A DNA stretch of 64,000 nucleotides from Nocardiopsis coralli (GTDB taxonomy: Bacteria; Actinomycetota; Actinomycetes; Streptosporangiales; Streptosporangiaceae). The first letter of the stretch is position 1. Every line of letters begins with the position of its first letter. The DNA lies in the NCBI RefSeq assembly GCF_014892575.1, contig NZ_JADBGI010000002.1, positions 186,001 to 250,000 on the forward strand, given 5' to 3'. Position numbers and translations under genes: made by a program. Below the pieces are notes generated by a model. The model made no database searches. It saw nothing but the letters and a program-made list of their open reading frames with translations, and was not told the origin of the DNA. This document shows positions 1-64,000 of this stretch, in pieces.

Positions 1-1091
1 TCGCGGATCTGCGCGGCTTCCTCGGGGGTGGTCAGCACCAGCCCGGAGGACACGCACTGGCGGACCGCGTCGTCGCAGCCGGCGCGGCTGAAGACGAAGG
101 TGATGGCGGGCAGCAGGCCCTCGTCGTCGAGCTCCTCCACGAGGGTGGGGCGCGAGGGCGGTGCGTAACGCGTGCGCGGGCGCATGCGTCCGCGGGCCCG
201 GTTCTGCGGATGGCGCTTGCGGTGCGCGAGCTGGGTGGTGCGCGCGTCCTCCTCGGCCATGCGGATGAGCCGCGGGTTGATGTGCAGGACCTGGCCGCCG
301 ACCTCGATCTGGCGGGGCCGGTCCTCCCGGCGCCGGCGTTCGCGGCGGCGCTTGCGCCCGCGGCCGGCGCCCTCCTCCTCGTCGCCGTCGGTGGCCTGCG
401 GCTCCGGTTCAGCCTCCACGAACAGGTCGTGCACACGCTTGCCGACCATGACGTGCTGCCACAGCGGCACGGGGCGCTTCTCGTCGACGATGACGGTGGT
501 GTCGCCGCGCACCTGCTGCAGCCATTCGCCGAACTCCTCGGCGTTGCTGACCGTGGCGGAGAGGGCGACCATGCGCACCGACTCGGGGAGGTGGATGATG
601 ACCTCCTCCCAGACGGCGCCGCGGAACCGGTCGGCGAGGTAGTGGACCTCGTCCATGACCACGTAGGCCAGCCCGGAGAGCGTGGAGGAGCCCTCGTAGA
701 GCATGTTGCGCAGCACCTCGGTGGTCATCACGACCACCGGGGCCTCGCCGTTGACGCTGTTGTCCCCGGTCAGGAGCCCGACCTGGTCACTTCCGTAGCG
801 CTTGACGAGGTCGTTGTACTTCTGGTTCGACAGCGCCTTGATGGGCGTGGTGTAGAAGCACTTGGTGCCCTCCTGCAGGGCCTGGTGCACCGCGAACTCG
901 CCGACGACGGTCTTTCCGGACCCGGTGGGTGCTGCCACCAGGACCCCGTGCCCGTTCTCCAGGGCCTTGCACGCCCGGAGCTGGAAGGGGTCGAAATCGA
1001 AGCCGTACAGGCCCTGGAAGGCCTCGATCGCGGCGCTGGTGGCGGCCTGGCGCCGACGGAAGGCGGCGTACCGCTCTGCTGGACTACTCAT
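1..1091 (-). CDS. DExH-box RNA helicase, N-terminal part (cut by window edge)
   Basis: About 363 N-terminal residues are visible; the stop codon lies beyond base 1. The start is the ATG at 1091 (MSSPAERYAAF). Visible motifs are Walker A (APTGSGKT, near residue 55), the DExH box as MDEVHYL, and SAT, in the order of the Ski2/Mtr4-like superfamily 2 helicases of actinobacteria. A basic, charged insert (GRKRRRERRRRED) interrupts the segment between the two RecA domains, as is common in actinobacterial members. The gene is the last visible member of a minus-strand run below tatC and starts 11 bases from the end of the lipid kinase gene. Such enzymes unwind RNA with ATP; the substrate is not shown by the sequence. 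Confidence 0.9.
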   Translation of the reverse strand, partial: MSSPAERYAAFRRRQAATSAAIEAFQGLYGFDFDPFQLRACKALENGHGVLVAAPTGSGKTVVGEFAVHQALQEGTKCFYTTPIKALSNQKYNDLVKRYGSDQVGLLTGDNSVNGEAPVVVMTTEVLRNMLYEGSSTLSGLAYVVMDEVHYLADRFRGAVWEEVIIHLPESVRMVALSATVSNAEEFGEWLQQVRGDTTVIVDEKRPVPLWQHVMVGKRVHDLFVEAEPEPQATDGDEEEGAGRGRKRRRERRRREDRPRQIEVGGQVLHINPRLIRMAEEDARTTQLAHRKRHPQNRARGRMRPRTRYAPPSRPTLVEELDDEGLLPAITFVFSRAGCDDAVRQCVSSGLVLTTPEEAAQIR

Positions 1092-1101
1092 CACGTTCAG
1101 A

Positions 1102-2004
1102 CTATGAGGTCAGGTCCAACATCTCGACCGCTTTGGGGGCGGTCTCGCACACCAAGGGCAGGGCGCTCATGCGTTCCCCGTCGGCGTAGGCGGGGCCCGA
1201 TCCGTTGCCCCGCACGGTCACGGTGCGCCCGCGTTCGACGACGACCTCGGGCAGGTGGGTGTGTGCGCCGGTGTAGGCCAGGGGGAACAGGCGCAGGAAC
1301 CGGTGGAGGGGGCCTTCGCGCATGAAGGTGACGTCGAGCAGCCCGTCGGCGGGGTCGGCGTCGGGGCAGACCTGCATGCCGCCGCCGTAGGTGGAGGTGT
1401 TGCCGACGGCCACGAGCATGCCGGGTTCGGCGATGCGGGTGCGGCCGTCGATCTCGATCTCGTAGTCGATGGGCACGAAAGAGCGCAGTTCGGCGAGCAG
1501 CCCGGCGACGTATCCGGCCCGGCCGACGCGGAACCGGAACCCGTTGACCCGTTCGTTGACGCGGGCGTCGAACCCGCAGGCCAGCACGCTGAGGTAGTAG
1601 CGGTGAGTGCCGTCGGCCAGGCGCAGGCGCACGGCGTCGGTGGCGCGGGTGCGGCCCGCCAGGATCGCCTCGGCCGTGGCTCGGGCGGTGCGGGGCGGGC
1701 GGCCCAGGACGCGGGCGATGTCGTTGCCGGTGCCGGTGGGCACGACGGCGAGGGGGACACCGGTCGAGGCCACGCCCTGCAGGGCCTGGTGGACGAGGCC
1801 GTCCCCGCCCACGGCCACGAGCGCGTCGGGGCGGTCGGCGGCGGCCAGGCGGGCCATGCGGCGGCTGTCGGCGGCCGAGCTTCCGGTGTAGACGTGCACG
1901 CGGGCCCCGGCGGCGCGCAGGGCGTCCTTGAGGCGGACGGCGGCCACAGCGGCGCGACGGCGGCCGGAAGCGGGGTTGACCAGGAGGGCGATGTGGGGGG
2001 TCAT
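1102..2004 (-). CDS. Diacylglycerol/lipid kinase family protein (YegS/DagK type)
   Basis: A 300-residue protein starting MTPHIALLVNPASG. The start is supported by AAGGAC about 7 bases upstream of the ATG at 2004, although the frame stays open further upstream. It shows the DAGK catalytic signature: NPASG near the N-terminus, VGGDGLVHQALQGV, and PTGTGNDIAR for nucleotide binding. Members phosphorylate diacylglycerol or related lipids (in actinobacteria sometimes sphingosine or phosphatidylinositol-type lipids) at the membrane face. Length and domain order match the family. It is followed 11 bases later by the helicase gene, so the two are probably co-transcribed. The exact lipid substrate cannot be told. 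Confidence 0.88.
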   Translation of the reverse strand: MTPHIALLVNPASGRRRAAVAAVRLKDALRAAGARVHVYTGSSAADSRRMARLAAADRPDALVAVGGDGLVHQALQGVASTGVPLAVVPTGTGNDIARVLGRPPRTARATAEAILAGRTRATDAVRLRLADGTHRYYLSVLACGFDARVNERVNGFRFRVGRAGYVAGLLAELRSFVPIDYEIEIDGRTRIAEPGMLVAVGNTSTYGGGMQVCPDADPADGLLDVTFMREGPLHRFLRLFPLAYTGAHTHLPEVVVERGRTVTVRGNGSGPAYADGERMSALPLVCETAPKAVEMLDLTS

Positions 2005-2090
2005 GCGGGGGTCCTTCACTACCCGGGCAGGGATGGACGGCTGGAGGAGGGACGGGCCGACACACCCTCGCGCCCGGGTGTGCGCCGCGC

Positions 2091-2504
2091 TCAGTCCGAG
2101 GCGGTGGTCGCCTTCTTGCGTTCGCGGCGATGGTACTCGGCCATGGCCTCGGGGGTGTTGAGCGGGGAGGGCACCCACGAGGCCTCGGACCCGGCCTCGC
2201 CGCGCTGGACCGCGGCCTCCTCCTCGCTCAGGTACTCCTCGGGGATGTCGAACTCGCCGTCACGGGCGCCCAGGACGAAGGCTTCCCACTCGGCGGGGGT
2301 GAAGAACAGGGTGCCCTTCTCGGGGGACTTGCCGTCGCGCACGGCCCGGAACCCGTCGTCGAACTCGGCGACCTCCACGATCGCCTCGGAGCTCTCCTCG
2401 GACAGCGACGAACGCATCCACACCGCGTGGGTGGTGTCGTGCCACTTGGTGTTGCCCTTGGCCTCGGGGGGCAGCTCGCGTTCCTGCTCGGTCGGCTCGG
2501 TCAC
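2091..2504 (-). CDS. DUF397 domain protein
   Basis: About 137 residues from a GTG start at 2504, chosen because GGAGGAG lies 7 bases upstream. The core reads VWMRSSLSEES...VEVAEFDDGFRAVRDGK...FTPAEWEAFVLGARDGEFD, the classic DUF397 pattern (W-x-x-SS, VRDSK-like, F-x-x-x-EW-x-x-F). The acidic N-terminal 25 residues and the charged C-terminus (HRRERKKATT) extend beyond the domain. DUF397 proteins are abundant in Streptomyces and Nocardiopsis and are often paired with Xre regulators; this one has no such partner next door and sits between tatC and the lipid kinase. Function unknown. Confidence 0.8.
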   Translation of the reverse strand: MTEPTEQERELPPEAKGNTKWHDTTHAVWMRSSLSEESSEAIVEVAEFDDGFRAVRDGKSPEKGTLFFTPAEWEAFVLGARDGEFDIPEEYLSEEEAAVQRGEAGSEASWVPSPLNTPEAMAEYHRRERKKATTASD

Positions 2505-2686
2505 GGTCGGTCTCCTCCGCTCAGTGGCCCGGGGGCCCGCCGCGCACGCCGGGCCCCGCCGGGGGGATGGTCTGCACGAAGCCGGGACGGCCCGGCCCCA
2601 CACGGGACCCCAGGGTCTGCTCAGCAGATGCCAAATTACCTACGGAAGGCATCCACCGAACAGACCCTAGCGCGAACCCCTCCCGG

Positions 2687-3577
2687 TCAGGGGCGTTTGT
2701 CCTCTCTTCCGTCGGCCTGCTCGAGCTCCTCCAGGGGTGAGGGCGCCTCGTCCATGGCGGAAGGGGTCTCGTCGAGCTCGGAGATCTCGTCGTCGTCGAG
2801 GTCGGCGGAGGGGTCGCGGCGCTTGCGGCGGCGGTCGTTGAGGAAGCAGAACAGCTCGGCGATCTCGAAGAGCACCACGAGCGGGATCGCGAGAGCGAGC
2901 ATGGAGATCGGTTCGGCCGGGGTGATGACCGCGGCGATCAGGAACGCGCAGAAGATGATGACGCGGCGCCACTTGGCGATGGCCTCGTGGGTCAGGATCC
3001 CGACGATGTTGAGCAGGATGACCAGCAGCGGCATGACGAAACCGATGCCGAACATGCCCATCATGATGAGCATGTAGCTGAGGTACTCGCCGATGGTCAG
3101 GTAGGGGTCGGCGTCCTCGGGCAGGAAGCCGAAGAGCATCTGCAGCGCCAGGGCGGTGACCGTGTAGGCCAGGGCGGCGCCGGCGACGAACAGCATCCCG
3201 GCCAGCGGGGCGAAGATGAAGGCGTACTTCTTCTCGCGGCCGTGCAGGGCGGGGGCGACGAACGCCCACAGCTGGTACAGCCACAGGGGCGCGGTGACCA
3301 GGGCGCCGACGAACAGCCAGATCTTGAAGGCGACGAAGAAGGCGTCGAAGGGGCCGGTGACGATGAGGGAGCAGCCCCCGCCCTCCACGACCTGGGAGTC
3401 GGGAAGGGAGCAGTAGGGCTCGGTCAGGAAGTCCCAGACCTGGTCGTAGAACACGAAGCCGACCACGGTGCCCAGGGCCAGGGCGAGCGCCGCCTTGGTC
3501 AGGCGGCCGCGCAGTTCGCGCAGGTGGTCCATGAGGGGCATCCGGGCTTCCGGATTCTCCCGGTGGCGGGACCTCAT
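2687..3577 (-). CDS. tatC: Twin-arginine translocase subunit TatC
   Basis: A 296-residue polytopic membrane protein starting MRSRHRENPEARMPLMDHLRELR. The MPLMDHLRELRxRL segment is the conserved cytoplasmic N-terminus of TatC, followed by about six hydrophobic segments. TatC binds the twin-arginine signal peptide and recruits TatA for export of folded proteins. The C-terminal tail after the last membrane segment is long and acidic (EISELDETPSAMDEAPSPLEELE), a common actinobacterial extension. A longer in-frame start exists at 3637, but TatC homology begins at 3577. It lies directly downstream of tatA; no tatB gene is present nearby. Confidence 0.95.
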   Translation of the reverse strand: MRSRHRENPEARMPLMDHLRELRGRLTKAALALALGTVVGFVFYDQVWDFLTEPYCSLPDSQVVEGGGCSLIVTGPFDAFFVAFKIWLFVGALVTAPLWLYQLWAFVAPALHGREKKYAFIFAPLAGMLFVAGAALAYTVTALALQMLFGFLPEDADPYLTIGEYLSYMLIMMGMFGIGFVMPLLVILLNIVGILTHEAIAKWRRVIIFCAFLIAAVITPAEPISMLALAIPLVVLFEIAELFCFLNDRRRKRRDPSADLDDDEISELDETPSAMDEAPSPLEELEQADGREDKRP

Positions 3578-3740
3578 CGTGCCGTCACTCTCTTCTCCTC
3601 GGGGCGCGGGCGGGAGGAACGCGACCCCTTCCGACAACGGTCCGGCGCGGCGCCCGAGGCGCCGCGCCCGTCGTCACCGCGTGTGGCTGGGGGGCGGGGT
3701 GCGCCCGACGCGGACCCGCCGTTCTCGGCGGCGGGTGCTT

Positions 3741-4088
3741 CTAGTTGCCGTAGCTGCGGTGGGCGGACTCGCCGGACTCGTTGACGATGCGCTGGCCGGG
3801 CGGCAGCTGGCGCGGGTCGTGCTGGACGGTCTCGTCGGCCTGCGCCTGCTGGTTCTGCTGCGGCGGCTGCTCGGGCTGCTGCCCCTGGGCCTGCGCCTGC
3901 TGGTCCTGCTGGCCGGACTCCCCGTCCTTGCCCTCGTTCTCGTCGTCGACCAGGCCCTTGCTCTCGGCCTTGAGGATGCGGGCGCTGCGGCCCAGCGAAC
4001 GGGCCAGGTCGGGGAGCTTCTTGGCTCCGAACAGCAGAAGGGCCAGGATCACCAGAATGGCGATGGTAGGTCCGTTGAACGGTCCCAT
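3741..4088 (-). CDS. tatA: Sec-independent translocase subunit TatA
   Basis: A 115-residue protein with one N-terminal membrane helix (IAILVILALLLFGAKKLPDLARSLG) carrying the FGAKKLPDLARSLGR amphipathic-helix signature of TatA. TatA oligomerises to form the export pathway for folded proteins recognised by TatC. The tail after residue 55 is unusually glutamine-rich (QDQQAQAQGQQPEQPPQQNQQAQ) and probably disordered. AGAGG precedes the ATG at 4088. The pair tatA-tatC next to pafBC is the usual arrangement downstream of the actinobacterial proteasome cluster. Confidence 0.94.
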   Translation of the reverse strand: MGPFNGPTIAILVILALLLFGAKKLPDLARSLGRSARILKAESKGLVDDENEGKDGESGQQDQQAQAQGQQPEQPPQQNQQAQADETVQHDPRQLPPGQRIVNESGESAHRSYGN

Positions 4089-4154
4089 GGTTCTACCTCT
4101 CTGTGGGGCGCCGCCAAGCGCCGTCGATGGTACGCGCGTTCGGTCTCGGGGCCG

Positions 4155-4355
4155 TCACGTACGTGCACCGTCCCGTGGTTCCCCGGCCGCACGTGGCTCG
4201 GCACCGATCGTCTGGCGCTCCCCCGACACCCGCGCCACCTCGGTGGACAGCTCGCGCGCGGCGCGGCCGGCCCGGACCGACAGGGCGGCGACGGTGACGG
4301 ATCCGATGAGAACCGCACCGAATAGGACAGCGAGGACGATCATGCCTCCAACCAT
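4155..4355 (-). CDS. Small single-pass membrane protein, unknown function
   Basis: A 66-residue protein with one N-terminal hydrophobic helix (MIVLAVLFGAVLIGSVTVAALSV) followed by a basic, helical stretch (RAGRAARELSTEVARVSGERQ) and a short polar tail. The start may be the ATG at 4355 or the one at 4343; neither has well-spaced Shine-Dalgarno bases. It sits between pafBC and tatA on the same strand with short gaps, so it is probably part of that transcript. No function can be assigned. Confidence 0.6.
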   Translation of the reverse strand: MVGGMIVLAVLFGAVLIGSVTVAALSVRAGRAARELSTEVARVSGERQTIGAEPRAAGEPRDGART

Positions 4356-4404
4356 ATCCCGTCCCGGGTCGAGTACGCCCCACCCCCGGATGAACAGCTG
4401 GGGC

Positions 4405-6465
4405 TCACGTGGGCGACGAAGCGGTCTCGACCTGTTCCGACGGGGTTTGCACCGAGCCGTAGTGCCCGAGCGCGCGGGCGGCCTCGTCGCGTACCTCCCG
4501 TGCCAGGGACCCCGGGGACACCACGCGCCCCTCCGGTCCCAGGAGCAACGCCAGGCGCGCGATCCAGGCGGGGGCGGGGGTGCGCAGGGTTGCGCGCACG
4601 CCCCCGCCGGGCAGGTCGGTGACCGACTCGCACACGTACTCCTCGGTGACCCAGCCGGCGCCGGGTTCCAGGTCGAGGGTGATGACGGCGTCGGCCTCGG
4701 AGCGCTGGAGCACGCCCCGGGACAGGTCGCGCCGGGTCACCCCCTCGGGGATCTCGGCGGCGAAGGGCAGGACCTGCAGGTCGAGCACCCGGTCGAGGCG
4801 GAAGAAGCGCACGTCCTGGCGCAGCCGGCAGTACCCCTCCAGGAAGGTGTGGCCGCCCTCGACGACCAGGCCCATGGGGTCGACCTCGCGGTCGTCGACG
4901 CGGTCGAAGTACCCGTGCAGGTAACGCAGGTGCAGGCGTTGGCCGTTGTCCAGGGCCCGGGAGCAGGCCGAGCGCACCTGTTCGGCGCGGGCGTCGTCCT
5001 CCACACGCACGTCGACGGAGTCGGCCAGTCGGGCCACGGCGGTCCCGGCGGCCTCGCGGAGCTTGCGTGCGACCCGCTGCAGGGCCTCGCTCTCGGGCAC
5101 GCCGCTGCCGTCGAGCTCCTCCAGCAGGGACAGGCCCACGACCAGGCTGGCGGCCTCGTCGGCGGTCAGGCGCAGGGGTTGGGCGAGGGTGTCGGCGTTG
5201 GCGATGATGATCTCGCCGGACTCGCGGGCGGCGTCCAGGTCCACGTCGATGAGGTCGCCGGGGGTGTAGCCGGGCAGGCCGCACATCCACAGGAGCCGGA
5301 GGTCGTCGACCACCTGCTTCTGGGTGAGGCCGAAGTGGGCGGCGACCTCCGGAACGCGCACGTCCCGGCCCAGCGCGTAGGGCACGAGCATGAGCAGGCG
5401 GCGCAGTTGGTCGGAGGAGCGGGGCCCGCGCCCGGACGAGGACCCGGCTGCCGCGGGCCCGGGTGCGTCGGGGGCGGGGTCGGGCCCGGGTTCGCGTTCG
5501 GCGACGGCGGCCAGGTGCTGGGCCACGGCGGTGCGGGCCTCGGCGGGCTCGAGCACGGCGACGTCGGACCCGTGGGAGGCCACCTTCCCCACGAGGGCGT
5601 TGAGGTCGGTGTAGGCGAGCGTGAGGGTGTCCCAGCCGGAGCCGTCCCCGCGCTCGCCGGCCACGACGCGCTGAGCCTGCCTGCGCAGCCCGTGTGCGGT
5701 GTCGGTGCGCACGCGCAGTCGGGCGGTGCGTTCGGGTTCGCTGCGGTGTGCGGCGGCCACCGAGCGCAGGTCCACGCCCTCGGGCACCTCGACGGCGGGG
5801 CCGGTGGTGAGCACACGGACCGGTCCGCGGACCCGGCTGAGGCGGAAGACCCGTCGTGCCCCGCGCAGTCGGTCGTGGCCGACCACGTACCAGTGGCCGC
5901 GCAGGTTGACGATGCCCCAGGGCTCCAGTTCCCGGGCCTCGGTGTCGGCGCGGCCGGGTTTGCGGTAGTCGAAGGCGATGGGGCGGCGGTCGCGCACGGC
6001 CTGCCAGACCGGCCCGAAGGCGGGCTCGTCGGTGCGCATGGCGGGGGTCAGGCCCGGTGCTGCGTCGGGGTCGACGGGGACACCGGCGGCACGGAGCTTG
6101 AACAGGGCGTCGGAGGCGGCCGAACCGAGGGAGGCGTGGCGCCAGGCGCGGGCGGCCAGTCCCAGGACGAGGGCCTCGTCGGGCAGCAGGGCGATCTCGG
6201 CCAGTTCGTACTCACCGCGCCGTACCCGGTAGCCGTCCTCGCCGCTGAAGGCGTCGCCGGTGCCGACCTCGATGGGGATGCCGCTCTCGCGCAGCTCGTG
6301 TTTGTCGCGCTCGAACATGCGCTTGAAGGCGGACTCGGTCTCGACCTCCGTGTAGCCGTGCACCGTCTCGCGGATCTCGTGGGCGGTCAGGTACCGCCGG
6401 GTGGACAACAGGCAGATGACGAGGTTCAACTGCCGTTCGGTCTTCCTGCGCGACATGCGACGCAC
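4405..6465 (-). CDS. pafBC: PafB-PafC fused WYL-domain transcriptional activator
   Basis: A 686-residue protein holding two tandem copies of the HTH-plus-WYL architecture. Residues 1-330 match PafB (SRRKTERQLNLVICLLSTRRYLTAHEI at the HTH; RPIAFDYRKPG in the WYL core). Residues about 350-686 match PafC (SSDQLRRLLMLVPYALGRD; HLRYLHGYFDRVDDREVDPMGLV). In mycobacteria PafB and PafC are separate proteins forming a heterodimer that activates the LexA-independent DNA damage response; natural fusions are known in other actinobacteria such as Arthrobacter. The join is a Pro/Ala/Gly-rich linker (GPDPAPDAPGPAAAGSSS). The start is GTG at 6465 or ATG at 6456. It sits near the proteasome genes, as usual, and is divergent from the DUF3866 gene. 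Confidence 0.92.
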   Translation of the reverse strand: MRRMSRRKTERQLNLVICLLSTRRYLTAHEIRETVHGYTEVETESAFKRMFERDKHELRESGIPIEVGTGDAFSGEDGYRVRRGEYELAEIALLPDEALVLGLAARAWRHASLGSAASDALFKLRAAGVPVDPDAAPGLTPAMRTDEPAFGPVWQAVRDRRPIAFDYRKPGRADTEARELEPWGIVNLRGHWYVVGHDRLRGARRVFRLSRVRGPVRVLTTGPAVEVPEGVDLRSVAAAHRSEPERTARLRVRTDTAHGLRRQAQRVVAGERGDGSGWDTLTLAYTDLNALVGKVASHGSDVAVLEPAEARTAVAQHLAAVAEREPGPDPAPDAPGPAAAGSSSGRGPRSSDQLRRLLMLVPYALGRDVRVPEVAAHFGLTQKQVVDDLRLLWMCGLPGYTPGDLIDVDLDAARESGEIIIANADTLAQPLRLTADEAASLVVGLSLLEELDGSGVPESEALQRVARKLREAAGTAVARLADSVDVRVEDDARAEQVRSACSRALDNGQRLHLRYLHGYFDRVDDREVDPMGLVVEGGHTFLEGYCRLRQDVRFFRLDRVLDLQVLPFAAEIPEGVTRRDLSRGVLQRSEADAVITLDLEPGAGWVTEEYVCESVTDLPGGGVRATLRTPAPAWIARLALLLGPEGRVVSPGSLAREVRDEAARALGHYGSVQTPSEQVETASSPT

Positions 6466-6563
6466 CCGCTTTCCGCCCGTGTTCCGACCTGTGCGTGAAC
6501 CGCCGGGGAGCCCGGGCGCGCCTTGCCCGGGTGCGGTTCAGCAATGACGGTACCGTGCCGACC

Positions 6564-7658
6564 ATGATCCGGTGGCGCCGTGGCGAAGTTCGTCAGATCC
6601 TCCCTTCGTGGCCCGGTGTGGCCCTGTGTGTGGTCTCCGTCAGCACACGCCACGACACCGGGGGCGGCGCCTCCCCCACCTGCCGTGCGCTGGCCTACAC
6701 GACCCTGGTGGGCACACCCGAGGTGGGTGACACGGTGCTGCTCAACACCGGGGCGCTGGACCTTGGGCTGGGCACCGGCGGGTACGCACTGGTGGTGGCG
6801 GTGCCCGACCGCCTCCCGGCCGATCGCGAGGGCCCGGGCCACCTGGTCAAGGCCCGGTACACACCCGTGCAGGCCACGGTGCAGGGCGCCGACGAACAGG
6901 GATCGCCCCACCACGAGACGCTCTGTGAGGCCTCCGGGATCGACGGGATGCCGGTGGTGGTGGCCGACCTGCACTCGGCCCTGCCGGCGGTGGTGGCGGG
7001 TGTGCGGGCCGAACGGCCGCGGACCCGGATCGTGTACGTGATGTCGGACGGCGGGGCGCTGCCGGCCGCGTTCTCCCAACTGGTGGCGGCTCTGCGGGGG
7101 CACGGTCTGTTGGCGGGGTGTGTGACCACGGGACAGGCCTTCGGCGGCGACCTGGAGGCGGTCACTGTGCACTCGGGCCTGCTGGCGGCCCGGCACGTAC
7201 TGCGCGCCGACCTCGCAGTGCTGTGCCAGGGGCCCGGCAACCTGGGGACCGGCACGCCCTGGGGGTTCTCGGGGGTCTCCTGCGGTGAGGCGGTCAACGC
7301 GGTCGCGGCCCTGGACGGCCGTGCCGTGGCGTCGCTACGGGTGAGCGAGGCCGATCCGCGTCCGCGCCACCGTGGGGTGTCCCACCACAGCCTGACCGCC
7401 TACGGGCGTGTGGCGCTGGCCCCGGCGGAGGTCGTGGTTCCGGATCTGCCCGGCGCGTTCGGCGAGCGGGTGCGCGATCAGGCCTGCGACCTGGGGGCCC
7501 GGCACACGCTGGTGCAGATCCCGGTGGACGGGTTGGAGGAGGAGCTGCGGGCCCTGCCGGTGAAGGTCTCCACGATGGGGCGGGGACTGGAGCAGGACCG
7601 GGCGGCGTTCCTGAGCGCGGCGGCCGCCGGTCGCCACGCCGCGCGCCTGCTGCTGTGA
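6564..7658 (+). CDS. DUF3866 family protein
   Basis: A 364-residue protein from the ATG at 6564 (MIRWRRGEVRQIL). The sequence matches the actinobacterial DUF3866 family: an N-terminal beta-rich part with TCRALAYTTLVGTPEVGDTVLLNT, then HLVKARYTPVQ, IVYVMSDGGALPAAFS, and CQGPGNLGTGTPWGFSGV. It is soluble with no signal peptide or membrane helix. The family is usually encoded next to pafBC/tat genes in actinobacteria, and here it diverges from pafBC across a 98-base gap that must hold both promoters. Function unknown. It ends 17 bases before a large palindrome. Confidence 0.8.
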   Translation: MIRWRRGEVRQILPSWPGVALCVVSVSTRHDTGGGASPTCRALAYTTLVGTPEVGDTVLLNTGALDLGLGTGGYALVVAVPDRLPADREGPGHLVKARYTPVQATVQGADEQGSPHHETLCEASGIDGMPVVVADLHSALPAVVAGVRAERPRTRIVYVMSDGGALPAAFSQLVAALRGHGLLAGCVTTGQAFGGDLEAVTVHSGLLAARHVLRADLAVLCQGPGNLGTGTPWGFSGVSCGEAVNAVAALDGRAVASLRVSEADPRPRHRGVSHHSLTAYGRVALAPAEVVVPDLPGAFGERVRDQACDLGARHTLVQIPVDGLEEELRALPVKVSTMGRGLEQDRAAFLSAAAAGRHAARLLL

Positions 7659-7675
7659 GGGCTCAGGCCCTCCTG

Positions 7676-7737
7676 CGGGGATCTTGCTACCAGAGCCGAC
7701 TTCAGCGCCGATATCGGCTCTGGTAGCAAGATCCCCG
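7676..7737. repeat. 62-bp palindromic element, copy 1
   Basis: Two perfectly complementary 24-base arms (7676-7699 and 7714-7737; left arm begins CGGGGATCTTGCTACC) flank a 14-base loop that includes CAGCGCC. It begins 17 bases after the DUF3866 stop and lies between that gene and the convergent formyltransferase gene, so it could serve as a two-way terminator. A second copy lies at 55459-55520 with its loop in the opposite orientation. A unit this long, repeated 48 kb away, looks like a REP/MITE-type dispersed element rather than an ordinary terminator. Confidence 0.9.
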
Positions 7738-7755
7738 AGTGGTCCCATTCACGCT

Positions 7756-8763
7756 CTAAGCGCGAAGGAGGGCGTCGGCCGCGGAGGCCTGGCCCGGCAC
7801 GACGGCGCGGCCCTGGTCGTCGACCATGTGCGGGGCCGGTTCGTCGAAGAAGGCACCGGGCCGGAACATCGCCAGTGAAGCCGGGTCGGCGCGCACGCCT
7901 TCGTCCACCCGCACCGACCCGGGCACGAACACGGTCCCGTCCCCGCAGGTGACACCCCAGGCGCGGCCGGGTCCGGCGGAGACGATCTCACCCGGGGCAC
8001 CTCCGGGCACGTCGCTGAGCGTGCCGTCGCACAGGGTCACCCTGGCGTCCCCGAACATCACGAACGCCCCCGGGTAGGGCTCGGCGAGGGCGCGCACCAT
8101 CCGGTCGACGTCGCGTCCGGCGGCGCTGAGGTCCAGGAGCCCGTCGCTGGGACGGCGGCGCGGCCAGACCGAGGCGTGCCCGCTCTGCGCGCGTCGGGGC
8201 GCGGTCCCCGCGAGCAGGTCGTCGAGGTGGTGGACCAGGAGTTCGGCCTGGATGTGCCCGACCCGCTCGTACAGGCCGGTCGCGGTCACGTCGGGGTCGA
8301 CCTCGAACCAGCGCTGGTCGACGACGTCGCCGCTCCCGGGGTCGCCGCCGTCCAGGTGGAAGAGGGTGACGGCGCTGGAGCGCATGTCGCGCAGGATCGT
8401 CCAGGGGATGGGGGCGCGCCCGCGGCCCACCGGCAGGGGCGCGGGGTGCAGTCCGACCGCGCCGAGCGGCAGGGCCTCGAGGACGGGTTCGGGGATCTGC
8501 TGTGACCACCCGGCCACGACCATGAGGTCGATGCCGTGGGCGGTCAGGGCGTCGCGGGCCTCGTCGGAACCGACGTCGGCTGCGCGCAGGTGGGGCACGC
8601 CGTGGGAGCGGGCGAGGTCCTCGTAGTCGGTGTAGCCGCAGCGGTGGGCGAGTTCGGCCGGGTAGGACACCACCAGGGAGGGCGGCCGCCCCTGCGCGCA
8701 GAGTTCCTCCAGGGCCGGGACGCCCAGCCGGAGTCCGGACACGTAGCAGTACCGACGCTGCAT
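7756..8763 (-). CDS. Formyltransferase-fold protein (methionyl-tRNA formyltransferase-like)
   Basis: A 335-residue protein from ATG 8763 (MQRRYCYVSGLRLG). The N-terminal two thirds follow the folate-dependent formyltransferase fold: LMVVAGWSQQIP, then LHPAPLPVGRGRAPIPW carrying the catalytic-type His, then HLDGGDPGSGDVV carrying the Asp. The remainder (residues about 200-335) resembles the FMT C-terminal barrel. In Fmt, ArnA and PurN the His is preceded by Asn two residues earlier (N-x-H); here that residue is Gly (GLH), so either another residue substitutes or activity is altered. The product could formylate an amino sugar or another amine. It lies downstream of the FKBP lipoprotein gene. 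Confidence 0.72.
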   Translation of the reverse strand: MQRRYCYVSGLRLGVPALEELCAQGRPPSLVVSYPAELAHRCGYTDYEDLARSHGVPHLRAADVGSDEARDALTAHGIDLMVVAGWSQQIPEPVLEALPLGAVGLHPAPLPVGRGRAPIPWTILRDMRSSAVTLFHLDGGDPGSGDVVDQRWFEVDPDVTATGLYERVGHIQAELLVHHLDDLLAGTAPRRAQSGHASVWPRRRPSDGLLDLSAAGRDVDRMVRALAEPYPGAFVMFGDARVTLCDGTLSDVPGGAPGEIVSAGPGRAWGVTCGDGTVFVPGSVRVDEGVRADPASLAMFRPGAFFDEPAPHMVDDQGRAVVPGQASAADALLRA

Positions 8764-8837
8764 GGTTCCCCCTCGCCATCCCTGAAGCGTGGTCCGACTG
8801 TACGTACCGCGCCGATACGGGGGCGCCCGGACACGCG

Positions 8838-8867
8838 GACGCCCCCGCCGGTCGTGGCGGGGGCGTC
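8838..8867 (-). terminator. Terminator hairpin after the FKBP lipoprotein gene
   Basis: A perfect 12-bp stem (GACGCCCCCGCC and its complement) with a 6-base loop, lying 21 bases downstream of the FKBP stop codon. No clear U tract follows, as is common in actinobacteria. Confidence 0.7.
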
Positions 8868-8887
8868 GGCGCAGGCGGGAAAGGGCG

Positions 8888-10030
8888 TCACTCCTGCCCG
8901 GGGTCGCCCTCCTCGGGCATGAGGCCCTCGAGGTCCTCGGGGTCGATCTCGCCCTCGGGCATCCCCTCCGGCATGCCCTCGGGCTGCTCGGGCATGTCCT
9001 CGGGGTCGGGCTGCGGCGGGTTCTCGACGGCGTCGAGGATGTCGACGACGAAGACGAGCGTGCCGGTGGGCGTGCCCATCCCGGTGTCCTCGTCGCCGTA
9101 GGCCAGGTCCGGCGGGACAACCATGAGCAGTCGGCTGCCGACCTTCTCGCCGACCATGCCCTCGTCCCAGCCCTCGATGACCGCACCGCCGCCGATGTTG
9201 ACGTCGAAGGGGGTGCCGCCCTGGCTCCAGGTGGAGTCGAAGACCTCGTTGCGGCCCTCCTCGTCGGGCTCCCAGGGCACGCCCGTGTACTGGACGATGA
9301 CCTGCTGGCCCTCCTCGACCTCGTCGCCCTCGCCCTCGATGAGGGGTTCGACGGTCAGGTCCTCGGGCGGGTCGGTCTCGGGAACGTCGATCTCGGGCTC
9401 GGAGTGGCCCTCCTGGACGACGGTGGGCAGGTCGTCCCCGCCGTCCTCGGTCTGCTCACCGGGCACGACGGCGCCGGCGCCGAAGCGGTCCATCAGGTCC
9501 AGGACCAGCACGGTGGCGCCCTCGGGCACCTCCTGGCCCATGGACTCGGCCTGGGTGCGCTCCTCCTCGCTCAGCGGAGGCATGACGTAGACGACGCGGC
9601 TTCCGACGGGCTGGTTGACCATCGGGGAGGCCAGCTCGTCCGGCATCTCCTCCATGCGGATGAGGTCGGGGGCGCCGGTCTCGTAACTGGCCTGGTCGGG
9701 GTCGAGCTCCTCACCCTCGCCGGCGGCGGACCACTCGTACTGGGCGAAGTTGGCCACGACCAGGTCGTCGTTGCGGACGAGGCCGTCCTCGCCCTCGCCC
9801 TCGTGGACGACACCGGAGACCTCCTCGTCCGGCGGTTCCATGTCGGGGAAGGTCACCTCGGGCTTCTCGCCGATCTCTCCGGACACGGCGGGCAGCCGCT
9901 CGTCGGTCTCGTCCTCCCCCATCTGGAGGAAGGCGGGGGTACGCCAATCCTCGGGGATGGATCCGCAGCTGGAGACCGTCAGGGCGATGGCGGTCGCCGG
10001 CACCGCGAGGGCTACAGCACGTCGGTGCAT
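8888..10030 (-). CDS. Lipoprotein with FKBP-type peptidyl-prolyl isomerase domain
   Basis: A 380-residue exported protein. The signal peptide ends in the lipobox VSSC (Cys near residue 22), so it should be anchored outside the membrane. The second half (about 230-345) is a recognisable FKBP domain: QQVIVQYTGVPW, VFDSTWSQGGTPFDVNIGGGAVIEGWDEGMVGEKVGSRLLMVVPPDLAYG, TLVFVVDIL. Residues about 80-185 look like a degenerate first FKBP domain (LVVANFAQYEW, PVGSRVVYVMPPLSEEE, ATVLVLDLMD). The C-terminus carries short PEGMPEGMPEGE repeats. The whole protein is strongly acidic. An FKBP gene after pafA is a regular feature of actinobacterial proteasome loci. GAGGT lies about 8 bases before the ATG. Confidence 0.9.
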   Translation of the reverse strand: MHRRAVALAVPATAIALTVSSCGSIPEDWRTPAFLQMGEDETDERLPAVSGEIGEKPEVTFPDMEPPDEEVSGVVHEGEGEDGLVRNDDLVVANFAQYEWSAAGEGEELDPDQASYETGAPDLIRMEEMPDELASPMVNQPVGSRVVYVMPPLSEEERTQAESMGQEVPEGATVLVLDLMDRFGAGAVVPGEQTEDGGDDLPTVVQEGHSEPEIDVPETDPPEDLTVEPLIEGEGDEVEEGQQVIVQYTGVPWEPDEEGRNEVFDSTWSQGGTPFDVNIGGGAVIEGWDEGMVGEKVGSRLLMVVPPDLAYGDEDTGMGTPTGTLVFVVDILDAVENPPQPDPEDMPEQPEGMPEGMPEGEIDPEDLEGLMPEEGDPGQE

Positions 10031-10131
10031 GAGTCACAACCTCTGATTTCGGGCCTGGGACAGGGTCACACTACCGAATACGGGGAGTGCGGCCACCCCG
10101 CCCGCCGCGCGGGCACGGCCCGGGCATGCCG

Positions 10132-10167
10132 CGGCCCCGGGACGCGGAGCGCACGCACCCGGGGCCG
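10132..10167 (-). terminator. Terminator hairpin after pafA
   Basis: Ten-base complementary arms (CGGCCCCGGG and CCCGGGGCCG) around a 16-base loop, 18 bases downstream of the pafA stop. It probably separates pafA from the FKBP lipoprotein gene, at least partly. Confidence 0.6.
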
Positions 10168-10184
10168 AAGGCTGTGACCTGCGG

Positions 10185-11543
10185 TCACATACCGGCGATG
10201 AGCTTGTCGACCCGTTCGTCGACGGCCTTGAACGGGTCCTTGCACAGCACGGTGCGCTGCGCCTGGTCGTTGAGTTTCAGGTGGACCCAATCGACGGTGA
10301 AGTCGCGCCGTTGTTCCTGGGCCCGCCGGATGAACTCGCCCCGGAGCTTGGCCCGGGTGGTCTGCGGTGGCACCGACTTGGCCTCGAAGATCTTCAGGTC
10401 GTCCACCACCCGGTCCATCTGGCCGCGTGCCTGGAGCATGTAGAAGAGCCCGCGGTCGCGATGGATGTCGTGGTAGGTCAGGTCGAGCTGGGCCACACGC
10501 GGCGAGGACAGCGACAGGTCGTGCTTCTCGCGGTAGCGCTCCAGGAGCAGGTACTTGGCGACCCAGTCGATCTCCCGGGCGACGGGTTCGAAGTTCTGGG
10601 TCTCGACCGCCTCGATGGTGCGCTGCCACAGGTCGAGCACGCGCTTGCCGGTGGCGTCGGTGCCGTGGCGGTCGACGTAGGTCTGGACCTTCTCCAGGTA
10701 CTCGCGCTGGATCTCCAGGGCGCTGGCCTCGCGCCCGTTGGCCAGGCGCACCTTGCGGCGCCCGGTCATGTCGTGGCTGACCTCGCGGATGGCCCGGATG
10801 GGGTTCTCCAGCGTGTAGTCGCGCATGACCACACCGGCCTCGATCATGCGCAGCACGAGGTCGGTCGAGCCGAGCTTGAGCAGCGCGGTGGTCTCACTCA
10901 TGTTGGAGTCGCCCACGATGACGTGCAGGCGGCGGAACCGTTCGGCGTCCGCGTGCGGCTCGTCGCGGGTGTTGATGATGGGCCGCGACCGGGTGGTGGC
11001 GGAGGAGACCCCTTCCCAGATGTGCTCGGCCCGCTGGCTGACGCAGTAGAGCGCACCCCGGGGGGTCTGCAGGACCTTGCCTGCCCCGCAGATGATCTGC
11101 CGGGTGACCAGGAACGGGATGAGGACGTCGGCCAGGCGCCCGAACTCCCCGTGCCGCCCCACGAGGTAGTTCTCGTGGCAGCCGTAGGAGTTTCCGGCCG
11201 AGTCGGTGTTGTTCTTGAACAGGTAGATGTCGCCGGCGATGCCCTCCTCGTGCAGGCGCTGCTCGGCGTCGACCTGCAGGCCTTCGAGGATGCGCTCACC
11301 GGCCTTGTCGTGGGCCACCAGGTCCACGAGGTTGTCGCACTCGGGGGTGGCGTACTCGGGGTGGCTGCCCACGTCCAGGTACAGGCGTGCACCGTTGCGC
11401 AGGAACACGTTGCTGCTGCGCCCCCACGAGACGACCCTGCGGAAGAGGTAGCGGGCGACCTCGTCGGGCGACAGCCGGCGCTGCCCCCTGAAGGTGCACG
11501 TGACCCCGTACTCGTTCTCCAGCCCGAAGATGCGTCGTTCCAC
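10185..11543 (-). CDS. pafA: Pup-protein ligase PafA
   Basis: A 452-residue protein with the full PafA pattern: [15 protein letters not shown] (Mg-ATP-binding Glu), [21 protein letters not shown] with the catalytic-type Asp at 57, [47 protein letters not shown]. It uses ATP to phosphorylate the C-terminal glutamate of deamidated Pup and joins it to lysines of target proteins. Length and order match mycobacterial PafA. It follows prcA on the same strand with a 113-base gap. Confidence 0.97.
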
Positions 11544-11656
11544 GCGGCCTCACCAACTTCCCGTCCCGAAGGTGCCGGCGGCGGGGCCGCGCCGTCCGCA
11601 CCCACCCGGTCGGTGCGGTGCCGGGGCGGCACCGCACCGCATGCGTCGTCCTCAGG

Positions 11657-12409
11657 TCACTCCTCGTCCCCGCCGTCGGCCTCCGGCTCGTCGGTCGCGG
11701 CCCGCCCGGTACCGGCGCGGCCCTCCTCCAGGAGGGTGCGCAGCCGGCGCCCGTGGACACGGCGGAACTTGCGGTGTTCGCGGGCGCGCTCCAGGACGGC
11801 GACCTCGAGGTTGCCGGCCTCCAGCTCGCGCTCGTCACCGTTCTCGTGCGCCAGGGCGCGCGTGGCGGTGTTGAGCGCCGTGGCCAGGGGCGCGTCCGCG
11901 GCGAAGCGGTCCTTGAGTTGGTTGGACACGTGCTCGGAGGAGCCGCCCACGGCCACGAACCCCTGTTCGTCGACGATGGTGCCGTCGAAGTTGATGCGGT
12001 AGATCTCGTCGTCGGCGGCGCTCTCACCGACCTCGGCGACGAGGATCTCCACCTCCCACGGCTTGAGGCTCTCGCTGAAGACCGTGCCCAGGGTCTGGGC
12101 GTAGATGTTGGCGAGCTGGCGTCCGCTGACGTCGCGGCGGTCGTACTGGTAACCGCGCACGTCGGCGAAGCGCACCCCCATCAGACGCAGGTTCTCGAAC
12201 TCGGGGTAGCGGCCCACGGCGGCGAAGCCGATGCGGTCGTAGAGCTCACTGATCTTGTGGAGGGTGCGGGACATGTTGTCGGCCACCATGAGGATCCCGC
12301 CGTCGTACTGCAGGACGACGGCGCTGCGGCCCCGCGCGATGCCTTTTCGCGCGTAGTCCGCCTTGTCCTTCATCTGTTGTTCGGGGGCGACGTAGAACGG
12401 CATCGACAC
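11657..12409 (-). CDS. prcA: 20S proteasome alpha subunit PrcA
   Basis: A 250-residue protein with the alpha-subunit signature YVAPEQQMKDKADYARKGIARGRSAVVLQYDGGILMVADN. Alpha subunits form the outer gated rings that dock the Arc ATPase. The start is GTG 12409 (AAGGAA about 8 bases upstream) or ATG 12403. The C-terminus is acidic and Gly-rich (EPEADGGDEE). Its start is 52 bases after prcB ends, consistent with the prcB-prcA operon. Confidence 0.97.
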   Translation of the reverse strand: MSMPFYVAPEQQMKDKADYARKGIARGRSAVVLQYDGGILMVADNMSRTLHKISELYDRIGFAAVGRYPEFENLRLMGVRFADVRGYQYDRRDVSGRQLANIYAQTLGTVFSESLKPWEVEILVAEVGESAADDEIYRINFDGTIVDEQGFVAVGGSSEHVSNQLKDRFAADAPLATALNTATRALAHENGDERELEAGNLEVAVLERAREHRKFRRVHGRRLRTLLEEGRAGTGRAATDEPEADGGDEE

Positions 12410-12461
12410 CGCGGATCGTTCCTTACCTGGTCGGGAGAGTTCTGACGTGGGAGCCGGGCGG

Positions 12462-13304
12462 TCAGCTCAGCGGGGCGGTGGGCCCGTCGGGATGGGCCGC
12501 ACGCCCCTCGACCACCTCGGTGGCCAGACGCTCGACCTCGTCGACGGCCACCCGCCGGTGGCCGTCGTCGGTGATGACGTCCACGAGGGGGAAGATCTTT
12601 CGGTGCAGGTCGGGGCCGCCGGTGGCCGAGTCGTCGTCGGCCGCGTCGTAGAGCGACTCCAGGGCGGCCTTGACGGCGTCGGTCTCGGACAGGTCGTCGC
12701 GGTAGAGCTTCTTGAGCGAACCCTTGGCGTAGACCGAACCGGAACCGATGGAGTGGTAGCGGTGCTCCTCGTAGCGTCCGCCGACGGCGTCGTAACTGAA
12801 GACGCGCCCCTCCTCGGAGCGCTCGTCGTAACCGATCAGCAGGGGGACGACGACGAAGCCCTGCATCGCCATGCCCAGGTTGCCGCGCACCATCTGGGCC
12901 AGCTTGTTGGCTTTACCTTCCAGGGAGAGGGCGCGCCCCTCCATCTTCTCGTAGTGCTCCAGTTCAACCTGGTAGAGGCGGGCAAGCTCGATCCCGATCC
13001 CGGCCGACCCAGCGATGGCGACGGCGGAGAACTCGTCGGTGCGGAACAGTTTGTCCATGTCCCGGTTGGCGATGACGTTGCCCTGGGTGGCCCGCCGGTC
13101 GCCGGCCAGGACCACTCCCCCGGGGAAGGTCAGCGCGACGATGGTCGTCGCGTCGGGGGTCATGTGCTCACCCGCGTTCCGGTCGGGCAGGTCGTGCCCG
13201 GGCAGTGACTCGGGGCTGACCGCACCGAGGAACTCGGTGAAGGACGATGTCCCCGCACTCATGAACGCGGCGGGCATCCGTCCGCCCTCGAACCCTTCGA
13301 ACAC
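12462..13304 (-). CDS. prcB: 20S proteasome beta subunit PrcB
   Basis: A 280-residue beta-type subunit. After a 52-residue propeptide the mature enzyme would start [24 protein letters not shown] with the catalytic N-terminal Thr53; the Asp and Lys of the active-site set appear in GDRRAT and in the region around MDKLF. The residue just before Thr53 is Ala (DA-TTIV), whereas the mycobacterial and Streptomyces proteins as remembered have Gly there. Beta rings carry the proteolytic sites of the 20S core. The gene follows pup with a 169-base gap. Confidence 0.97.
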
Positions 13305-13473
13305 GCGTCTCCCTCCACTCGCGCCCCGCCCTCCGAGAAGCAGGGGGTGCAGGCGGGGCGCCTCTGGTCCTTGTGTGTGATGCCCGGACCGGCCCGGCGG
13401 TCCGGTGGGAACGACATTAGGGCATGCCCGGCGGATCCCTGCTCCGCCGCGCCTCCGCCGCGCACGCCCCGGA

Positions 13474-13677
13474 CTACTGTCCGCCCTTCTGCACGAACTG
13501 GCGCACGAAGTCCTCGGCGTTGTTCTCCAGGACGTCGTCGATCTCGTCGAGGATGTCGTCGACGTCCTCGTCGAGGCTCTCGTCGCGCTCGGTGGCCTCG
13601 GTGGTCGCCTCGGTCTCCTCGACCTCTTCCTCGCGACGGGATCCGTGCTTCTGACCGCCGTTGTCCTTGGTCGCCAT
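13474..13677 (-). CDS. pup: Prokaryotic ubiquitin-like protein Pup
   Basis: A 67-residue, very acidic protein with the canonical C-terminal half ([30 protein letters not shown]). It ends in Gly-Gly-Gln, so Dop must deamidate the last residue to Glu before PafA can attach it. The N-terminal half is disordered and Lys/Glu/Thr-rich, as expected for the part threaded into Arc. GGAGGAAG lies 7 bases before the ATG. The promoter must lie in the long gap towards the protease gene, where TTGAG-CGG-CTCAA (13726-13738) is a small perfect palindrome. Confidence 0.97.
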
Positions 13678-14120
13678 GGCTTGCTTCCTCCCGTTCGGGG
13701 CTCTCGCCCTTATCTTGGCCCAACCTTGAGCGGCTCAACCCCCTTCCCGGGGCCCGATACGCGCTAGTTACTCGAGAGCGAACAGGCAGCGGGACCGGTG
13801 GCCCGCGCTCCCCGGACCCTGGTCCGCGGCGGGCGCGGAGGAACGGGCAGCGAGGGGGCTCCACGGGGCTACTGGCGGGTCACCCTGACTGACCTCCGGG
13901 GTTACGCGTACGTGTCGGAGCCGTCACGGATGGCACCCGATTCCATGGCCGCATCCGGCCACAGCTTTCCCTTGACCCACACAGTCCCCGTCTGAAGGTG
14001 TTCCGAGTTCCCCCGGAAAGCGCGAGGTCAGGAAAGTCACGACTTGTCCCCACAGAATGTCATTCATCGGATGTCTCGATCATTCCACACGATCTTGAAC
14101 GATGCTCCGAGTCAGCGGGC
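13678..14120. other. Gene-less region between pup and protease 1
   Basis: About 440 bases with no convincing gene. The left end must hold the pup promoter: AAGATAAG around 13709-13716 (minus strand) is a possible -10. The right part is more A/T-rich than its surroundings, which fits a junction between the ancestral pup upstream region and the protease insertion, but no att-like or transposon end was found. Confidence 0.5.
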
Positions 14121-14180
14121 TTTCGCTGTGCAGGATGCGCACTTATGGTGTGGGCTCGTTTACCGGTCGTCTCGGTGAAC
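14121..14180 (+). promoter_or_regulatory. Promoter and operator of protease 1
   Basis: Candidate -35 TTTCGC (14121-14126), a 17-base spacer, -10 TATGGT (14144-14149), then 8 bases later an inverted repeat with arms GTTTACCG and CGGTGAAC (14158-14180, 23 bp). The same layout, with the same spacings, precedes protease 2. The repeat falls on the likely transcription start, where a bound repressor would block initiation; it could also act as a hairpin at the 5' end of the mRNA. Confidence 0.6.
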
Positions 14181-14280
14181 ACCCCCAGGAGCCCCACCCC
14201 CGGGGCTCCTTCGGGGCCGGCCGTCCCCCCGGTCGGCCGCCCCGAGAACCCCGTACATACCCCCGAGGAGAGTAGGGATC

Positions 14281-15429
14281 ATGCGACCCTCCCCCATCAT
14301 CTCCGCGATCGGCACCGGCGCCCTGGCGCTGGGCATGTCGATCGCCGTCGCCCCCAGCGCGGGTGCGACCACCCTCCCGGCCGAGCCGACCACGGACGAC
14401 GTGGCCGCCACCATGGAGGAAGCGCTCGAGCGCGACTTCGGCCTCACCCCGTTCGAGGCCGAGGAGCTCCTGGAGGCTCAGGACGCGGCCATCGACATCG
14501 ACGCGGAGGCCGCCGAGGCCGCCGGTGACAGCTACGGCGGGTCCGTCTTCGACGCCGACACCCTCGAGCTGACCGTCCACGTCACCGACGCCGCGGCGGC
14601 CGAGCAGGTCGAGGCCGCCGGTGCCGAGGCCGCTGTCGTCGACCACGGCCACGAGACGCTCGCCGGTGTCGTCGAGGAGCTCGACGCGGCCGGCGGCGCC
14701 GACGGCGTCGTGAGCTGGTACCCGGACGTCGAGAACGACACGGTCGTGGTGCAGGCCAACGACACCGACGCGGCCCAGAGCCTGATCGACAGCGCCGGCG
14801 TGGACACCGCGGCGGTCGAGGTCGAGCAGACCAACGAGACGCCCGAGCTCTACGCCGACATCGTCGGCGGCGACGCCTACACCATGGGCGGCGGCCGCTG
14901 CTCCATCGGCTTCGCCGTCACCGACGGTTCCGGCAACGAGGGCTTCGTGACGGCCGGCCACTGCGGCACGGTCGGCACCTCCGCCGAGAGCGAGGACGGC
15001 ACCGGTTCCGGTGTGTTCGAGGAGTCCATCTTCCCGGGCAACGACGCGGCCTTCGTCGCGGCCACCGACAACTGGGACGCGACCAACCTGGTCAACACCT
15101 ACGACGGTGACAACCAGACCGTCGGCGGTTCCGACGAGGCCCCGATCGGTTCGGCCATCTGCCGTTCCGGTTCCACCACCGGCTGGGAGTGCGGCACCAT
15201 CGAGGCCCGCGGCGAGTCCGTGAGCTACCCCGAGGGCACGGTCGAGGACATGACCCGTACCGACGCCTGCGCCGAGCCCGGTGACTCCGGCGGCTCCTTC
15301 ATCGCCGGCGACCAGGCCCAGGGCATGACCTCGGGCGGTTCCGGCAGCTGCTCCGGCGGCGGCACGACCTACTACCAGGAGGTCGCCCCGGTCCTGGACA
15401 CCTGGGGCCTGGACCTGGTGACCAGCTAG
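14281..15429 (+). CDS. Secreted S1E serine protease (alpha-lytic type), acidic paralogue
   Basis: A 382-residue preproprotein. Residues 1-29 are a Sec signal peptide (ends PSAGA), about 30-191 an alpha-lytic-protease prodomain needed for folding, and the mature enzyme would begin near A192 (ADIVGGDAYT). The catalytic triad is visible: His227 (TAGHCG), Asp255 (GNDAAF), Ser336 (PGDSGGS), with six cysteines placed for three disulfides. The mature part is close to Nocardiopsis alkaline protease. It is strikingly acidic: roughly 30 Asp/Glu against four Arg and no Lys, unlike its neighbour protease 2. GAGGAGAG precedes the ATG. It lies inside the proteasome locus, on the opposite strand. Confidence 0.95.
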   Translation: MRPSPIISAIGTGALALGMSIAVAPSAGATTLPAEPTTDDVAATMEEALERDFGLTPFEAEELLEAQDAAIDIDAEAAEAAGDSYGGSVFDADTLELTVHVTDAAAAEQVEAAGAEAAVVDHGHETLAGVVEELDAAGGADGVVSWYPDVENDTVVVQANDTDAAQSLIDSAGVDTAAVEVEQTNETPELYADIVGGDAYTMGGGRCSIGFAVTDGSGNEGFVTAGHCGTVGTSAESEDGTGSGVFEESIFPGNDAAFVAATDNWDATNLVNTYDGDNQTVGGSDEAPIGSAICRSGSTTGWECGTIEARGESVSYPEGTVEDMTRTDACAEPGDSGGSFIAGDQAQGMTSGGSGSCSGGGTTYYQEVAPVLDTWGLDLVTS

Positions 15430-15455
15430 GACGCCTCCGGCGCCCGACGTGCACC

Positions 15456-15487
15456 GCGCCCCCGTCCGCACCTGCGGGCGGGGGCGC
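15456..15487 (+). terminator. Terminator hairpin after protease 1
   Basis: A nearly perfect 15-base inverted repeat (starting GCGCCCCCG, with one G-U pair) 26 bases after the protease 1 stop. It should separate the two protease genes into independent transcripts, in agreement with the second promoter. Confidence 0.7.
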
Positions 15488-15736
15488 TCGTGTGTACGGG
15501 TACAGCGCGGCGAGGCCGGGGTTTCCGGTGTGTGGCGCCCGCCCGGGCCGTGACCCAGGACGGTGTCCGCTTCCGGCCGCGCTGCACCCCTTGCGCCCGG
15601 GCCTCCGGTGCGTTGGGTGAGCGTTCGGCATCAGAACGCTGAGGTGGTGGGACGTCCGATTACCGAGCGCCATGGAAATGGGCTCACATCCCGGAACCCG
15701 CGTCCCGTTACTGAATGATGTCGGGGAATACGGGTC

Positions 15737-15796
15737 TTTCCGTGATCACGGTGTCGACCTATAGTCGGGAATCGTTTACCGAGTGTATCGGTGAAC
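15737..15796 (+). promoter_or_regulatory. Promoter and operator of protease 2
   Basis: Candidate -35 TTTCCG (15737-15742), a 17-base spacer containing most of the perfect palindrome CCGTGATCACGG (15741-15752), -10 TATAGT (15760-15765), and 8 bases later the inverted repeat GTTTACCG...CGGTGAAC (15774-15796). It matches the protease 1 module in every spacing, and both operators end about 100 bases before the start codon. Confidence 0.6.
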
Positions 15797-15894
15797 TTCG
15801 AGTCCGGGCACCGCCCGTTCTCGGACGCGGGGCCGGACCCGTCGGGGGTGCGGCCCGCGAATCCCCCGCTCATCCCCCTTTGGAGACAGGGCAC

Positions 15895-17046
15895 ATGCGA
15901 CCCTCCCCCGTCATCTCCGCGATCGGCACCGGAGCCCTGGCCCTCGGCATGTCCGTGGCCGCCGCTCCGACCGCCGGCGCAGCACCCGCACCGCTGACCC
16001 CCGCCCCGCAGGCCGAGGCCACCACCATGGCCGAGGCCCTCGAGCGCGACCTCGGCCTGAACACCGCCGAGGCCTCCGACCTCCTCGACGCCCAGGACGC
16101 GGCCTTCGAGACCGACGCCGAGGCCACCGAGGCCGCGGGCGAGCACTACGGCGGCTCGCTCTTCGACACCGACACCCACACTCTGACCGTACTGGTCACC
16201 GACGCGGCCGCCGTGGCCGATGTCGAAGCAGCGGGGGCCGAGGCCTCCGTGGTCGAGCACGGCCTCGACGGACTGGACGAACTCGTCTCGGCCCTGAACG
16301 GCGCCGGCGCCCAGGAGGGCGTCGTCGGCTGGTACCCCGAGGTCGAGAGCGACACCGTGGTGATCGAGACCCTAGAGGGTGCGGACGCCGACGTCGGTGC
16401 CCTGCTCTCCTCGGCCGGTGTCGACGCCGCCGACGTGCGCGTCGAGACCACCTCGGAGGCGCCCGAGGCCTACGCCGACATCGTGGGCGGCATCGCCTAC
16501 ACCATCGGCAGCGGCACCCGGTGCTCGATCGGGTTCGCGGCCGAGGACTCCTCGGGCAACCCCGGGTTCGTCACGGCCGGGCACTGCGGGACCACCGGTT
16601 CCTCGGTGAGCGTCGGCAACGGCAGCGGCACCTTCGACCAGTCGATCTTCCCGGGCAACGACGCCGCGTTCGTGCGGGGCACGTCCAACTTCACCCTGAC
16701 CAACCTGGTGAGCCGGTACAACACCGGCGGCAGCCAGACCGTCGGCGGCTCCACCCAGGCGCCGATCGGTTCGCAGGTGTGCCGTTCGGGTTCCACCACG
16801 GGCTGGCACTGCGGCACCATCGAGGCCCGCGGGCAGTCGGTGAGCTACCCCGAGGGCACCGTCACCGACATGACGCGCACGACCGTGTGCGCCGAGCCCG
16901 GCGACTCCGGCGGTTCCTACATCTCCGGTGACCAGGCCCAGGGTGTGACCTCCGGCGGTTCGGGCAACTGCTCCTCCGGCGGCACGACCTACTACCAGGA
17001 GGTCAACCCGATGCTGAACTCCTGGAACCTGACCCTGAGCACCTGA
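15895..17046 (+). CDS. Secreted S1E serine protease, Nocardiopsis alkaline protease type
   Basis: A 383-residue preproprotein, paralogue of protease 1. Signal peptide 1-29, prodomain about 30-193, mature start near A194 (ADIVGGIAYTIG). Triad His230 (TAGHCG), Asp256 (GNDAAF), Ser338 (PGDSGGS). The mature region is almost the textbook Nocardiopsis protease (FVRGTSNFTLTNLVSRYNTGG, QSVSYPEGTVTDMTRTTVCAEPGDSGG) and has a near-ordinary charge balance. The start at 15895 is set by GGAG about 9 bases upstream and by alignment to MRPSPxISAIGTGALALGMS of protease 1. The enzyme should act outside the cell on proteins. Confidence 0.95.
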   Translation: MRPSPVISAIGTGALALGMSVAAAPTAGAAPAPLTPAPQAEATTMAEALERDLGLNTAEASDLLDAQDAAFETDAEATEAAGEHYGGSLFDTDTHTLTVLVTDAAAVADVEAAGAEASVVEHGLDGLDELVSALNGAGAQEGVVGWYPEVESDTVVIETLEGADADVGALLSSAGVDAADVRVETTSEAPEAYADIVGGIAYTIGSGTRCSIGFAAEDSSGNPGFVTAGHCGTTGSSVSVGNGSGTFDQSIFPGNDAAFVRGTSNFTLTNLVSRYNTGGSQTVGGSTQAPIGSQVCRSGSTTGWHCGTIEARGQSVSYPEGTVTDMTRTTVCAEPGDSGGSYISGDQAQGVTSGGSGNCSSGGTTYYQEVNPMLNSWNLTLST

Positions 17047-17053
17047 CCTCCGG

Positions 17054-17125
17054 GTGGTCGGCTCTCCCCCCCGCCGACCACATGAAGGCGCCCCCGCCCG
17101 TGCCCTCTCGGCACGGACGGGGGCG
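17054..17125. terminator. Pair of terminator hairpins between protease 2 and dop
   Basis: Two hairpins lie between the convergent genes. The first has 9-base arms (GTGGTCGGC, 17054-17062, and its complement at 17073-17081). The second has 16-base arms with one G-U pair (17089-17104 and 17110-17125, beginning CGCCCCCG). The first probably ends protease 2 and the second dop. Confidence 0.75.
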
Positions 17126-17138
17126 TCGGCGTGTGGTC

Positions 17139-18656
17139 TCAGCCGCGGCCGGTGAGCACCGACACCAGTTCCTCTGCGGTCTCGGACTCGTCCAGCAGCC
17201 CGCCGACGTGCTCGCGGGTACCGCGCAGGGGATCGAGCGTCGGGACCCGCTGCAGGGAGTCGTGGCCGGGCAGGTCGAAGATGACCGAGTCCCAGGAGGC
17301 CGCGGTCACCGAGTCGGCGTACTTGGCCAGGCAGCGGCCGCGGAAGTAGGCGCGGGTGTCCTCGGGCGGCTGGGTGATGGCCCGGGTCACCTCGCTCTCC
17401 TCCAGGAGGCGGCGCATCCGCCCGCGGTGCACGAGCCGGTTGTAGATGCCCTTGTCATCGCGCACGTCGGAGTACTGCAGGTCGACCAGCTGCAGACGGG
17501 GGTGGGACCACTCCACCCGGTCGCGGCTGCGGTAACCCTCCAGGACCTTGAGCTTGGCGACCCAGTCGAGCTCATCGGCCAGGTCCATGGGGTCCCTGCC
17601 CAGGGTGGCCAGCACCCGCTCCCACCGGTCGAGCACGTCGGCGGTGTCGGCGTCGACGTCGGCGCCGTAGCGGTCCTCGACGTACTTGCGGGCCTGCTCG
17701 AGGTAGGTCCACTGGATCTCGAGCGCCGTCATCCGCCGGCCGTCGCGCAGCCGCACAAGGTGGGTGAGGCCGGGGTCGTGCGAGATCTGGCGCAGGTCCT
17801 GGACGGAGGTGTCCAGGGTCAGGTCGTGGGAGAGGAACCCGTCCTCGATCATCGACAGCACCAGCGCCGTGGTGCCGAGCTTGAGGTAGGTGGAGGTCTC
17901 GCTCAGGTTGGCGTCGCCGATGATCACGTGCAGGCGCCGGTAGCGGTCGGGGTCGGCGTGGGGTTCGTCCCGCGTGTTGATGATGGGACGCTTCAGGGTG
18001 GTCTCCAGCCCGACCTCGACCTCGAAGAAGTCCGCGCGCTGGGAGAGCTGGAAGCCGGTGCCCGAACCGTCGGCGCCCAGGCCCACCTTGCCGCCCCCGC
18101 ACACGACCTGGCGGGAGACGAAGAACGGGATCAGGTGGCGGACGATGTCGCCGAAGGGGGTCGCCCGGTCCATCAGGTAGTTCTCGTGGCAGCCGTAGGA
18201 GGCGCCCTTGTTGTCGGTGTTGTTCTTGTACAGCTGGATGGGGTCGATGCCCGGGGTCGCCGCGGCCCGGGCCGCGGCGTCGGCCATGACCCGCTCTCCG
18301 GCCTTGTCCCAGAGCACGGCGTCGCGGGGGTTGGTCACCTCCGGCGCCGAGTACTCGGGGTGGGCGTGGTCGACGTACAGCCGCGCCCCGTTGGTGAGGA
18401 TGACGTTGGCCAGGCCCAGGTCCTCGTCGGTGAGCTGGGTGGGGTCGGCCACCTCCCGCGCCAGGTCGAAACCGCGCGCGTCGCGCAGCGGGTTCTCCTC
18501 CTCGAAGTCCCAGCGGGCACGCCGCGCCCGAGCGGCCGAGGCGGCCAGATAAGCGTTGACCACCTGTGTCGAGGTGACCATCGCATTCGCCCCGGGATTG
18601 CCTGGCACGGAAATGCCGTACTCGGTCTCGATACCCATGATCCGCCGCACACTCAT
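17139..18656 (-). CDS. dop: Pup deamidase/depupylase Dop
   Basis: A 505-residue homologue of PafA with the Dop-specific features: [13 protein letters not shown], the extra segment following the first motif, [18 protein letters not shown] with the catalytic-type Asp96, [17 protein letters not shown], and [13 protein letters not shown]. Dop converts the C-terminal Gln of Pup to Glu and also removes Pup from substrates. In other actinobacteria dop lies directly upstream of pup; here 3.5 kb with two protease genes separates them. It follows arc with a 147-base gap. Confidence 0.96.
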
Positions 18657-18760
18657 GGTGAGAGGTTATCCGCCACGGGCCGGTCTTGAACGCTTCGGCG
18701 GTAATTGTGGCCCAAGTGCCGCCTTCTCGGGCGTTTCGTCCACGCATCCGCACACACCGA

Positions 18761-18787
18761 GGGGCCGGCCCGATTCGGACCGGCCCC
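18761..18787 (-). terminator. Hairpin after arc
   Basis: Eight-base arms GGGGCCGG and CCGGCCCC, extended inward by CCG/CGG pairs, about 16 bases downstream of the arc stop on the minus strand. It may reduce read-through into dop. Confidence 0.6.
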
Positions 18788-18803
18788 GACGGACACCCTG
18801 CAA

Positions 18804-20564
18804 TTACAGGTACTGCCCGGTGTTGGCGACGGTGTCGATACTCCGACCGGAATCGGCGCCCTTCTTTCCGGTGACGAGGGTACGGATGTAGACGATCCGC
18901 TCGCCCTTCTTTCCGGAGATGCGCGCCCAGTCGTCCGGGTTGGTGGTGTTGGGCAGGTCCTCGTTCTCGCTGAACTCGTCGACGCAGGCCTGGAGCAGGT
19001 GGGAGACCCGCAGCCCCTTGGACTGGTTGTCGATGAAGTCCTTGATGGCCATCTTCTTGGCACGGTCGACGATGTTCTCGATCATCGCCCCGGAGTTGAA
19101 GTCCTTGAAGTACAGGACCTCCTTGTCACCGTTGGCGTAGGTGACCTCGAGGAAGCGGTTCTCCTCGTCCTCGGTGTACATGCGCTCGACGGCCCGCTGG
19201 ATCATCGCGTCGACGGTGGCCCGGCGGGACTCCTCGTGCTCGGCCAGGTCCTCGTCGTGCAGCGGCAGTTCGGGGGTGATGTACTTGGCGAAGATGTCGC
19301 GCGCGGCCTCGGCGTCGGGGCGCTCGATCTTGATCTTGACGTCGAGGCGTCCCGGGCGCAGGATCGCGGGGTCGATCATGTCCTCGCGGTTGGAGGCGCC
19401 GATGACGATGACGTTCTCCAGACCCTCCACACCGTCGATCTCGCTGAGCAGCTGCGGGACGATCGTGTTCTCCACGTCGGAGGACACACCCGAGCCGCGG
19501 GTGCGGAAGATGGAGTCCATCTCGTCGAAGAAGACGATGACGGGGGTGCCCTCGCCCGCCTTCTCCCGGGCCCGCTGGAAGACCAGGCGGATGTGGCGCT
19601 CGGTCTCGCCGACGTACTTGTTGAGCAGCTCCGGCCCCTTGATGTTGAGGAAGAAGCTCTTGCCGACGTCGCGGCCGGTGCGCTCGGAGACCTGCTTGGC
19701 CAGGGAGTTGGCCACCGCCTTGGCGATGAGCGTCTTACCGCAGCCGGGAGGACCGTAGAGCAGCACACCCTTGGGCGGGCGCAGCTGGTGCTCGTAGAAG
19801 AGGTCCTTGTGCAGGTAGGGCAGTTCGACCGCGTCGCGGATCATCTCGATCTGCCCGGCGAGCCCACCGATGTCGGTGTAGGCGATGTCGGGGACCTCTT
19901 CGAGGATGAGTTCCTCGACCTCGGACTTGGGGATGCGCTCGTACGCGTAACCCGAACGCGACTCCAGCAGCAGGGAGTCGCCGGCGCGCAGGGGTTCCTC
20001 GCGCAGGGGTTCGGCGAGGCGGACGATGCGCTCGTCGTCGTGGTTGGAGATGACCAGGGCGCGTTCGCCGTCCTCCAGGAGCTCCTTGAGCATGACGACG
20101 TCGCCGACGGTCTCGAAGGACTCGGCCTCCACGATGTTGAAGGCCTCGTTGAGCATGACCTCCTGGCCGGGCTGCAGGGTCTCGACGTCGACCGAGGGGC
20201 TGACGTTGACCCGCATCTTGCGGCCGTTGGTGAAGATCTCGACGGTGTCGTCCTCGCGGGATCCGAGGTAGACACCGAAGCCCGACGGGGGCTGGGCGAG
20301 GCGGTCGACCTCCTCCTTCAGAGCGACGATCTGTTCACGCGCCTCCTTGAGTGTGGAGACGAGTCGCTCGTTCTGGCTGTTGGTCGCAGCGAGGTTGGTC
20401 TGCGCCTCCCTCAGGCGTTCCTCCAGCAGGCGTACATGTCGGGGGGAATCGGCGAGCTTACGCCGAAGCACGCTGAGTTCCTTTTCCATGTAGGAGACCT
20501 GGGCCGTGAGTTCGGCGACTTCACGGTCCTGGTCGCTCTGGCGCTCGTCGTCGCGCTCGGCCAC
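18804..20564 (-). CDS. arc: Proteasome-associated AAA+ ATPase Arc/Mpa
   Basis: A 586-residue ring ATPase: an N-terminal coiled coil (about 15-95) that binds Pup, two OB-fold domains (about 95-230), the AAA+ module with Walker A GPPGCGKT near 271-278 and Walker [10 protein letters not shown], and the C-terminal tail NTGQYL that docks into the 20S alpha ring. It unfolds pupylated proteins and feeds them to PrcBA. A GTG at 20573 is possible, but GGGAGG overlaps it; the GTG at 20564 has that Shine-Dalgarno 8 bases upstream and is preferred. Confidence 0.96.
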
Positions 20565-20818
20565 GTCCGCCACCTCCCTATGAGAAGGACGACTACTCGG
20601 GAGCCTACCTACCCCTGCCCCTTTCCTAACCTCCCAGCGCTCGCGAGTGTCGTAGCCCTCATTTTCAGGCCTTGTGTCGGCGCAGGTCAGGGTGGTAGAG
20701 GGTCACCCAACGTCATGAGAACGTAACCTCCGGGCCTGCCCACGGACACCGCCGCGCCAAGCCCGGATGCCCTGATCCCGCACGTCGGAGCACCTGCAGC
20801 GGCCCCGCGCACACGAAC
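20565..20818. other. Gene-less region upstream of arc
   Basis: This stretch holds the arc upstream region and no recognisable gene. With the terminator that follows and the 120 bases up to the trmI stop it makes a 400-base gap. I see no further repeated or structured element. Confidence 0.4.
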
Positions 20819-20851
20819 GGCCCCGGACACGATCGGTGTGTGTCCGGGGCC
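20819..20851 (-). terminator. Strong hairpin downstream of trmI
   Basis: A perfect 12-bp stem (GGCCCCGGACAC and its complement) with a 9-base loop, about 120 bases downstream of the trmI stop. It is the only strong terminator between trmI and arc. Confidence 0.65.
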
Positions 20852-20971
20852 GTGTTCGGTGAGGTCCTGGGTGCCTCCGGGGCAGGGGAGACCAATGGGC
20901 GAAACAGTGGCTCGAGGGTGGTACCAGCATGCGGACACTCTCCGCTACTGGCCGGTAACGGCCACGGTGTC

Positions 20972-22890
<1,919 letters not shown>

Positions 22891-22899
22891 GACCGGGGT

Positions 22900-22947
22900 G
22901 GCACGGCCCCGCCGTCCCCAACGGGGCCGGAACGGCGGGGCCGTGCC
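22900..22947. terminator. Two-way terminator after ppgK
   Basis: A perfect 16-bp stem (GGCACGGCCCCGCCGT and its complement at 22932-22947) with a 16-base loop between the convergent ppgK and the small gene at 22977. Confidence 0.8.
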
Positions 22948-22976
22948 GCGGTCCAGCGCGGGAAAGGGGTCCGCGC

Positions 22977-23288
22977 TCAGACAGCACCGCCGGGGACGCC
23001 CTCCGGCGCCCGCGCGATCCTCCCCGCGACGTGGGAGGTGCGGTGCGCCGGGGCCAGAGGGATCCCTGACGGTGCCGGGGGGACACCGTCCTGTACGGGT
23101 CGGCGGATCCACCACCACAGGCCGCCCCGGTGGGGACGCAGCAGCGCGCTGCTGTGTCCCGCGGGCGCGCCGGGGACCAGGACGAGTCCGCGGTCCCCGT
23201 CCTCGGTGGCGTCGACCCCTCGAGAGCGCAGTTCGGCGGCGAGCCCGCTCAGGGCGTACCCGGCCGGGTCCGAGGTCTGGGCGCTCAC
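22977..23288 (-). CDS. Small protein of unknown function, divergent from the Xre gene
   Basis: A 103-residue protein from GTG 23288; GGGAGG lies 6 bases upstream. It begins SAQTSDPAGYALSGLAAELRSRG, then VDATEDGDRGLVLVPG and GGLWWWIRRPVQDGVPPAPSG. Nocardiopsis-type genomes often carry such ~100-residue proteins divergent from Xre/TPR regulators, so a functional link is likely but unproved. No known domain recognised. It is soluble, with a Trp-rich centre. Confidence 0.7.
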   Translation of the reverse strand: MSAQTSDPAGYALSGLAAELRSRGVDATEDGDRGLVLVPGAPAGHSSALLRPHRGGLWWWIRRPVQDGVPPAPSGIPLAPAHRTSHVAGRIARAPEGVPGGAV

Positions 23289-23409
23289 GGATGCCTCCCG
23301 AGGTGGTGTGTCCGGCCGTGCCGACCGGTGCTGTCGTGTCGGGGCGACGCTGCGCTGCAGCGGCCCCACCACCAACTCTCTCGCACAGTGAGCGCGCGAA
23401 CACCCCTCT

Positions 23410-23424
23410 ATGCGGATCACGCAT
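23410..23424. promoter_or_regulatory. Palindrome in the divergent promoter region of the Xre gene
   Basis: ATGCG-GATCA-CGCAT, a 15-base inverted repeat next to the only strongly A/T-rich tract of this area (TTTATTTTTT, 23430-23439). A possible -10 TAACCT (about 23470-23475) lies 7 bases before the Xre ATG, suggesting a leaderless mRNA. The palindrome is a candidate autoregulatory operator. Confidence 0.4.
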
Positions 23425-23482
23425 CGGGATTTATTTTTTGGACACACCCACCCGGGACACCAGAAGTCCCTAACCTAAGCTC

Positions 23483-24805
23483 ATGCCCCAACCAGACACC
23501 GTTCTTCCACCGGAGCTGTGGTCACATCCCCCCATGGCGGCCGCCCTGGCCACCTGTGACATGGCCACGGTCATCGAGGGCGTGCGTTCGGCGCGCGGAT
23601 GGTCGCAGGGCGAACTCGCCCGCGCCGCAGGTTACTCCCAGAGCTGGGTCTCGCGTGTGGTCAACGGCCAACAATCACTGACCGTCGACCAGATCCAGGA
23701 CGTGGCCCGTCGCCTGGGCGTGCCCCTGCACCTGCTGCGCCTGGGCGGCGCCCCCTCGGAGGAAGGCCCGGCCCCACGCGGTCCGGGCAGGACGAAGGGG
23801 GTGGACCTCACGAGACGCCGTGACTTCGGACGGGCCGTGGCCGCGGGGGCACTGCTGACGGTGGGCGGCCGGCCCGAGCACGCGGAAGAGACCGCGGTGG
23901 ACGAGTCGACCGCTCCGGCACTGCGCACCATCACGAGCGGGCAGCGGCGGATGGACGCCACCTCTTCCGCCCGTCACCTGTTGCCCGGCGCTGCGGCGCA
24001 CGTGCATCTGTCCGAGCAGATGCTCATGAACGCTCGCGGGACACCGTTCGGCACGGACCTGTGCGCGGCCGCGAGCGAGGCCTCCGGGTTCGCCGCGTGG
24101 CTGCACACCGACCAGGGTTCGATCGACAAGGCCCGCACGCACTACCGCAACGCCGTCTTCCGCGCCCGGCAGTCCCGGACGCGCCTGCTGGACGTGTACA
24201 TGCTCGGGTCCCTCGCGGCCTTCGAGATCGACGAGGCCGGCTCACCCGAACTGGGGCTGGCGCTGGTGCGCGAGGCCGAACACCTGCTGGGCCGGTCCGC
24301 CCATCCCACCGCCCGGGCGTGGCTGTCGTGCACGGGCGCGCTCGCGCACGCGGGCGTGGGCGACGGGGAGGCGGCGGCGCGGGCGATCCGGCGGGCCGAG
24401 CAGGAGGTCGACCGCCCCGGCAACACCGATCCGCCCTGGCCGTGGGTGTTCGCCTTCGACCACACCAAGGTGGCCGGGTTCCGGGCCAGGGTGGGCGTGC
24501 GCCTGCACCGGCCGGAGGAGGCGCGCAAGGCCTTCGAGGAGGCGCACACGCAGCGCCCGGCCAGCGCCAAACAGGCGGCCCTGCTGCAGGTGGAGCTGGC
24601 CTCGGTGCACCTGGACTCCGGGGAGGTCGAGGAGGCCTTCCGGTTGGCCGGCGACGCCCTCTCGACGGGGCTGCGTTTCGAGTCGCGGCGCCTGGTGTCC
24701 CGGGTACGTTCGTTCCGACGCGCGTATCGGGGTCCGGACGCGCGCTGTGTGGACGGCCTCGACCGGCGCCTCGGCGCTCTCGTCAGGGGCCCGGGCACTG
24801 GGTAG
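23483..24805 (+). CDS. Xre-family regulator with TPR-like C-terminal region
   Basis: A 440-residue protein. Residues about 30-85 form a Cro/C1 helix-turn-helix (VRSARGWSQGELARAAGYSQSWVSRVVNGQQSLTVDQIQDVARRLG). A segment RRRDFGRAVAAGALLTVGG follows, resembling a relic Tat signal, a feature common to this actinobacterial regulator group. Residues about 160-435 are all-helical repeats like TPRs (AEHLLGRSAHPTARAWLSCTGALAHAGVGDGEAAARAIRRAEQEV). Such regulators affect development and secondary metabolism in streptomycetes (NsdA-like); the target here is unknown. The SLOG gene starts 43 bases downstream. Confidence 0.88.
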   Translation: MPQPDTVLPPELWSHPPMAAALATCDMATVIEGVRSARGWSQGELARAAGYSQSWVSRVVNGQQSLTVDQIQDVARRLGVPLHLLRLGGAPSEEGPAPRGPGRTKGVDLTRRRDFGRAVAAGALLTVGGRPEHAEETAVDESTAPALRTITSGQRRMDATSSARHLLPGAAAHVHLSEQMLMNARGTPFGTDLCAAASEASGFAAWLHTDQGSIDKARTHYRNAVFRARQSRTRLLDVYMLGSLAAFEIDEAGSPELGLALVREAEHLLGRSAHPTARAWLSCTGALAHAGVGDGEAAARAIRRAEQEVDRPGNTDPPWPWVFAFDHTKVAGFRARVGVRLHRPEEARKAFEEAHTQRPASAKQAALLQVELASVHLDSGEVEEAFRLAGDALSTGLRFESRRLVSRVRSFRRAYRGPDARCVDGLDRRLGALVRGPGTG

Positions 24806-24847
24806 GGGACCCGCAGGAGCCCCCGACCCCGCCCCCGAGGAGGTCAT

Positions 24848-25321
24848 GTGATCCGTATAGGCATCACCGGACACCGGCACCTTCCCACCGAGATCGACGC
24901 GACCGTGGCGGCGATGATCCGCGAGGAACTGCGCCCGCACGGCTGCGAGATGGTGGGGGTGTCCTGTCTGGCCGACGGGGCCGACACCGTCTTCGCCGAG
25001 GCCGTGGTCGACGCGGGCGCCCCGTTGGAGGCGGTCGTGCCGTCCCGGGGGTACCGCGAGGCCCTGCCGCAGGAGCACCACCCCGTCTACGACCGGCTGC
25101 TCGAGCGGGCCGTGCTCGTGCACGAGCTGGGGCACGGGGCGTCCACGTCCGAGGCGCACATGGACGCCGGACGCCTGTTGGTGGAGCGCTGCGACCGGCT
25201 CGTGGCGGTCTGGGACGGCGAACCCGCCCGCGGGCCGGGCGGGACCGCGGACGTGGTCGCCCACGCTCGGGCGCTGTCCAGGCCGGTCAGTGTGCTCTGG
25301 CCGGAGGGGGCCCGCCGCTGA
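24848..25321 (+). CDS. SLOG/STALD-type nucleotide-binding protein
   Basis: A 157-residue protein from GTG 24848 (GAGGAGG upstream). MIRIGITGHRHLPTEIDATVAAMI and GVSCLADGADTVFAEAVVDAGAPLEAVVPS are the Rossmann-like motifs of the SLOG superfamily (the GHR-x and ADGAD-x-x-x-A pattern also seen in DprA/LOG relatives and effector-linked sensors). The end carries DRLVAVWDGEPARGPGGTADVVAHAR, the C-terminal nucleotide-binding element. SLOG proteins bind or process nucleotide-derived ligands. It is probably co-transcribed with the Xre gene. Confidence 0.75.
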   Translation: MIRIGITGHRHLPTEIDATVAAMIREELRPHGCEMVGVSCLADGADTVFAEAVVDAGAPLEAVVPSRGYREALPQEHHPVYDRLLERAVLVHELGHGASTSEAHMDAGRLLVERCDRLVAVWDGEPARGPGGTADVVAHARALSRPVSVLWPEGARR

Positions 25322-25339
25322 GCGGGCCGGGTGCCCGGC

Positions 25340-26473
25340 TCAGGTGCGCCCGGCCATGGCGGCGTTGACGTCGCGGGCCCGCAGCACGCCCAGGACCCGG
25401 CCCTCGGCGTCGGCGACCAGGTACTCGGACATGGGGTGCGACGTCAGGGCGGTGAGCAGCTCCTCGCCCTCGAGGTCGCCCCGGACCACGGAGTGCTCGG
25501 TGACCGCCCGCGCAAGGCTGGAGACGGGCACCCAGGCACGGCGTCCCGGGGTGATGGCCTCGGCGGCGGAAGGGTGCACGATCGAGACGGGTGTGCCCGC
25601 GGCGTCCACGGCCACGATCGCCTCGGCGCCCTCCTGTCCGGCCCGGCGTTCGGCCTCGGCCAGGGGTGTGTCGGCCGGCACCAGGACGGCGGGGCGGGCC
25701 AGGGTGCGTGCACGCAGGTTCGGGACGCGGGCGCGCACGCGGGCGGCGCGCAGCGACTCGGTGGCGCCCATCCACATGAAGCCGCCGAGCACCAGTCCCC
25801 AGACGAGGGCCCACGGGCTCGGGGAACCGCCGGCCGCCCAGGCCAGGAGCAGCGGCAGGGCGACCACGAGCAGGGCCAGCACCCGTCCTCCCCAGGCGGC
25901 GGCCACGCTGCCGGTGAGGGGGCGTCCGGTCAGCTTCCACACACCGGCGCGCAGCAGGCGTCCGCCGTCGAGCGGGAGTCCGGGCAGGAGGTTGAACACC
26001 CCCACGAGCAGGTTGGCCAGCCACAGCTGGAAGAGGAGCTCGCCGGGCACGCTGAAGGGGTCGGCGAACAGCGACAGCCCGAAGAACCCGCCGGCCAGCA
26101 GCAGGGACAGGGCGGGGCCGGCGAAGGCGATCCAGAACTCGCGCCCGGGGGTGGGGGCCTCGCGTTCGATCTCGGAGACGCCGCCGAGGACGTAGAGCAC
26201 GATGCGCCGTACGGGGAGCCCGTAACCGCGCGCCACGACCGAGTGGGCGAGCTCGTGAACCAGGACCGAGGCGTACAGCAGGACCGCGAAGACGAACGCG
26301 AGCACGTACGAGCCGGCGCCCAGGAACAGGCGGCCCTCGACGAGCTGGCCGTAGACCAGGGTGATGAGGGCGGCCACGATGAGCCAGGAGGCGGTCACGT
26401 GCACGGGGATGCCGAAGGGGCGGAAGAGGACCAGCCCGGGTCCGCCCTTGGCCGCCGAGGGCCTCGCGCTCAT
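25340..26473 (-). CDS. Site-2-type membrane metalloprotease with CBS domains
   Basis: A 377-residue protein, M50 family. Several membrane helices occupy residues about 25-235; the zinc site is HELAH (about 73-77) plus the second motif NLLPGLPLDGGRLLRAG. Residues about 250-375 are two CBS domains (RPAVLVPADTPLAEAERRAGQEGAEAIVAVDAAG; LTSHPMSEYLVADAEGRVLGVLRARDV) that may sense adenine nucleotides. Such enzymes cleave transmembrane substrates, for example anti-sigma factors; the substrate is unknown. It is convergent with the SLOG gene, 18 bases apart. Confidence 0.92.
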   Translation of the reverse strand: MSARPSAAKGGPGLVLFRPFGIPVHVTASWLIVAALITLVYGQLVEGRLFLGAGSYVLAFVFAVLLYASVLVHELAHSVVARGYGLPVRRIVLYVLGGVSEIEREAPTPGREFWIAFAGPALSLLLAGGFFGLSLFADPFSVPGELLFQLWLANLLVGVFNLLPGLPLDGGRLLRAGVWKLTGRPLTGSVAAAWGGRVLALLVVALPLLLAWAAGGSPSPWALVWGLVLGGFMWMGATESLRAARVRARVPNLRARTLARPAVLVPADTPLAEAERRAGQEGAEAIVAVDAAGTPVSIVHPSAAEAITPGRRAWVPVSSLARAVTEHSVVRGDLEGEELLTALTSHPMSEYLVADAEGRVLGVLRARDVNAAMAGRT

Positions 26474-26661
26474 CGCCGCTCCCCCGTGTGGTCGGTGGCC
26501 GCTCGCACTTTGATTCCCCCCGCTGCCGTCGCTGTCCGGTTCCAGGGTACGAGGCGTCGGACGCGGTCCCCGCAGGGACCGGCCCCGGATCCGGGGCGGG
26601 ACCGCCGCTCCTTTTCCGTTCCGGTCCGTCGCGCTCCGGGTGCCGCCCTAGGCTGGAACGT

Positions 26662-27465
26662 ATGACGTCCGTGCCCCTGCCGAGTGCCCTGTCCCCATCG
26701 CGCGCCTCCGACTTCCTGCAGTGCCCTCTGCTGTTCCGGTTCCGCACCATCGACCGGCTGCCCGAGTCGCCCAGCCCCGCTGCGCTGCGGGGCACGCTGG
26801 TGCACGCGTGCCTGGAGCGCCTGTACGAGCTGCCGGCCGAGACCCGCACCCCGCGCACGGCGGTGGGGCTGGTGGACCCGCAGTGGGACCGGCTGCGCAC
26901 CAAGGACCCGACGGTCGAGGAGCTCTTCGAGGGCGAGCAGGAGCGCGAGGAGTGGCTGGAGTCGGCCCGCACCCTGGTGCGGCGCTACTTCGAGTTGGAG
27001 AACCCCGGCGCCCTGGAGCCGCAGGACCGGGAGATGCGCCTGCAGGTGTCCCTGCCCACGGGTCTGCGGCTGCGCGGGTACGTCGACCGGCTCGACGTGG
27101 CCCCCGGCGGACAGATCCGGGTCGTCGACTACAAGACGGGCAAGTCCCCGCACCCGAGGTTCGAGGACAAGGCCAAGTTCCAGATCTTCTTCTACGCCGT
27201 GATGATCTGGCGCGACCTGGGTGTGGTCCCCAGCCGGCTGCAGCTGGTCTACCTGGGCGGCAAGGGGGCGGTGCGCTGGTACGACCCAACCGAGGAGGAA
27301 CTGCGCGCCGCCGAGTCGGAGATCTCCGACATCTGGGCGCGCATCGAGGAGGCCGGGCGCACCGGCGAGTGGGCGCCCAAGCCGAGCAAGCTGTGCGGGT
27401 GGTGCGAGCACCAGGCACTGTGCCCGGAGTTCGGGGGAACCCCTCCCCCGCTGCCGACGGCCTGA
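26662..27465 (+). CDS. RecB-family PD-(D/E)XK exonuclease with Fe-S cysteines
   Basis: A 267-residue protein from ATG 26662. It has the RecB-like nuclease core: LSPSRASDFLQCPLLFRF, RGTLVHACLERLYELP, RGYVDRLDVAPGGQIRVVDYKTGKSP with the catalytic Asp...Asp-Tyr-Lys, and Cys-x2-Cys-x5-Cys at the end (LCGWCEHQALCPEF). With the Cys in FLQCP this gives the four-cysteine Fe-S clamp seen in AddB/Cas4-like nucleases. Single-domain versions beside no CRISPR genes are common in actinobacteria and presumably act in DNA repair. Confidence 0.88.
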   Translation: MTSVPLPSALSPSRASDFLQCPLLFRFRTIDRLPESPSPAALRGTLVHACLERLYELPAETRTPRTAVGLVDPQWDRLRTKDPTVEELFEGEQEREEWLESARTLVRRYFELENPGALEPQDREMRLQVSLPTGLRLRGYVDRLDVAPGGQIRVVDYKTGKSPHPRFEDKAKFQIFFYAVMIWRDLGVVPSRLQLVYLGGKGAVRWYDPTEEELRAAESEISDIWARIEEAGRTGEWAPKPSKLCGWCEHQALCPEFGGTPPPLPTA

Positions 27466-27534
27466 CCTCGCCCGACGGGCGATCCGGGCACCGTTCCGTC
27501 CCGCGGCGGGCGGACGATACGGCACAATCTCGGT

Positions 27535-28224
27535 GTGAGCGTCTCTCTTCTGTTGGTCGACGACCAGCCCCTCGTCCGTGCCGGCCTGCGGATGATCCTG
27601 GAGTCGGCCCCCGATCTGTCGGTGGTGGGTGAGGCGTCCGACGCACGCGAGGCCTCACGGGAGGCCCGTTCCCTGGTTCCGGACGTGGTGCTCATGGACC
27701 TCATGGGCGGCCCGGCCGGGACCAGGGCGATCCGCGCCGTGTTGGAGTGGGCCCGGCCGCTGGGCCACCGGGTCCGGGTGCTGGCGCTGGGGCCTCAGGA
27801 CTCCGAACCCCTGCTGCACGGTGCGCTGCACGCGGGGGCGAGCGGTTTCCTGTTCAAGGACACCCCTCCCGAGGAACTCGTCTCGGCGGTGCGGGTGGTC
27901 GCCTCGGGCGGGGCCGTGCTACCGCCCCTGGTCCTGCACCGGCTGTTGGACGAGGTCGCCCCGCTGCTGCCCTCCGGCGAGCCCGCCGGGCGCGCACCGC
28001 GGGACCCGTTGAGCGTGCGCGAGCGCGAGGTGCTGCGGCTGTTGGCGCGGGGGTGGTCCAACGCCGAGATCGCCGCCCACCTGTTCGTGGGCTCCACGAC
28101 GGTCAAGTCGCATGTGGGCAGCATTCTCACCAAGCTGGGTCTGCGCGACCGCGTGCAGGCGGTCATCCATGCCTACGAGACCGGTCTCGTACGCCCCGGT
28201 GAGGGACACGCCAACAACCGCTGA
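27535..28224 (+). CDS. LuxR-family response regulator, orphan
   Basis: A 229-residue NarL/FixJ-type regulator from GTG 27535. The receiver domain (1-125) has the acidic pair DD, the phosphoacceptor Asp55 (VVLMDLMGG) and Lys in FLFKD. The usual Thr/Ser of the switch site is Gly (VLALGPQD), so signalling may be unusual. The C-terminal GerE-type helix-turn-helix (LSVREREVLRLLARGWSNAEIAAHLFVGSTTVKSHVGSIL) is intact. No histidine kinase gene lies nearby. Confidence 0.9.
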   Translation: MSVSLLLVDDQPLVRAGLRMILESAPDLSVVGEASDAREASREARSLVPDVVLMDLMGGPAGTRAIRAVLEWARPLGHRVRVLALGPQDSEPLLHGALHAGASGFLFKDTPPEELVSAVRVVASGGAVLPPLVLHRLLDEVAPLLPSGEPAGRAPRDPLSVREREVLRLLARGWSNAEIAAHLFVGSTTVKSHVGSILTKLGLRDRVQAVIHAYETGLVRPGEGHANNR

Positions 28225-28408
28225 ACACGCGGCGAGTCGCTGTGGGGGCACCTCGGGCCTTGGCAGGATGAACCCGTGATCGACCTCACGGGCCCCCGAC
28301 CCCGCGCGCGGCGAACCGCGACAGCCGTGGCGGCGTCCCCTCAGGGACTGTGAACATCGCTCTGACCACCGCGGGGGTACAGGCGAGGAGGGAACGGAGA
28401 AGACGGGC

Positions 28409-29839
28409 ATGCCGAACAGGCGCGGGAGACCGGTCCCGCCGAGCGAGGACCGCTTGCTCAGCAGGATGCGGGACTGGCGTGCGGCGCACGAGAGCGAGCT
28501 GTCGCCGGAGGGCCTGGACCAGGACGAGGAGGTCCAGCTGCCCGACGCGCGCGTGATCAACCTCGTGCTGCGTGTGGGCGAGCTGATGCTGGCCAGCGGT
28601 GAGAGCACCGAGGCGGTCAGCGAGGCGATGCTCAGCCTGACGGTCGCGTTCGAGCTGCCCCGGTCGGAGGTCTCGGTCACCTTCACCAACATCTCGCTGT
28701 CCACGCACCCGGGCGGGGACCAGCCCCCCATCACCGGTGAGCGTGTGGTGCGCCGCCGCACCCTGGACTACTTCCGCGTCAACGAGCTGCACACGCTGGT
28801 GGAGCAGTCGGCCCTGGGCCTGTTGGAGGTCGAGGACGCCACCGCGCGGCTCAAGCAGATCCAGAAGGCCCGCATGCCCTACCCCAACTGGGGCATCGCG
28901 CTCGGTTTCGGCCTCATCGCCTCCAGCGCCAGTGTGATGATGGGCGGCGGCCCGATCGTGGCGACGGTGGCGTTCCTGGCCACCGTGCTGGGCGACCGCA
29001 CCTCGGTGTTCCTGGCACGGCGCGGTGTGGCGGAGTTCTACCAGATGACGTCGGCCGCGGCGGTGGCCTCCACGATCGGTGTGGCGCTGCTGTGGGCCAG
29101 CACGGAACTGGATCTTGGGCTCCAGGCCGGTGCGATCATCACCGGTAACATCATGGCGCTGCTGCCCGGCCGCCCGTTGGTGTCGAGCCTGCAGGACGGC
29201 ATCAGCGGCAGTTACGTCTCCGCGGCCGCCCGCCTGTTGGAAACCTTCTTCACCCTGGGTGCGATCGTCTCGGGTGTGGGTGTGGTCGCCTACACGGCGG
29301 TGCGCCTGGGTGTGGACCTGGACCTGGAGAACCTGCCCTCGGCCGGGACCTCCCTGGAGCCGTGGGTGCTGGTGGGCGCGGCCGGCATCGCGATGGCGTT
29401 CGCGATCTCCCTGGCGGTGCCGCCCCGGATGCTGCCCGCGATCGGGGTCATGGGCGTGATGATCTGGGTGATCTACGCGGGCCTGCGCTCCTTCCTGGAC
29501 ACCCCGCCCGTGGTGGGCACGGTCGTCGGGGCGGTGGCCGTGGGTGTGGTCGGGCACTGGTTGGCACGGCGCACCCGGCGCCCGGTGCTGCCGTACCTGA
29601 TCCCCTCGATCGCGCCGCTGCTGCCCGGGAGCATCCTCTACCGGGGGCTGATCGAGATCACGCACGGAACCACGGTGGCGGGCCTGCTGAGCATCGTGGA
29701 GGCGGTCACGGTCGGGCTGGCGCTGGGTGCCGGGGTCAACCTCGGTGGTGAGCTCGTACGGGCGTTCCAGCGCGGCGGTCTGGCCGGCGCGGGAATGCGC
29801 AGCCGTCCGGCTGCCCGGCGTACGCGCGGCGGGTACTGA
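28409..29839 (+). CDS. Threonine/serine exporter ThrE family protein
   Basis: A 476-residue membrane protein. The cytosolic part (about 45-170, VINLVLRVGELMLASGESTEAVSEAMLSL) is the DUF1212 domain; about ten hydrophobic helices follow, including the ThrE_2 region (YLIPSIAPLLPGSILYRGLIEI). ThrE of Corynebacterium exports threonine and serine using the proton gradient, and this protein has the same domain order. The first 45 residues are hydrophilic and variable. A Gly/Arg-rich tail ends the protein. Confidence 0.88.
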   Translation: MPNRRGRPVPPSEDRLLSRMRDWRAAHESELSPEGLDQDEEVQLPDARVINLVLRVGELMLASGESTEAVSEAMLSLTVAFELPRSEVSVTFTNISLSTHPGGDQPPITGERVVRRRTLDYFRVNELHTLVEQSALGLLEVEDATARLKQIQKARMPYPNWGIALGFGLIASSASVMMGGGPIVATVAFLATVLGDRTSVFLARRGVAEFYQMTSAAAVASTIGVALLWASTELDLGLQAGAIITGNIMALLPGRPLVSSLQDGISGSYVSAAARLLETFFTLGAIVSGVGVVAYTAVRLGVDLDLENLPSAGTSLEPWVLVGAAGIAMAFAISLAVPPRMLPAIGVMGVMIWVIYAGLRSFLDTPPVVGTVVGAVAVGVVGHWLARRTRRPVLPYLIPSIAPLLPGSILYRGLIEITHGTTVAGLLSIVEAVTVGLALGAGVNLGGELVRAFQRGGLAGAGMRSRPAARRTRGGY

Positions 29840-30069
29840 GGCCCCGCGGAGGCCCCGACACGCCTCCGGAAGGGGTTGTGCGGCGCCGGTTCGGTTCTGT
29901 CCGCATCGGGCCAGAACCCGCGCATGACCTGCGCCGTCTCACCGGGTGAGAGCGAACGGCAACAGCGGTGCCACCACATTCGATCCCAAACGTGCACACG
30001 CATGTGATGTGAACCACTACTCTTGGCGTCAGCTCGACGACGAGCACCTGATGACCGAAAGGCGTTCCC

Positions 30070-30258
30070 ATGTGCAGCCACGAACCTGCCTGCCCCTCTT
30101 CCGAGGATGTCGACCGCGAGGCCGCGCGGGTCGTCGCCAGCCACCCGGAGCAGGGTTGGAGCCTGCTCTGCAACGGGGTCGTCATGTTCGACGACACCGG
30201 GGAGCTGCTTCCCGACGGGGCCGTGGTCGCCCCGCACCGCCCCCGCGCCGCGGCCTGA
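30070..30258 (+). CDS. DUF5999 family small protein
   Basis: A 62-residue protein (MCSHEPACPSSEDVDREAARVVASHPEQGW, then SLLCNGVVMFDDTGELLPDG) that matches the small Cys-containing family known from Streptomyces. Two cysteines in C-x5-C and one in LLCNG could bind metal. GAAAGG precedes the start. The 230 bases upstream hold its promoter region (TACTCT near 30018 is a possible -10) and nothing else recognisable. Function unknown. Confidence 0.85.
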   Translation: MCSHEPACPSSEDVDREAARVVASHPEQGWSLLCNGVVMFDDTGELLPDGAVVAPHRPRAAA

Positions 30259-30327
30259 CCCCGCCGCGCAGGCCGGGCATCCCCGAGCGGGGTGTCCGGC
30301 CTCCGGTGTGCCGGTGCCTGCCCTGGG

Positions 30328-31584
30328 TCAGGTGTGGTCGGGCCAGCCCTCGGGCAGCACGTCCTGGCCGCCCATCGCCTCGGTGAGTCTGCGCCGGAAG
30401 TCCGCGTGCACGTCCTGCCCCCACACGAGATCGCCGGGTGTGCGCAACGCCTGCTCCATGGCCTCGCGCAGGACGGCGGGGCGCACCTCCCCCTCGGCGA
30501 CCGGGACCCCGAGGTGGTTGTGCATCTGGGTCACGACCGCGAAGAGCTCGCCGGCGAGGGCCGGGGCGCTGGCGGTGGCCACGGCCTCCTCCAGGTAGGG
30601 CTCCCACCAGGGCTCCCCCGCTCCCTCCTGCTCCTGCTCGTCGGAGGCGGCGAACCCGCGCCGCAGCCGGTGGCGCACGTGGGCGACGGTCTCGCCGTCA
30701 CGGTTGTCCAGCCCCACGCGCCAGGCGCGTGCGGAGGACTCGGGGTCCCCGCGCAGCGCCAGGAGCCCGGCCAGGAGTTCCACGGCCGCGGCCGAGGTGC
30801 GCGGGCCCGGACGGGCGGCGTCCGCGTCGGAGGTGTCGGCGGCGTCGACGACCGCGCCCGCGTCGGCGATGGCGTGTTCCAGGTGGGCGGCCGAGCGCAG
30901 CAGGCGCAGGCCGGGGTCGTCGGACAGGGAGAGGCCGCGCTCGACGGCGGCGGCCGCGGCGCCCGGCAGCCCGCGTTCGAGCAGACGCCCGGCCAGGTCG
31001 CGGGCGGCCTCCACGACGGTGTCGGCGTGCAGGCGGCTGATGGGGTCGGAGGCCGCGGGCAGGGTCAGCGCCGCCTCCCAGTGTTCCTCGGCCACCCCGC
31101 TCGCGCCCCGGCCCTCGGCCTCGCGGGCGAGACCGTAATGGGCGACGGCGGCGTGGGCGGGGCCGCCGATCTCCAGAAGGCGGTGCCAGGCCCGTTCGGC
31201 ATCGGCGTGCTCGCCCTCCTGCTCCAGCGACAGGGCCAGGTGGTGGGCGGCGCGCGGGCCGAAGCGCTGGTCTCCGGTGGCCATCGCGCGGCGTGCGGCG
31301 TCGCGGGCGGCGGCGAGGTCCCCGCGCTGGTCCTGGACCACGGCCAGGCCCAGCAGGGCGCGTGCTTGCAGACGGGGGCGGGGGTTGGCCGCCACGGCAC
31401 GTTCGTAGAGCGCGGCGGCGCGTTTGAGGTGCCCGTTCTCGGCGAGGTCCTGCGCCTGGTCGCACAGGTCCGCGGCGTCCTCGGCCCCTGGTGCGGCGCC
31501 GTCGTCGGGGTGGTCCTCGGGGTCGGTGGCCTCGGGCGGTTCGGGGGCTCCGGAACGTGCGGGGGATCCGGGCGTGGTGGTCAT
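30328..31584 (-). CDS. Tetratricopeptide-repeat protein
   Basis: A 418-residue soluble protein from ATG 31584. After a disordered acidic N-terminus (PPEATDPEDHPDDGAAPGAEDA) come helical repeats with TPR spacing (DLAENGHLKRAAALYERAVAANPRPRLQARALLGLAVVQDQRGDLAAARDAARRAM). The Ala content is high throughout. The C-terminal 80 residues (FAVVTQMHNHLGVPVAEGEVRPAVLREAMEQAL) are conserved-looking but unassigned. It follows gcvP on the same strand after a terminator. Probably a protein-interaction scaffold. Confidence 0.75.
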   Translation of the reverse strand: MTTTPGSPARSGAPEPPEATDPEDHPDDGAAPGAEDAADLCDQAQDLAENGHLKRAAALYERAVAANPRPRLQARALLGLAVVQDQRGDLAAARDAARRAMATGDQRFGPRAAHHLALSLEQEGEHADAERAWHRLLEIGGPAHAAVAHYGLAREAEGRGASGVAEEHWEAALTLPAASDPISRLHADTVVEAARDLAGRLLERGLPGAAAAAVERGLSLSDDPGLRLLRSAAHLEHAIADAGAVVDAADTSDADAARPGPRTSAAAVELLAGLLALRGDPESSARAWRVGLDNRDGETVAHVRHRLRRGFAASDEQEQEGAGEPWWEPYLEEAVATASAPALAGELFAVVTQMHNHLGVPVAEGEVRPAVLREAMEQALRTPGDLVWGQDVHADFRRRLTEAMGGQDVLPEGWPDHT

Positions 31585-31674
31585 GCGTACCGCTTTCGGT
31601 GGGGGCTCTCGTCGGGGCGCGCGGGCGTGGGGCCACTGTAACGCGGGCGGACCCGGCGTCCGAGCGCACACGAC

Positions 31675-31699
31675 GGGGGCCGCCCGGCGGACGGCCCCC
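31675..31699 (-). terminator. Terminator hairpin after gcvP
   Basis: Eight-base arms (GGGGGCCG and CGGCCCCC) with a 9-base loop, 32 bases after the gcvP stop codon on the minus strand. Confidence 0.65.
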
Positions 31700-31730
31700 T
31701 CGGTACGCGTGGTTCGGTGGTGGTCCGGTT

Positions 31731-34625
<2,895 letters not shown>

Positions 34626-34691
34626 GGAGACCTCCTGGTGACAGGGCCGAACGGATCGGCGGTGTTCCTCACGGTCTCCCCCTCTGTCACC
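34626..34691 (-). promoter_or_regulatory. Expression platform of the gcvP riboswitch
   Basis: On the minus strand two pairs of complementary segments interleave: GGTGACAG (34691-34684) with CTGTCACC (34644-34637), and GGAGACC (34679-34673) with GGTCTCC (34632-34626). The last segment overlaps the Shine-Dalgarno AGGAGG (34636-34631). Pairing would hide the ribosome site; the order A-B-A'-B' allows a pseudoknot or two exclusive hairpins. Confidence 0.65.
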
Positions 34692-34708
34692 GGGCGCGCG
34701 GGCACCGG

Positions 34709-34804
34709 CTCCAGAGTGGCCTCCTCCGCGCGGTCCGTGGTGCCTGAGAGGTTACTGGGGAGTATTGCCCCGTCGGCGCCCCGTTCCCGAGGTCTCTCCC
34801 GCGC
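34709..34804 (-). ncRNA. Glycine riboswitch, single aptamer
   Basis: On the minus strand the leader reads GGGAGAGACC, then GGCGCCGACGGGGCAA, CTCCCC, AACCTCTCAGGCA and finally CCACTCTGGA, the conserved blocks of the gcvT-type glycine riboswitch in correct order. Only one aptamer is present, where many bacteria have two in tandem. It lies 84 bases upstream of gcvP, so glycine should switch on synthesis of its own cleavage enzyme. Confidence 0.9.
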
Positions 34805-34984
34805 GGTATTGACGGCCTATGACGTTGTCGTGTCATACGAACAGGGAAATGTCGTCTTCATCCCCATTGCAACCACGACGGTACTTGATGGTGCCCCAGA
34901 ACACCCAGCCCACCCGCGCTCCGAGCGCCCGCTTGTGCAGCACCCCACACGACGGTCCCCACGCATGCGTGGGGCCGGCCGTTC
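34805..34984. other. Gene-less gap between the MerR gene and the riboswitch
   Basis: This part of the 360-base gap must hold the gcvP promoter. I see no gene. On the minus strand AGACGACATTTCCC and TGTATGACACGACAACG form the A/T-richer part, about 20-50 bases before the riboswitch. Confidence 0.4.
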
Positions 34985-35581
34985 TCAGCCGGTACGGCGC
35001 TCGCGCCGGCGCCGCGCCAACTCGTCCACGGCCTGCGGGGCGGAGGACTGGGGCAGATCGGCGCGCTCCTCGGGAGCGACCACACCGAGCGCCTCCTCCA
35101 ACTCGCGCCAGACGTTGGCCAGCGCCAGGCCGAACATGCCCTGGCCGCGCTGCATGAGGTCGACGACCTCGTCGGGCGTCGTGCATTCGTAGACACTGAC
35201 GCCGTCGCTCATGAGGGTGATCCGGGCCAGGTCCTGGGCGGCGCGGCCGCGCAGGTGTTCCACGGCCGTACGGATCTGCTGCAGGGAGATCCCGGTGTCC
35301 AGCAGACGCTTGGCCACCTTGAGCAAGAGGATGTCGGGGAGGCTGTAGAGGGGGGCGTTGTGGGCACCGTTGCGCACGCTCGGCTCCACCAGGCCGGTTC
35401 TGGCCCAGTAGTCGAGTTGACGGTAGGTCACTCCGGCAGCCGTACACGCTGCCGGGCCCCGATAACCGACGTCCATAGGCAGCGCCACCACGTCCTCTTC
35501 GCCCAGTAGGCCTCGCTGCCCCGCCAGCCGCAGCGCGGACCTCCGGTCCTGGGGATCCTGCTTACCGCCCGCTACCGCCAC
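34985..35581 (-). CDS. MerR-family regulator (Rv1830-type)
   Basis: A 198-residue protein from GTG 35581 (GGAGG 5 bases upstream). Its core matches the Mycobacterium Rv1830 group: VGYRGPAACTAAGVTYRQLDYWARTGLVEPSVR, LYSLPDILLLKVAKRLLDTGISLQQIRTAVEHLR, DGVSVYECTTPDEVVDLMQRGQGMFGLALANVWRELE. The winged helix binds DNA; these regulators influence cell division in mycobacteria. The C-terminal tail LARRRRERRTG is basic. It lies between the bifunctional nuclease gene and gcvP, as in mycobacteria. Confidence 0.88.
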   Translation of the reverse strand: MAVAGGKQDPQDRRSALRLAGQRGLLGEEDVVALPMDVGYRGPAACTAAGVTYRQLDYWARTGLVEPSVRNGAHNAPLYSLPDILLLKVAKRLLDTGISLQQIRTAVEHLRGRAAQDLARITLMSDGVSVYECTTPDEVVDLMQRGQGMFGLALANVWRELEEALGVVAPEERADLPQSSAPQAVDELARRRRERRTG

Positions 35582-35869
35582 GCCGACCTCCGGCTCCTCG
35601 TCCCACGGCGGTCTCGACAGGGGATGTCCACTTGAGGGAACGGATGCGCCGTGGGTTCCACTGCACCGACGGTAGGACGAGGCAAAGACAGCGTCAACGA
35701 CACCCCACGGCGCGTCGCGGCGCGAGCACACCGCAGGACCGGACTCATCGGTCCGCCCTTGCTCCGCGGGCGTTCACTCCGGTTCCCAAGGTCATGTCCA
35801 CCGACCAATCTATCATCGCCGAACCCTGCATCGTCGCAGGTCACAGCAGTGTCGGGCGGGCACACGAAC
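35582..35869. other. Gene-less gap upstream of the MerR gene
   Basis: Nothing that looks like a gene. An A/T-richer patch (CCAATCTATCATCG, about 35804-35817) lies midway and may contain the MerR promoter. Confidence 0.4.
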
Positions 35870-35891
35870 GCCGGGCCCTGCAGGGCCCGGC
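35870..35891 (-). terminator. Palindromic terminator after the bifunctional nuclease gene
   Basis: A perfect 22-base palindrome (GCCGGGCCCTG and its complement) 13 bases after the stop codon of the DUF151 gene. Confidence 0.65.
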
Positions 35892-35903
35892 GCCAGGGCC
35901 GAC

Positions 35904-36374
35904 TCAGGTTCTGCGGCCGAAGTCCTCCGGCGAGATGTTGTCCAGGAACTCGCGGAAGGCCTCGACCTGGTCCTCCTGCTCGTCCGGGATCGGCATGCCG
36001 GCCTCCTCGATCACGTCCTCGTGGGCGTAGATCGGGGTGCCCGTGCGCAGAGCCAGGGCGATGGAGTCCGACGGGCGTGCGCTGACCTCGACACCGTTGT
36101 CGAAGACGAGCTCGGCGTAGAAGATGCCGTCCGACAGGCCGGTGATGCGGACCGCCTCCAGGCCGGCCTCCAGGGCATCGAGCACGTCGCGGAACAGGTC
36201 GTGCGTCAGCGGCCGTGCGGGCGCCACACCCTGTTGTGCGAGTGCGATGGCGGTCGCTTCGACCCCGCCGATCCAGATCGGCAGGTAGCGGTCGCCCTCG
36301 GCCTCCTTGAGCAGGACGATCGGTTGGTTCGAAGGCATCTCAACCCGGACGCCGACGACCTCCATGTGTTTCAC
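35904..36374 (-). CDS. Bifunctional nuclease family protein (DUF151)
   Basis: A 156-residue protein from GTG 36374 (GGAG 5 bases upstream). It matches the Rv1829/BFN family: MEVVGVRVEMPSNQPIVLLKEAEGDRYLPIWIGGVEATAIALAQQG, THDLFRDVLDALEA, DGIFYAELVF, and VSARPSDSIALALRTGTPIYA. Plant and archaeal relatives were reported to cleave RNA and DNA; the bacterial role is unsettled. It sits between the FHA gene and the MerR gene. Confidence 0.92.
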   Translation of the reverse strand: MKHMEVVGVRVEMPSNQPIVLLKEAEGDRYLPIWIGGVEATAIALAQQGVAPARPLTHDLFRDVLDALEAGLEAVRITGLSDGIFYAELVFDNGVEVSARPSDSIALALRTGTPIYAHEDVIEEAGMPIPDEQEDQVEAFREFLDNISPEDFGRRT

Positions 36375-36532
36375 AGCGTCTCCGTCCCACGAGTCGTCAT
36401 GCCGGATGCGCGCTCTTCCCTGCTCTTGGTCGGATCAGGACCCGAAGGCGAAATCGGCACCCTTCGTTACAAAGCTCTCCGGCGGCGGGGGACCGCAAAC
36501 CTCCCGGCCCACCGCCGCCGACTGCGACGTTC

Positions 36533-37075
36533 TCAGCGGCGCGGCTTGGTAAGCAGGACCATACGGAACTTGCCGATCTGGATCTCGTCGCCGCCGCCCA
36601 GCTCGGCCTCGTCGACCGGCTCGCGGTTGACGTAGGTGCCGTTGAGGCTACCCACGTCGCGGACCCCGAAGCCGTTGCCCCTGCGGAAGAACTCCACGTG
36701 GCGGCGGGAGACGGTGACGTCGTCCAGGAAGATGTCGCTGTTGGGGTGGCGCCCGGCGGTGGTCACGTCACTGTCCAGCAGGAACCGGCTCCCGGCGTTG
36801 GGGCCGCGCCGGACCACGAGCAGGGCCGTTCCGGGAGGGAGCGCGTCGGCGCTGCCCGAGTCCTCGCCCCCGGATTCGTCCCCCGATTCCTCCTCGTCCA
36901 GGACCTGTATGCCCGAGATCGAGATGGTGGACGTGACGTCTCCGGCGGCGTCGCCTCCCCCCTGGGGCCGTGGGCTGTCCTGTTCGGCCCTGCGGATGGG
37001 GGTTCCACAGTGGGAGCAGAAACGGGCATCATCCGCAACGGCGTGACCGCACTGCGTGCAGTAAACGCTCGACAT
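36533..37075 (-). CDS. Zinc-ribbon FHA protein (GarA/OdhI-like)
   Basis: A 180-residue protein from ATG 37075. Residues 4-26 form a zinc ribbon (YCTQCGHAVADDARFCSHCG). A disordered part with DVTSTISISGIQVLDEE follows, placed where GarA and OdhI carry their phosphorylated threonines. Residues about 85-175 are an FHA domain with the phosphothreonine-binding GRHPNSDIFLDDVTVSRRH and GSLNGTYVN. GarA/OdhI controls 2-oxoglutarate metabolism after phosphorylation by PknB-type kinases; an analogous role is likely here. The zinc ribbon is absent in mycobacterial GarA. Confidence 0.88.
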   Translation of the reverse strand: MSSVYCTQCGHAVADDARFCSHCGTPIRRAEQDSPRPQGGGDAAGDVTSTISISGIQVLDEEESGDESGGEDSGSADALPPGTALLVVRRGPNAGSRFLLDSDVTTAGRHPNSDIFLDDVTVSRRHVEFFRRGNGFGVRDVGSLNGTYVNREPVDEAELGGGDEIQIGKFRMVLLTKPRR

Positions 37076-37230
37076 AGGTCGGCTCGGCCTCCTACCGCAC
37101 GGGGCGGTGCTTGATTCGGCTGATCGGTGGCACGCCCCCGAGCCGGTGCGGGCCGGGGCCCGCACACCGCCGGGAACGAGGCGAGGCGGTGGGCCATCAC
37201 TGCGGCTGGGCCGCCTCGCACGGTCGGTCG

Positions 37231-37248
37231 CTAGGTCTCATCCCCCAT
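37231..37248 (-). CDS. Possible five-codon minigene upstream of the FHA gene
   Basis: ATG-GGG-GAT-GAG-ACC-TAG (peptide MGDET) with a full Shine-Dalgarno AAGGAG exactly 6 bases upstream (37255-37260). It lies 155 bases upstream of the FHA start, and a possible promoter (TATGGTTTAAAGT, near 37333-37346 on the minus strand) lies farther upstream. It could be a translated leader or a chance match; the good spacing makes it worth recording. Confidence 0.3.
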   Translation of the reverse strand: MGDET

Positions 37249-37688
37249 GTTGTACTCCTTGTCACCCTCCGGGAGGTGTCCGCCGTTGCCGGGACTCCCG
37301 GTGCGGGTGGTGACTCGGCGCTCAGGGAACACTCGACTTTAAACCATATCCCTGTCCAGGCAGGGTTCTGCTCCTCCTCGGCCTGCCGTGGCACCGGGGT
37401 GCACGGCACGGTCGGACCGCCGCTCGGCGGGTGGTCGGAGCCAGGCCCGGGGCCGGATCCGCGCCCCCCTGTGAGCGGACACCTGTTCTGGTGCTGATGC
37501 GGCCGAGGCGGGTTTGGTTCTCCCCTCAACCGAGGAATTGGTGAATATCTTCCCCGCACGGCACTGAACTGCGGTTTCGCGCCGGAATCCGACCGGTTGA
37601 CCCCGAGTGCGCGGCCCTCGACTGGAGCGCGGGGCCCGGCCGGCGGCGGGGACGGACACCGGGTGCCCTCCCCACCGCCGGCGGGTGT
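37249..37688. other. Gene-less region between the FHA leader and the next gene
   Basis: No protein gene was recognised in this part of a 613-base gap. An imperfect inverted repeat with arms CAGGGA (37322-37327) and TCCCTG (37348-37353) flanks the A/T-rich core TTTAAACCATA, the most promoter-like point. Confidence 0.45.
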
Positions 37689-40250
37689 TCAGCCCTCGGC
37701 GCGTTCGACGACCGCCGCCCATTCGTCGAGCAGACGGTGCGCGATGTCGGAGTCGGGACCTTCGGCCCAAAGATGGGTGACGGCCTCCGCGGTGTCCGGG
37801 AGCACGAGCGCCCAGCTCCCGTCGGGCTCGACGACGCGCACACCGTCGGTGGTGTCCAGTTCCCGGTCGCCGGCGGCCTCCACGACCGCACGCATGACAC
37901 TGCCCTTGATCGCCCACGGGGTCGGCACCGAACGGCGCAGCAGGTGCGCCTGGGGGATGCTGTGGTCGATCCGGCCGACCGAACGCCGGGTGCGCGCCAC
38001 CAGGCCCAGCAGCCGCACGAACGCGGCGATGCCATCACTGGTGGAGCCGAACTCGGGCACGACGAAACCGCCGCGGCCGTCGCCGGCGAAGACGATCTCC
38101 TCGCCGCCGTCCCTGACCGTCTTGGTGAGCTCGTGCGTGGCCGTGGGGGTCCAGCGAACGTGCAGCCCGTGCGAGACCGCCACGGTCTCGGCCACGCGGG
38201 TGGTGGTCACCGGCAGGGCCACGGTGCCGCGGCCCCGCTCGGCCGCCACCAGGTCCAGCACGACCAGCAGAGCGCGGTCGTTGTCGATCAGCCCGCCGTT
38301 CTCGTCGACGATGAAGAGCCGTTCGGCCACCGGGTCGAAGCGCACACCGAAGTCGGCACCCGACCCCGCCACGAGCTCGCCCAGGCGTTCCAGGTCGCGC
38401 ATCTTCTTGGCGACGGTGTCGGTGGGAGAGTCCTCGTCCAGGCGGTTGTTGACGGTGAGCACGTCCACGCCGATGCGGCCCAGCAGCGAGGGCAGGATGA
38501 GCGAGCTGGTCCCGCCGGCGCAGTCGACCACGACCTTGAGCTCGGCCTCGGCCACCCCGGAGGTGTCCACCGAACGCAACAGATCGTGTGCGTAGGTCTC
38601 CACGTTGCGGGAGGGGAAGGACAGCTCCCCGATCTCCCCGGGGAAGGCCCTGCGGTACTCGGCGCGGGAGAAGACCCGGTCGAGCTTGCGCTGGGCCCCG
38701 GGCGACAGGTCGGCCCCGTCCCCGTCGAGGAAGACGATGTCGACCGACTCCGGGTCGCCGGGGCTGGTGCGTACGGTGATCCCGCCGGCCACCTCGGTGC
38801 GGCCGGTGATGAAACGGGCCACCGGCAGCGGCACCACCTCCAGGTCGCGCACCTCGATCGCCGCGGCCGTCAGTGCGCTGATGATCGCGCGCTTGAGCGT
38901 GCGCGCCCCGCGGGAGACGTCGCGCGAGGTGGTCACGACCGCGCCCTTCTTGAGCGTGGTCGCGTAGGCGTTGGCCAGCCGCACGGCCAGTTCCGGCGTG
39001 ATCTCGACGTTGATCAGCCCCGAGACGCCCCGCGGGCCGAACAGCGAGCGCTGCCCCCTGGACTCCCAGACGACGTTGGAGCTGACCACCGCCCCGGCCT
39101 CGATGGTCTTGAAGGGGTAGACCTTGACGTCGTTGTGCACGTAGGCCTCGGACTCGATGACGCAGTCCTCGCCCACGACCGCGCCCTCCTCGATACGCAC
39201 CGCGGACATGATGTCGGTGTTCTTGCCGACCACCGTGCCGCGCAGGTTGGCGCCGCGCCCGATGAAGACGTTGTCGTGCAGGACCGTGCGGTGGGCGAAG
39301 GCCTCCGCACGCACGACCGCGTTGCTGCCCACGACGGAGTACTCGCGCAGTTCGGCGCCGGCCTCGATCTTGGCGTAGTCGCCGATGAACAGCGGGCCCT
39401 TGAGCACGGCGGTGGGGTGGACCTCCGAGCCCTCCCCGACCCAGACCCCGGGCGAGACCTCGAAACCGTCGATGTCGACGTCGACCTTGCCGGACAGCAC
39501 GTCGGCCTGGGCGCTCAGATAGCTCTCGTGGGTGCCGACGTCCTCCCAGTACCCGTCGGCGACGTATCCGTAGAGGGGTTCGCCCTCGGCCAGGAGCTCG
39601 GGAAAGACGTCTCCGGACCAGTCCACGACCTCACCCTCGGCCACTCTCTCCAGGACCTCGGGCTCCATGATGTAGATGCCGGTGTTGACGGTGTCGGAGA
39701 AGACCTGGCCCCAGGTGGGTTTCTCCAGGAAACGCTGGATGCGGCCCTGCTCGTCGACGATGATGATGCCGAACTCGAGCGGGTTGGGCACCCGTTTGAG
39801 GGCGATGGTGACCTTGGCGCCGCTCTCACGGTGGAAGCGGACCATGTCGGTGAGGTCGATGTCGGTGAGCGCGTCGCCGGAGATGACCATGAAGGGTTCG
39901 CCGCGCAGGTGTTCCTCGGCGTTCTTCACGCTGCCGGCGGTGCCCAACGGCACCTCCTCGGCAACGTAGTTCAGCTTCATGCCGAGTTCCTCGCCGTCAC
40001 CGAAGTAGTTGCGGATCAGTGTGGCCAGGAACTGCACGGTCACGACGGTCTCGGAGAAACCGTGGCGGCGGAGCAGGCGCAGGACGTGCTCCATGATGGG
40101 CTTGTTGACGACCGGCAGCAGCGGCTTGGGCTGGTTGGCGGTCATCGGGCGCAGGCGGGTGCCTTCACCGCCTGCCATCACGACGGCTTTCATGGGGGGC
40201 GTGGGCTGGGGGGTGCCGGAGGCGGCCCCGGACTCGGTCGGGGCGCTCAT
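37689..40250 (-). CDS. Mannose-1-phosphate guanylyltransferase with decayed phosphomannomutase domain
   Basis: An 853-residue protein from ATG 40250 (GGAGG 8 bases upstream). Residues about 20-255 are a nucleotidyltransferase (KAVVMAGGEGTRLRPMTANQPKPLLPVVNKPIMEHVL). Residues about 260-395 are left-handed beta-helix hexapeptide repeats. The remainder resembles phosphomannomutase, but the catalytic serine loop TASHNP reads VRTSPGDP and the metal loop DxDxDR reads FDPVAERL, so mutase activity is doubtful. The same architecture is known in Streptomyces and makes GDP-mannose or a similar sugar nucleotide. It is followed by a CDP-alcohol phosphotransferase gene whose product precedes it in the genome order. 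Confidence 0.88.
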   Translation of the reverse strand: MSAPTESGAASGTPQPTPPMKAVVMAGGEGTRLRPMTANQPKPLLPVVNKPIMEHVLRLLRRHGFSETVVTVQFLATLIRNYFGDGEELGMKLNYVAEEVPLGTAGSVKNAEEHLRGEPFMVISGDALTDIDLTDMVRFHRESGAKVTIALKRVPNPLEFGIIIVDEQGRIQRFLEKPTWGQVFSDTVNTGIYIMEPEVLERVAEGEVVDWSGDVFPELLAEGEPLYGYVADGYWEDVGTHESYLSAQADVLSGKVDVDIDGFEVSPGVWVGEGSEVHPTAVLKGPLFIGDYAKIEAGAELREYSVVGSNAVVRAEAFAHRTVLHDNVFIGRGANLRGTVVGKNTDIMSAVRIEEGAVVGEDCVIESEAYVHNDVKVYPFKTIEAGAVVSSNVVWESRGQRSLFGPRGVSGLINVEITPELAVRLANAYATTLKKGAVVTTSRDVSRGARTLKRAIISALTAAAIEVRDLEVVPLPVARFITGRTEVAGGITVRTSPGDPESVDIVFLDGDGADLSPGAQRKLDRVFSRAEYRRAFPGEIGELSFPSRNVETYAHDLLRSVDTSGVAEAELKVVVDCAGGTSSLILPSLLGRIGVDVLTVNNRLDEDSPTDTVAKKMRDLERLGELVAGSGADFGVRFDPVAERLFIVDENGGLIDNDRALLVVLDLVAAERGRGTVALPVTTTRVAETVAVSHGLHVRWTPTATHELTKTVRDGGEEIVFAGDGRGGFVVPEFGSTSDGIAAFVRLLGLVARTRRSVGRIDHSIPQAHLLRRSVPTPWAIKGSVMRAVVEAAGDRELDTTDGVRVVEPDGSWALVLPDTAEAVTHLWAEGPDSDIAHRLLDEWAAVVERAEG

Positions 40251-40404
40251 CAGCGGAACCTCCGTACGGCCGCGCGTGCGGGGGATCTGGTGTGTTCGTG
40301 CGGCAGGCGACGCGCACCGTCGCGCGCGGCGGGACATGTGCTCATGCGGAGACGACACTCCCTTTCCATCCGGATGGACTCGGGGTGAGCCGTCCCGCCG
40401 GACG

Positions 40405-41130
40405 TCAGCGGTCTCCGGCGTCTCCGGATCGGGTCGACCCGGCCCCGTGGCCCGGGGTGTCGCCGCCGGGGGCCTCATGGCGAGTGCCCGCTCGATCAGC
40501 GCGTTCGTCGCGTCGGGTCCGGCCGATCAGGCGCAGACCCTGTACGGCGTAGAGCAGTCCGGCCCACCAGTAGAGAGCCGTTCCCCACAGGGCGAAGGCC
40601 CAACCCATGATTCTGGCCACATCCCCGACGGCACCGGGGTATCCGGCCAGGAAGAGCAGGGGAAACGCGTAGAGGAGGCACATCGTCGCGGCCTTGCCCG
40701 CGAAGTTGACCGGCAGCGGGCCGTAGCCGAAGTGGCGCAGCAGGGGCAGCGCCCCGATGATGAGCACGTCGCGCAGCACGAGGATGGCCATGAGCCACCA
40801 CGGCACGATGCCCCTCACGACGAGGCCGAGCAGCGCCGCGAAGATGTAGAGCCGGTCGGCCAGGGGATCGAGGATCTGCCCCAGTTTGGAGGCCTGGTTC
40901 CAGGCGCGGGCGATCTTGCCGTCGAGCCAGTCGCTGAGCCCGGCCAGGGCCAGTACGACCAGGGCGAGCACGTCGGCCCTGGGGACCAGGACGAGCCACA
41001 GGAACAGCGGCACACCCAACAACCGGAGCATGCTCAGGAGGTTGGGAACCGTCCAGATGCGGTCACTGACCACCGGGCTGCCCACATCGCCCCCCGCCGT
41101 GTGTCTGCCGTCGTGATCCGATCGCCCCAT
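40405..41130 (-). CDS. CDP-alcohol phosphatidyltransferase family membrane protein
   Basis: About 241 residues from ATG 41130. The signature DG-x2-AR-x8-G-x3-D-x3-D is complete in SDWLDGKIARAWNQASKLG followed by QILDPLADR. About six membrane helices follow or surround it. Such enzymes move a phosphatidyl group from CDP-diacylglycerol to an alcohol such as glycerol phosphate or inositol phosphate. The 45-residue C-terminus is polar and disordered. The start could also be an internal GTG after the polar N-terminus. It lies upstream of the guanylyltransferase gene on the same strand. Confidence 0.9.
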   Translation of the reverse strand: MGRSDHDGRHTAGGDVGSPVVSDRIWTVPNLLSMLRLLGVPLFLWLVLVPRADVLALVVLALAGLSDWLDGKIARAWNQASKLGQILDPLADRLYIFAALLGLVVRGIVPWWLMAILVLRDVLIIGALPLLRHFGYGPLPVNFAGKAATMCLLYAFPLLFLAGYPGAVGDVARIMGWAFALWGTALYWWAGLLYAVQGLRLIGRTRRDERADRAGTRHEAPGGDTPGHGAGSTRSGDAGDR

Positions 41131-41445
41131 GGCGCCAACGATAACCGGCGGGCACTGGACGGCCCTCCGGCACACTGGGCACCGGCCTCACCACTGCTGC
41201 CACCTGCGTCCCGTCGTGTGGCGCCCGTCCGCACACCGGCCCTGCGTGCGGAGACGATCGCCCGCCAATCGTAGCGTGTACGTTTAGTCCGTTTTTACAG
41301 GAATGACAACGCATAGCCGGTTTGCGTGTTCGTCCTCCACTGGGACCAACGCAGCGCCGGGCCCCGAGGGTTCCCGTGTGACCCCGGTGGCACAGGATCG
41401 GCCCGGCCTGCTGCGCCGCGATCGGGAGCCGGGGCCGGGGCCGCC
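41131..41445. other. Gene-less region between the phosphotransferase and ArsA-like genes
   Basis: No gene recognised. The A/T-richer patch around 41272-41318 (TAGCGTGTACGTTTAGTCCG and the following TTTTTACAGGAATG) probably holds the promoter of the phosphotransferase gene. Confidence 0.4.
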
Positions 41446-42351
41446 TCACCCGGGCAGGGCCTCGCCGATCTCCCGCAGGGCCTCGGGGCCGGTGGGCTCG
41501 TTCGTACGCAGGCCGAGTTCGACCGTGCCCAGGCCGGCGAAGCGCTCCCGGGTGGCCCGCAGCGCCTCCTCGGTGTCGGGTCCGGCGGCGCCGGGCTCGG
41601 GGATCTGGTTGACCACCACGGGCGCGAGCACGAACCCGGCCTCGGAGAGCTGCTCGACGGCGCGTGCGGTCTCGGCCAGCACCATGCGCCGGGCCAGCGT
41701 CACCAGCATCACCTGCGAGTCCCGGCGCAGGAGCACCGCGGCGTGCTCCAACCGGTGACGGCGTTCGTTGAGGCGCTTGAGGAGCGGGTCCTCGGCCATG
41801 TCGGGGCCGCGGTCGGAGACCACGTCGGCGAAGGCCTCGGCGCGGGCGGCCCGCTCGCGCTGGCGGGTCAGGCCCAGCACCCACGGGGTGAGCAGGGTGG
41901 GCAGGTTGAGCAGGCGCAGCAGGTGGCCGGTCGGTGCGCTGTCCACGACCAGGGCGTCCCAGCGGCGGCCGACCTCCTCCATCCGGTCCACGAGCAGGTC
42001 GGCCAGCGCGGACTCGGCCATCCCGGGGCTCGATCCGGCCTGCTTCAGGTGCCGGTGCACGGCCGGCATGATCTCGTGCGGCACCGCGTCCTGGGCGTCG
42101 TCGGCGACCTGGGCGATACGGCGGCGCACGGCGGCGTCGGCGTCGGGTTCGGCCGCCCACAGGTTCGGTGCGACCTCGACCGGTTCGTCGCCCAGGTCGC
42201 GTTCGAGGGCGTCTCCCAGGGAGTGTGCCGGGTCGGTGGAGACCACCAGAGTGCGCCGCCCCTGCCCGGCCAGGGTCAGGCCGCGGGCGGCGGCCAGGGT
42301 CGTCTTGCCCACGCCGCCCTTGCCGCCGACGAAAGTGATGGGCGCGCTCAA
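41446..42351 (-). CDS. ArsA-like anion-transporting ATPase family protein
   Basis: About 301 residues. Deviant Walker A GGKGGVGKTT at the N-terminus, switch DPAHSLGDALERDLG, and VVDSAPTGHLLRLLNLP mark the ArsA/Get3 family. No arsenite-binding cysteines are seen. The preferred start is TTG 42351, because AGGAGG lies exactly 6 bases upstream and the TTG overlaps the stop of the preceding gene (TTGA); an ATG at 42357 has the Shine-Dalgarno directly against it. Placement after cstA and the CC-tail gene suggests it serves the same membrane system, possibly as an insertion or maturation ATPase. Confidence 0.88.
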   Translation of the reverse strand: MSAPITFVGGKGGVGKTTLAAARGLTLAGQGRRTLVVSTDPAHSLGDALERDLGDEPVEVAPNLWAAEPDADAAVRRRIAQVADDAQDAVPHEIMPAVHRHLKQAGSSPGMAESALADLLVDRMEEVGRRWDALVVDSAPTGHLLRLLNLPTLLTPWVLGLTRQRERAARAEAFADVVSDRGPDMAEDPLLKRLNERRHRLEHAAVLLRRDSQVMLVTLARRMVLAETARAVEQLSEAGFVLAPVVVNQIPEPGAAGPDTEEALRATRERFAGLGTVELGLRTNEPTGPEALREIGEALPG

Positions 42352-42659
42352 CAGCATCCTCCTGGACCGCCGAAATCGTCCCGCCCCATGCGCTGGTGCC
42401 ATTCGTGCAGGTCGGCCACCATGTACGGGATCAGGTCCAGTGTCTCGTAGGCGACGGGGTTGTCCACGCCGAGGGTCTCGGTGAGCAGCAGCGCGCGCAG
42501 GGTGTCCTGCTGGGTACGGGCCTCGCGTTCGCGGGCGTGGCCCCAGCGCGCCTCGAAGACCTGCTGGTGGAAGTCCTCGACGCGGCGCCAGGCCCTCACG
42601 GTGCGGCGCCAGGCCCGGCCGAAGCGGCCGGACCCGGCGCCCTCGTCCCCGGCGCTCAC
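42348..42659 (-). CDS. Small cory-CC-star-type protein ending in Cys-Cys
   Basis: A 103-residue protein from GTG 42659, 41 bases after cstA ends. The body is helical and basic (WRRTVRAWRRVEDFHQQVFEARWGHAREREARTQ), then ETLGVDNPVAYETLDLIPYMVADLHEWHQRMGRDDFGGPGGCC-stop. The Gly-rich end finishing in Cys-Cys marks the family called cory-CC-star, as I recall it, which is known to neighbour ArsA-like ATPases. The tail also resembles YbdD/YjiX, the small partner of CstA-type transporters, whose C-terminus ends similarly in Cys-Cys. The two cysteine codons overlap the start region of the ATPase gene. Confidence 0.82.
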   Translation of the reverse strand: MSAGDEGAGSGRFGRAWRRTVRAWRRVEDFHQQVFEARWGHAREREARTQQDTLRALLLTETLGVDNPVAYETLDLIPYMVADLHEWHQRMGRDDFGGPGGCC

Positions 42660-42700
42660 GGGGTCCGCCCCCGCGTGCGTCCGTGGTCGGTGCGGTGCAC

Positions 42701-44557
42701 CTACTTCTCCTCCTCCGGGCGGTCCTTCACGGCGGCCTCGTCCCGGTCCTGCCCGTCCTTGCGGCCGCCGACGACAGTGCCGCCCTCGGCCACGACCTGG
42801 TCGGTCTCGGACGAGGGGTCGATCGGGTCGGCAGTGCCGCGGAAAGTGTCGCGCAGGGCCACGAAGGCCTCGACGATCATCCAGAGCGCGAGCACCAGGA
42901 TGATGGTGTCCAGCGGGGCCAGCAGGAACATGTCCAGGGCGCTGCCGGTGTCGAGGAAGCCGATGAGCTGCTCGATGAGCGCCCAGACCGTCATGAACAG
43001 CAGGAAGACCAGCGGGATGACGACCACGATCGGGTTGCGCCCCCGCTTGGCCACCCACACCGCGATGACGGCCAGCGCGAGGCCGGCGGTGAGCTGGTTG
43101 GTGGTACCGAAGAGCACCCAGAGCGTGCCCAGGGCGAAGTCGCCGGGCACCATCGCCAGACCGAACGGCAGGGCCACCGCGACCAGCGTGGTGAGCGACA
43201 GGTTGCGGGAGAAGCCGCGGAAGGCGCGGTTGGCGGAGCTGCCGGACTCGAAACGGCTCGCCGCCAGCAGCGACATCTCCTGCAGGATATAGCGCTTGAG
43301 ACGGACCGCCGTGTCGAGGGTCGTCACGGCGAAGCTGACGATGATGAGCGCGCCGAAGACCTGCGCGGTGCTCTCGGGGATACCGAGGTTGCTTGCGAAC
43401 CCGGCCACACCGTCGACGAACATGCCCTGCGGGTCGGCGCCCGCGTCTCCCCAGGTGGCGTAGAGCGAGGACCACTCGATGCCCTGGTTGCCGCTGAAGA
43501 GCATGACACCGGCGGTGCAGGCCAGGATCGAGGCCAGGGCCAGGGAGCCCTCACCGAGCGCGGCCATGTAACCGACGTACCGGGAGTCGGTCTCCTTGTC
43601 GATCTGCTTGGAGGTCGTGCCCGACGCGACCAGGCTGTGGAAGCCCGAGACCGCACCGCAGGCGATGGTGACGAACAGCAGCGGGAAGATCGAGGGCGAG
43701 TCGGCCGGCACGTCACGGAAAGCGGGTGCGGCGATGGTGTTCATACCCACCAGCACCCCGGCCGCGATGACCACCAGCGCCACGACCAGCTGGTGCTGGT
43801 TGATGTAGTCGCGCGGCTGCAGCAGCATCCACACCGGCAGGCGCGAGGCGATGTAGGCGTACAGGAACAGGATGAGGATCCACAGCACGGTGCTGCTGAT
43901 ACCGGTGGCCTCGGCGACCGGGTCCAGAGTGATGGGCATCAGCTGGCCCAGCGGGATGCAGGCGTAGAGCGTGACCAGCGCGATCAGGGAGGGGATGAGC
44001 GCCGCGGTGCGCTTGCGGTAGACGATCTGGCCGACGGCGATGGCCAGCGGCAGGGTCACGGCGGTGGGGAGCACGGCGGCCGGGTGCTGCTCCAGCAGAC
44101 CGGCCACGACGATGGCGAAGACCGCGTTCACCATCGTGACCAGGAAGAAGATGATCAGCAGGAACAGCACTCGCGCACGCCGGCTGATGACGTCGCCGGC
44201 CAGGGTGCCGATGCTGCGGCCCTTGTGTCGGACCGAGACGGCGATGGAGCCGAAGTCATGGGCTCCGGCGGCGAAGATGGTGCCCAGCACCACCCACAGC
44301 AGAGCGGGACCCCATCCCCAGAAGACGGCGATGGCGGGCCCGACGATCGGGGCCGCGCCGGCCACGGAGATGAAGTGGTGGGCCAGGACGATGTGCTTGT
44401 TGGTCGGAACGAAGTCGACACCGTCGTTGTAGGCGTGCGCCGGAGTGACGAAGCTCGGCTCCAGCGCATAGACCCGTTTGGCCAGGTAGACGGAGTAAAA
44501 GCGGTATCCCAGGGCGAAGAGCGCCAGGGTACCGAGGAGTACCGCTGCTGCGGGCAT
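42701..44557 (-). CDS. cstA: Carbon starvation protein CstA, pyruvate/peptide transporter
   Basis: A 618-residue membrane protein with about 16-18 hydrophobic segments. CstA landmarks: GYRFYSVYLAKRVYAL, TPAHAYNDGVDFVPTNKHIVLAHHFISVAGAAPIVGPAIA, GAHDFGSIAVSVRHKGRSIG, and SGFHSLVASGTTSKQIDKETDSRYVGYMAALGEGSLALASI. CstA and BtsT of E. coli import pyruvate or peptides during carbon limitation. The charged C-terminal tail (GGRKDGQDRDEAAVKDRPEEEK) is cytosolic. It heads an operon with the CC-tail protein and the ArsA-like ATPase. Confidence 0.96.
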   Translation of the reverse strand: MPAAAVLLGTLALFALGYRFYSVYLAKRVYALEPSFVTPAHAYNDGVDFVPTNKHIVLAHHFISVAGAAPIVGPAIAVFWGWGPALLWVVLGTIFAAGAHDFGSIAVSVRHKGRSIGTLAGDVISRRARVLFLLIIFFLVTMVNAVFAIVVAGLLEQHPAAVLPTAVTLPLAIAVGQIVYRKRTAALIPSLIALVTLYACIPLGQLMPITLDPVAEATGISSTVLWILILFLYAYIASRLPVWMLLQPRDYINQHQLVVALVVIAAGVLVGMNTIAAPAFRDVPADSPSIFPLLFVTIACGAVSGFHSLVASGTTSKQIDKETDSRYVGYMAALGEGSLALASILACTAGVMLFSGNQGIEWSSLYATWGDAGADPQGMFVDGVAGFASNLGIPESTAQVFGALIIVSFAVTTLDTAVRLKRYILQEMSLLAASRFESGSSANRAFRGFSRNLSLTTLVAVALPFGLAMVPGDFALGTLWVLFGTTNQLTAGLALAVIAVWVAKRGRNPIVVVIPLVFLLFMTVWALIEQLIGFLDTGSALDMFLLAPLDTIILVLALWMIVEAFVALRDTFRGTADPIDPSSETDQVVAEGGTVVGGRKDGQDRDEAAVKDRPEEEK

Positions 44558-44685
44558 AGGGGGAGACGTCCTTACTGCTATGTGTCCCAGATGGTGAGAC
44601 GTGGAAAAGGTGCCCAGGTGGGGGCCGGTCCTTTAAGGTGCCACAGAAGTTAACATGCGTGATACTCCTCCGAAAGGTACGACCT

Positions 44686-45489
44686 GTGCAGGACTTTCAC
44701 GATCTGTGGCGGCGCTCGACGGTCGCCGAACTCAGTTGGCTGTCCCCCGGCGGCCCGTGCGGCATTCCCGTGGTCCCGTTGGACGACGGGGGCCGACCGT
44801 GCGCCGCGCTGCCCCTGTCACTGTTGCCGGAGATCGACTCACTACCAGGGCGGGCCGCGCTCAGCGTGACGGTCCCCGGGGTGGCCGACCCCGACCGCCC
44901 CGGGCAGGTGGCCGTGGGCCCGGTCGAGGTGCGCCTGGACCCGCGCGGAAAGCTTTTCGGCGGAGAACTCGTCGAGCAGGAAGCGCACAAACACCCGCCC
45001 ACGCGCCTGCGTGCCGGCAGCCTGATGGCCCGGAACGAGAATTGGTGGTGGATGGGCCGTGCACTGGTGTTCCTTTCCGAGGCGGAGTCTGTCCACACAG
45101 TGAGACCGCGTTCCTCGGCCGACCACGCGCTGCTCGTGCGCGAGGAACACGGTGCCCCGGCGGTGCGGGTGGTCTCCTCCCCCGACTGGTCGGTGCGCAC
45201 CGACCGCCCGTCCCTGCCGTTGGCGGACGCGGGCGGCACCGCGCTCGAGGGGCGCGGTGAGAAGGTCCTGGTCTTCGGGCACCAGGCCAGCCCCGACTTC
45301 GAACGTTGGGAGCGCTGGACCCGCGAGGGCACGCTGACCGGGCAGGACCTGGTCGTGGCCGGTGCCGAGGGCGGCCCCGACCCCTCCCCCAGGCCGTTCG
45401 GGCTGTTGGAACGCCTGCGCAACCACCGCGAGGTCGAGCGCGCGTGCACGGCCGGCGTCGCCGAGCTCGAGCGCCGCGAACGCCTCTGA
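44686..45489 (+). CDS. Hypothetical protein, possibly FMN split-barrel related
   Basis: A 267-residue protein from GTG 44686 (GAAAGG 8 bases upstream). The N-terminus (DFHDLWRRSTVAELSWLSPGGPCGIPVVPL) is reminiscent of pyridoxamine-oxidase-like split-barrel proteins, but the resemblance is weak. Other conserved-looking parts are RAGSLMARNENWWWMGRALVFL and KVLVFGHQASPDFERWERWTREG. No signal peptide or membrane helix. It diverges from cstA and is convergent with the amine oxidase gene. Function unknown. Confidence 0.65.
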   Translation: MQDFHDLWRRSTVAELSWLSPGGPCGIPVVPLDDGGRPCAALPLSLLPEIDSLPGRAALSVTVPGVADPDRPGQVAVGPVEVRLDPRGKLFGGELVEQEAHKHPPTRLRAGSLMARNENWWWMGRALVFLSEAESVHTVRPRSSADHALLVREEHGAPAVRVVSSPDWSVRTDRPSLPLADAGGTALEGRGEKVLVFGHQASPDFERWERWTREGTLTGQDLVVAGAEGGPDPSPRPFGLLERLRNHREVERACTAGVAELERRERL

Positions 45490-45511
45490 TCCCTCATCGT
45501 GCCGCCGCCGC

Positions 45512-46897
45512 TCATCCGAGGATGCGGGCCGCCTCGCGCAGCCCCGACAGCATGGCCCCGTGCACGGTCGCGGTGTGTTCGACCTCGGTCGCCTCACCCG
45601 CGAAGAAGACCCGCTCGCCGATCGGTTCGGCCAGCGCGGTGCGGTCGTCGTCGGTGGAGCCCACCGCGTTGAAGGAGAAACTGCCCCGGGCGAAGGGCTC
45701 CTCCATCCAGTCGGTGAGCAGGTGGTCGACGGGGTCGGGGGCCTTGCGGAACATGGTGCGGATCGAGGCCATGGCGTGCTCGACGACCTCGCCCTCCTCC
45801 ATCTGCGCGAGGAAGCGGGCCGCGCGCCCGCCGTTGCGGCAGATCAGGACGGGTGCGCCGAGGACCCGCTGGGCCGCGTACCAGTGGAACCAGGTGCCCT
45901 CCTCGGTCCCCAGGTGCACCAGGACCTCGGCGTCGCCCCAGAAGACGTCGTCGAAGCGGAGGAAGAGTTTCTCCAGGCGCCCGTTGCCGAGCCGCTCGAC
46001 GGCGCCGGTCTTGTCCTCCGGGAGCCCGGGCTCGAAGGCGACCTGCCCGGCCTTGAGCACCCCCAGCGGGAGGGTGACCAGGACCCGGTCGGCGGTCAGG
46101 GTCTCGTCGCCGTCGGGGGTGTCCACCGCCACGCGCACGCCGTCGCCGTCGTGTGCGATCGAGGTGACCACGTGCTCCAAGCGCACGTCCAGGCCGCGCG
46201 CGAGGTGGTCGGTCAGTTGGCTCATGCCGTCCGGGAAGACCACGTCGTCGCCGCTGAACTCGTGCAGCGAGGCCACGGCGGCGAAGGCGATCTCCTCGGG
46301 CTCGGCACCGTGGTCGCCCTCGGCCAGGCGGTGGGCGATCTCCTTGGCGTCGCGGGCGCGCCCGCGGAAGAGGTTGGCGTCCAGCAGGGCCTGGTCGATG
46401 CCCTCCTCCATGGACTCGCGTTCGCCGGCGCCGACCGTGGTCCAGTACATGTGCTCGTGCAGGAGGTTGACGTCCTCCATGTTGCGCCGGTGGCGGTCGA
46501 AGAGCAGGCGCCGGCCCTTGGGGTCGTAGGCGGTCTCGGTGGTGCGGTTGAAGGCGGTGGTGCGCACGCCGGTGTCGCGGACCAGGGCGGACAGCGGGTT
46601 GTTCTCGTCGCCGTGCATCCAGGAGGCCCCGGCGTCCAGGACCGTGCCCTCCCAGTCGTGCACGGAGTGGATGCGTCCGCCGGTGCGGGCCTGCCCCTCG
46701 ATCACGGTGACCCGCTCGCCGGCCTCGGCGAGGCGGTCGGCGGCGGCCAGACCGGCCATGCCCGCGCCGACGACGAGGGTGTGCCCGCGCCCAGGGGCCG
46801 ATTCACGGCCGCGGGGCTCGGGTTCGGTGTGCTCCGGACCGCCGCCGGCGACCTCCTCCTCGGTGATCTCCCCGCTGACGTCCCCCCGGTCAGCCAT
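45512..46897 (-). CDS. Flavin monoamine/polyamine oxidase family protein
   Basis: A 461-residue FAD enzyme from ATG 46897. It has HTLVVGAGMAGLAAADRLAEAGERVTVIEG for FAD binding, RTGGRIHSVHDWEGTVLDAGASWMHG, and the C-terminal FAD contact GERVFFAGEATEVEHTATVHGAMLSG. This pattern fits the plant-type polyamine oxidase/LSD1 family. The first 40 residues are an acidic, disordered extension with no signal peptide. It probably oxidises amines such as polyamines; the substrate is not shown. Confidence 0.9.
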   Translation of the reverse strand: MADRGDVSGEITEEEVAGGGPEHTEPEPRGRESAPGRGHTLVVGAGMAGLAAADRLAEAGERVTVIEGQARTGGRIHSVHDWEGTVLDAGASWMHGDENNPLSALVRDTGVRTTAFNRTTETAYDPKGRRLLFDRHRRNMEDVNLLHEHMYWTTVGAGERESMEEGIDQALLDANLFRGRARDAKEIAHRLAEGDHGAEPEEIAFAAVASLHEFSGDDVVFPDGMSQLTDHLARGLDVRLEHVVTSIAHDGDGVRVAVDTPDGDETLTADRVLVTLPLGVLKAGQVAFEPGLPEDKTGAVERLGNGRLEKLFLRFDDVFWGDAEVLVHLGTEEGTWFHWYAAQRVLGAPVLICRNGGRAARFLAQMEEGEVVEHAMASIRTMFRKAPDPVDHLLTDWMEEPFARGSFSFNAVGSTDDDRTALAEPIGERVFFAGEATEVEHTATVHGAMLSGLREAARILG

Positions 46898-46970
46898 GGC
46901 GTTCCCCCTTGCGTGCTCGTCGTACCGTGCGACCCTACGGTCGCGGTGTGTCCCCGGTCTCGAGGACACA

Positions 46971-47008
46971 CCCGGGCCGGTGGAGCGCCTCCGCCCCACC
47001 GGCCCGGG
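46971..47008 (-). terminator. Terminator hairpin after the DUF2382 gene
   Basis: A perfect 13-bp stem (CCCGGGCCGGTGG and its complement) with a 12-base loop, 8 bases downstream of the DUF2382 stop. Confidence 0.7.
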
Positions 47009-47015
47009 CCGCCCC

Positions 47016-48179
47016 TCACCTCTGCGAGGGCGGGTGGCCCTGCTCGTCCTCCAGCTCGATGCGTTCGCTGCGGCGTGTGCCCTGTACGTGTTCCTCGTGG
47101 CTGACCATGCGCTTGCGCACGTGGACACGTTCGACGGGCACCTGTTTCTTGGAGACCACGGTCCGCTCCTCGTAGAGGGTGAAGATCTGTTCGTCCTCAC
47201 CGATGGGAGCGTCGAGGTCCTCGCCCTCGTCGGAGACGTCGACGGGGTGGCGCTCGATCTCGAGCTCCTCCCTGCGCAGCGTCACGGTCTCGTCGTAGTC
47301 CTCGGCGTCGACGTACCTGTGCAGGCGCGCACGGCCGATCTCGACCCGTTCGACCCCGATGTCGACCTGTTCCTCGGAACGTGTCATGGTCACGTCCTCG
47401 GCGAAGGCCTCGCCCCAGGCCTGCTCACCGTCGGTCTCGGCGCCGGCCCCGGTCTCGGGAGCGGTCGTGCTGTCGGTGGTGACCGGCATCGGCACGGTGT
47501 CGGGCCGCTGCGTGCTCCGGGCCTCCGGGACGGAGGACGTCGGGGCGGTGCCCTCGGGCGCTGCGCTCCCGGAGGCGGCCCGGCCCTCGGTGGTGTCTTC
47601 GGAGACGACGCCCGGGGTGCCGGACTCGGTGACGACGTCCTCGGTCCCCGTGGTCTCGGTCGCCGCGCTGCCGGTGGCCGCCCGGGCGTGCGGCTCGGTC
47701 GCGGCCACCGGCGGTGTGGTCTCCGCGTGCTCGTCACCCGGGCGCATGGAGACGTCGGCCTCGGAGTAGCCGGTTCCCGGATGCATGCTGTCGTCGGTCT
47801 CGCGGTCGGTCACCGGAACGTCGGAGTAGCCGCGCTCGTGGCGGCCCGCACGCTGGTTCGGGACCATGACGTGCTCGGCGTAGTAGTCCCTGACCTGCGC
47901 CTCGGTCTCGGGTGAGATGTGGGTCCCCGAGTCGACGTGCGGCGCGTCCTTGACGGTGGACTTGTCGTAGGGGACCTGGAGGTCCTCCTGGTGGGGCTGG
48001 GCCCCCTGCAGAGGCACCAGGGTCTCCTTGCGCCCGAACAACCCGGTGTGCACCGACACCCAGCTGGGTTCGTTGGTGCGGTCGTCCAGGTAGACCTGGT
48101 TGATCTTGCCGACGCTGTGCCCCTCACCGTCCAGGAGCTGGTGTCCGATGAGGTTCTCCGGCCTGAGGTCGTGTGCCAC
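47016..48179 (-). CDS. PRC-barrel and DUF2382 (YsnF-like) stress protein
   Basis: About 387 residues. Residues about 5-80 are a PRC-barrel (LIGHQLLDGEGHSVGKINQVYLDDRTNEPSWVSVHTGLFGRKETLVPL). A long Ser/Thr/Ala/Glu-rich disordered linker covers about 110-265, and residues about 265-370 are DUF2382 (VTMTRSEEQVDIGVERVEIGRARLHRYV, ERTVVSKKQVPVERVHVRKRMVSHEE). YsnF of Bacillus is a general stress protein of this type. The preferred start is GTG 48179 (GGGGAAG upstream); a GTG at 48206 has no Shine-Dalgarno. Confidence 0.9.
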   Translation of the reverse strand: MAHDLRPENLIGHQLLDGEGHSVGKINQVYLDDRTNEPSWVSVHTGLFGRKETLVPLQGAQPHQEDLQVPYDKSTVKDAPHVDSGTHISPETEAQVRDYYAEHVMVPNQRAGRHERGYSDVPVTDRETDDSMHPGTGYSEADVSMRPGDEHAETTPPVAATEPHARAATGSAATETTGTEDVVTESGTPGVVSEDTTEGRAASGSAAPEGTAPTSSVPEARSTQRPDTVPMPVTTDSTTAPETGAGAETDGEQAWGEAFAEDVTMTRSEEQVDIGVERVEIGRARLHRYVDAEDYDETVTLRREELEIERHPVDVSDEGEDLDAPIGEDEQIFTLYEERTVVSKKQVPVERVHVRKRMVSHEEHVQGTRRSERIELEDEQGHPPSQR

Positions 48180-48373
48180 GGTCTTCCCCGTTCGTGGATG
48201 GTTCACGGCACTGGGACGCCTGCGGGTCGCCCCCGCCGGGCGGTCGGCCCCGGGGGCCTCCCGCTCCGCACTGCTGCGGTCTCATACCCGTACATATCAG
48301 GCACGACGATGGCGGACCCACAGTATGGACGGAACGCAGACCGAGCCTTGACCTGCACTTGGGCGTACACGAA

Positions 48374-48406
48374 GCGCCCGCCGCCGGTCGGACCGGCGGC
48401 GGGCGC
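48374..48406 (-). terminator. Long palindromic terminator after thyX
   Basis: A 33-base nearly perfect palindrome (arms of 16 bases, beginning GCGCCCGCCGCCGG) 20 bases after the thyX stop. The 250 bases between the DUF2382 and thyX genes contain nothing else recognised. Confidence 0.7.
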
Positions 48407-48426
48407 GGGGATTCAGGGGCGGAGGA

Positions 48427-49224
48427 TCAGACCTTGCGCCACTCGGGCACCCAGGCCCCGTCCTCCACGGTGTAGTCGCCGAACAGCGCCGGGGCCTCCT
48501 CCTTGAGGGTGCCGCCGATGCGGTCGAAGAGCAGGCGGATCTCCTCCTCCGCGCCGGGAGCGGTGCGGGCCTCGATGGCGTGGCGCAGGGTGCGCACGTT
48601 CGCGGTCCACACCAGGCCGGTGGCCACGCCCTCGGGGGCGAAACGGCGCATGAAGGAGGTCTTGTGCTTCTTCTCGGCGAACTTGACGCCCTCGTCGTCC
48701 AGGCCGAAGTGCTCGGCCATCCAGAACTGGAACTCCTCCATCTGCTGGAGCATCTGAGAGGCGCGTTCCATGAGCTCGGGGTCGTCCTCCGCCCAGTCCG
48801 GGAACCAGAACGGCAGGTCGGTCAGGCGCACGAACCGGAGCGACTCCTGGGAGACGGCCACGCCGGGACGGTGGCGGATGAGCTCGTGGGTGAGCACCCG
48901 GGAGACGTTGTGGAGCACGAAGCTGAAGCTGATGTGCTCCAGGACCGAACCGTGCATGCTGCGCAGGAGGTTGCCCAGGTAGGCGTCCTGGTCGGTGCGC
49001 ACGCGGGTGACGTTGGGGTTCAGGCCCGGCTCCCAGGAGCGGTAGCACAGGCGGCCCGCGAACTCGGCGAGGTTCTGCGGGTCGTTGAGGTGGGTGTCGA
49101 GCTCACCGCGGTCGAACCGCTCCAGCCACGCCTCTCCACCGACCTCCTTCAGGTAGTCGGTGATGGCGTCGTAGTCCACCTGCGGACGCGCGACCAGTCG
49201 TACCTGCGGCTCGACCCTCTGCAC
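48427..49224 (-). CDS. thyX: Flavin-dependent thymidylate synthase ThyX
   Basis: A 265-residue protein from GTG 49224 (GGGAGG 6 bases upstream). It carries the ThyX signature as RHRPGVAVSQESLRF, plus HISFSFVLHNVSRVLTHELIRH and ANVRTLRHAIEART. It converts dUMP to dTMP with methylene-tetrahydrofolate, FAD and NADPH. In the RHR-x-x-S/T motif the sixth position is Val here, but Ser at the later position and the rest of the motif are intact. Confidence 0.95.
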   Translation of the reverse strand: MQRVEPQVRLVARPQVDYDAITDYLKEVGGEAWLERFDRGELDTHLNDPQNLAEFAGRLCYRSWEPGLNPNVTRVRTDQDAYLGNLLRSMHGSVLEHISFSFVLHNVSRVLTHELIRHRPGVAVSQESLRFVRLTDLPFWFPDWAEDDPELMERASQMLQQMEEFQFWMAEHFGLDDEGVKFAEKKHKTSFMRRFAPEGVATGLVWTANVRTLRHAIEARTAPGAEEEIRLLFDRIGGTLKEEAPALFGDYTVEDGAWVPEWRKV

Positions 49225-49399
49225 TGTTTGCCTCCCGTCGATTCTCCCCCGCTCCGGGCACACGTGAGAGCCGCGGCCTGGTGTATTCCCAGGACACGGG
49301 TGCACGGGTGGGGCGGGGCTGAACAGCCACGTACGAGGGTACACGGCCGCGGCCCCGGCCCCGGCCCGCTCGACCGGGGCCGGAGCCCTGGTGGGGGCG

Positions 49400-49540
49400 T
49401 CAGAAGCCGTAGAAGTAGCCGGGCGTGAGGGCCAGCCCGACGACGATGAGGATGATACCCCACAGGAGCTGCCCTCGGAGCACCCCCAACACGCCGGAGA
49501 CGAGAACGATGATTCCGAGGATCGTGAGTATGAGTCCCAT
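49400..49540 (-). CDS. Small two-helix membrane protein (GPGYF type)
   Basis: A 46-residue protein, MGLILTILGIIVLVSGVLGV then LRGQLLWGIILIVVGLALTPGYFYGF, with two hydrophobic helices and a short basic turn between. Such small hydrophobic actinobacterial proteins are often annotated as hypothetical GPGG-motif proteins. AGGGG lies 6 bases before the ATG. Confidence 0.7.
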   Translation of the reverse strand: MGLILTILGIIVLVSGVLGVLRGQLLWGIILIVVGLALTPGYFYGF

Positions 49541-49645
49541 ACACGGCCCCTGTCCGGTCACGGAACGATCAAACCGCCCCAAGGGCAGAGAAACCTGTCG
49601 CCGCAGGTCGAAGCGGGTTAAATCTTTCCCTGTGACAACTGTTGT

Positions 49646-49678
49646 GGGCTCCGGGGCGGTCGTTCCACCCCGGAGCCC
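49646..49678 (-). terminator. Terminator hairpin after the DUF4352-like gene
   Basis: A perfect 11-bp stem (GGGCTCCGGGG and its complement) with an 11-base loop, 34 bases downstream of the stop codon. Confidence 0.7.
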
Positions 49679-49712
49679 GGCCTGCTCTGCCCGATCACGC
49701 GTGTGGAGCCGC

Positions 49713-50330
49713 TCAGAAGTACAGCTCGTCGATGCGCCCGCCGTCCTCGCCGTCGCCGACCCTCAGGTACTCGGGTTCCACGTGCTCGGGGATGTCGAAG
49801 ACGATCGGACGCGTGTCCTGCTCCCCGGGCTGCAGGCGGGAGGAGGTGACCCCGGTCTCCGACACGGCGGGGCCCGCCGGGATGGAGAACTCGTGCTCGA
49901 CACCGTCGGAGTCGACGAGGGTCACCTCGGACCCCGTGTGCCAGGACTCCTCGTCGCCGTTGTTGCGCAAGTCCAGCTGGAAGACGATGTGCTGGCCCTC
50001 GGGCTCGACGGTCTGCCGTGCGCCCTCGATGGCCCCGACTCCGGTCTCCACCGACGCGACCGAGTACTCCAGGGCACCCGGTTGCACGCTGGTGTCCCCG
50101 GCCCCCGTGGTGTCCGAGTCGGCCCCGTCGCCGCCCGAGTCCGCCTCGTCGGCCTCAGCCGTACCACCGCCGTCCTGCTCGGTGGTGGCGGTGCCGTTTT
50201 CCTCCTTGGTGACGCGCTCGCTGAGCACGAACACGCCGGCGCCGATACCGAGGACCAGCGCGAGGGCGGCGATCCCTACGCACATGATCACGATCAGGGT
50301 CGAGTTCGTGCGGCCGTTACCGTGAGTCAT
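49713..50330 (-). CDS. Membrane-anchored DUF4352-like protein
   Basis: A 205-residue protein from ATG 50330 (GGAG with 6-base spacing). One N-terminal membrane helix (TLIVIMCVGIAALALVLGIGAGVFVL) anchors it; no lipobox is seen. A Gly/Asp/Thr-rich linker (about 45-80) leads to a beta-rich extracellular domain (LEYSVASVETGVGAIEGA, GQHIVFQLDLRNNGDEESWH, FSIPAGPAVSETGVTSSRLQPGEQDTRPIVFDIPE) of the DUF4352/telomeric-repeat-binding-factor-like fold. Function unknown. Confidence 0.75.
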   Translation of the reverse strand: MTHGNGRTNSTLIVIMCVGIAALALVLGIGAGVFVLSERVTKEENGTATTEQDGGGTAEADEADSGGDGADSDTTGAGDTSVQPGALEYSVASVETGVGAIEGARQTVEPEGQHIVFQLDLRNNGDEESWHTGSEVTLVDSDGVEHEFSIPAGPAVSETGVTSSRLQPGEQDTRPIVFDIPEHVEPEYLRVGDGEDGGRIDELYF

Positions 50331-50574
50331 GTCCTGCTCCACATCCATGTCGTCGAGCGGGGATGGCCCCGGACCCGGTCGTCCACCGTGAAACCGCCCC
50401 GCGCCGCCGTTCCGGGCTTGTTGCCAGGTTCCGATGGGGCGGGGCAGGGCCGGGTTCGACCGCAGGGGTGACCTGAACCGGCCAGGACAGCGATGACCGA
50501 ACGCGGTAATCCGCGCGCGGGGTATCGACGAGCGGCGGCCGTCCGAGCCCGCGTAGGACCCGGACGGCCGAGCC

Positions 50575-52791
50575 TCAGCGCCGTGCCGCACGCAGGGCGC
50601 GGGCCACGATCTGCTCGCCCACCCCCGCTGTGAGGATCGACTCGGGGTGGAACTGCACCGCGGCCCAGCCGGTGACGGGGTCCTCGATGCCCATGACGAC
50701 CGGCCCCTCGTCGGGTTCCCCCTCGAGCACGGCCGTGACCTCGTAGCCCTTGACCTGGTCCGGGAAGGTGTAGGTCGAGTGGTAGCGCGCAGCGGGGAAC
50801 CGGCCGTCCTCGCCGAGCCCGCTGAGCAGCGACCCGCCGGTGACACGGACCCGGCCGGGCTTGCCGTGCACGGGTTCGTCCAGGGTGCGCAGCTCTCCCC
50901 CGGCGTGCTCGACCATGCCCTGCAGGCCCAGGCACACGCCCAGGACGGGCAGGCCGCGGGCGGCCAGGGCGTCGAGCAGCCCGTTCATGCCGAAGTCCTC
51001 GGGCAGGCCGGGCCCCGGGGACAGCACCACCAGGTCGGGGGCCAGACGGTCCAGGAGCTCGGGCGCGAACCCGTAGCGCACCGTCGTGACGTCGGCGCCG
51101 TGGCGGCGTACGTAGTCGGCGAGGGTGTTGACGAAGGAGTCCTCGTGGTCGACGAGCAGGACCCGCAGCCCCTCCCCCTCGGCCTCGCGTTCGGGTTCGG
51201 CGGCGGGCTCGGGCGCGGGCTCCTGGTCGGCGCGGTCGGCCTCCTCACCGAGGGCGAGGGTCTCCATGAGCGCCCGCGCCTTGAGGAAGGTCTCGCGCTC
51301 CTCCGCCTCGGGGTCGGAGTCGTAGAGGAGGGTGGCGCCGGTGCGCACCGCGGCGACCCCGTCGCGGATATGGGCCGTGCGCAGGGTCAGACCGGTGTTC
51401 ATCGATCCGTCGAAGTTGATGACGCCGACCGCGCCCCCGTACCAGCGGCGGGGGCTGGACTCGTTCTGTTCGATGAAGCGCATCGCCCAGGTCTTGGGTG
51501 CGCCGGTGACGGTGACCGCCCACATGTGCGTGAGGAAGGCGTCCAGGGCGTCGAAGTCGCGGCGCAGAGTGCCCTCGATGTGGTCGACGGTGTGGATCAG
51601 GCGCGAGTACATCTCGATCTGGCGGCGCCCGATGACACGCACGCTGCCCGGTTCGCACACGCGGGACTTGTCGTTGCGGTCGACGTCGGTGCACATGGTC
51701 AGCTCCGACTTCTCCTTGACCGAGGAGAGCAGCTCCTGGATGTTCTCGGCGTCGCCCAGGGCGTCCTCCCCTCGGCGGATGGTGCCGGAGATGGGGCAGG
51801 TCTCCACCCGCTGCCCCTCGCCGGGGCGGCCGCTGACCCGAACGAACATCTCCGGGGAGGCGCCGACGAGATATTCGCCCCCGCCGAGGTTGAAGAAGAA
51901 CTCGTAGGGGGCGGGGTTGCGCTCGCGCAGCATCTCGTAGAAGCGGGCGGGCGAGGAGCAGCGTGCGTAGTTGCGGTGGCCGGGCACGACCTCGAACAGG
52001 TCCCCGCGACGGAAGCGTTCCTTGGCCCGGGCGACGACCTGCGCGTAGGAGCCCGGTTCGGGGCCGGCGGGGACCTCGGCGGCCTGCACGGGCGGGGTCG
52101 GCGCGGTCTCGCGCGGTAGCCCCTCCGTGCTCGCCTCGGCGCGGTCGCCCTCGGCCGGCACGGTGAACTCGTAGGTGTAGCGCACGCAGGTCTCTCGCTT
52201 GCGGTCGCGCACGACGACGGCGTCGGGCAGGTGCAGGACGAGGTCGCGATCCTCGGGGTCGCGGTCGATGTGGCGCTCGACCGGCTCGAACTGGAACGCG
52301 AGGTCGTAGCCGAAGGCGCCGTAGAGCCCGAGGTTGGGGTCGTCGGGGCTGGACATGGCCCCCACGAGGGCGCGCACGGCGGTGAAGACGCTGGGCCGGC
52401 GGCTGCGCTCCTCCTCGGTGAAGAAGGCCTCGGGGTCGGGTTCGGGCACGGTCAGCACGGCGCGGTCGGCTGTCTCGGTGTCGAGGGGGGCGACGCCGGC
52501 CAGCGCGCGGGCGAGCACGGGCATCAGGACCCTGCCGCGGTCGTTGAGCGCTTCGACGGTGACGACGCGTCCGCGGGTGGACACCTCGGCGCAGGGGTCG
52601 ACGTAGCCCAGGTGCCAGCGGTCGTAGCGGCCCGGATACTCCATGCCGGAGGAGAGGACGCCCCCGCGGCGGTCCTCGACGTCGCGGACGAGGGTGGTGA
52701 GGACCTCGGGGTCGCAGGGGGTGGCGCGGCGGCGGACGGTGACCCCGCCCTGGGTGCGGTGGGTGCTGGTGTGCTCGTCGGTGGGCTGCAC
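50575..52791 (-). CDS. trpEG: Anthranilate synthase, fused TrpE-TrpG
   Basis: A 738-residue protein from GTG 52791 (AAAGGA upstream). Residues about 20-520 are the chorismate-using component I (GDLFEVVPGHRNYARC, VGASPEMFVRV, ETCPISGTIRRGEDA, SELTMCTDVDRNDKSRVCEPGSV, GAVGVINFDGSMNTGLTLRT). Residues about 555-738 are the glutamine amidotransferase (VDHEDSFVNTLADYVRRHGA, nucleophile Cys in VLGVCLGLQGMVE, HPESI). It makes anthranilate, the first tryptophan intermediate. Fusion is also typical of PhzE, but the leader with two Trp codons argues for tryptophan synthesis. No other trp gene lies nearby. Confidence 0.92.
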   Translation of the reverse strand: MQPTDEHTSTHRTQGGVTVRRRATPCDPEVLTTLVRDVEDRRGGVLSSGMEYPGRYDRWHLGYVDPCAEVSTRGRVVTVEALNDRGRVLMPVLARALAGVAPLDTETADRAVLTVPEPDPEAFFTEEERSRRPSVFTAVRALVGAMSSPDDPNLGLYGAFGYDLAFQFEPVERHIDRDPEDRDLVLHLPDAVVVRDRKRETCVRYTYEFTVPAEGDRAEASTEGLPRETAPTPPVQAAEVPAGPEPGSYAQVVARAKERFRRGDLFEVVPGHRNYARCSSPARFYEMLRERNPAPYEFFFNLGGGEYLVGASPEMFVRVSGRPGEGQRVETCPISGTIRRGEDALGDAENIQELLSSVKEKSELTMCTDVDRNDKSRVCEPGSVRVIGRRQIEMYSRLIHTVDHIEGTLRRDFDALDAFLTHMWAVTVTGAPKTWAMRFIEQNESSPRRWYGGAVGVINFDGSMNTGLTLRTAHIRDGVAAVRTGATLLYDSDPEAEERETFLKARALMETLALGEEADRADQEPAPEPAAEPEREAEGEGLRVLLVDHEDSFVNTLADYVRRHGADVTTVRYGFAPELLDRLAPDLVVLSPGPGLPEDFGMNGLLDALAARGLPVLGVCLGLQGMVEHAGGELRTLDEPVHGKPGRVRVTGGSLLSGLGEDGRFPAARYHSTYTFPDQVKGYEVTAVLEGEPDEGPVVMGIEDPVTGWAAVQFHPESILTAGVGEQIVARALRAARR

Positions 52792-52847
52792 GGCCGGTCC
52801 TTTGCGGAAGCTGGTCGGTGGGGACCGCAGGTCCGGGGCCGTTGGAG

Positions 52848-52877
52848 ACGAAGAACGACCGCCGGTGCGGGCGGTCG
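52848..52877 (-). terminator. Attenuator terminator of the trp leader
   Basis: On the minus strand CGACCGCC and GGCGGTCG form an 8-bp stem with a 6-base loop, followed by TTCTTCGTC. An upstream competing stem (52906-52913 with 52918-52925) follows directly on the two Trp codons. Its distal arm GGCGG can instead pair with CCGCC of the terminator, giving the classic 1:2, 2:3, 3:4 arrangement. Confidence 0.75.
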
Positions 52878-52912
52878 CTGTCACGTGGGTACGCGAACTC
52901 CTCGAGCGCCGC

Positions 52913-52960
52913 CTAGAGGCGGCGCCACCACTGGGCGCGGGTGGGGTTCACGGTTCGCAT
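52913..52960 (-). CDS. trpL: Tryptophan leader peptide TrpL
   Basis: A 15-codon gene encoding MRTVNPTRAQWWRRL with two adjacent Trp codons (52925-52930), then TAG. It lies 121 bases upstream of trpEG and immediately before mutually exclusive hairpins. Stalling at the Trp codons when charged tRNA-Trp is scarce should allow the antiterminator. No Shine-Dalgarno is present and a -10-like TACACT (minus strand, 52973-52968) lies 7 bases before the ATG, so it is probably leaderless. Confidence 0.82.
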   Translation of the reverse strand: MRTVNPTRAQWWRRL

Positions 52961-53056
52961 GGGCACGAGTGTAGCGCCTGGCGGGGTGTGCTGGGGAGGG
53001 AAGGCGGCGTGAGTCGGAACGCAGCATCGAGAGCGCACAAAAAGGGAGCCCCGTGT

Positions 53057-53079
53057 TAGGATACGGAGCTCAAAAGCTC
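53057..53079 (+). promoter_or_regulatory. Promoter-like site and palindrome upstream of the HelR-like gene
   Basis: TAGGAT (53057-53062) fits a -10 hexamer; four bases later GAGCT-CAAA-AGCTC (53066-53079) forms an inverted repeat placed over the likely transcription start. It does not match the remembered rifamycin-associated element consensus. Confidence 0.4.
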
Positions 53080-53126
53080 AGAAATCGATGTCTTCACACA
53101 TCTTACACGGTCAGGATATCACTCTC

Positions 53127-55439
53127 ATGAACCACGGTCAACAGGCCTCCGAGAGCGCCGCCGACACCTCCGCCGAACGTGCGGCCCTGGCCACCGAGCA
53201 GGCCCGGGTCGACGTGATGTACCGGCGCCTGGACGAGCTGCGTGCGAACACCGAGGGCCGGCTCTCCGACGCCCACGCCCAGGAGCGTTCCGGGTACGCC
53301 GCCCTCGAGGAGCGCGAGACCCGCGCCTTCGAGCACGCCCGGCGCCGCGGCCAGCTCGGCTCGGTCGAGGAGGGCCTGTGCTTCGGCCGCATCGACCTCG
53401 CCCACCCCGGTGAGGACGATCCCGAGGCGCGGTACATCGGGCGCATCGGGCTGCGCGATGCCGAACACGAGACGATCCTGGTGGACTGGCGCGCCCCCGC
53501 CGCGCGCCCGTTCTACGCGGCGACCCCGTTCGACACCCAGGGGGTGACCCGCCGCCGCAGCCTGCGTGTGCGCCGGCGCCGTGTGGTGGGCCTGGACGAC
53601 GACGTGCTCGACGCCGAGCGCCTGTCGGACTCCGAACGCAGCGGGCTGGTGGGCGAGGCCGCGCTGCTCGACTCGCTGCAGCGCGGACGCACCGGGCGCA
53701 TGGGCGACATCGTGGCCACCATCCAGGCCGAGCAGGACCGGGTCATCCGCGCCCCGTTGTCCGGGATCATGGTGGTCCAGGGCGGCCCCGGCACCGGCAA
53801 GACCGTGGCGGCGCTGCACCGCGCGGCCTACCTGCTCTACACCCACCGGCGGGTGCTGGAACGGCGCGGGGTGCTCGTGGTCGGCCCCAACCCGGCGTTC
53901 CTGCGCTACATCGGCGACGTGCTGCCCGCGCTGGGCGAGAGCGAGGCGGTCATGCGCACCCTCGGCGAGCTCGTGCCCGGGGTGCACGCCACCGCGCACG
54001 ACGACCACGAGCACGCCCGTGTCAAGGGGTCGGCGCGGATGGCCGACCTGGTGCGCGCCGCGGTCGAGGACCGCCAACGCGGCCCCCGGCAGGCCTTCGA
54101 CACCGAGGACCTGCACGTGGTGACCGACTCGGGCACGGTGACGGTTCCCGGCCAGGTGTGCGCGCAGGTACTGGAGACCGCGCGCGGACTGGGACTGGCG
54201 CACAACGTCGCCCGCAAGTACGTGGTCACCACACTGCTCCGGGAGATCGCACGCGCCGAGTCGCACCTGCTCGAGCGCCCCGTGGACGAGGAGGACCTGC
54301 CCTTCCTCGCCGAGCGCCTCTGGTTCGAGGACCCTGTGCACGCCGCGTTGGAGGCCCTGTGGCCGTACTTGGGCCCGCAGCAGTTGCTGGAGGAGCTCTA
54401 CGGCGACCCCGAGGCCCTGGAGAGGGTGGGTGAGAGCGCCGGTCTGGACAGCGGCGAGCGTGCCCTGCTTGCCCGGGAGGCCGGGGCGCCCTGGACGGTC
54501 GAGGACGTGCCGCTGCTCGACGAGGCCGCAGAGCTGCTGGGTGAGGACAACAGCGCCGAACAGGCGGCCGAGCGCCGCCGCAGGGCCGAGCAGGAGGACG
54601 AGGTCCGTTACGCCCAGGGCGCCCTGGAGATCACCGGCATGCACGAGGACAACCGGATCGAGGTCGCCGACTTCGCGTCCTTCCACCACGACGGCGGGCC
54701 CGAGCGCACCACCGCCGACCGGGCCGCGGCCGACCGCGAGTGGGCCTACGGGCACGTGGTCGTCGACGAGGCCCAGGAACTGTCGGCGATGGGCTGGCGC
54801 GCGATCGTGCGGCGGGTCCCCACCCGGTCGCTGACGGTCGTGGGCGACCTGGCCCAGACCGGCGGCGCGGGCGGCGCCGGTTCCTGGACCGAGGCCCTGG
54901 AGCACCACGCCCCGGGCAAGGTGCACGTGGAGCACCTGCGCGTCAACTACCGCACCCCGGCACCGATCATGGCGGTCGCGGCGGACGTGCTGGCCGTGGC
55001 CGAACCGGGCCAGGAACCGCCGGAGTCGGTCCGTACCGAGGGCGACCCGCCGCGTGCGGTCGCCGTGGACGGGCCGTGGGAGGAGGGCCTTCCGGGTCTG
55101 GTCGAGGAGGAACGCGGCGCTATCGGCGAGGGCCGTGTGGCGCTGGTGACTGCGGACCGACTGGTGGAGGAGGTCGCCGCGGCCGTGCCCGGGGCGGCGC
55201 GGCCGGCACCGGGGCGCGACGCGCTGTCGCAGGAGGTGGTGGTGCTGACCGCGACCGAGGCCAAGGGCTTGGAGTTCGACTCGGTCGTCGTGGTCGCCCC
55301 GGAGGCGGTCCTGGAACAGCCGCGCGGGGCCAACGACCTGTACGTGGCGGTCACCCGGGCCACGAGACGCCTGACGGTGGCGCACTCCGGGGACCTGCCA
55401 CCGGTTCTGGCGCGGTTGCGCGAGACCGCGGGGGTCTGA
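53127..55439 (+). CDS. HelR/HelD-type ATPase, RNA polymerase recycling family
   Basis: A 770-residue superfamily 1 ATPase. The start at 53127 has AGGA 10 bases upstream; an in-frame ATG at 53088 has no ribosome site. The N-terminal coiled coil (about 15-80, ALATEQARVDVMYRRLDELRANTEGR) is the arm used by HelD proteins to reach into RNA polymerase. Walker A is GGPGTGKT in SGIMVVQGGPGTGKTVAALHRAAYLLYTHRR; later motifs are VVVDEAQELSAMGWRAI, DLAQTGGAGGA, VNYRTPAPIMAVA, LTATEAKGLEFDSVVV. HelR releases stalled polymerase and can protect it from rifampicin. The second palindrome copy lies 19 bases after the stop. Confidence 0.88.
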   Translation: MNHGQQASESAADTSAERAALATEQARVDVMYRRLDELRANTEGRLSDAHAQERSGYAALEERETRAFEHARRRGQLGSVEEGLCFGRIDLAHPGEDDPEARYIGRIGLRDAEHETILVDWRAPAARPFYAATPFDTQGVTRRRSLRVRRRRVVGLDDDVLDAERLSDSERSGLVGEAALLDSLQRGRTGRMGDIVATIQAEQDRVIRAPLSGIMVVQGGPGTGKTVAALHRAAYLLYTHRRVLERRGVLVVGPNPAFLRYIGDVLPALGESEAVMRTLGELVPGVHATAHDDHEHARVKGSARMADLVRAAVEDRQRGPRQAFDTEDLHVVTDSGTVTVPGQVCAQVLETARGLGLAHNVARKYVVTTLLREIARAESHLLERPVDEEDLPFLAERLWFEDPVHAALEALWPYLGPQQLLEELYGDPEALERVGESAGLDSGERALLAREAGAPWTVEDVPLLDEAAELLGEDNSAEQAAERRRRAEQEDEVRYAQGALEITGMHEDNRIEVADFASFHHDGGPERTTADRAAADREWAYGHVVVDEAQELSAMGWRAIVRRVPTRSLTVVGDLAQTGGAGGAGSWTEALEHHAPGKVHVEHLRVNYRTPAPIMAVAADVLAVAEPGQEPPESVRTEGDPPRAVAVDGPWEEGLPGLVEEERGAIGEGRVALVTADRLVEEVAAAVPGAARPAPGRDALSQEVVVLTATEAKGLEFDSVVVVAPEAVLEQPRGANDLYVAVTRATRRLTVAHSGDLPPVLARLRETAGV

Positions 55440-55458
55440 CGGCGGTCGGGCGGATCTG

Positions 55459-55520
55459 CGGGGATCTTGCCACCAGAGCCGATATCAGCGCCGAAGTCGG
55501 CTCCAGTAGCAAGATCCTCG
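55459..55520. repeat. 62-bp palindromic element, copy 2 (reverse orientation)
   Basis: Arms 55459-55482 and 55497-55520 with a 14-base loop. The arms match each other with four mismatches, so this copy is less perfect than copy 1 at 7676. Its loop (TATCAGCGCCGAAG) matches the reverse complement of the copy 1 loop at 12 of 14 positions, showing an inverted copy. It starts 19 bases after the HelR-like stop, compared with 17 bases after a stop for copy 1. Confidence 0.9.
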
Positions 55521-55735
55521 ACGCAGGGTTCGGGTGATGCCGCCCACGGACCCTGGCCGTCCCCGGGTCCGGCCCCGGGCCGCCCCGGAAACCGTCACAG
55601 ACGTGAACATCCGGCGTGCAGGGCACTGTGCGGCGGGTCGTGCCCTTGCAGCACCCGCAGAACAGGGGCAGCGGCACCGCCGGAACCGCCCCGGCCTGTG
55701 AATTCTTGTGCAGAGCCGTTGGCACAGCACGTTGC
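55521..55735. other. Gene-less stretch before the kdgT operator
   Basis: Together with the flanking repeat and operator this belongs to a 375-base gap without a recognised gene. A/T content rises towards 55700-55720 (TGTGAATTCTTGTGC). Confidence 0.4.
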
Positions 55736-55762
55736 TGTACGTACAATCTGTACGGACAATAT
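55736..55762 (+). promoter_or_regulatory. Operator/promoter candidate of the kdgT operon
   Basis: A decamer TGTACGTACA (perfect palindrome, 55736-55745) is repeated as TGTACGGACA (55749-55758) after a 3-base gap; CAATAT (55757-55762) could be a -10. A GntR-family repressor is encoded at the end of the operon and is the natural candidate to bind here. Confidence 0.5.
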
Positions 55763-55815
55763 GCGTCATGCCCCCGGGTACAGCCACGCTCGGGGGCTCC
55801 TGCGAACGGACATGT

Positions 55816-56853
55816 ATGCGCGACAACCACGGGTCACCGGTCCCCCTCTTCCACTGGATGAACAAGATCCCCGGCGGGGCGATGCTCATCCCCCTGGTCC
55901 TGGGCTCGGTCATCGGGACCTTCGCCCCCGCCGCCCTGGACATCGGCAGCTTCACCACCGCGCTGTTCAAGGACAGCGCCATGCCGCTGATCGCGCTGCT
56001 GATCTTCGCCACCGGGACCCAGGTCAGCCTGCGCACGAGCGGGCCGATCCTGGCCACCACCGGTGTGGTCCTGCTCGGCAAGAGCATCGTGCCCGGCCTG
56101 CTCATCATCGCCCTGGCCATGGTCACAGGCCCGGAGGGCATCTTCGGGATCTCGATCCTGGCGATGATCGCCGCTGCCACCAACGCCAACGGCGGGCTGT
56201 GGCTGGCCATCACCGGCCAGTACGGGCGCGCCAAGGACCGCGGCGCCTACATCGCCGGCGCGGTCAACGACGGCCCCTTCTTCGCGCTGCTGTTCATCGG
56301 CGCCTCCGGGCTGGGCCAGATCCCGTTCGTGACGCTGCTCGCCGCGATCGTGCCGTTCCTGCTGGGTGTCCTGGTCGGCAACATCGATCACCAGTGGCGC
56401 GAGGTCCTCAAGCCGGTGCCCTCGATCGTCATCCCGTTCTTCGCCTTCGCCCTGGGTACCGACATCGACCTCGCCGACGTCGCGCAGGGCGGCCTCACCG
56501 GCATCCTCCTGGGTGCGGTCATCACCGTCGTGACCGGCGGGTTCGTCTACCTCGGGTACCGGTTCCTGCTGCGCCGCGGCAAGGAGTCCGGCCTCGGGTT
56601 CGCCGCCGGCACCGCTTCCGGCAACGCCGTGGCCACCCCGGCCATCGTGGCCGCCGCCGACCCGTCCTTCGCCGCCTACGTCGGTACCGCCACCTCCCAG
56701 GTCGCGGCCAGCGTGCTGGTCACCGCGCTCCTGGCCCCGGTTGTCACCACCTGGGTGCTGCGCCGGGCCGGGGCCCAGCCGGCCCAGGCCGAGAAGGCCG
56801 AGGAAGAGGCCCTGGCCGCCGCAGAGAACAGCGCCGACGAGGAGGACCGCTGA
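55816..56853 (+). CDS. kdgT: 2-keto-3-deoxygluconate permease family transporter
   Basis: A 345-residue membrane protein of the KdgT family with about ten hydrophobic segments (MNKIPGGAMLIPLVLGSVIGTFAPAALDIGSFTTALFKDSAMPLIALLIFATGTQ, ANGGLWLAITGQYGRAKDRGAYIAGAVNDGPFFALL, AAGTASGNAVATPAIVAAADP). KdgT imports hexonates and related acids with protons. The start is not certain; ATG 55816 gives the usual N-terminus, while a longer frame is open. The stop overlaps the start of the kinase gene (TGATG). The tail is Glu/Ala-rich. Confidence 0.9.
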   Translation: MRDNHGSPVPLFHWMNKIPGGAMLIPLVLGSVIGTFAPAALDIGSFTTALFKDSAMPLIALLIFATGTQVSLRTSGPILATTGVVLLGKSIVPGLLIIALAMVTGPEGIFGISILAMIAAATNANGGLWLAITGQYGRAKDRGAYIAGAVNDGPFFALLFIGASGLGQIPFVTLLAAIVPFLLGVLVGNIDHQWREVLKPVPSIVIPFFAFALGTDIDLADVAQGGLTGILLGAVITVVTGGFVYLGYRFLLRRGKESGLGFAAGTASGNAVATPAIVAAADPSFAAYVGTATSQVAASVLVTALLAPVVTTWVLRRAGAQPAQAEKAEEEALAAAENSADEEDR

Positions 56854-58043
56854 TGACCGGCCCGCACATCGCCGTGGTCGCCGACGACCTGACCGGGGCG
56901 GGCGACACTGCCGTCCAGTTCGTGCGCGCCGGGTGGAGCACCGAGCTCCAACTCTCGGCGGCCGACACCGCCGCCGAGGTCGTGGCCGTGACCACCGATT
57001 CCCGCGCCCTTCCCTCCGGCGAAGCCGCGCAGGCCGCCGGGCAGGCGCTGCAGGACCTGCGCGCCAACGGCGTCGACCTGCTCTACAAGAAGGTCGACTC
57101 GACCCTGCGCGGGCGCATCCGCGCCGAGATCGACGGGGTCCTGCAGGTGTGGGGACCCGGCGCCGTGGCGGTGGTCTGCCCCGCCTACCCCGCCAACGGG
57201 CGCACCGTGCGCGACGGGGTCCTGCTGGTCGACGGGGTCGAGGTCCACCGCACCGCCGCGGGCCAGGACCCGGTCACCCCGGTCACCGAGAGCCGCGTGG
57301 CCGAGCTCCTGGGCGCCGAGCACGTGCGGCTGACCGGCATCGACGCCGGAGAGGACGCCGGACTCCTGCGCGCGGCCGGGCCCGTGGCGGTCGTGGACGC
57401 CGAGACCGAGGCCGACCTGGAACGTGTGGCCGCCGCCGTGGCTGCGCTGGGCCCCGACGCGGTTCCGGTGGGCTCGGCCGGGCTCGCCGCCCAGCTCGCC
57501 CGCACCTGGGCACCCCGGCACACGCACGGCCCCGCCCTGGTCATGGTCACCTCGCTGCACCGCACCGCCCGCGACCAGGTCGCACGCCTGGCCGCCGAGC
57601 CCGGCACCCGGGTGGAGCGCCCCGGCGCGGCCGACCTCGCCGACGAGGACGCCTGGCGGTCCTGGAGCCGGAGTGTGCTGGAACGCTTCGACGCCGGCGC
57701 CCCGCGGCTGGCCCTTGTGGCGCCCGAGGACCGGGACGGGGCACTGTCCCCGGCCGACGTGGCCCGCCGCTTCGGTGCCCTGGCCGCACGCATCGCCGAG
57801 GAGCACACGCTCTCCGGGTTCGTCGTCACCGGCGGCGACGGGGCCCGTTCCCTGACGACGCAGGTGCAGGCCCGAGCGATCGCGCTCACCGGCGAGGTCG
57901 CACCCGGCATCCCGATCGGCACCGTCTCCGGCGGTCCCCTGCACGGGCTCACCATCGTCACCAAGGCCGGGGGCTTCGGCTCCCCGACCGCACTCCTGGA
58001 CGCCGCCGACGCCGTCCGCCACACGAAAGGCCAGAGCACATGA
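56853..58043 (+). CDS. dtnK: Four-carbon acid sugar kinase (DUF1537; DtnK/DenK type)
   Basis: A 396-residue two-domain kinase. The N-terminal part has VVADDLTGAGDTAVQFVRAG and YKKVDSTLRGRIRAEIDGVL (sugar-acid site), the C-terminal part FVVTGGDGARSLTTQ and GTVSGGPLHGLTIVTKAGGFG (ATP site). The family phosphorylates D-threonate, D-erythronate or related acids at O4. It overlaps kdgT by one base and pdxA2 by four, so the three are one transcript. The downstream PdxA2 without a C2 dehydrogenase favours D-threonate as substrate; this is inference. Confidence 0.9.
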   Translation: MTGPHIAVVADDLTGAGDTAVQFVRAGWSTELQLSAADTAAEVVAVTTDSRALPSGEAAQAAGQALQDLRANGVDLLYKKVDSTLRGRIRAEIDGVLQVWGPGAVAVVCPAYPANGRTVRDGVLLVDGVEVHRTAAGQDPVTPVTESRVAELLGAEHVRLTGIDAGEDAGLLRAAGPVAVVDAETEADLERVAAAVAALGPDAVPVGSAGLAAQLARTWAPRHTHGPALVMVTSLHRTARDQVARLAAEPGTRVERPGAADLADEDAWRSWSRSVLERFDAGAPRLALVAPEDRDGALSPADVARRFGALAARIAEEHTLSGFVVTGGDGARSLTTQVQARAIALTGEVAPGIPIGTVSGGPLHGLTIVTKAGGFGSPTALLDAADAVRHTKGQST

Positions 58044-59080
58044 GCCGACCCGACCAACGCCCCACGCTCGCCGTCACCCTCGGGGACGTGGCCGGCATCG
58101 GACCCGAGATCACCGCCAAGGCGCTGCTGCACCACCCCGAGGTGCGTGAGTACGCGCGTCCGGTGGTCATCGGTGACACCGACGCCCTGCGCCGTGCCGT
58201 GACCGCGGTCGGCGGCGACCCCTCTGCCGTCAACCCGGTGGAGAGCCCCGAGCAGGCCGCCGACGAGGCCGGGGTCATCGACATCGTCCAGACCGGACCG
58301 TCCCTGGGCCACGTGGCGCTGGGCGAACTCAGCGCGGACGCCGGCGACGGGGCCGCACGGTTCGTCATCGAGGCGGTCGACCTGGCCAAGCGCGGGCTGG
58401 TGGACGGCATCGTCACCCCGCCGCTGAACAAGGCCGCCATGCACCTGGGCGGCCACCCCTGGCCCGGGCACACCGAGCTGCTCGCGCACGAGTTCGGTGT
58501 GAGCGACTACAGCCTGGTGCTGTCCGCCGGCGACCTGTCGTTCTTCCACCTGACCACGCACGTGTCGCTGCGCCGGGCCATCGAGGACGTCACCCAGGAG
58601 CGGACTCTGGAGGTCCTGCGCCTGATGAGCGCCTTCGCCAAGGCCCAGGGCGACGCCGACGAGCCCATCGGGGTGGCCGGGCTCAACCCGCACGCCGGCG
58701 AGAACCGGCTGTTCGGGGACGAGGACGCCGACGTCCTGGAGCCCGCGGTCGAGCGCGCCCGCGCCGAGGGCATCAACGCCCACGGACCGCTGCCCGCCGA
58801 CGCGCTCATCCCCGCCGCCGTCCAGGGCAAGTGGAAGCTGGTCGCGGTCTGCTACCACGACCAGGGCCACGCCCCCTTCAAGGCCGTCTACGGCGACGAC
58901 GGCGTCAACATCACCGCCGGCCTGCCCGTCGTGCGCGTCTCCGTCGACCACGGGACCGCCTTCGACATCGCCGGGCAGGGCATCGCCCGCGAGGCCAGCC
59001 TCGTACTGGCGATGCGCCGCGCCGCCGAGCTGGCCCCCGGGTGGGGCCACGTGTGGCGGGCCACCAACCCCGGGCACTGA
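58040..59080 (+). CDS. pdxA2: 4-hydroxythreonine-4-phosphate dehydrogenase family, PdxA2
   Basis: A 346-residue protein from ATG 58040 (ATGA overlap with the kinase stop). PdxA landmarks: TLGDVAGIGPEITAKAL, GIVTPPLNKAAMHLGGHPWPGHTELLA, GLNPHAGENRLFGDED, CYHDQGHAPFKAV, VRVSVDHGTAFDIAGQG with metal-binding His residues. The PdxA2 branch is known to oxidatively decarboxylate 4-phospho-D-threonate to dihydroxyacetone phosphate. Its position directly after a DUF1537 kinase supports that role rather than vitamin B6 synthesis. Confidence 0.92.
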   Translation: MSRPDQRPTLAVTLGDVAGIGPEITAKALLHHPEVREYARPVVIGDTDALRRAVTAVGGDPSAVNPVESPEQAADEAGVIDIVQTGPSLGHVALGELSADAGDGAARFVIEAVDLAKRGLVDGIVTPPLNKAAMHLGGHPWPGHTELLAHEFGVSDYSLVLSAGDLSFFHLTTHVSLRRAIEDVTQERTLEVLRLMSAFAKAQGDADEPIGVAGLNPHAGENRLFGDEDADVLEPAVERARAEGINAHGPLPADALIPAAVQGKWKLVAVCYHDQGHAPFKAVYGDDGVNITAGLPVVRVSVDHGTAFDIAGQGIAREASLVLAMRRAAELAPGWGHVWRATNPGH

Positions 59081-59098
59081 CCGGGGGGGAGGAACGGT

Positions 59099-59134
59099 GG
59101 CGGGCGCCCGTCCGGGCGGACTCGGGCGCCCGCC
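59099..59134 (+). terminator. Terminator hairpin after pdxA2
   Basis: A perfect 12-bp stem (GGCGGGCGCCCG and its complement) with a 12-base loop, 18 bases after the pdxA2 stop. It suggests the GntR gene also has its own promoter. Confidence 0.7.
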
Positions 59135-59227
59135 CCACGTGCGGCCGTAGGGCGTGGGGAGGATCCCGCGCCCGATGCGGGGGCGCGGCCGCACGCACAC
59201 GACCCCCGTCCCGGGTCCCGGGGCGGG

Positions 59228-59271
59228 GGTTCTGTTGTCAGCCGGGGCGGTTCTGTTGTCTGCACGTGCAG
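59228..59271 (+). promoter_or_regulatory. Direct repeats and palindrome upstream of the GntR gene
   Basis: GGTTCTGTTGTC occurs twice (59228-59239 and 59249-59260), 21 bases apart, that is two helical turns. CTGCACGTGCAG (59260-59271) is a perfect 12-base palindrome. TAAAAT (59340-59345) is a good -10 eight bases before the ATG, suggesting a leaderless mRNA. Confidence 0.45.
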
Positions 59272-59353
59272 TGGGCCGGCGACCAGGGCTCTCGGGGTGA
59301 CGCGCTGGAACGCCCGCCCGGGGCCCGGCCGCACAGGTCCTAAAATGACAACC

Positions 59354-60265
59354 ATGCCTGTCGACCGCTCCGATCCCCGCCCCCTGCACGCCCAGGTGGC
59401 CGACGTCCTGCGCGCGGAGATCCGGGACCGGTCGATACCGCCGGGTGAGACCCTGCCCAGCGAGGCGGCCCTGCGCGAGCGTTTCGGGGTCTCCCGGAGT
59501 GTGGTGCGCCAGGCCCTGGGGACGCTGATCGACGACGGCAGCGTGCACCGTGCGCGCGGGCGCGCCCCGGTCGCAGCCTCCCCCACCGAGCACCACCGGC
59601 TCGTGCAGCGTGTCACCGGCCTGCACGACCAGTTCTCCTCCGAAGGGCTGAGCCTGTCCACGGAGGTGCTGTCCCTGGACCTCGTGCGCACGGCCTCCCC
59701 CGCGGCCGCCCGCCACCTGGGCACCGACGACCTGCTGCGGCTGGAGCGCCTGCGTTCGGTGGGCGGGGAACCCCTCTCCCACGTGCGCACCTGGCTCCCG
59801 CGTGTGCGGTTCCACGACCTGACCACACGCATGCTGAACGACGCGTCCCTGCACCGGGTCATGCGCGAACGGTACGGGGCCTCCCCCACCAGCGGCCGGC
59901 GCCAGGTGCGTGCGGTACCGGCGGACCCGCGGATCGCGCGCGGGCTCGGGGTCGCCGACCGGTCGCCGCTGTTGTTGCTCGAGGGCGGCACCTTCGACCA
60001 GAACGGCACACCGCTGGAGTGGTTCGAGAGCTGGCACCGCTCCGACCGGGTGGTCTTCGACATCGAGGCGGAGGACGGCGTGGACCGGGTCAGTCTGGCG
60101 CCGGCTCGGGAAACGGCGGGGCCGGGGCCGGAGGCTTCCGGCGGGTCCGCGCCGCGGCGGCAGGGCCCTGCGACCGGGGGTCCGGGCGAACCGGTCCTGG
60201 AACGTGTGTGGGACCTGGTGGAGGAGCTGCGCGCCGAGGTGGCGCACCTGCGCGGACGGGGCTGA
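59354..60265 (+). CDS. GntR-family regulator with UTRA domain
   Basis: A 303-residue regulator from ATG 59354. Residues about 8-70 are the GntR winged helix (PLHAQVADVLRAEIRDRSIPPGETLPSEAALRERFGVSRSVVRQALGTLIDDGSVHRARG). Residues about 80-240 form a UTRA ligand-binding domain (LEGGTFDQNGTPLEWFESWHRSDRVVFDIEAE). The last 60 residues add a disordered linker and a short helix (PVLERVWDLVEELRAEVAHLRG) that may aid dimerisation. It probably controls the kdgT-dtnK-pdxA2 operon. Confidence 0.9.
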   Translation: MPVDRSDPRPLHAQVADVLRAEIRDRSIPPGETLPSEAALRERFGVSRSVVRQALGTLIDDGSVHRARGRAPVAASPTEHHRLVQRVTGLHDQFSSEGLSLSTEVLSLDLVRTASPAAARHLGTDDLLRLERLRSVGGEPLSHVRTWLPRVRFHDLTTRMLNDASLHRVMRERYGASPTSGRRQVRAVPADPRIARGLGVADRSPLLLLEGGTFDQNGTPLEWFESWHRSDRVVFDIEAEDGVDRVSLAPARETAGPGPEASGGSAPRRQGPATGGPGEPVLERVWDLVEELRAEVAHLRGRG

Positions 60266-60398
60266 AGCAAGGGGGCGTCCGTCGGCCTTGCGGCGCCCGG
60301 CCCCCGGTGTGACCGCGGTCTCGCGGGCCCCCGCGAACCGGCCGGTACGGGGTGCCGTCGGAGTGGGCGTACGCAGAACGAAGCAGTGAGGATCCCCC

Positions 60399-61169
60399 AT
60401 GCCCCTGAAGGCCCGCCACGCCCTCCTCCCCCTGGCGCTCGCCCTGCCGCTGGCCGGGTGCGGCTCCCCGCAGGTCGAACTGGAACAGAGCGACCGGCTC
60501 GAGGCCCTGTTGCCCTCCTCGTCCGACTACCCGGACGGGTTCGACGTGGAGACCGTCGACATCACGGACGTCGAGGACGACGGTTCCGCCGGCGGTGACT
60601 GGGACTCGGTCTCGCCCTCGGAGTGCGAGGACGCGATGGACGGCGGCCCGGGCGACGTGCCCGAGGAGGCCGCCGAGGGCGCCGCGCAGACCCTCACCCC
60701 GTCCGGGGACGACGCCCACGGGGTGTACGTGTACATGCTGACCTCCGGCGAGTTCCAGGCAGGGGCGGAGGAAGAGGCCCACCTCCGGGCGATGCTCGAC
60801 GCGTGTTCGTCCCTGACGGCCACCTACGACGACATGGAGCTGGAGGGCAGCATGGCCGAGGCCGACTCCCCCGCCCTGCCCGAGGGCGGCGACGGCTTCA
60901 CGATGGATGTCGGGGCCGACGGGTTCGACATGGCCACGACGGTCGTGTGGGCCCAGGTCGAGGACGTGCACTTCCTTCTCATGGGCATGAACACCGGTGC
61001 CGAGGCCGACGTCTCGCCCCACGAGATCGTGGACGAGTGCGAGATCGGCGACCGCGATTGCCGGGACCGCGTGACCGAGCGCGCCGAGTCCGACGCCCAG
61101 GACGAGATCGACGCGGAGTTCGACGAGGTGCTCGAGGCCGGCGTCGCCGCCCTCGAAGCCGGCCTCTGA
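60399..61169 (+). CDS. Acidic secreted lipoprotein, unknown function
   Basis: A 256-residue protein with a lipoprotein signal peptide (RHALLPLALALPLAGCGS, lipidated Cys near 21). The mature part is very acidic (long runs of Asp/Glu such as VETVDITDVEDDGSAGGDWD) with four further Cys positions (ECED, ACSS, CEIG, CRDR). It ends with a helical tail (DEVLEAGVAALEAGL). No domain recognised. GAGGA lies 6 bases before the ATG. Confidence 0.75.
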   Translation: MPLKARHALLPLALALPLAGCGSPQVELEQSDRLEALLPSSSDYPDGFDVETVDITDVEDDGSAGGDWDSVSPSECEDAMDGGPGDVPEEAAEGAAQTLTPSGDDAHGVYVYMLTSGEFQAGAEEEAHLRAMLDACSSLTATYDDMELEGSMAEADSPALPEGGDGFTMDVGADGFDMATTVVWAQVEDVHFLLMGMNTGAEADVSPHEIVDECEIGDRDCRDRVTERAESDAQDEIDAEFDEVLEAGVAALEAGL

Positions 61170-61232
61170 TTTGTCGGAAGCGGGAACGGCGGTCCCGGTG
61201 CCCGCTCGTGCCCGCGACACCCGGGTGGGGGC

Positions 61233-61264
61233 GGACGGCGCCGGAGGGGGATCCGGCGCCGTCC
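61233..61264 (-). terminator. Terminator T1, copy of the cds1 terminator
   Basis: A perfect 13-bp stem (GGACGGCGCCGGA and its complement) with a 6-base loop. Its flanks match those of the terminator behind cds1 at 61560-61591, so it appears to be a duplicate. It also follows the lipoprotein gene, for which it could serve. Confidence 0.75.
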
Positions 61265-61337
61265 TTCGGGGGTGGGAGGGACAGGTCGTGGTCGCACCGG
61301 GGCCGCCACGGGGAGAGTCGGGCGACCCCGGTGCGGG

Positions 61338-61364
61338 TCAGGGGGCCGGTTCGGGGGCGGTCAT
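61338..61364 (-). pseudogene. Nine-codon remnant behind the orphan leader
   Basis: Directly after leader copy A the minus strand reads ATG-ACC-GCC-CCC-GAA-CCG-GCC-CCC-TGA. The GC-ATG-ACC start matches that of cds1 (ATG-ACC-ATC). With the duplicate leader and duplicate terminator around it, it is best read as the start of a deleted second copy. It may instead be a short leader peptide. Confidence 0.5.
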
Positions 61365-61510
61365 GCTTTGTGAATACCCGGCGCGCCGTCCCGGAGACGT
61401 TCCGGGCAGGATTTCACTGATCGGGCGTCCGTCTGCGCCCGGTTTCCGGGGAAAGGTCCCCGCGGCGGGGGACACTTCCGGCCCGCCCTCATTCGGATAT
61501 CGGCCGGGCC
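61365..61510 (-). repeat. Orphan copy A of the cds1 leader
   Basis: An imperfect direct repeat of 62829-62980 in the same orientation. A 27-base block is identical in both (61439-61465 and 62903-62929), and further blocks such as CCCGGCGCGCCG and CCCGGAGACGTTC match. In both, the repeat ends directly at an ATG-ACC start. The minus strand contains small hairpins (GGGGA-CCTT-TCCCC and CCCGGA-ACGTC-TCCGGG). Confidence 0.8.
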
Positions 61511-61559
61511 GCGAGCGGAACCGCGGTGAGGCCGTGCCCACAACGGCCCGCACGTGGGT

Positions 61560-61591
61560 GGACGGCGCCGGAGGGGAATCCGGCGCCGCCC
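61560..61591 (-). terminator. Terminator T2 after cds1
   Basis: A 13-base stem with one mismatch (GGACGGCGCCGGA opposite TCCGGCGCCGCCC) and a 6-base loop, 46 bases after the cds1 stop. It is homologous to T1 at 61233. Confidence 0.75.
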
Positions 61592-61637
61592 CGGGGGTTG
61601 GCACAGGGGGTCAGGGGGCGGCGGCCCCGGCTCGTGT

Positions 61638-62828
61638 TCAGTACTGGGAGGCCACGGGGGCGGGTTCGTTCCAGGTCCCGTTGCGGAGGAAGCTCTCCAG
61701 TGTCTTGGTGTAGGGGGCGAGGTCCTGCCCGAGGTGCTCCTGCACCCAGGCGTCGTCGTAGTAGTTGTGCATGTACCGCTCGCCCTGGTCGCACATGAGC
61801 ATGACGACACTGCCGCGTTCCCCGTCGGCCAGCATCTCGGCCACGATGCGCAGGGCACCCCACAGGTTGGTGCCGGTCGACGGCCCCGCGCGGTGGCGCA
61901 GGCGTGACAGCAAAAGGCGCATAGCCGCGACCGACGCGGCGTCGGGCACCGAGATCATCCGGTCCACGACCCCGGGCAGGAAGGAGGGCTCGACCGCCGG
62001 GCGTCCGATCCCCTCGATCCTGGACGGCTTGCCCCGTTGCCAGGTGGCCGGGTCGTCGGGCCAGCGGCTCTTGGGCCGGCCCTGGTTCGCGGTCCAGTTG
62101 GGGAAGAAGGCCGAGTTCTGCGGATCCACGACACACACCCGGGTGTCACGGCGGCTGAACCGGATGTGGCGCCCGATGGTCGCGCTCGTGCCTCCGGTTC
62201 CGGCCCCGACCACGAACCACCGGGGATCGGGGTGGCGCTCCTCGGCGATCTGGCGGAAGACGGTGGCTGCCACGTTGTGGTCGTCGCGGTAGTCGTAGGC
62301 GCGCTCGGCGTAGGTGAACTGGTCCATGAAGTGGCCCTCGGGGTCGGCCTTCGCCAACCGTGCGGCCTCCTTCTCGATGTCACCGTCCTCCCCCGGGTTG
62401 CGGACCTCTCCCTCGTAGGCCTGGATGAGATCCACCTTCTCCTGGCTGGTGCTCGCCGGCACCACCGCGGTGAACCGCAAGCCCAGCAGGTGCGCGAAGT
62501 AGGCCTCCGAGACCGCGGTCGACCCGCTGGAGGCCTCGTACACGTGGGTGCTCGCGTCTATCCAGCCGGTGCACAGGGCATGCAGGAACAACGCTCGTGC
62601 CATGCGGTGCTTGAGACTGCCCGAGGGGTGGACGGACTCGTCCTTGATGTAGAGGTCGATGCCCCAGTCCGCGGGGAGGGGAAACTGGAAGACGTGGGTG
62701 TCGGCCGACCGTGTGGCATCGGCGTGCAACAAGCGGACGGCCTCCTTGACCCACGCCCGCTTGCCTCCGTCGTAGTGGTCGATGATCCGTGTCGTGACCG
62801 CGTTCGGGTCACTCGGTGTGATGGTCAT
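61638..62828 (-). CDS. PLP-dependent cysteine synthase family enzyme, Cds1-like
   Basis: A 396-residue PLP enzyme from ATG 62828. The PLP-lysine motif is ESVHPSGSLKHRMARAL; the phosphate loop is GAGTGGTSATIGRHIR; SSGSTAVSEAYFAHLLGLRFTAVVP corresponds to the substrate loop. The sequence resembles mycobacterial Cds1, a cysteine desulfhydrase producing H2S, pyruvate and ammonia, more than CysK or CysM. It could also make cysteine. It lies alone on the minus strand between a repeated leader and a duplicated terminator. Confidence 0.85.
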   Translation of the reverse strand: MTITPSDPNAVTTRIIDHYDGGKRAWVKEAVRLLHADATRSADTHVFQFPLPADWGIDLYIKDESVHPSGSLKHRMARALFLHALCTGWIDASTHVYEASSGSTAVSEAYFAHLLGLRFTAVVPASTSQEKVDLIQAYEGEVRNPGEDGDIEKEAARLAKADPEGHFMDQFTYAERAYDYRDDHNVAATVFRQIAEERHPDPRWFVVGAGTGGTSATIGRHIRFSRRDTRVCVVDPQNSAFFPNWTANQGRPKSRWPDDPATWQRGKPSRIEGIGRPAVEPSFLPGVVDRMISVPDAASVAAMRLLLSRLRHRAGPSTGTNLWGALRIVAEMLADGERGSVVMLMCDQGERYMHNYYDDAWVQEHLGQDLAPYTKTLESFLRNGTWNEPAPVASQY

Positions 62829-62980
62829 GCCGCGTGGCTACCCGGCGCGCCGACCCGGAGACGTTCGGGACAGGATTCCGCAGGTGACGCATCCGGCTCC
62901 GACCGGTTTCCGGGGAAAGGTCCCCGCGGTGGCGGGCGGTTCCGGCCCGCCCCCTTCGCGGGATCGGGCCGGGCCGTGAA
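62829..62980 (-). repeat. Leader copy B directly upstream of cds1
   Basis: The cds1 5' region. It is the partner of copy A at 61365-61510. On the minus strand it has the hairpin GGGGA-CCTT-TCCCC followed by GGAAACCGG, and ends in CGCGCCGGGTAGCCAC before the start. No Shine-Dalgarno is clear. It matches no riboswitch I recognise. Confidence 0.8.
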
Positions 62981-63026
62981 CCTCGGGGGTCCGGCCGGGC
63001 GGGCCCGAACCCGGCCGGGCCGGCGG

Positions 63027-64000
63027 TCACCCGCGGTCGGCGTGGACCACGTCCACCACGCGCACGCCGCCCTCGCCGACCACGGCGAGGGTGTTCCCGT
63101 CGGGTGAGAACTCCACGTCCCTGGTGGCCCCCGACGTCCGGGTCCGGCTCAGGGGCTTCAGGGTCTCCAGGTCGTGCAGGGCGATGGTGCCGTCCTCCCC
63201 GCACCAGGCCAGGTGCCGGTCGCTCACCGCGAGGGCGCGCGGATGATCGACCCGGTGGGTGTCGGAGGCCCACGTCTGGAGCATGCGTTCGCAGGCCGAC
63301 TGCCGTCCCGTGGCCAGGTCCCACAGGGTCAGGACGAGCTCCTCCACCCAGTCGCCGTCCCGCTCGCGCGTCAGCGTGCGCACGTGGAGGCTGACCAGCC
63401 GCTCCGCCTCCGGGGTGAACCGCAACAGCATCCACCGGCCCTCGGGCTGCCCCGCGCCGAGTCTGCGGCTGCCGCCGTCGACCAGGTCGAAGAGGGTGAT
63501 CTGCGAACCCCGGCCGGCGAGGGCGTACAGCTCCTGCCCGGGACTGATCGCGTCCGGCGCGTAGGGGCCGTACATGCTGGTGTAGAGGTCGAAGTCGCGC
63601 CCTTCGTGGCGCGCGGCCTCGATCAGTTCCTCCTGCGCGGCGGGGTCCAGGCGCGGAAAGGGGCACTCGGGCCCGGACAGTACGGGCTCACTCGGGTCCC
63701 GTGCGTCGACCACGGACCACTCCCCGACGGACGGGGAGTAGACCGCCAGGGCGTCCCCGTCGGGGCTCCACACGGGTGTGCTGACGCGTGTGTCGAAACC
63801 GCTACGGTGGCTCGTGCCCGGTTCCGGCCTCCACAGGCGCACCCCGCTGTCGCCGCCGGTGGCCACCAGATCGCCGTCGGGTGACCAGGCCAGCGCCGTG
63901 GTCTCCTCGGGGGCGCACTCGATCCGGGCGACGACCGACGGTTCGGAGCCCTCACCGGTCTCCCACAGGACGAGGTCGGACCATCCCTGGTGGCGGGAGC
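63027..64000 (-). CDS. WD40-repeat protein, C-terminal part (cut by window edge)
   Basis: About 323 residues are visible and the frame stays open to base 64000. WD40-like blades can be seen: TTALAWSPDGDLVATGGDSGVRLWRPEPG, STPVWSPDGDALAVYSPSVGEWSVVDARDP, LAWCGEDGTIALHDLETLKPLSRT, RDVEFSPDGNTLAVVGEGGVRVVDVVHADRG. It is probably a beta-propeller interaction protein, perhaps fused to an N-terminal effector domain outside the window. Confidence 0.85.
   Translation of the reverse strand, partial: SRHQGWSDLVLWETGEGSEPSVVARIECAPEETTALAWSPDGDLVATGGDSGVRLWRPEPGTSHRSGFDTRVSTPVWSPDGDALAVYSPSVGEWSVVDARDPSEPVLSGPECPFPRLDPAAQEELIEAARHEGRDFDLYTSMYGPYAPDAISPGQELYALAGRGSQITLFDLVDGGSRRLGAGQPEGRWMLLRFTPEAERLVSLHVRTLTRERDGDWVEELVLTLWDLATGRQSACERMLQTWASDTHRVDHPRALAVSDRHLAWCGEDGTIALHDLETLKPLSRTRTSGATRDVEFSPDGNTLAVVGEGGVRVVDVVHADRG

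Follow-up and report, generated by a model that had tools for sequence, protein, structure and literature searches.

The cstA-cstX-arsA operon was reported by Castillo and Saier (2010; PMC2963123), who showed coevolution of its genes, proposed that the ArsA homologue is coupled to CstA, and tabulated operon cases from Bacillus, Oceanobacillus, gammaproteobacteria and haloarchaea. An earlier, sequence-only reading of the locus studied here had held that an ATP-driven step by the added ATPase was, to its knowledge, not described; this is not supported, as both the operon and a coupling role stand in that paper. In E. coli, YbdD is required for CstA-dependent pyruvate uptake (PMC5847655), and the proton gradient powers CstA there (PMC7730263), so that the ATPase is not required for transport as such in the E. 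coli CstA clade. The terminal Cys of DUF466/YbdD proteins is selenocysteine (Sec) in some Campylobacterales, for which a redox role was inferred (PMC4607533). The literature matches listed included no experiments on ATPase-CstA coupling. To our knowledge, the small Cys-Cys partner of the pyruvate carrier CstA has no known role, though YbdD is needed in E. coli.

The window, by which we mean the whole 64,000-nucleotide stretch of Nocardiopsis coralli DNA analysed, carries the three genes on the minus strand. The gene cstA (42701..44557, minus) encodes a short-type CstA carrier of 618 aa that matches PF02554 across two stretches with 443 bits (cut-off 27) and groups, in the CstA tree, within the triad clade, the one found with both partners. 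Its score against NF011590, the E. coli-type pyruvate/proton symporter CstA, was 248.2 bits, below the cut-off of 1188, and no solved CstA relatives were found at E <= 1. The cstX or cory-CC-star gene (42348..42659, minus) encodes 103 aa from a GTG at 42659, leaving a gap of 41 bases to cstA. Because the NF041419 match begins at residue 25, a GTG at 42599 is a possible alternative start, with a gap of 101 bases. The terminal Cys codons of cstX, TGC TGT (42351..42356, minus), lie next to an AGGAGG ribosome-binding site within the gene (42358..42363, minus), 6 nt ahead of the TTG start of the ArsA/Get3-family ATPase gene (41446..42351, minus), and this TTG shares bases with the cstX stop in the overlap TTGA. 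The ATPase could also start from the in-frame ATG at 42357, but this abuts AGGAGG. No terminator-like or sigma-70-like sites were found in 41250-44800. The coordinates, the 41-base gap and the overlapping ATPase start are thus as the sequence-only reading gave them, and with cstA, a cstX of the ~90 aa kind and an arsA homologue of one domain side by side on the same strand, the genes form an operon by the criterion of Castillo and Saier.

Across a sample of 246 genomes of the phylum, 18 carry a CC-star locus with one ATPase, and the ATPase gene directly follows CC-star in all 18. On the other side of CC-star lies cstA in 17 of the 18 Actinomycetota loci (two as contig-end fragments), and the 18th is cut by a contig end. 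Similarly, 78 of the 80 Bacilli loci have cstA in place, and both misses are contig ends; these loci, the top 80 among at least 584, are biased to relatives of the query. Six plasmid records matched, and the triad was present at the three plasmid loci read (3/3), Alphaproteobacteria plasmids included. Gene order is the same in Actinomycetota, Alphaproteobacteria plasmids and Bacilli; an extra small gene, absent in the window, lies between cstA and CC-star in 11/18 Actinomycetota loci. A Halostella plasmid CstA had no CC-star or ATPase within the 17 kb read, Haloferax volcanii gave a sub-cut-off control match, and archaeal triads otherwise rest on PMC2963123. Judged from sequence, the three genes are a real and widely conserved operon, as had been claimed, and chance adjacency is excluded because the arrangement is conserved. 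The earlier reading had named a pair mostly occurring without cstA as evidence against itself; the pair is mostly linked, but 3 of 10 matching Bacillota genomes have it away from cstA, which is encoded elsewhere in the genome.

The window's CstX ends in GGPGGCC and matches NF041419 (cory-CC-star) with 103.8 bits (cut-off 80) over positions 1-80 of the 80-position profile; no Pfam family matched, and NF041418, which was also tried, is unrelated. Its predicted structure is all-helical at modest confidence (pLDDT 67.8, pTM 0.34), and this weak model had no fold matches in the PDB at E <= 10. A PDB sequence search with the small proteins of the system gave weak matches alone, the best at E 0.11 and 0.17. 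The CC tail is present at 104/105 one-ATPase loci (L051 of genome G240, whose ORF is unlike CC-star, was excluded from the counts). That the tail is conserved merely since its codons hold the ATPase start was rejected as a general reason, because Bacilli whose ATPase ATG lies 16-28 nt past the stop keep CC.

Nine genomes carry two ATPases, which trace back to a single ancient duplication (in a quick tree the copies form sister clades, with values of 99 and 98), and CC-star has duplicated along with them: eight of the nine have two CC-star relatives, the second of which in three genomes lies on the opposite strand beyond the ATPases, while L162 has two ATPases and one relative. The CC tail is found on none of the 17 CC-star relatives from two-ATPase genomes; four such tail-less relatives scored 31-43 bits against NF041419, under its cut-off. 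A further exception, L164, combines a single ATPase with a tail-less relative; its CstA forms a long branch apart from the triad clade. Tail and ATPase are separable.

The window ATPase (301 aa from TTG, single domain, no Cys) matches PF02374 with 175.2 bits (cut-off 24.3) and TIGR00345 (TRC40/GET3/ArsA) with 185.4 bits (cut-off 135), and contains the P-loop GKGGVGKT and the motif DSAPTGH. The nearest solved sequences are algal ArsA1 and the putative arsenical pump-driving ATPase 3zq6, with Get3 proteins also among the nearest. No Cys is conserved in these ATPases: 57/104 are wholly Cys-free and no alignment column exceeds 30% Cys. Eukaryotic (fungal, animal) Get3 carries at its dimer interface a CxxC zinc motif; the Cys-free window ATPase lacks it, and CxxC occurs in 0/104 one-ATPase and 0/18 two-ATPase sequences. 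The two fused domains of the arsenical pump ArsA and its cysteines 113, 172 and 422 (positions per PMC2963123) are likewise missing from the window ATPase.

The CstA clades differ in their partners. The window's clade accompanies CC-star and the ATPase, and a separate long-CstA clade accompanies CC-tailed YbdD without the ATPase, which is absent at 13/13 YbdD loci; the YbdD tails read RCC where sequences were displayed. One entire CstA clade has neither CC-star nor ATPase, and two CstA within the triad clade (L168 and L177) lack both alongside, with no CC-star in those genomes. All trees were quick searches. The CstA tree omits the fragment rows L046, L081, L040 and L063. L180 bears the label 'none' there, although it sits at the end of a contig and two ATPases occur in its closest relative; L183 carries the label 'long_noYbdD' after a miss by a four-row profile, yet PF04328 detects YbdD there (G214). 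PF04328 (YbdD/YjiX, DUF466) had no match in the window's CstX or genome, and no homology between YbdD and CC-star was detectable beyond the tail (hhalign probability 3.7% local, 0.2% global). The suggestion that a small CC-tailed partner may be a general part of CstA systems is supported in two separate CstA clades. Cys300 (window numbering) is invariant in 72/72 CstA with tailed and tail-less partners alike, and no CstA Cys was found to co-vary with the CC tail, so a target thiol on CstA was not seen.

After cstA, 13 of the 246 phylum genomes and some Bacilli encode an unnamed thioredoxin-like protein that bears a CC motif; the window's genome lacks it. A profile search found it at 26/81 Bacilli loci and in 11 Actinomycetota triads, and a narrower motif search at 20/81 Bacilli loci. 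Its motif is CCxxxC in some Bacilli, and in some the first Cys codon is TGA. A tRNA-Sec is present with 18/19 TGA forms and 0/13 Cys forms, and a SECIS-like hairpin was found with TGA forms; Rfam on four loci gave sub-threshold matches alone. The protein is probably selenium-containing in some Bacillus relatives. Its modelled fold is thioredoxin-like (thioredoxins up to Z 7.8; ArsD 3mwh at Z 6.3, rmsd 3.8, 80 aligned). Foldseek gave no matches at E <= 0.001, and Pfam and NCBIfam gave no ArsD family match.

The explanation we favour, to which we give an even chance, is that the locus encodes a CstA-CstX-ArsA carrier system in which CstA is switched or energised by a single module made up of CstX and the ATPase. 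CstA would be the membrane carrier, with pyruvate or a similar small carboxylate as its putative substrate, and CstX and the ArsA-like ATPase would be one cytosolic module, with an ATPase homodimer binding one CstX for each subunit. The module would dock onto CstA via the helical body of CstX, and transport would be switched or energised by the ATP cycle. On the side of the carrier, the Cys-Cys tail may serve as a redox or soft-metal switch, a role it may also have in YbdD; it would not be what the ATPase uses to recognise CstX. The explanation draws on the linkage of the genes, on the shared absence of CstX and ATPase beside L168 and L177, on the pair staying together away from cstA in three genomes, on their co-duplication, on the separability of tail and ATPase, on the lack of a conserved ATPase Cys, and on the published work on YbdD and on ArsA-CstA coupling. 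Counted against this explanation are the proton-driven E. coli CstA, the partnerless pair within the triad clade and the whole clade without partners, L162 and L164, the lack of a CstA Cys that tracks the tail, and the weak CC-star model. A related proposal, conceivable but one we would not rely on, is that CstA of the triad clade is thiol- or selenol-controlled. The Cys-Cys tail would be the redox or soft-metal switch, CstX and the ATPase an ATP-driven regulator, and the thioredoxin-like protein, which follows cstA in two phyla and is retained without CstX and ATPase, the redox partner; in some Bacilli it would be a GxG-Sec-CGG selenoprotein, in-frame with CstX in one genome.

Other explanations assign the ATPase a different task. 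It could help to target or assemble CstA in the manner of Get3, with CstX serving as adaptor and ATP spent on biogenesis, not transport. Membership of TIGR00345 and the presence of Get3 proteins among the closest sequences of solved structure point this way, and an accessory biogenesis role would fit a pair that is dispensable in some CstA genomes; the absence of CxxC from all one- and two-ATPase sequences and the CstA of other clades that lack an adjacent ATPase of this type make us regard it as rather unlikely. The sequence-only reading had instead proposed that the ATPase serves to recognise or mature the Cys-Cys tail, as the near-constant tail at one-ATPase loci might suggest. That the tail is the ATPase's tag is unlikely, however, and we give this explanation little credence: YbdD systems have the tail without the ATPase, tail-less partners occur with ATPases in nine genomes (CC on 0/17 proteins), and the ATPases have no conserved Cys.

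That the system handles a soft metal, metalloid or thiol conjugate in the manner of ArsD and ArsA, with CstA as the channel and the CC tail, with or without the thioredoxin-like protein, as ligands, seems to us decidedly doubtful. It draws on the CC motif of the thioredoxin-like protein (CCxxxC in some Bacilli), on ArsD among its fold matches, and on an orphan CC-star/ATPase pair (L158) adjoining an ORF that, judged by eye, encodes a regulator of the ArsR type carrying a CVC motif. Against it, the cst operons are without arsenic genes in the account given in PMC2963123, none is annotated at the three plasmid loci read, the ATPases again lack conserved Cys, and the thioredoxin-like protein matches no ArsD family in Pfam or NCBIfam. 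That the three products are mere neighbours acting separately is scarcely credible; its sole support is the three genomes with the pair apart from cstA, and it conflicts with the gene order kept from Actinomycetota to Alphaproteobacteria plasmids and Bacilli and with the published coevolution (PMC2963123). The comparison pulls apart the carrier, the Cys-Cys tail and the ATPase, which are usually lumped. Control of a secondary carrier by ArsA-type ATPases, if borne out, would place CstA alongside ArsAB as another case, and the system would be tied to thiol redox chemistry if the Sec/Cys protein has the tail or the carrier as its target.

Like the window, the operons of Castillo and Saier (PMC2963123) hold CstA, a CstX of ~90 aa and a single-domain ArsA homologue together, and the Thermobifida fusca homologue in their table has 301 aa, the length of the window ATPase. 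From operon position and size we infer that their CstX is the NF041419 protein. They assign it a single TMS; the passages drawn on here are silent on a Cys-Cys tail of CstX, on a fourth, thioredoxin-like protein and on YbdD. NF041419 itself shares with the window a match above cut-off and the terminal Cys-Cys, under a family name that is silent on function. The E. coli CstA-YbdD system resembles the window in joining a CstA-family carrier to a small partner, the YbdD relatives displayed also ending in Cys-Cys, but the YbdD-linked CstA of the phylum belong to another clade with no adjacent ATPase. ArsA, Get3 and BagA-BagB belong to the same ATPase family, with GKGGVGKT and DSAPTGH in common; unlike them, the window ATPase is single-domain, Cys-free and adjoins cstA rather than ars genes. 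The gene set is thus already known and the window holds an actinobacterial copy of it; new are the lack of a conserved ATPase Cys, the absence of the tail in two-ATPase genomes, the split of partners between CstA clades and the unnamed thioredoxin-like partner.

The three genes that the sequence-only reading had placed together are all present on the minus strand, with coordinates and family matches in agreement: cstA, encoding the carrier (44557-42701; PF02554), the 103-codon CC-star gene, whose product ends in Cys-Cys (42659-42348; NCBIfam NF041419 'cory-CC-star', 103.8 bits against a cut-off of 80), and an ArsA-like ATPase gene (42351-41446; TIGR00345/PF02374). The overlap of the ATPase TTG start with the CC-star stop was borne out by the window sequence, in which the two codons share bases and AGGAGG lies 6 nt ahead of the TTG; this start is therefore well placed. 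The CC-star start is less sure, GTG at 42659 or GTG at 42599. Upstream of cstA, a divergent ORF of 283 aa (44638-45489, plus strand) has no Pfam or NCBIfam matches. Elsewhere in the window's genome (G000:C22, about 52128-53965), two more ArsA-family matches lie side by side, possibly a BagA/BagB-like pair.

The triad operon (cstA, CC-star, and a single ATPase gene) is already published. Available text of Castillo and Saier 2010 (PMC2963123) reports 26 cases of CstA with an ArsA homologue, a CstX protein of about 90 aa being present in 24, describes largely congruent trees, and tabulates a Thermobifida fusca homologue of 301 aa. From its size and position, we infer that CstX is the CC-star protein. 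The name 'cory-CC-star' is absent from the literature searched, and the literature matches listed include no experimental studies of this gene set. What is new here is the separation of tail and ATPase, together with a thioredoxin-like protein, as yet unnamed, that partners this CstA clade (hereafter the fourth component).

Searching 246 genomes of the phylum (Actinomycetota) with NF041419 gave matches in 23, of which 17 exceed the cut-off; the match in G240 (L051) was dropped because its sequence is not CC-star, leaving 22 genomes. Eighteen of these have a one-ATPase type locus, always with the ATPase gene directly downstream of CC-star, and cstA flanks the other side in 17 (two being contig-end fragments); the eighteenth begins at a contig end. 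In the other four genomes, cstA is accompanied by a pair of CC-star relatives and a pair of ATPases, split between two contigs in G034. Among the best 80 of at least 584 Bacilli loci, 78 show the full triad in order and the other two are truncated by the contig; the triad is also present in all three plasmid records opened (Paracoccus, Pseudochrobactrum, and Cytobacillus) of six matched. Of 149 Bacillota genomes, 10 gave an NF041419 match. The centre genome has a triad, five others have two-ATPase loci, one has the odd locus L164, and the remaining three lack an adjoining cstA. In these last three, CC-star and ATPase lie away from cstA, which is present elsewhere in each genome; such separate pairs, with the tail DWCC, are found at L156, L157, and L158. 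At L158, an ORF with a CVC motif directly after the pair looks by eye like an ArsR-type regulator. On the Cytobacillus spongiae plasmid (L062, 8762-12150), the sulfur-handling genes TusA, DsrE, MBL-fold, and TauE are annotated downstream of the triad. Triads on the contigs labelled Pseudomonas sp. ISL-84 (L111) and Chryseobacterium sp. ISL-80 (L131) are Bacillus-like, so those labels are probably wrong.

Of the 246 phylum genomes, 23 encode YbdD (PF04328), the other small Cys-Cys-tailed partner. Comparison of match positions showed a full-length, high-scoring CstA no more than 0.5 kb away in 21 of them; in the remaining two, YbdD and CstA are on separate contigs. Neither CC-star nor ATPase occurs at the 13 YbdD loci inspected; in G171, the sole genome with both partner types, CC-star and YbdD each adjoin their own CstA. 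A quick-search tree built from 72 CstA rows resolves a triad clade (32 rows, support 99), one with two ATPases (support 100), a long YbdD-type clade (support 100), and a partnerless group; placement of the long-branch rows L164, L143, and L179 is unsure. L164 falls outside the triad clade despite its ATPase. Within that clade, neither CC-star nor ATPase adjoins CstA at L168 and L177, and the NF041419 search of the phylum sample found no CC-star in their genomes.

The Cys-Cys tail is present at 104 of 105 one-ATPase loci (18 Actinomycetota, 2 Alphaproteobacteria, 81 Bacilli, and 3 further Bacillota), the exception being L164. The sequence-only reading had suggested a maturation or tail-recognition step by the ATPase; recognition of the tail is disfavoured from both directions: the YbdD ends printed are RCC at loci with no ATPase, and none of 17 CC-star relatives from nine genomes with two diverged ArsA paralogues (L046-L050, L159-L163) ends in CC. 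Moreover, the 104 one-ATPase type ATPases contain no CxxC motif and no conserved cysteine (57 have no Cys at all, and no column exceeds 30%), so cysteine-based recognition is unlikely. The paired-type ATPases fall into two sister clades, the pattern that would be expected from an old duplication into a heterodimer. Two CC-star relatives accompany the two ATPases in eight of the nine genomes (L162 shows just one), suggesting that each ATPase subunit has its own CstX; for three of these eight genomes, the second relative lies on the opposite strand, some kilobases off.

At about 125-130 aa, the fourth component carries a GxG-CC-G type motif close to its N-terminus, plus a DPRN motif. Its gene separates cstA from CC-star in 11 of 18 Actinomycetota triads and in 26 or more of the 81 Bacilli loci. 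A profile search found it in 13 of 246 phylum genomes (Cys form; L030-L038, L041, L042, L168, L177), made up of the 11 triads and the genomes of L168 and L177 (G183 and G236). By coordinates, it directly follows cstA in 12 of the 13, G108 being at a contig end. The fourth component thus stays with the carrier where CstX and ATPase no longer adjoin CstA. The window's genome gave no match in this search, which scored 17 of 70 first-look candidates. An earlier, narrower profile, run on an order-wide sample of Bacilli, found the fourth component in 16 of 249 genomes, 15 times within this operon (exception L223). The Cys form shares one open frame with CC-star in Halobacillus dabanensis (L086, 5656-6264); in this single genome, that could be a natural fusion or a sequencing error.

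No Pfam or NCBIfam family matched the fourth component above cut-off; among the best sub-threshold matches are Thioredoxin_3 (E 0.019) and a thioredoxin-like family, MTH895/ArsE (E 0.031). Its structure model is thioredoxin-like (pLDDT 75.1, below 50 across motif residues 12-32). A Foldseek search with this model gave no match at E <= 0.001, and the Z values against thioredoxins (up to 7.8) and ArsD (6.3) may reflect only a common arrangement.

In some Bacilli the fourth component is a candidate selenoprotein. Actinomycetota copies printed have Cys-Cys in the motif, the G108 copy being degenerate or misassembled. Of 26 Bacilli copies, with the motif GxG-(Sec/Cys)-CGG, 13 have TGA in place of the first Cys codon and 12 have a Cys codon there, the region being missing in one. 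TGA forms occur at L062-L064, L068, L069, L076, L077, L083, L091, L094, L097, L100, L112, and L215-L225, and Cys forms at L081, L086, L087, L090, L093, L096, L098, L101-L103, L109, L126, L213, and L214; the TGA-type gene of L225 (4210-4662) appears interrupted, with extra residues past the Sec motif. Among genomes of loci identified before the later profile search (which alone gave four TGA loci and one Cys locus), tRNA-Sec exceeded the Rfam cut-off in 8/8 TGA genomes versus 0/11 Cys genomes in a first set, and in 10/11 (exception G450) versus 0/2 in a second. It is also present in six of seven Bacilli whose locus lacks the gene, and therefore does not predict the gene. A SECIS-like hairpin of 7 bp with a GGG loop begins 13 nt past the TGA and was not seen in 10 Cys copies. 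Across 17 distinct sequences, pairing holds in 99.2% of pair cells; the outer pair is C-G in eight and G-C in eight, an exchange that may be a single event because the sequences are related. No match to the fourth component was identified in the examined text of two prokaryotic selenoproteome papers (PMC13188914, PMC9312934).

The favoured reading is that CstX and the ATPase form one module, which would switch or energise CstA, the Cys-Cys tail acting on the carrier side. Pyruvate uptake requires YbdD, according to portions of PMC5847655. Available text of PMC4607533, in which selenocysteine takes the place of the last Cys of DUF466/YbdD in some Campylobacterales, lends support to a redox or ligand function for such tails; a 2026 review, in the text consulted, lists this end as KCU-star (PMC13188914). 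Castillo and Saier 2010, in the same available text (PMC2963123), proposed that ArsA energises CstA with CstX as linker. E. coli CstA is driven by the proton gradient, as stated in accessible text of PMC7730263, which counts against ATP as driving force. The CC-star structure model is helical, with no confident fold, and no membrane segment is evident by eye, in contrast to the single TMS given for CstX in 2010 (PMC2963123, available text).
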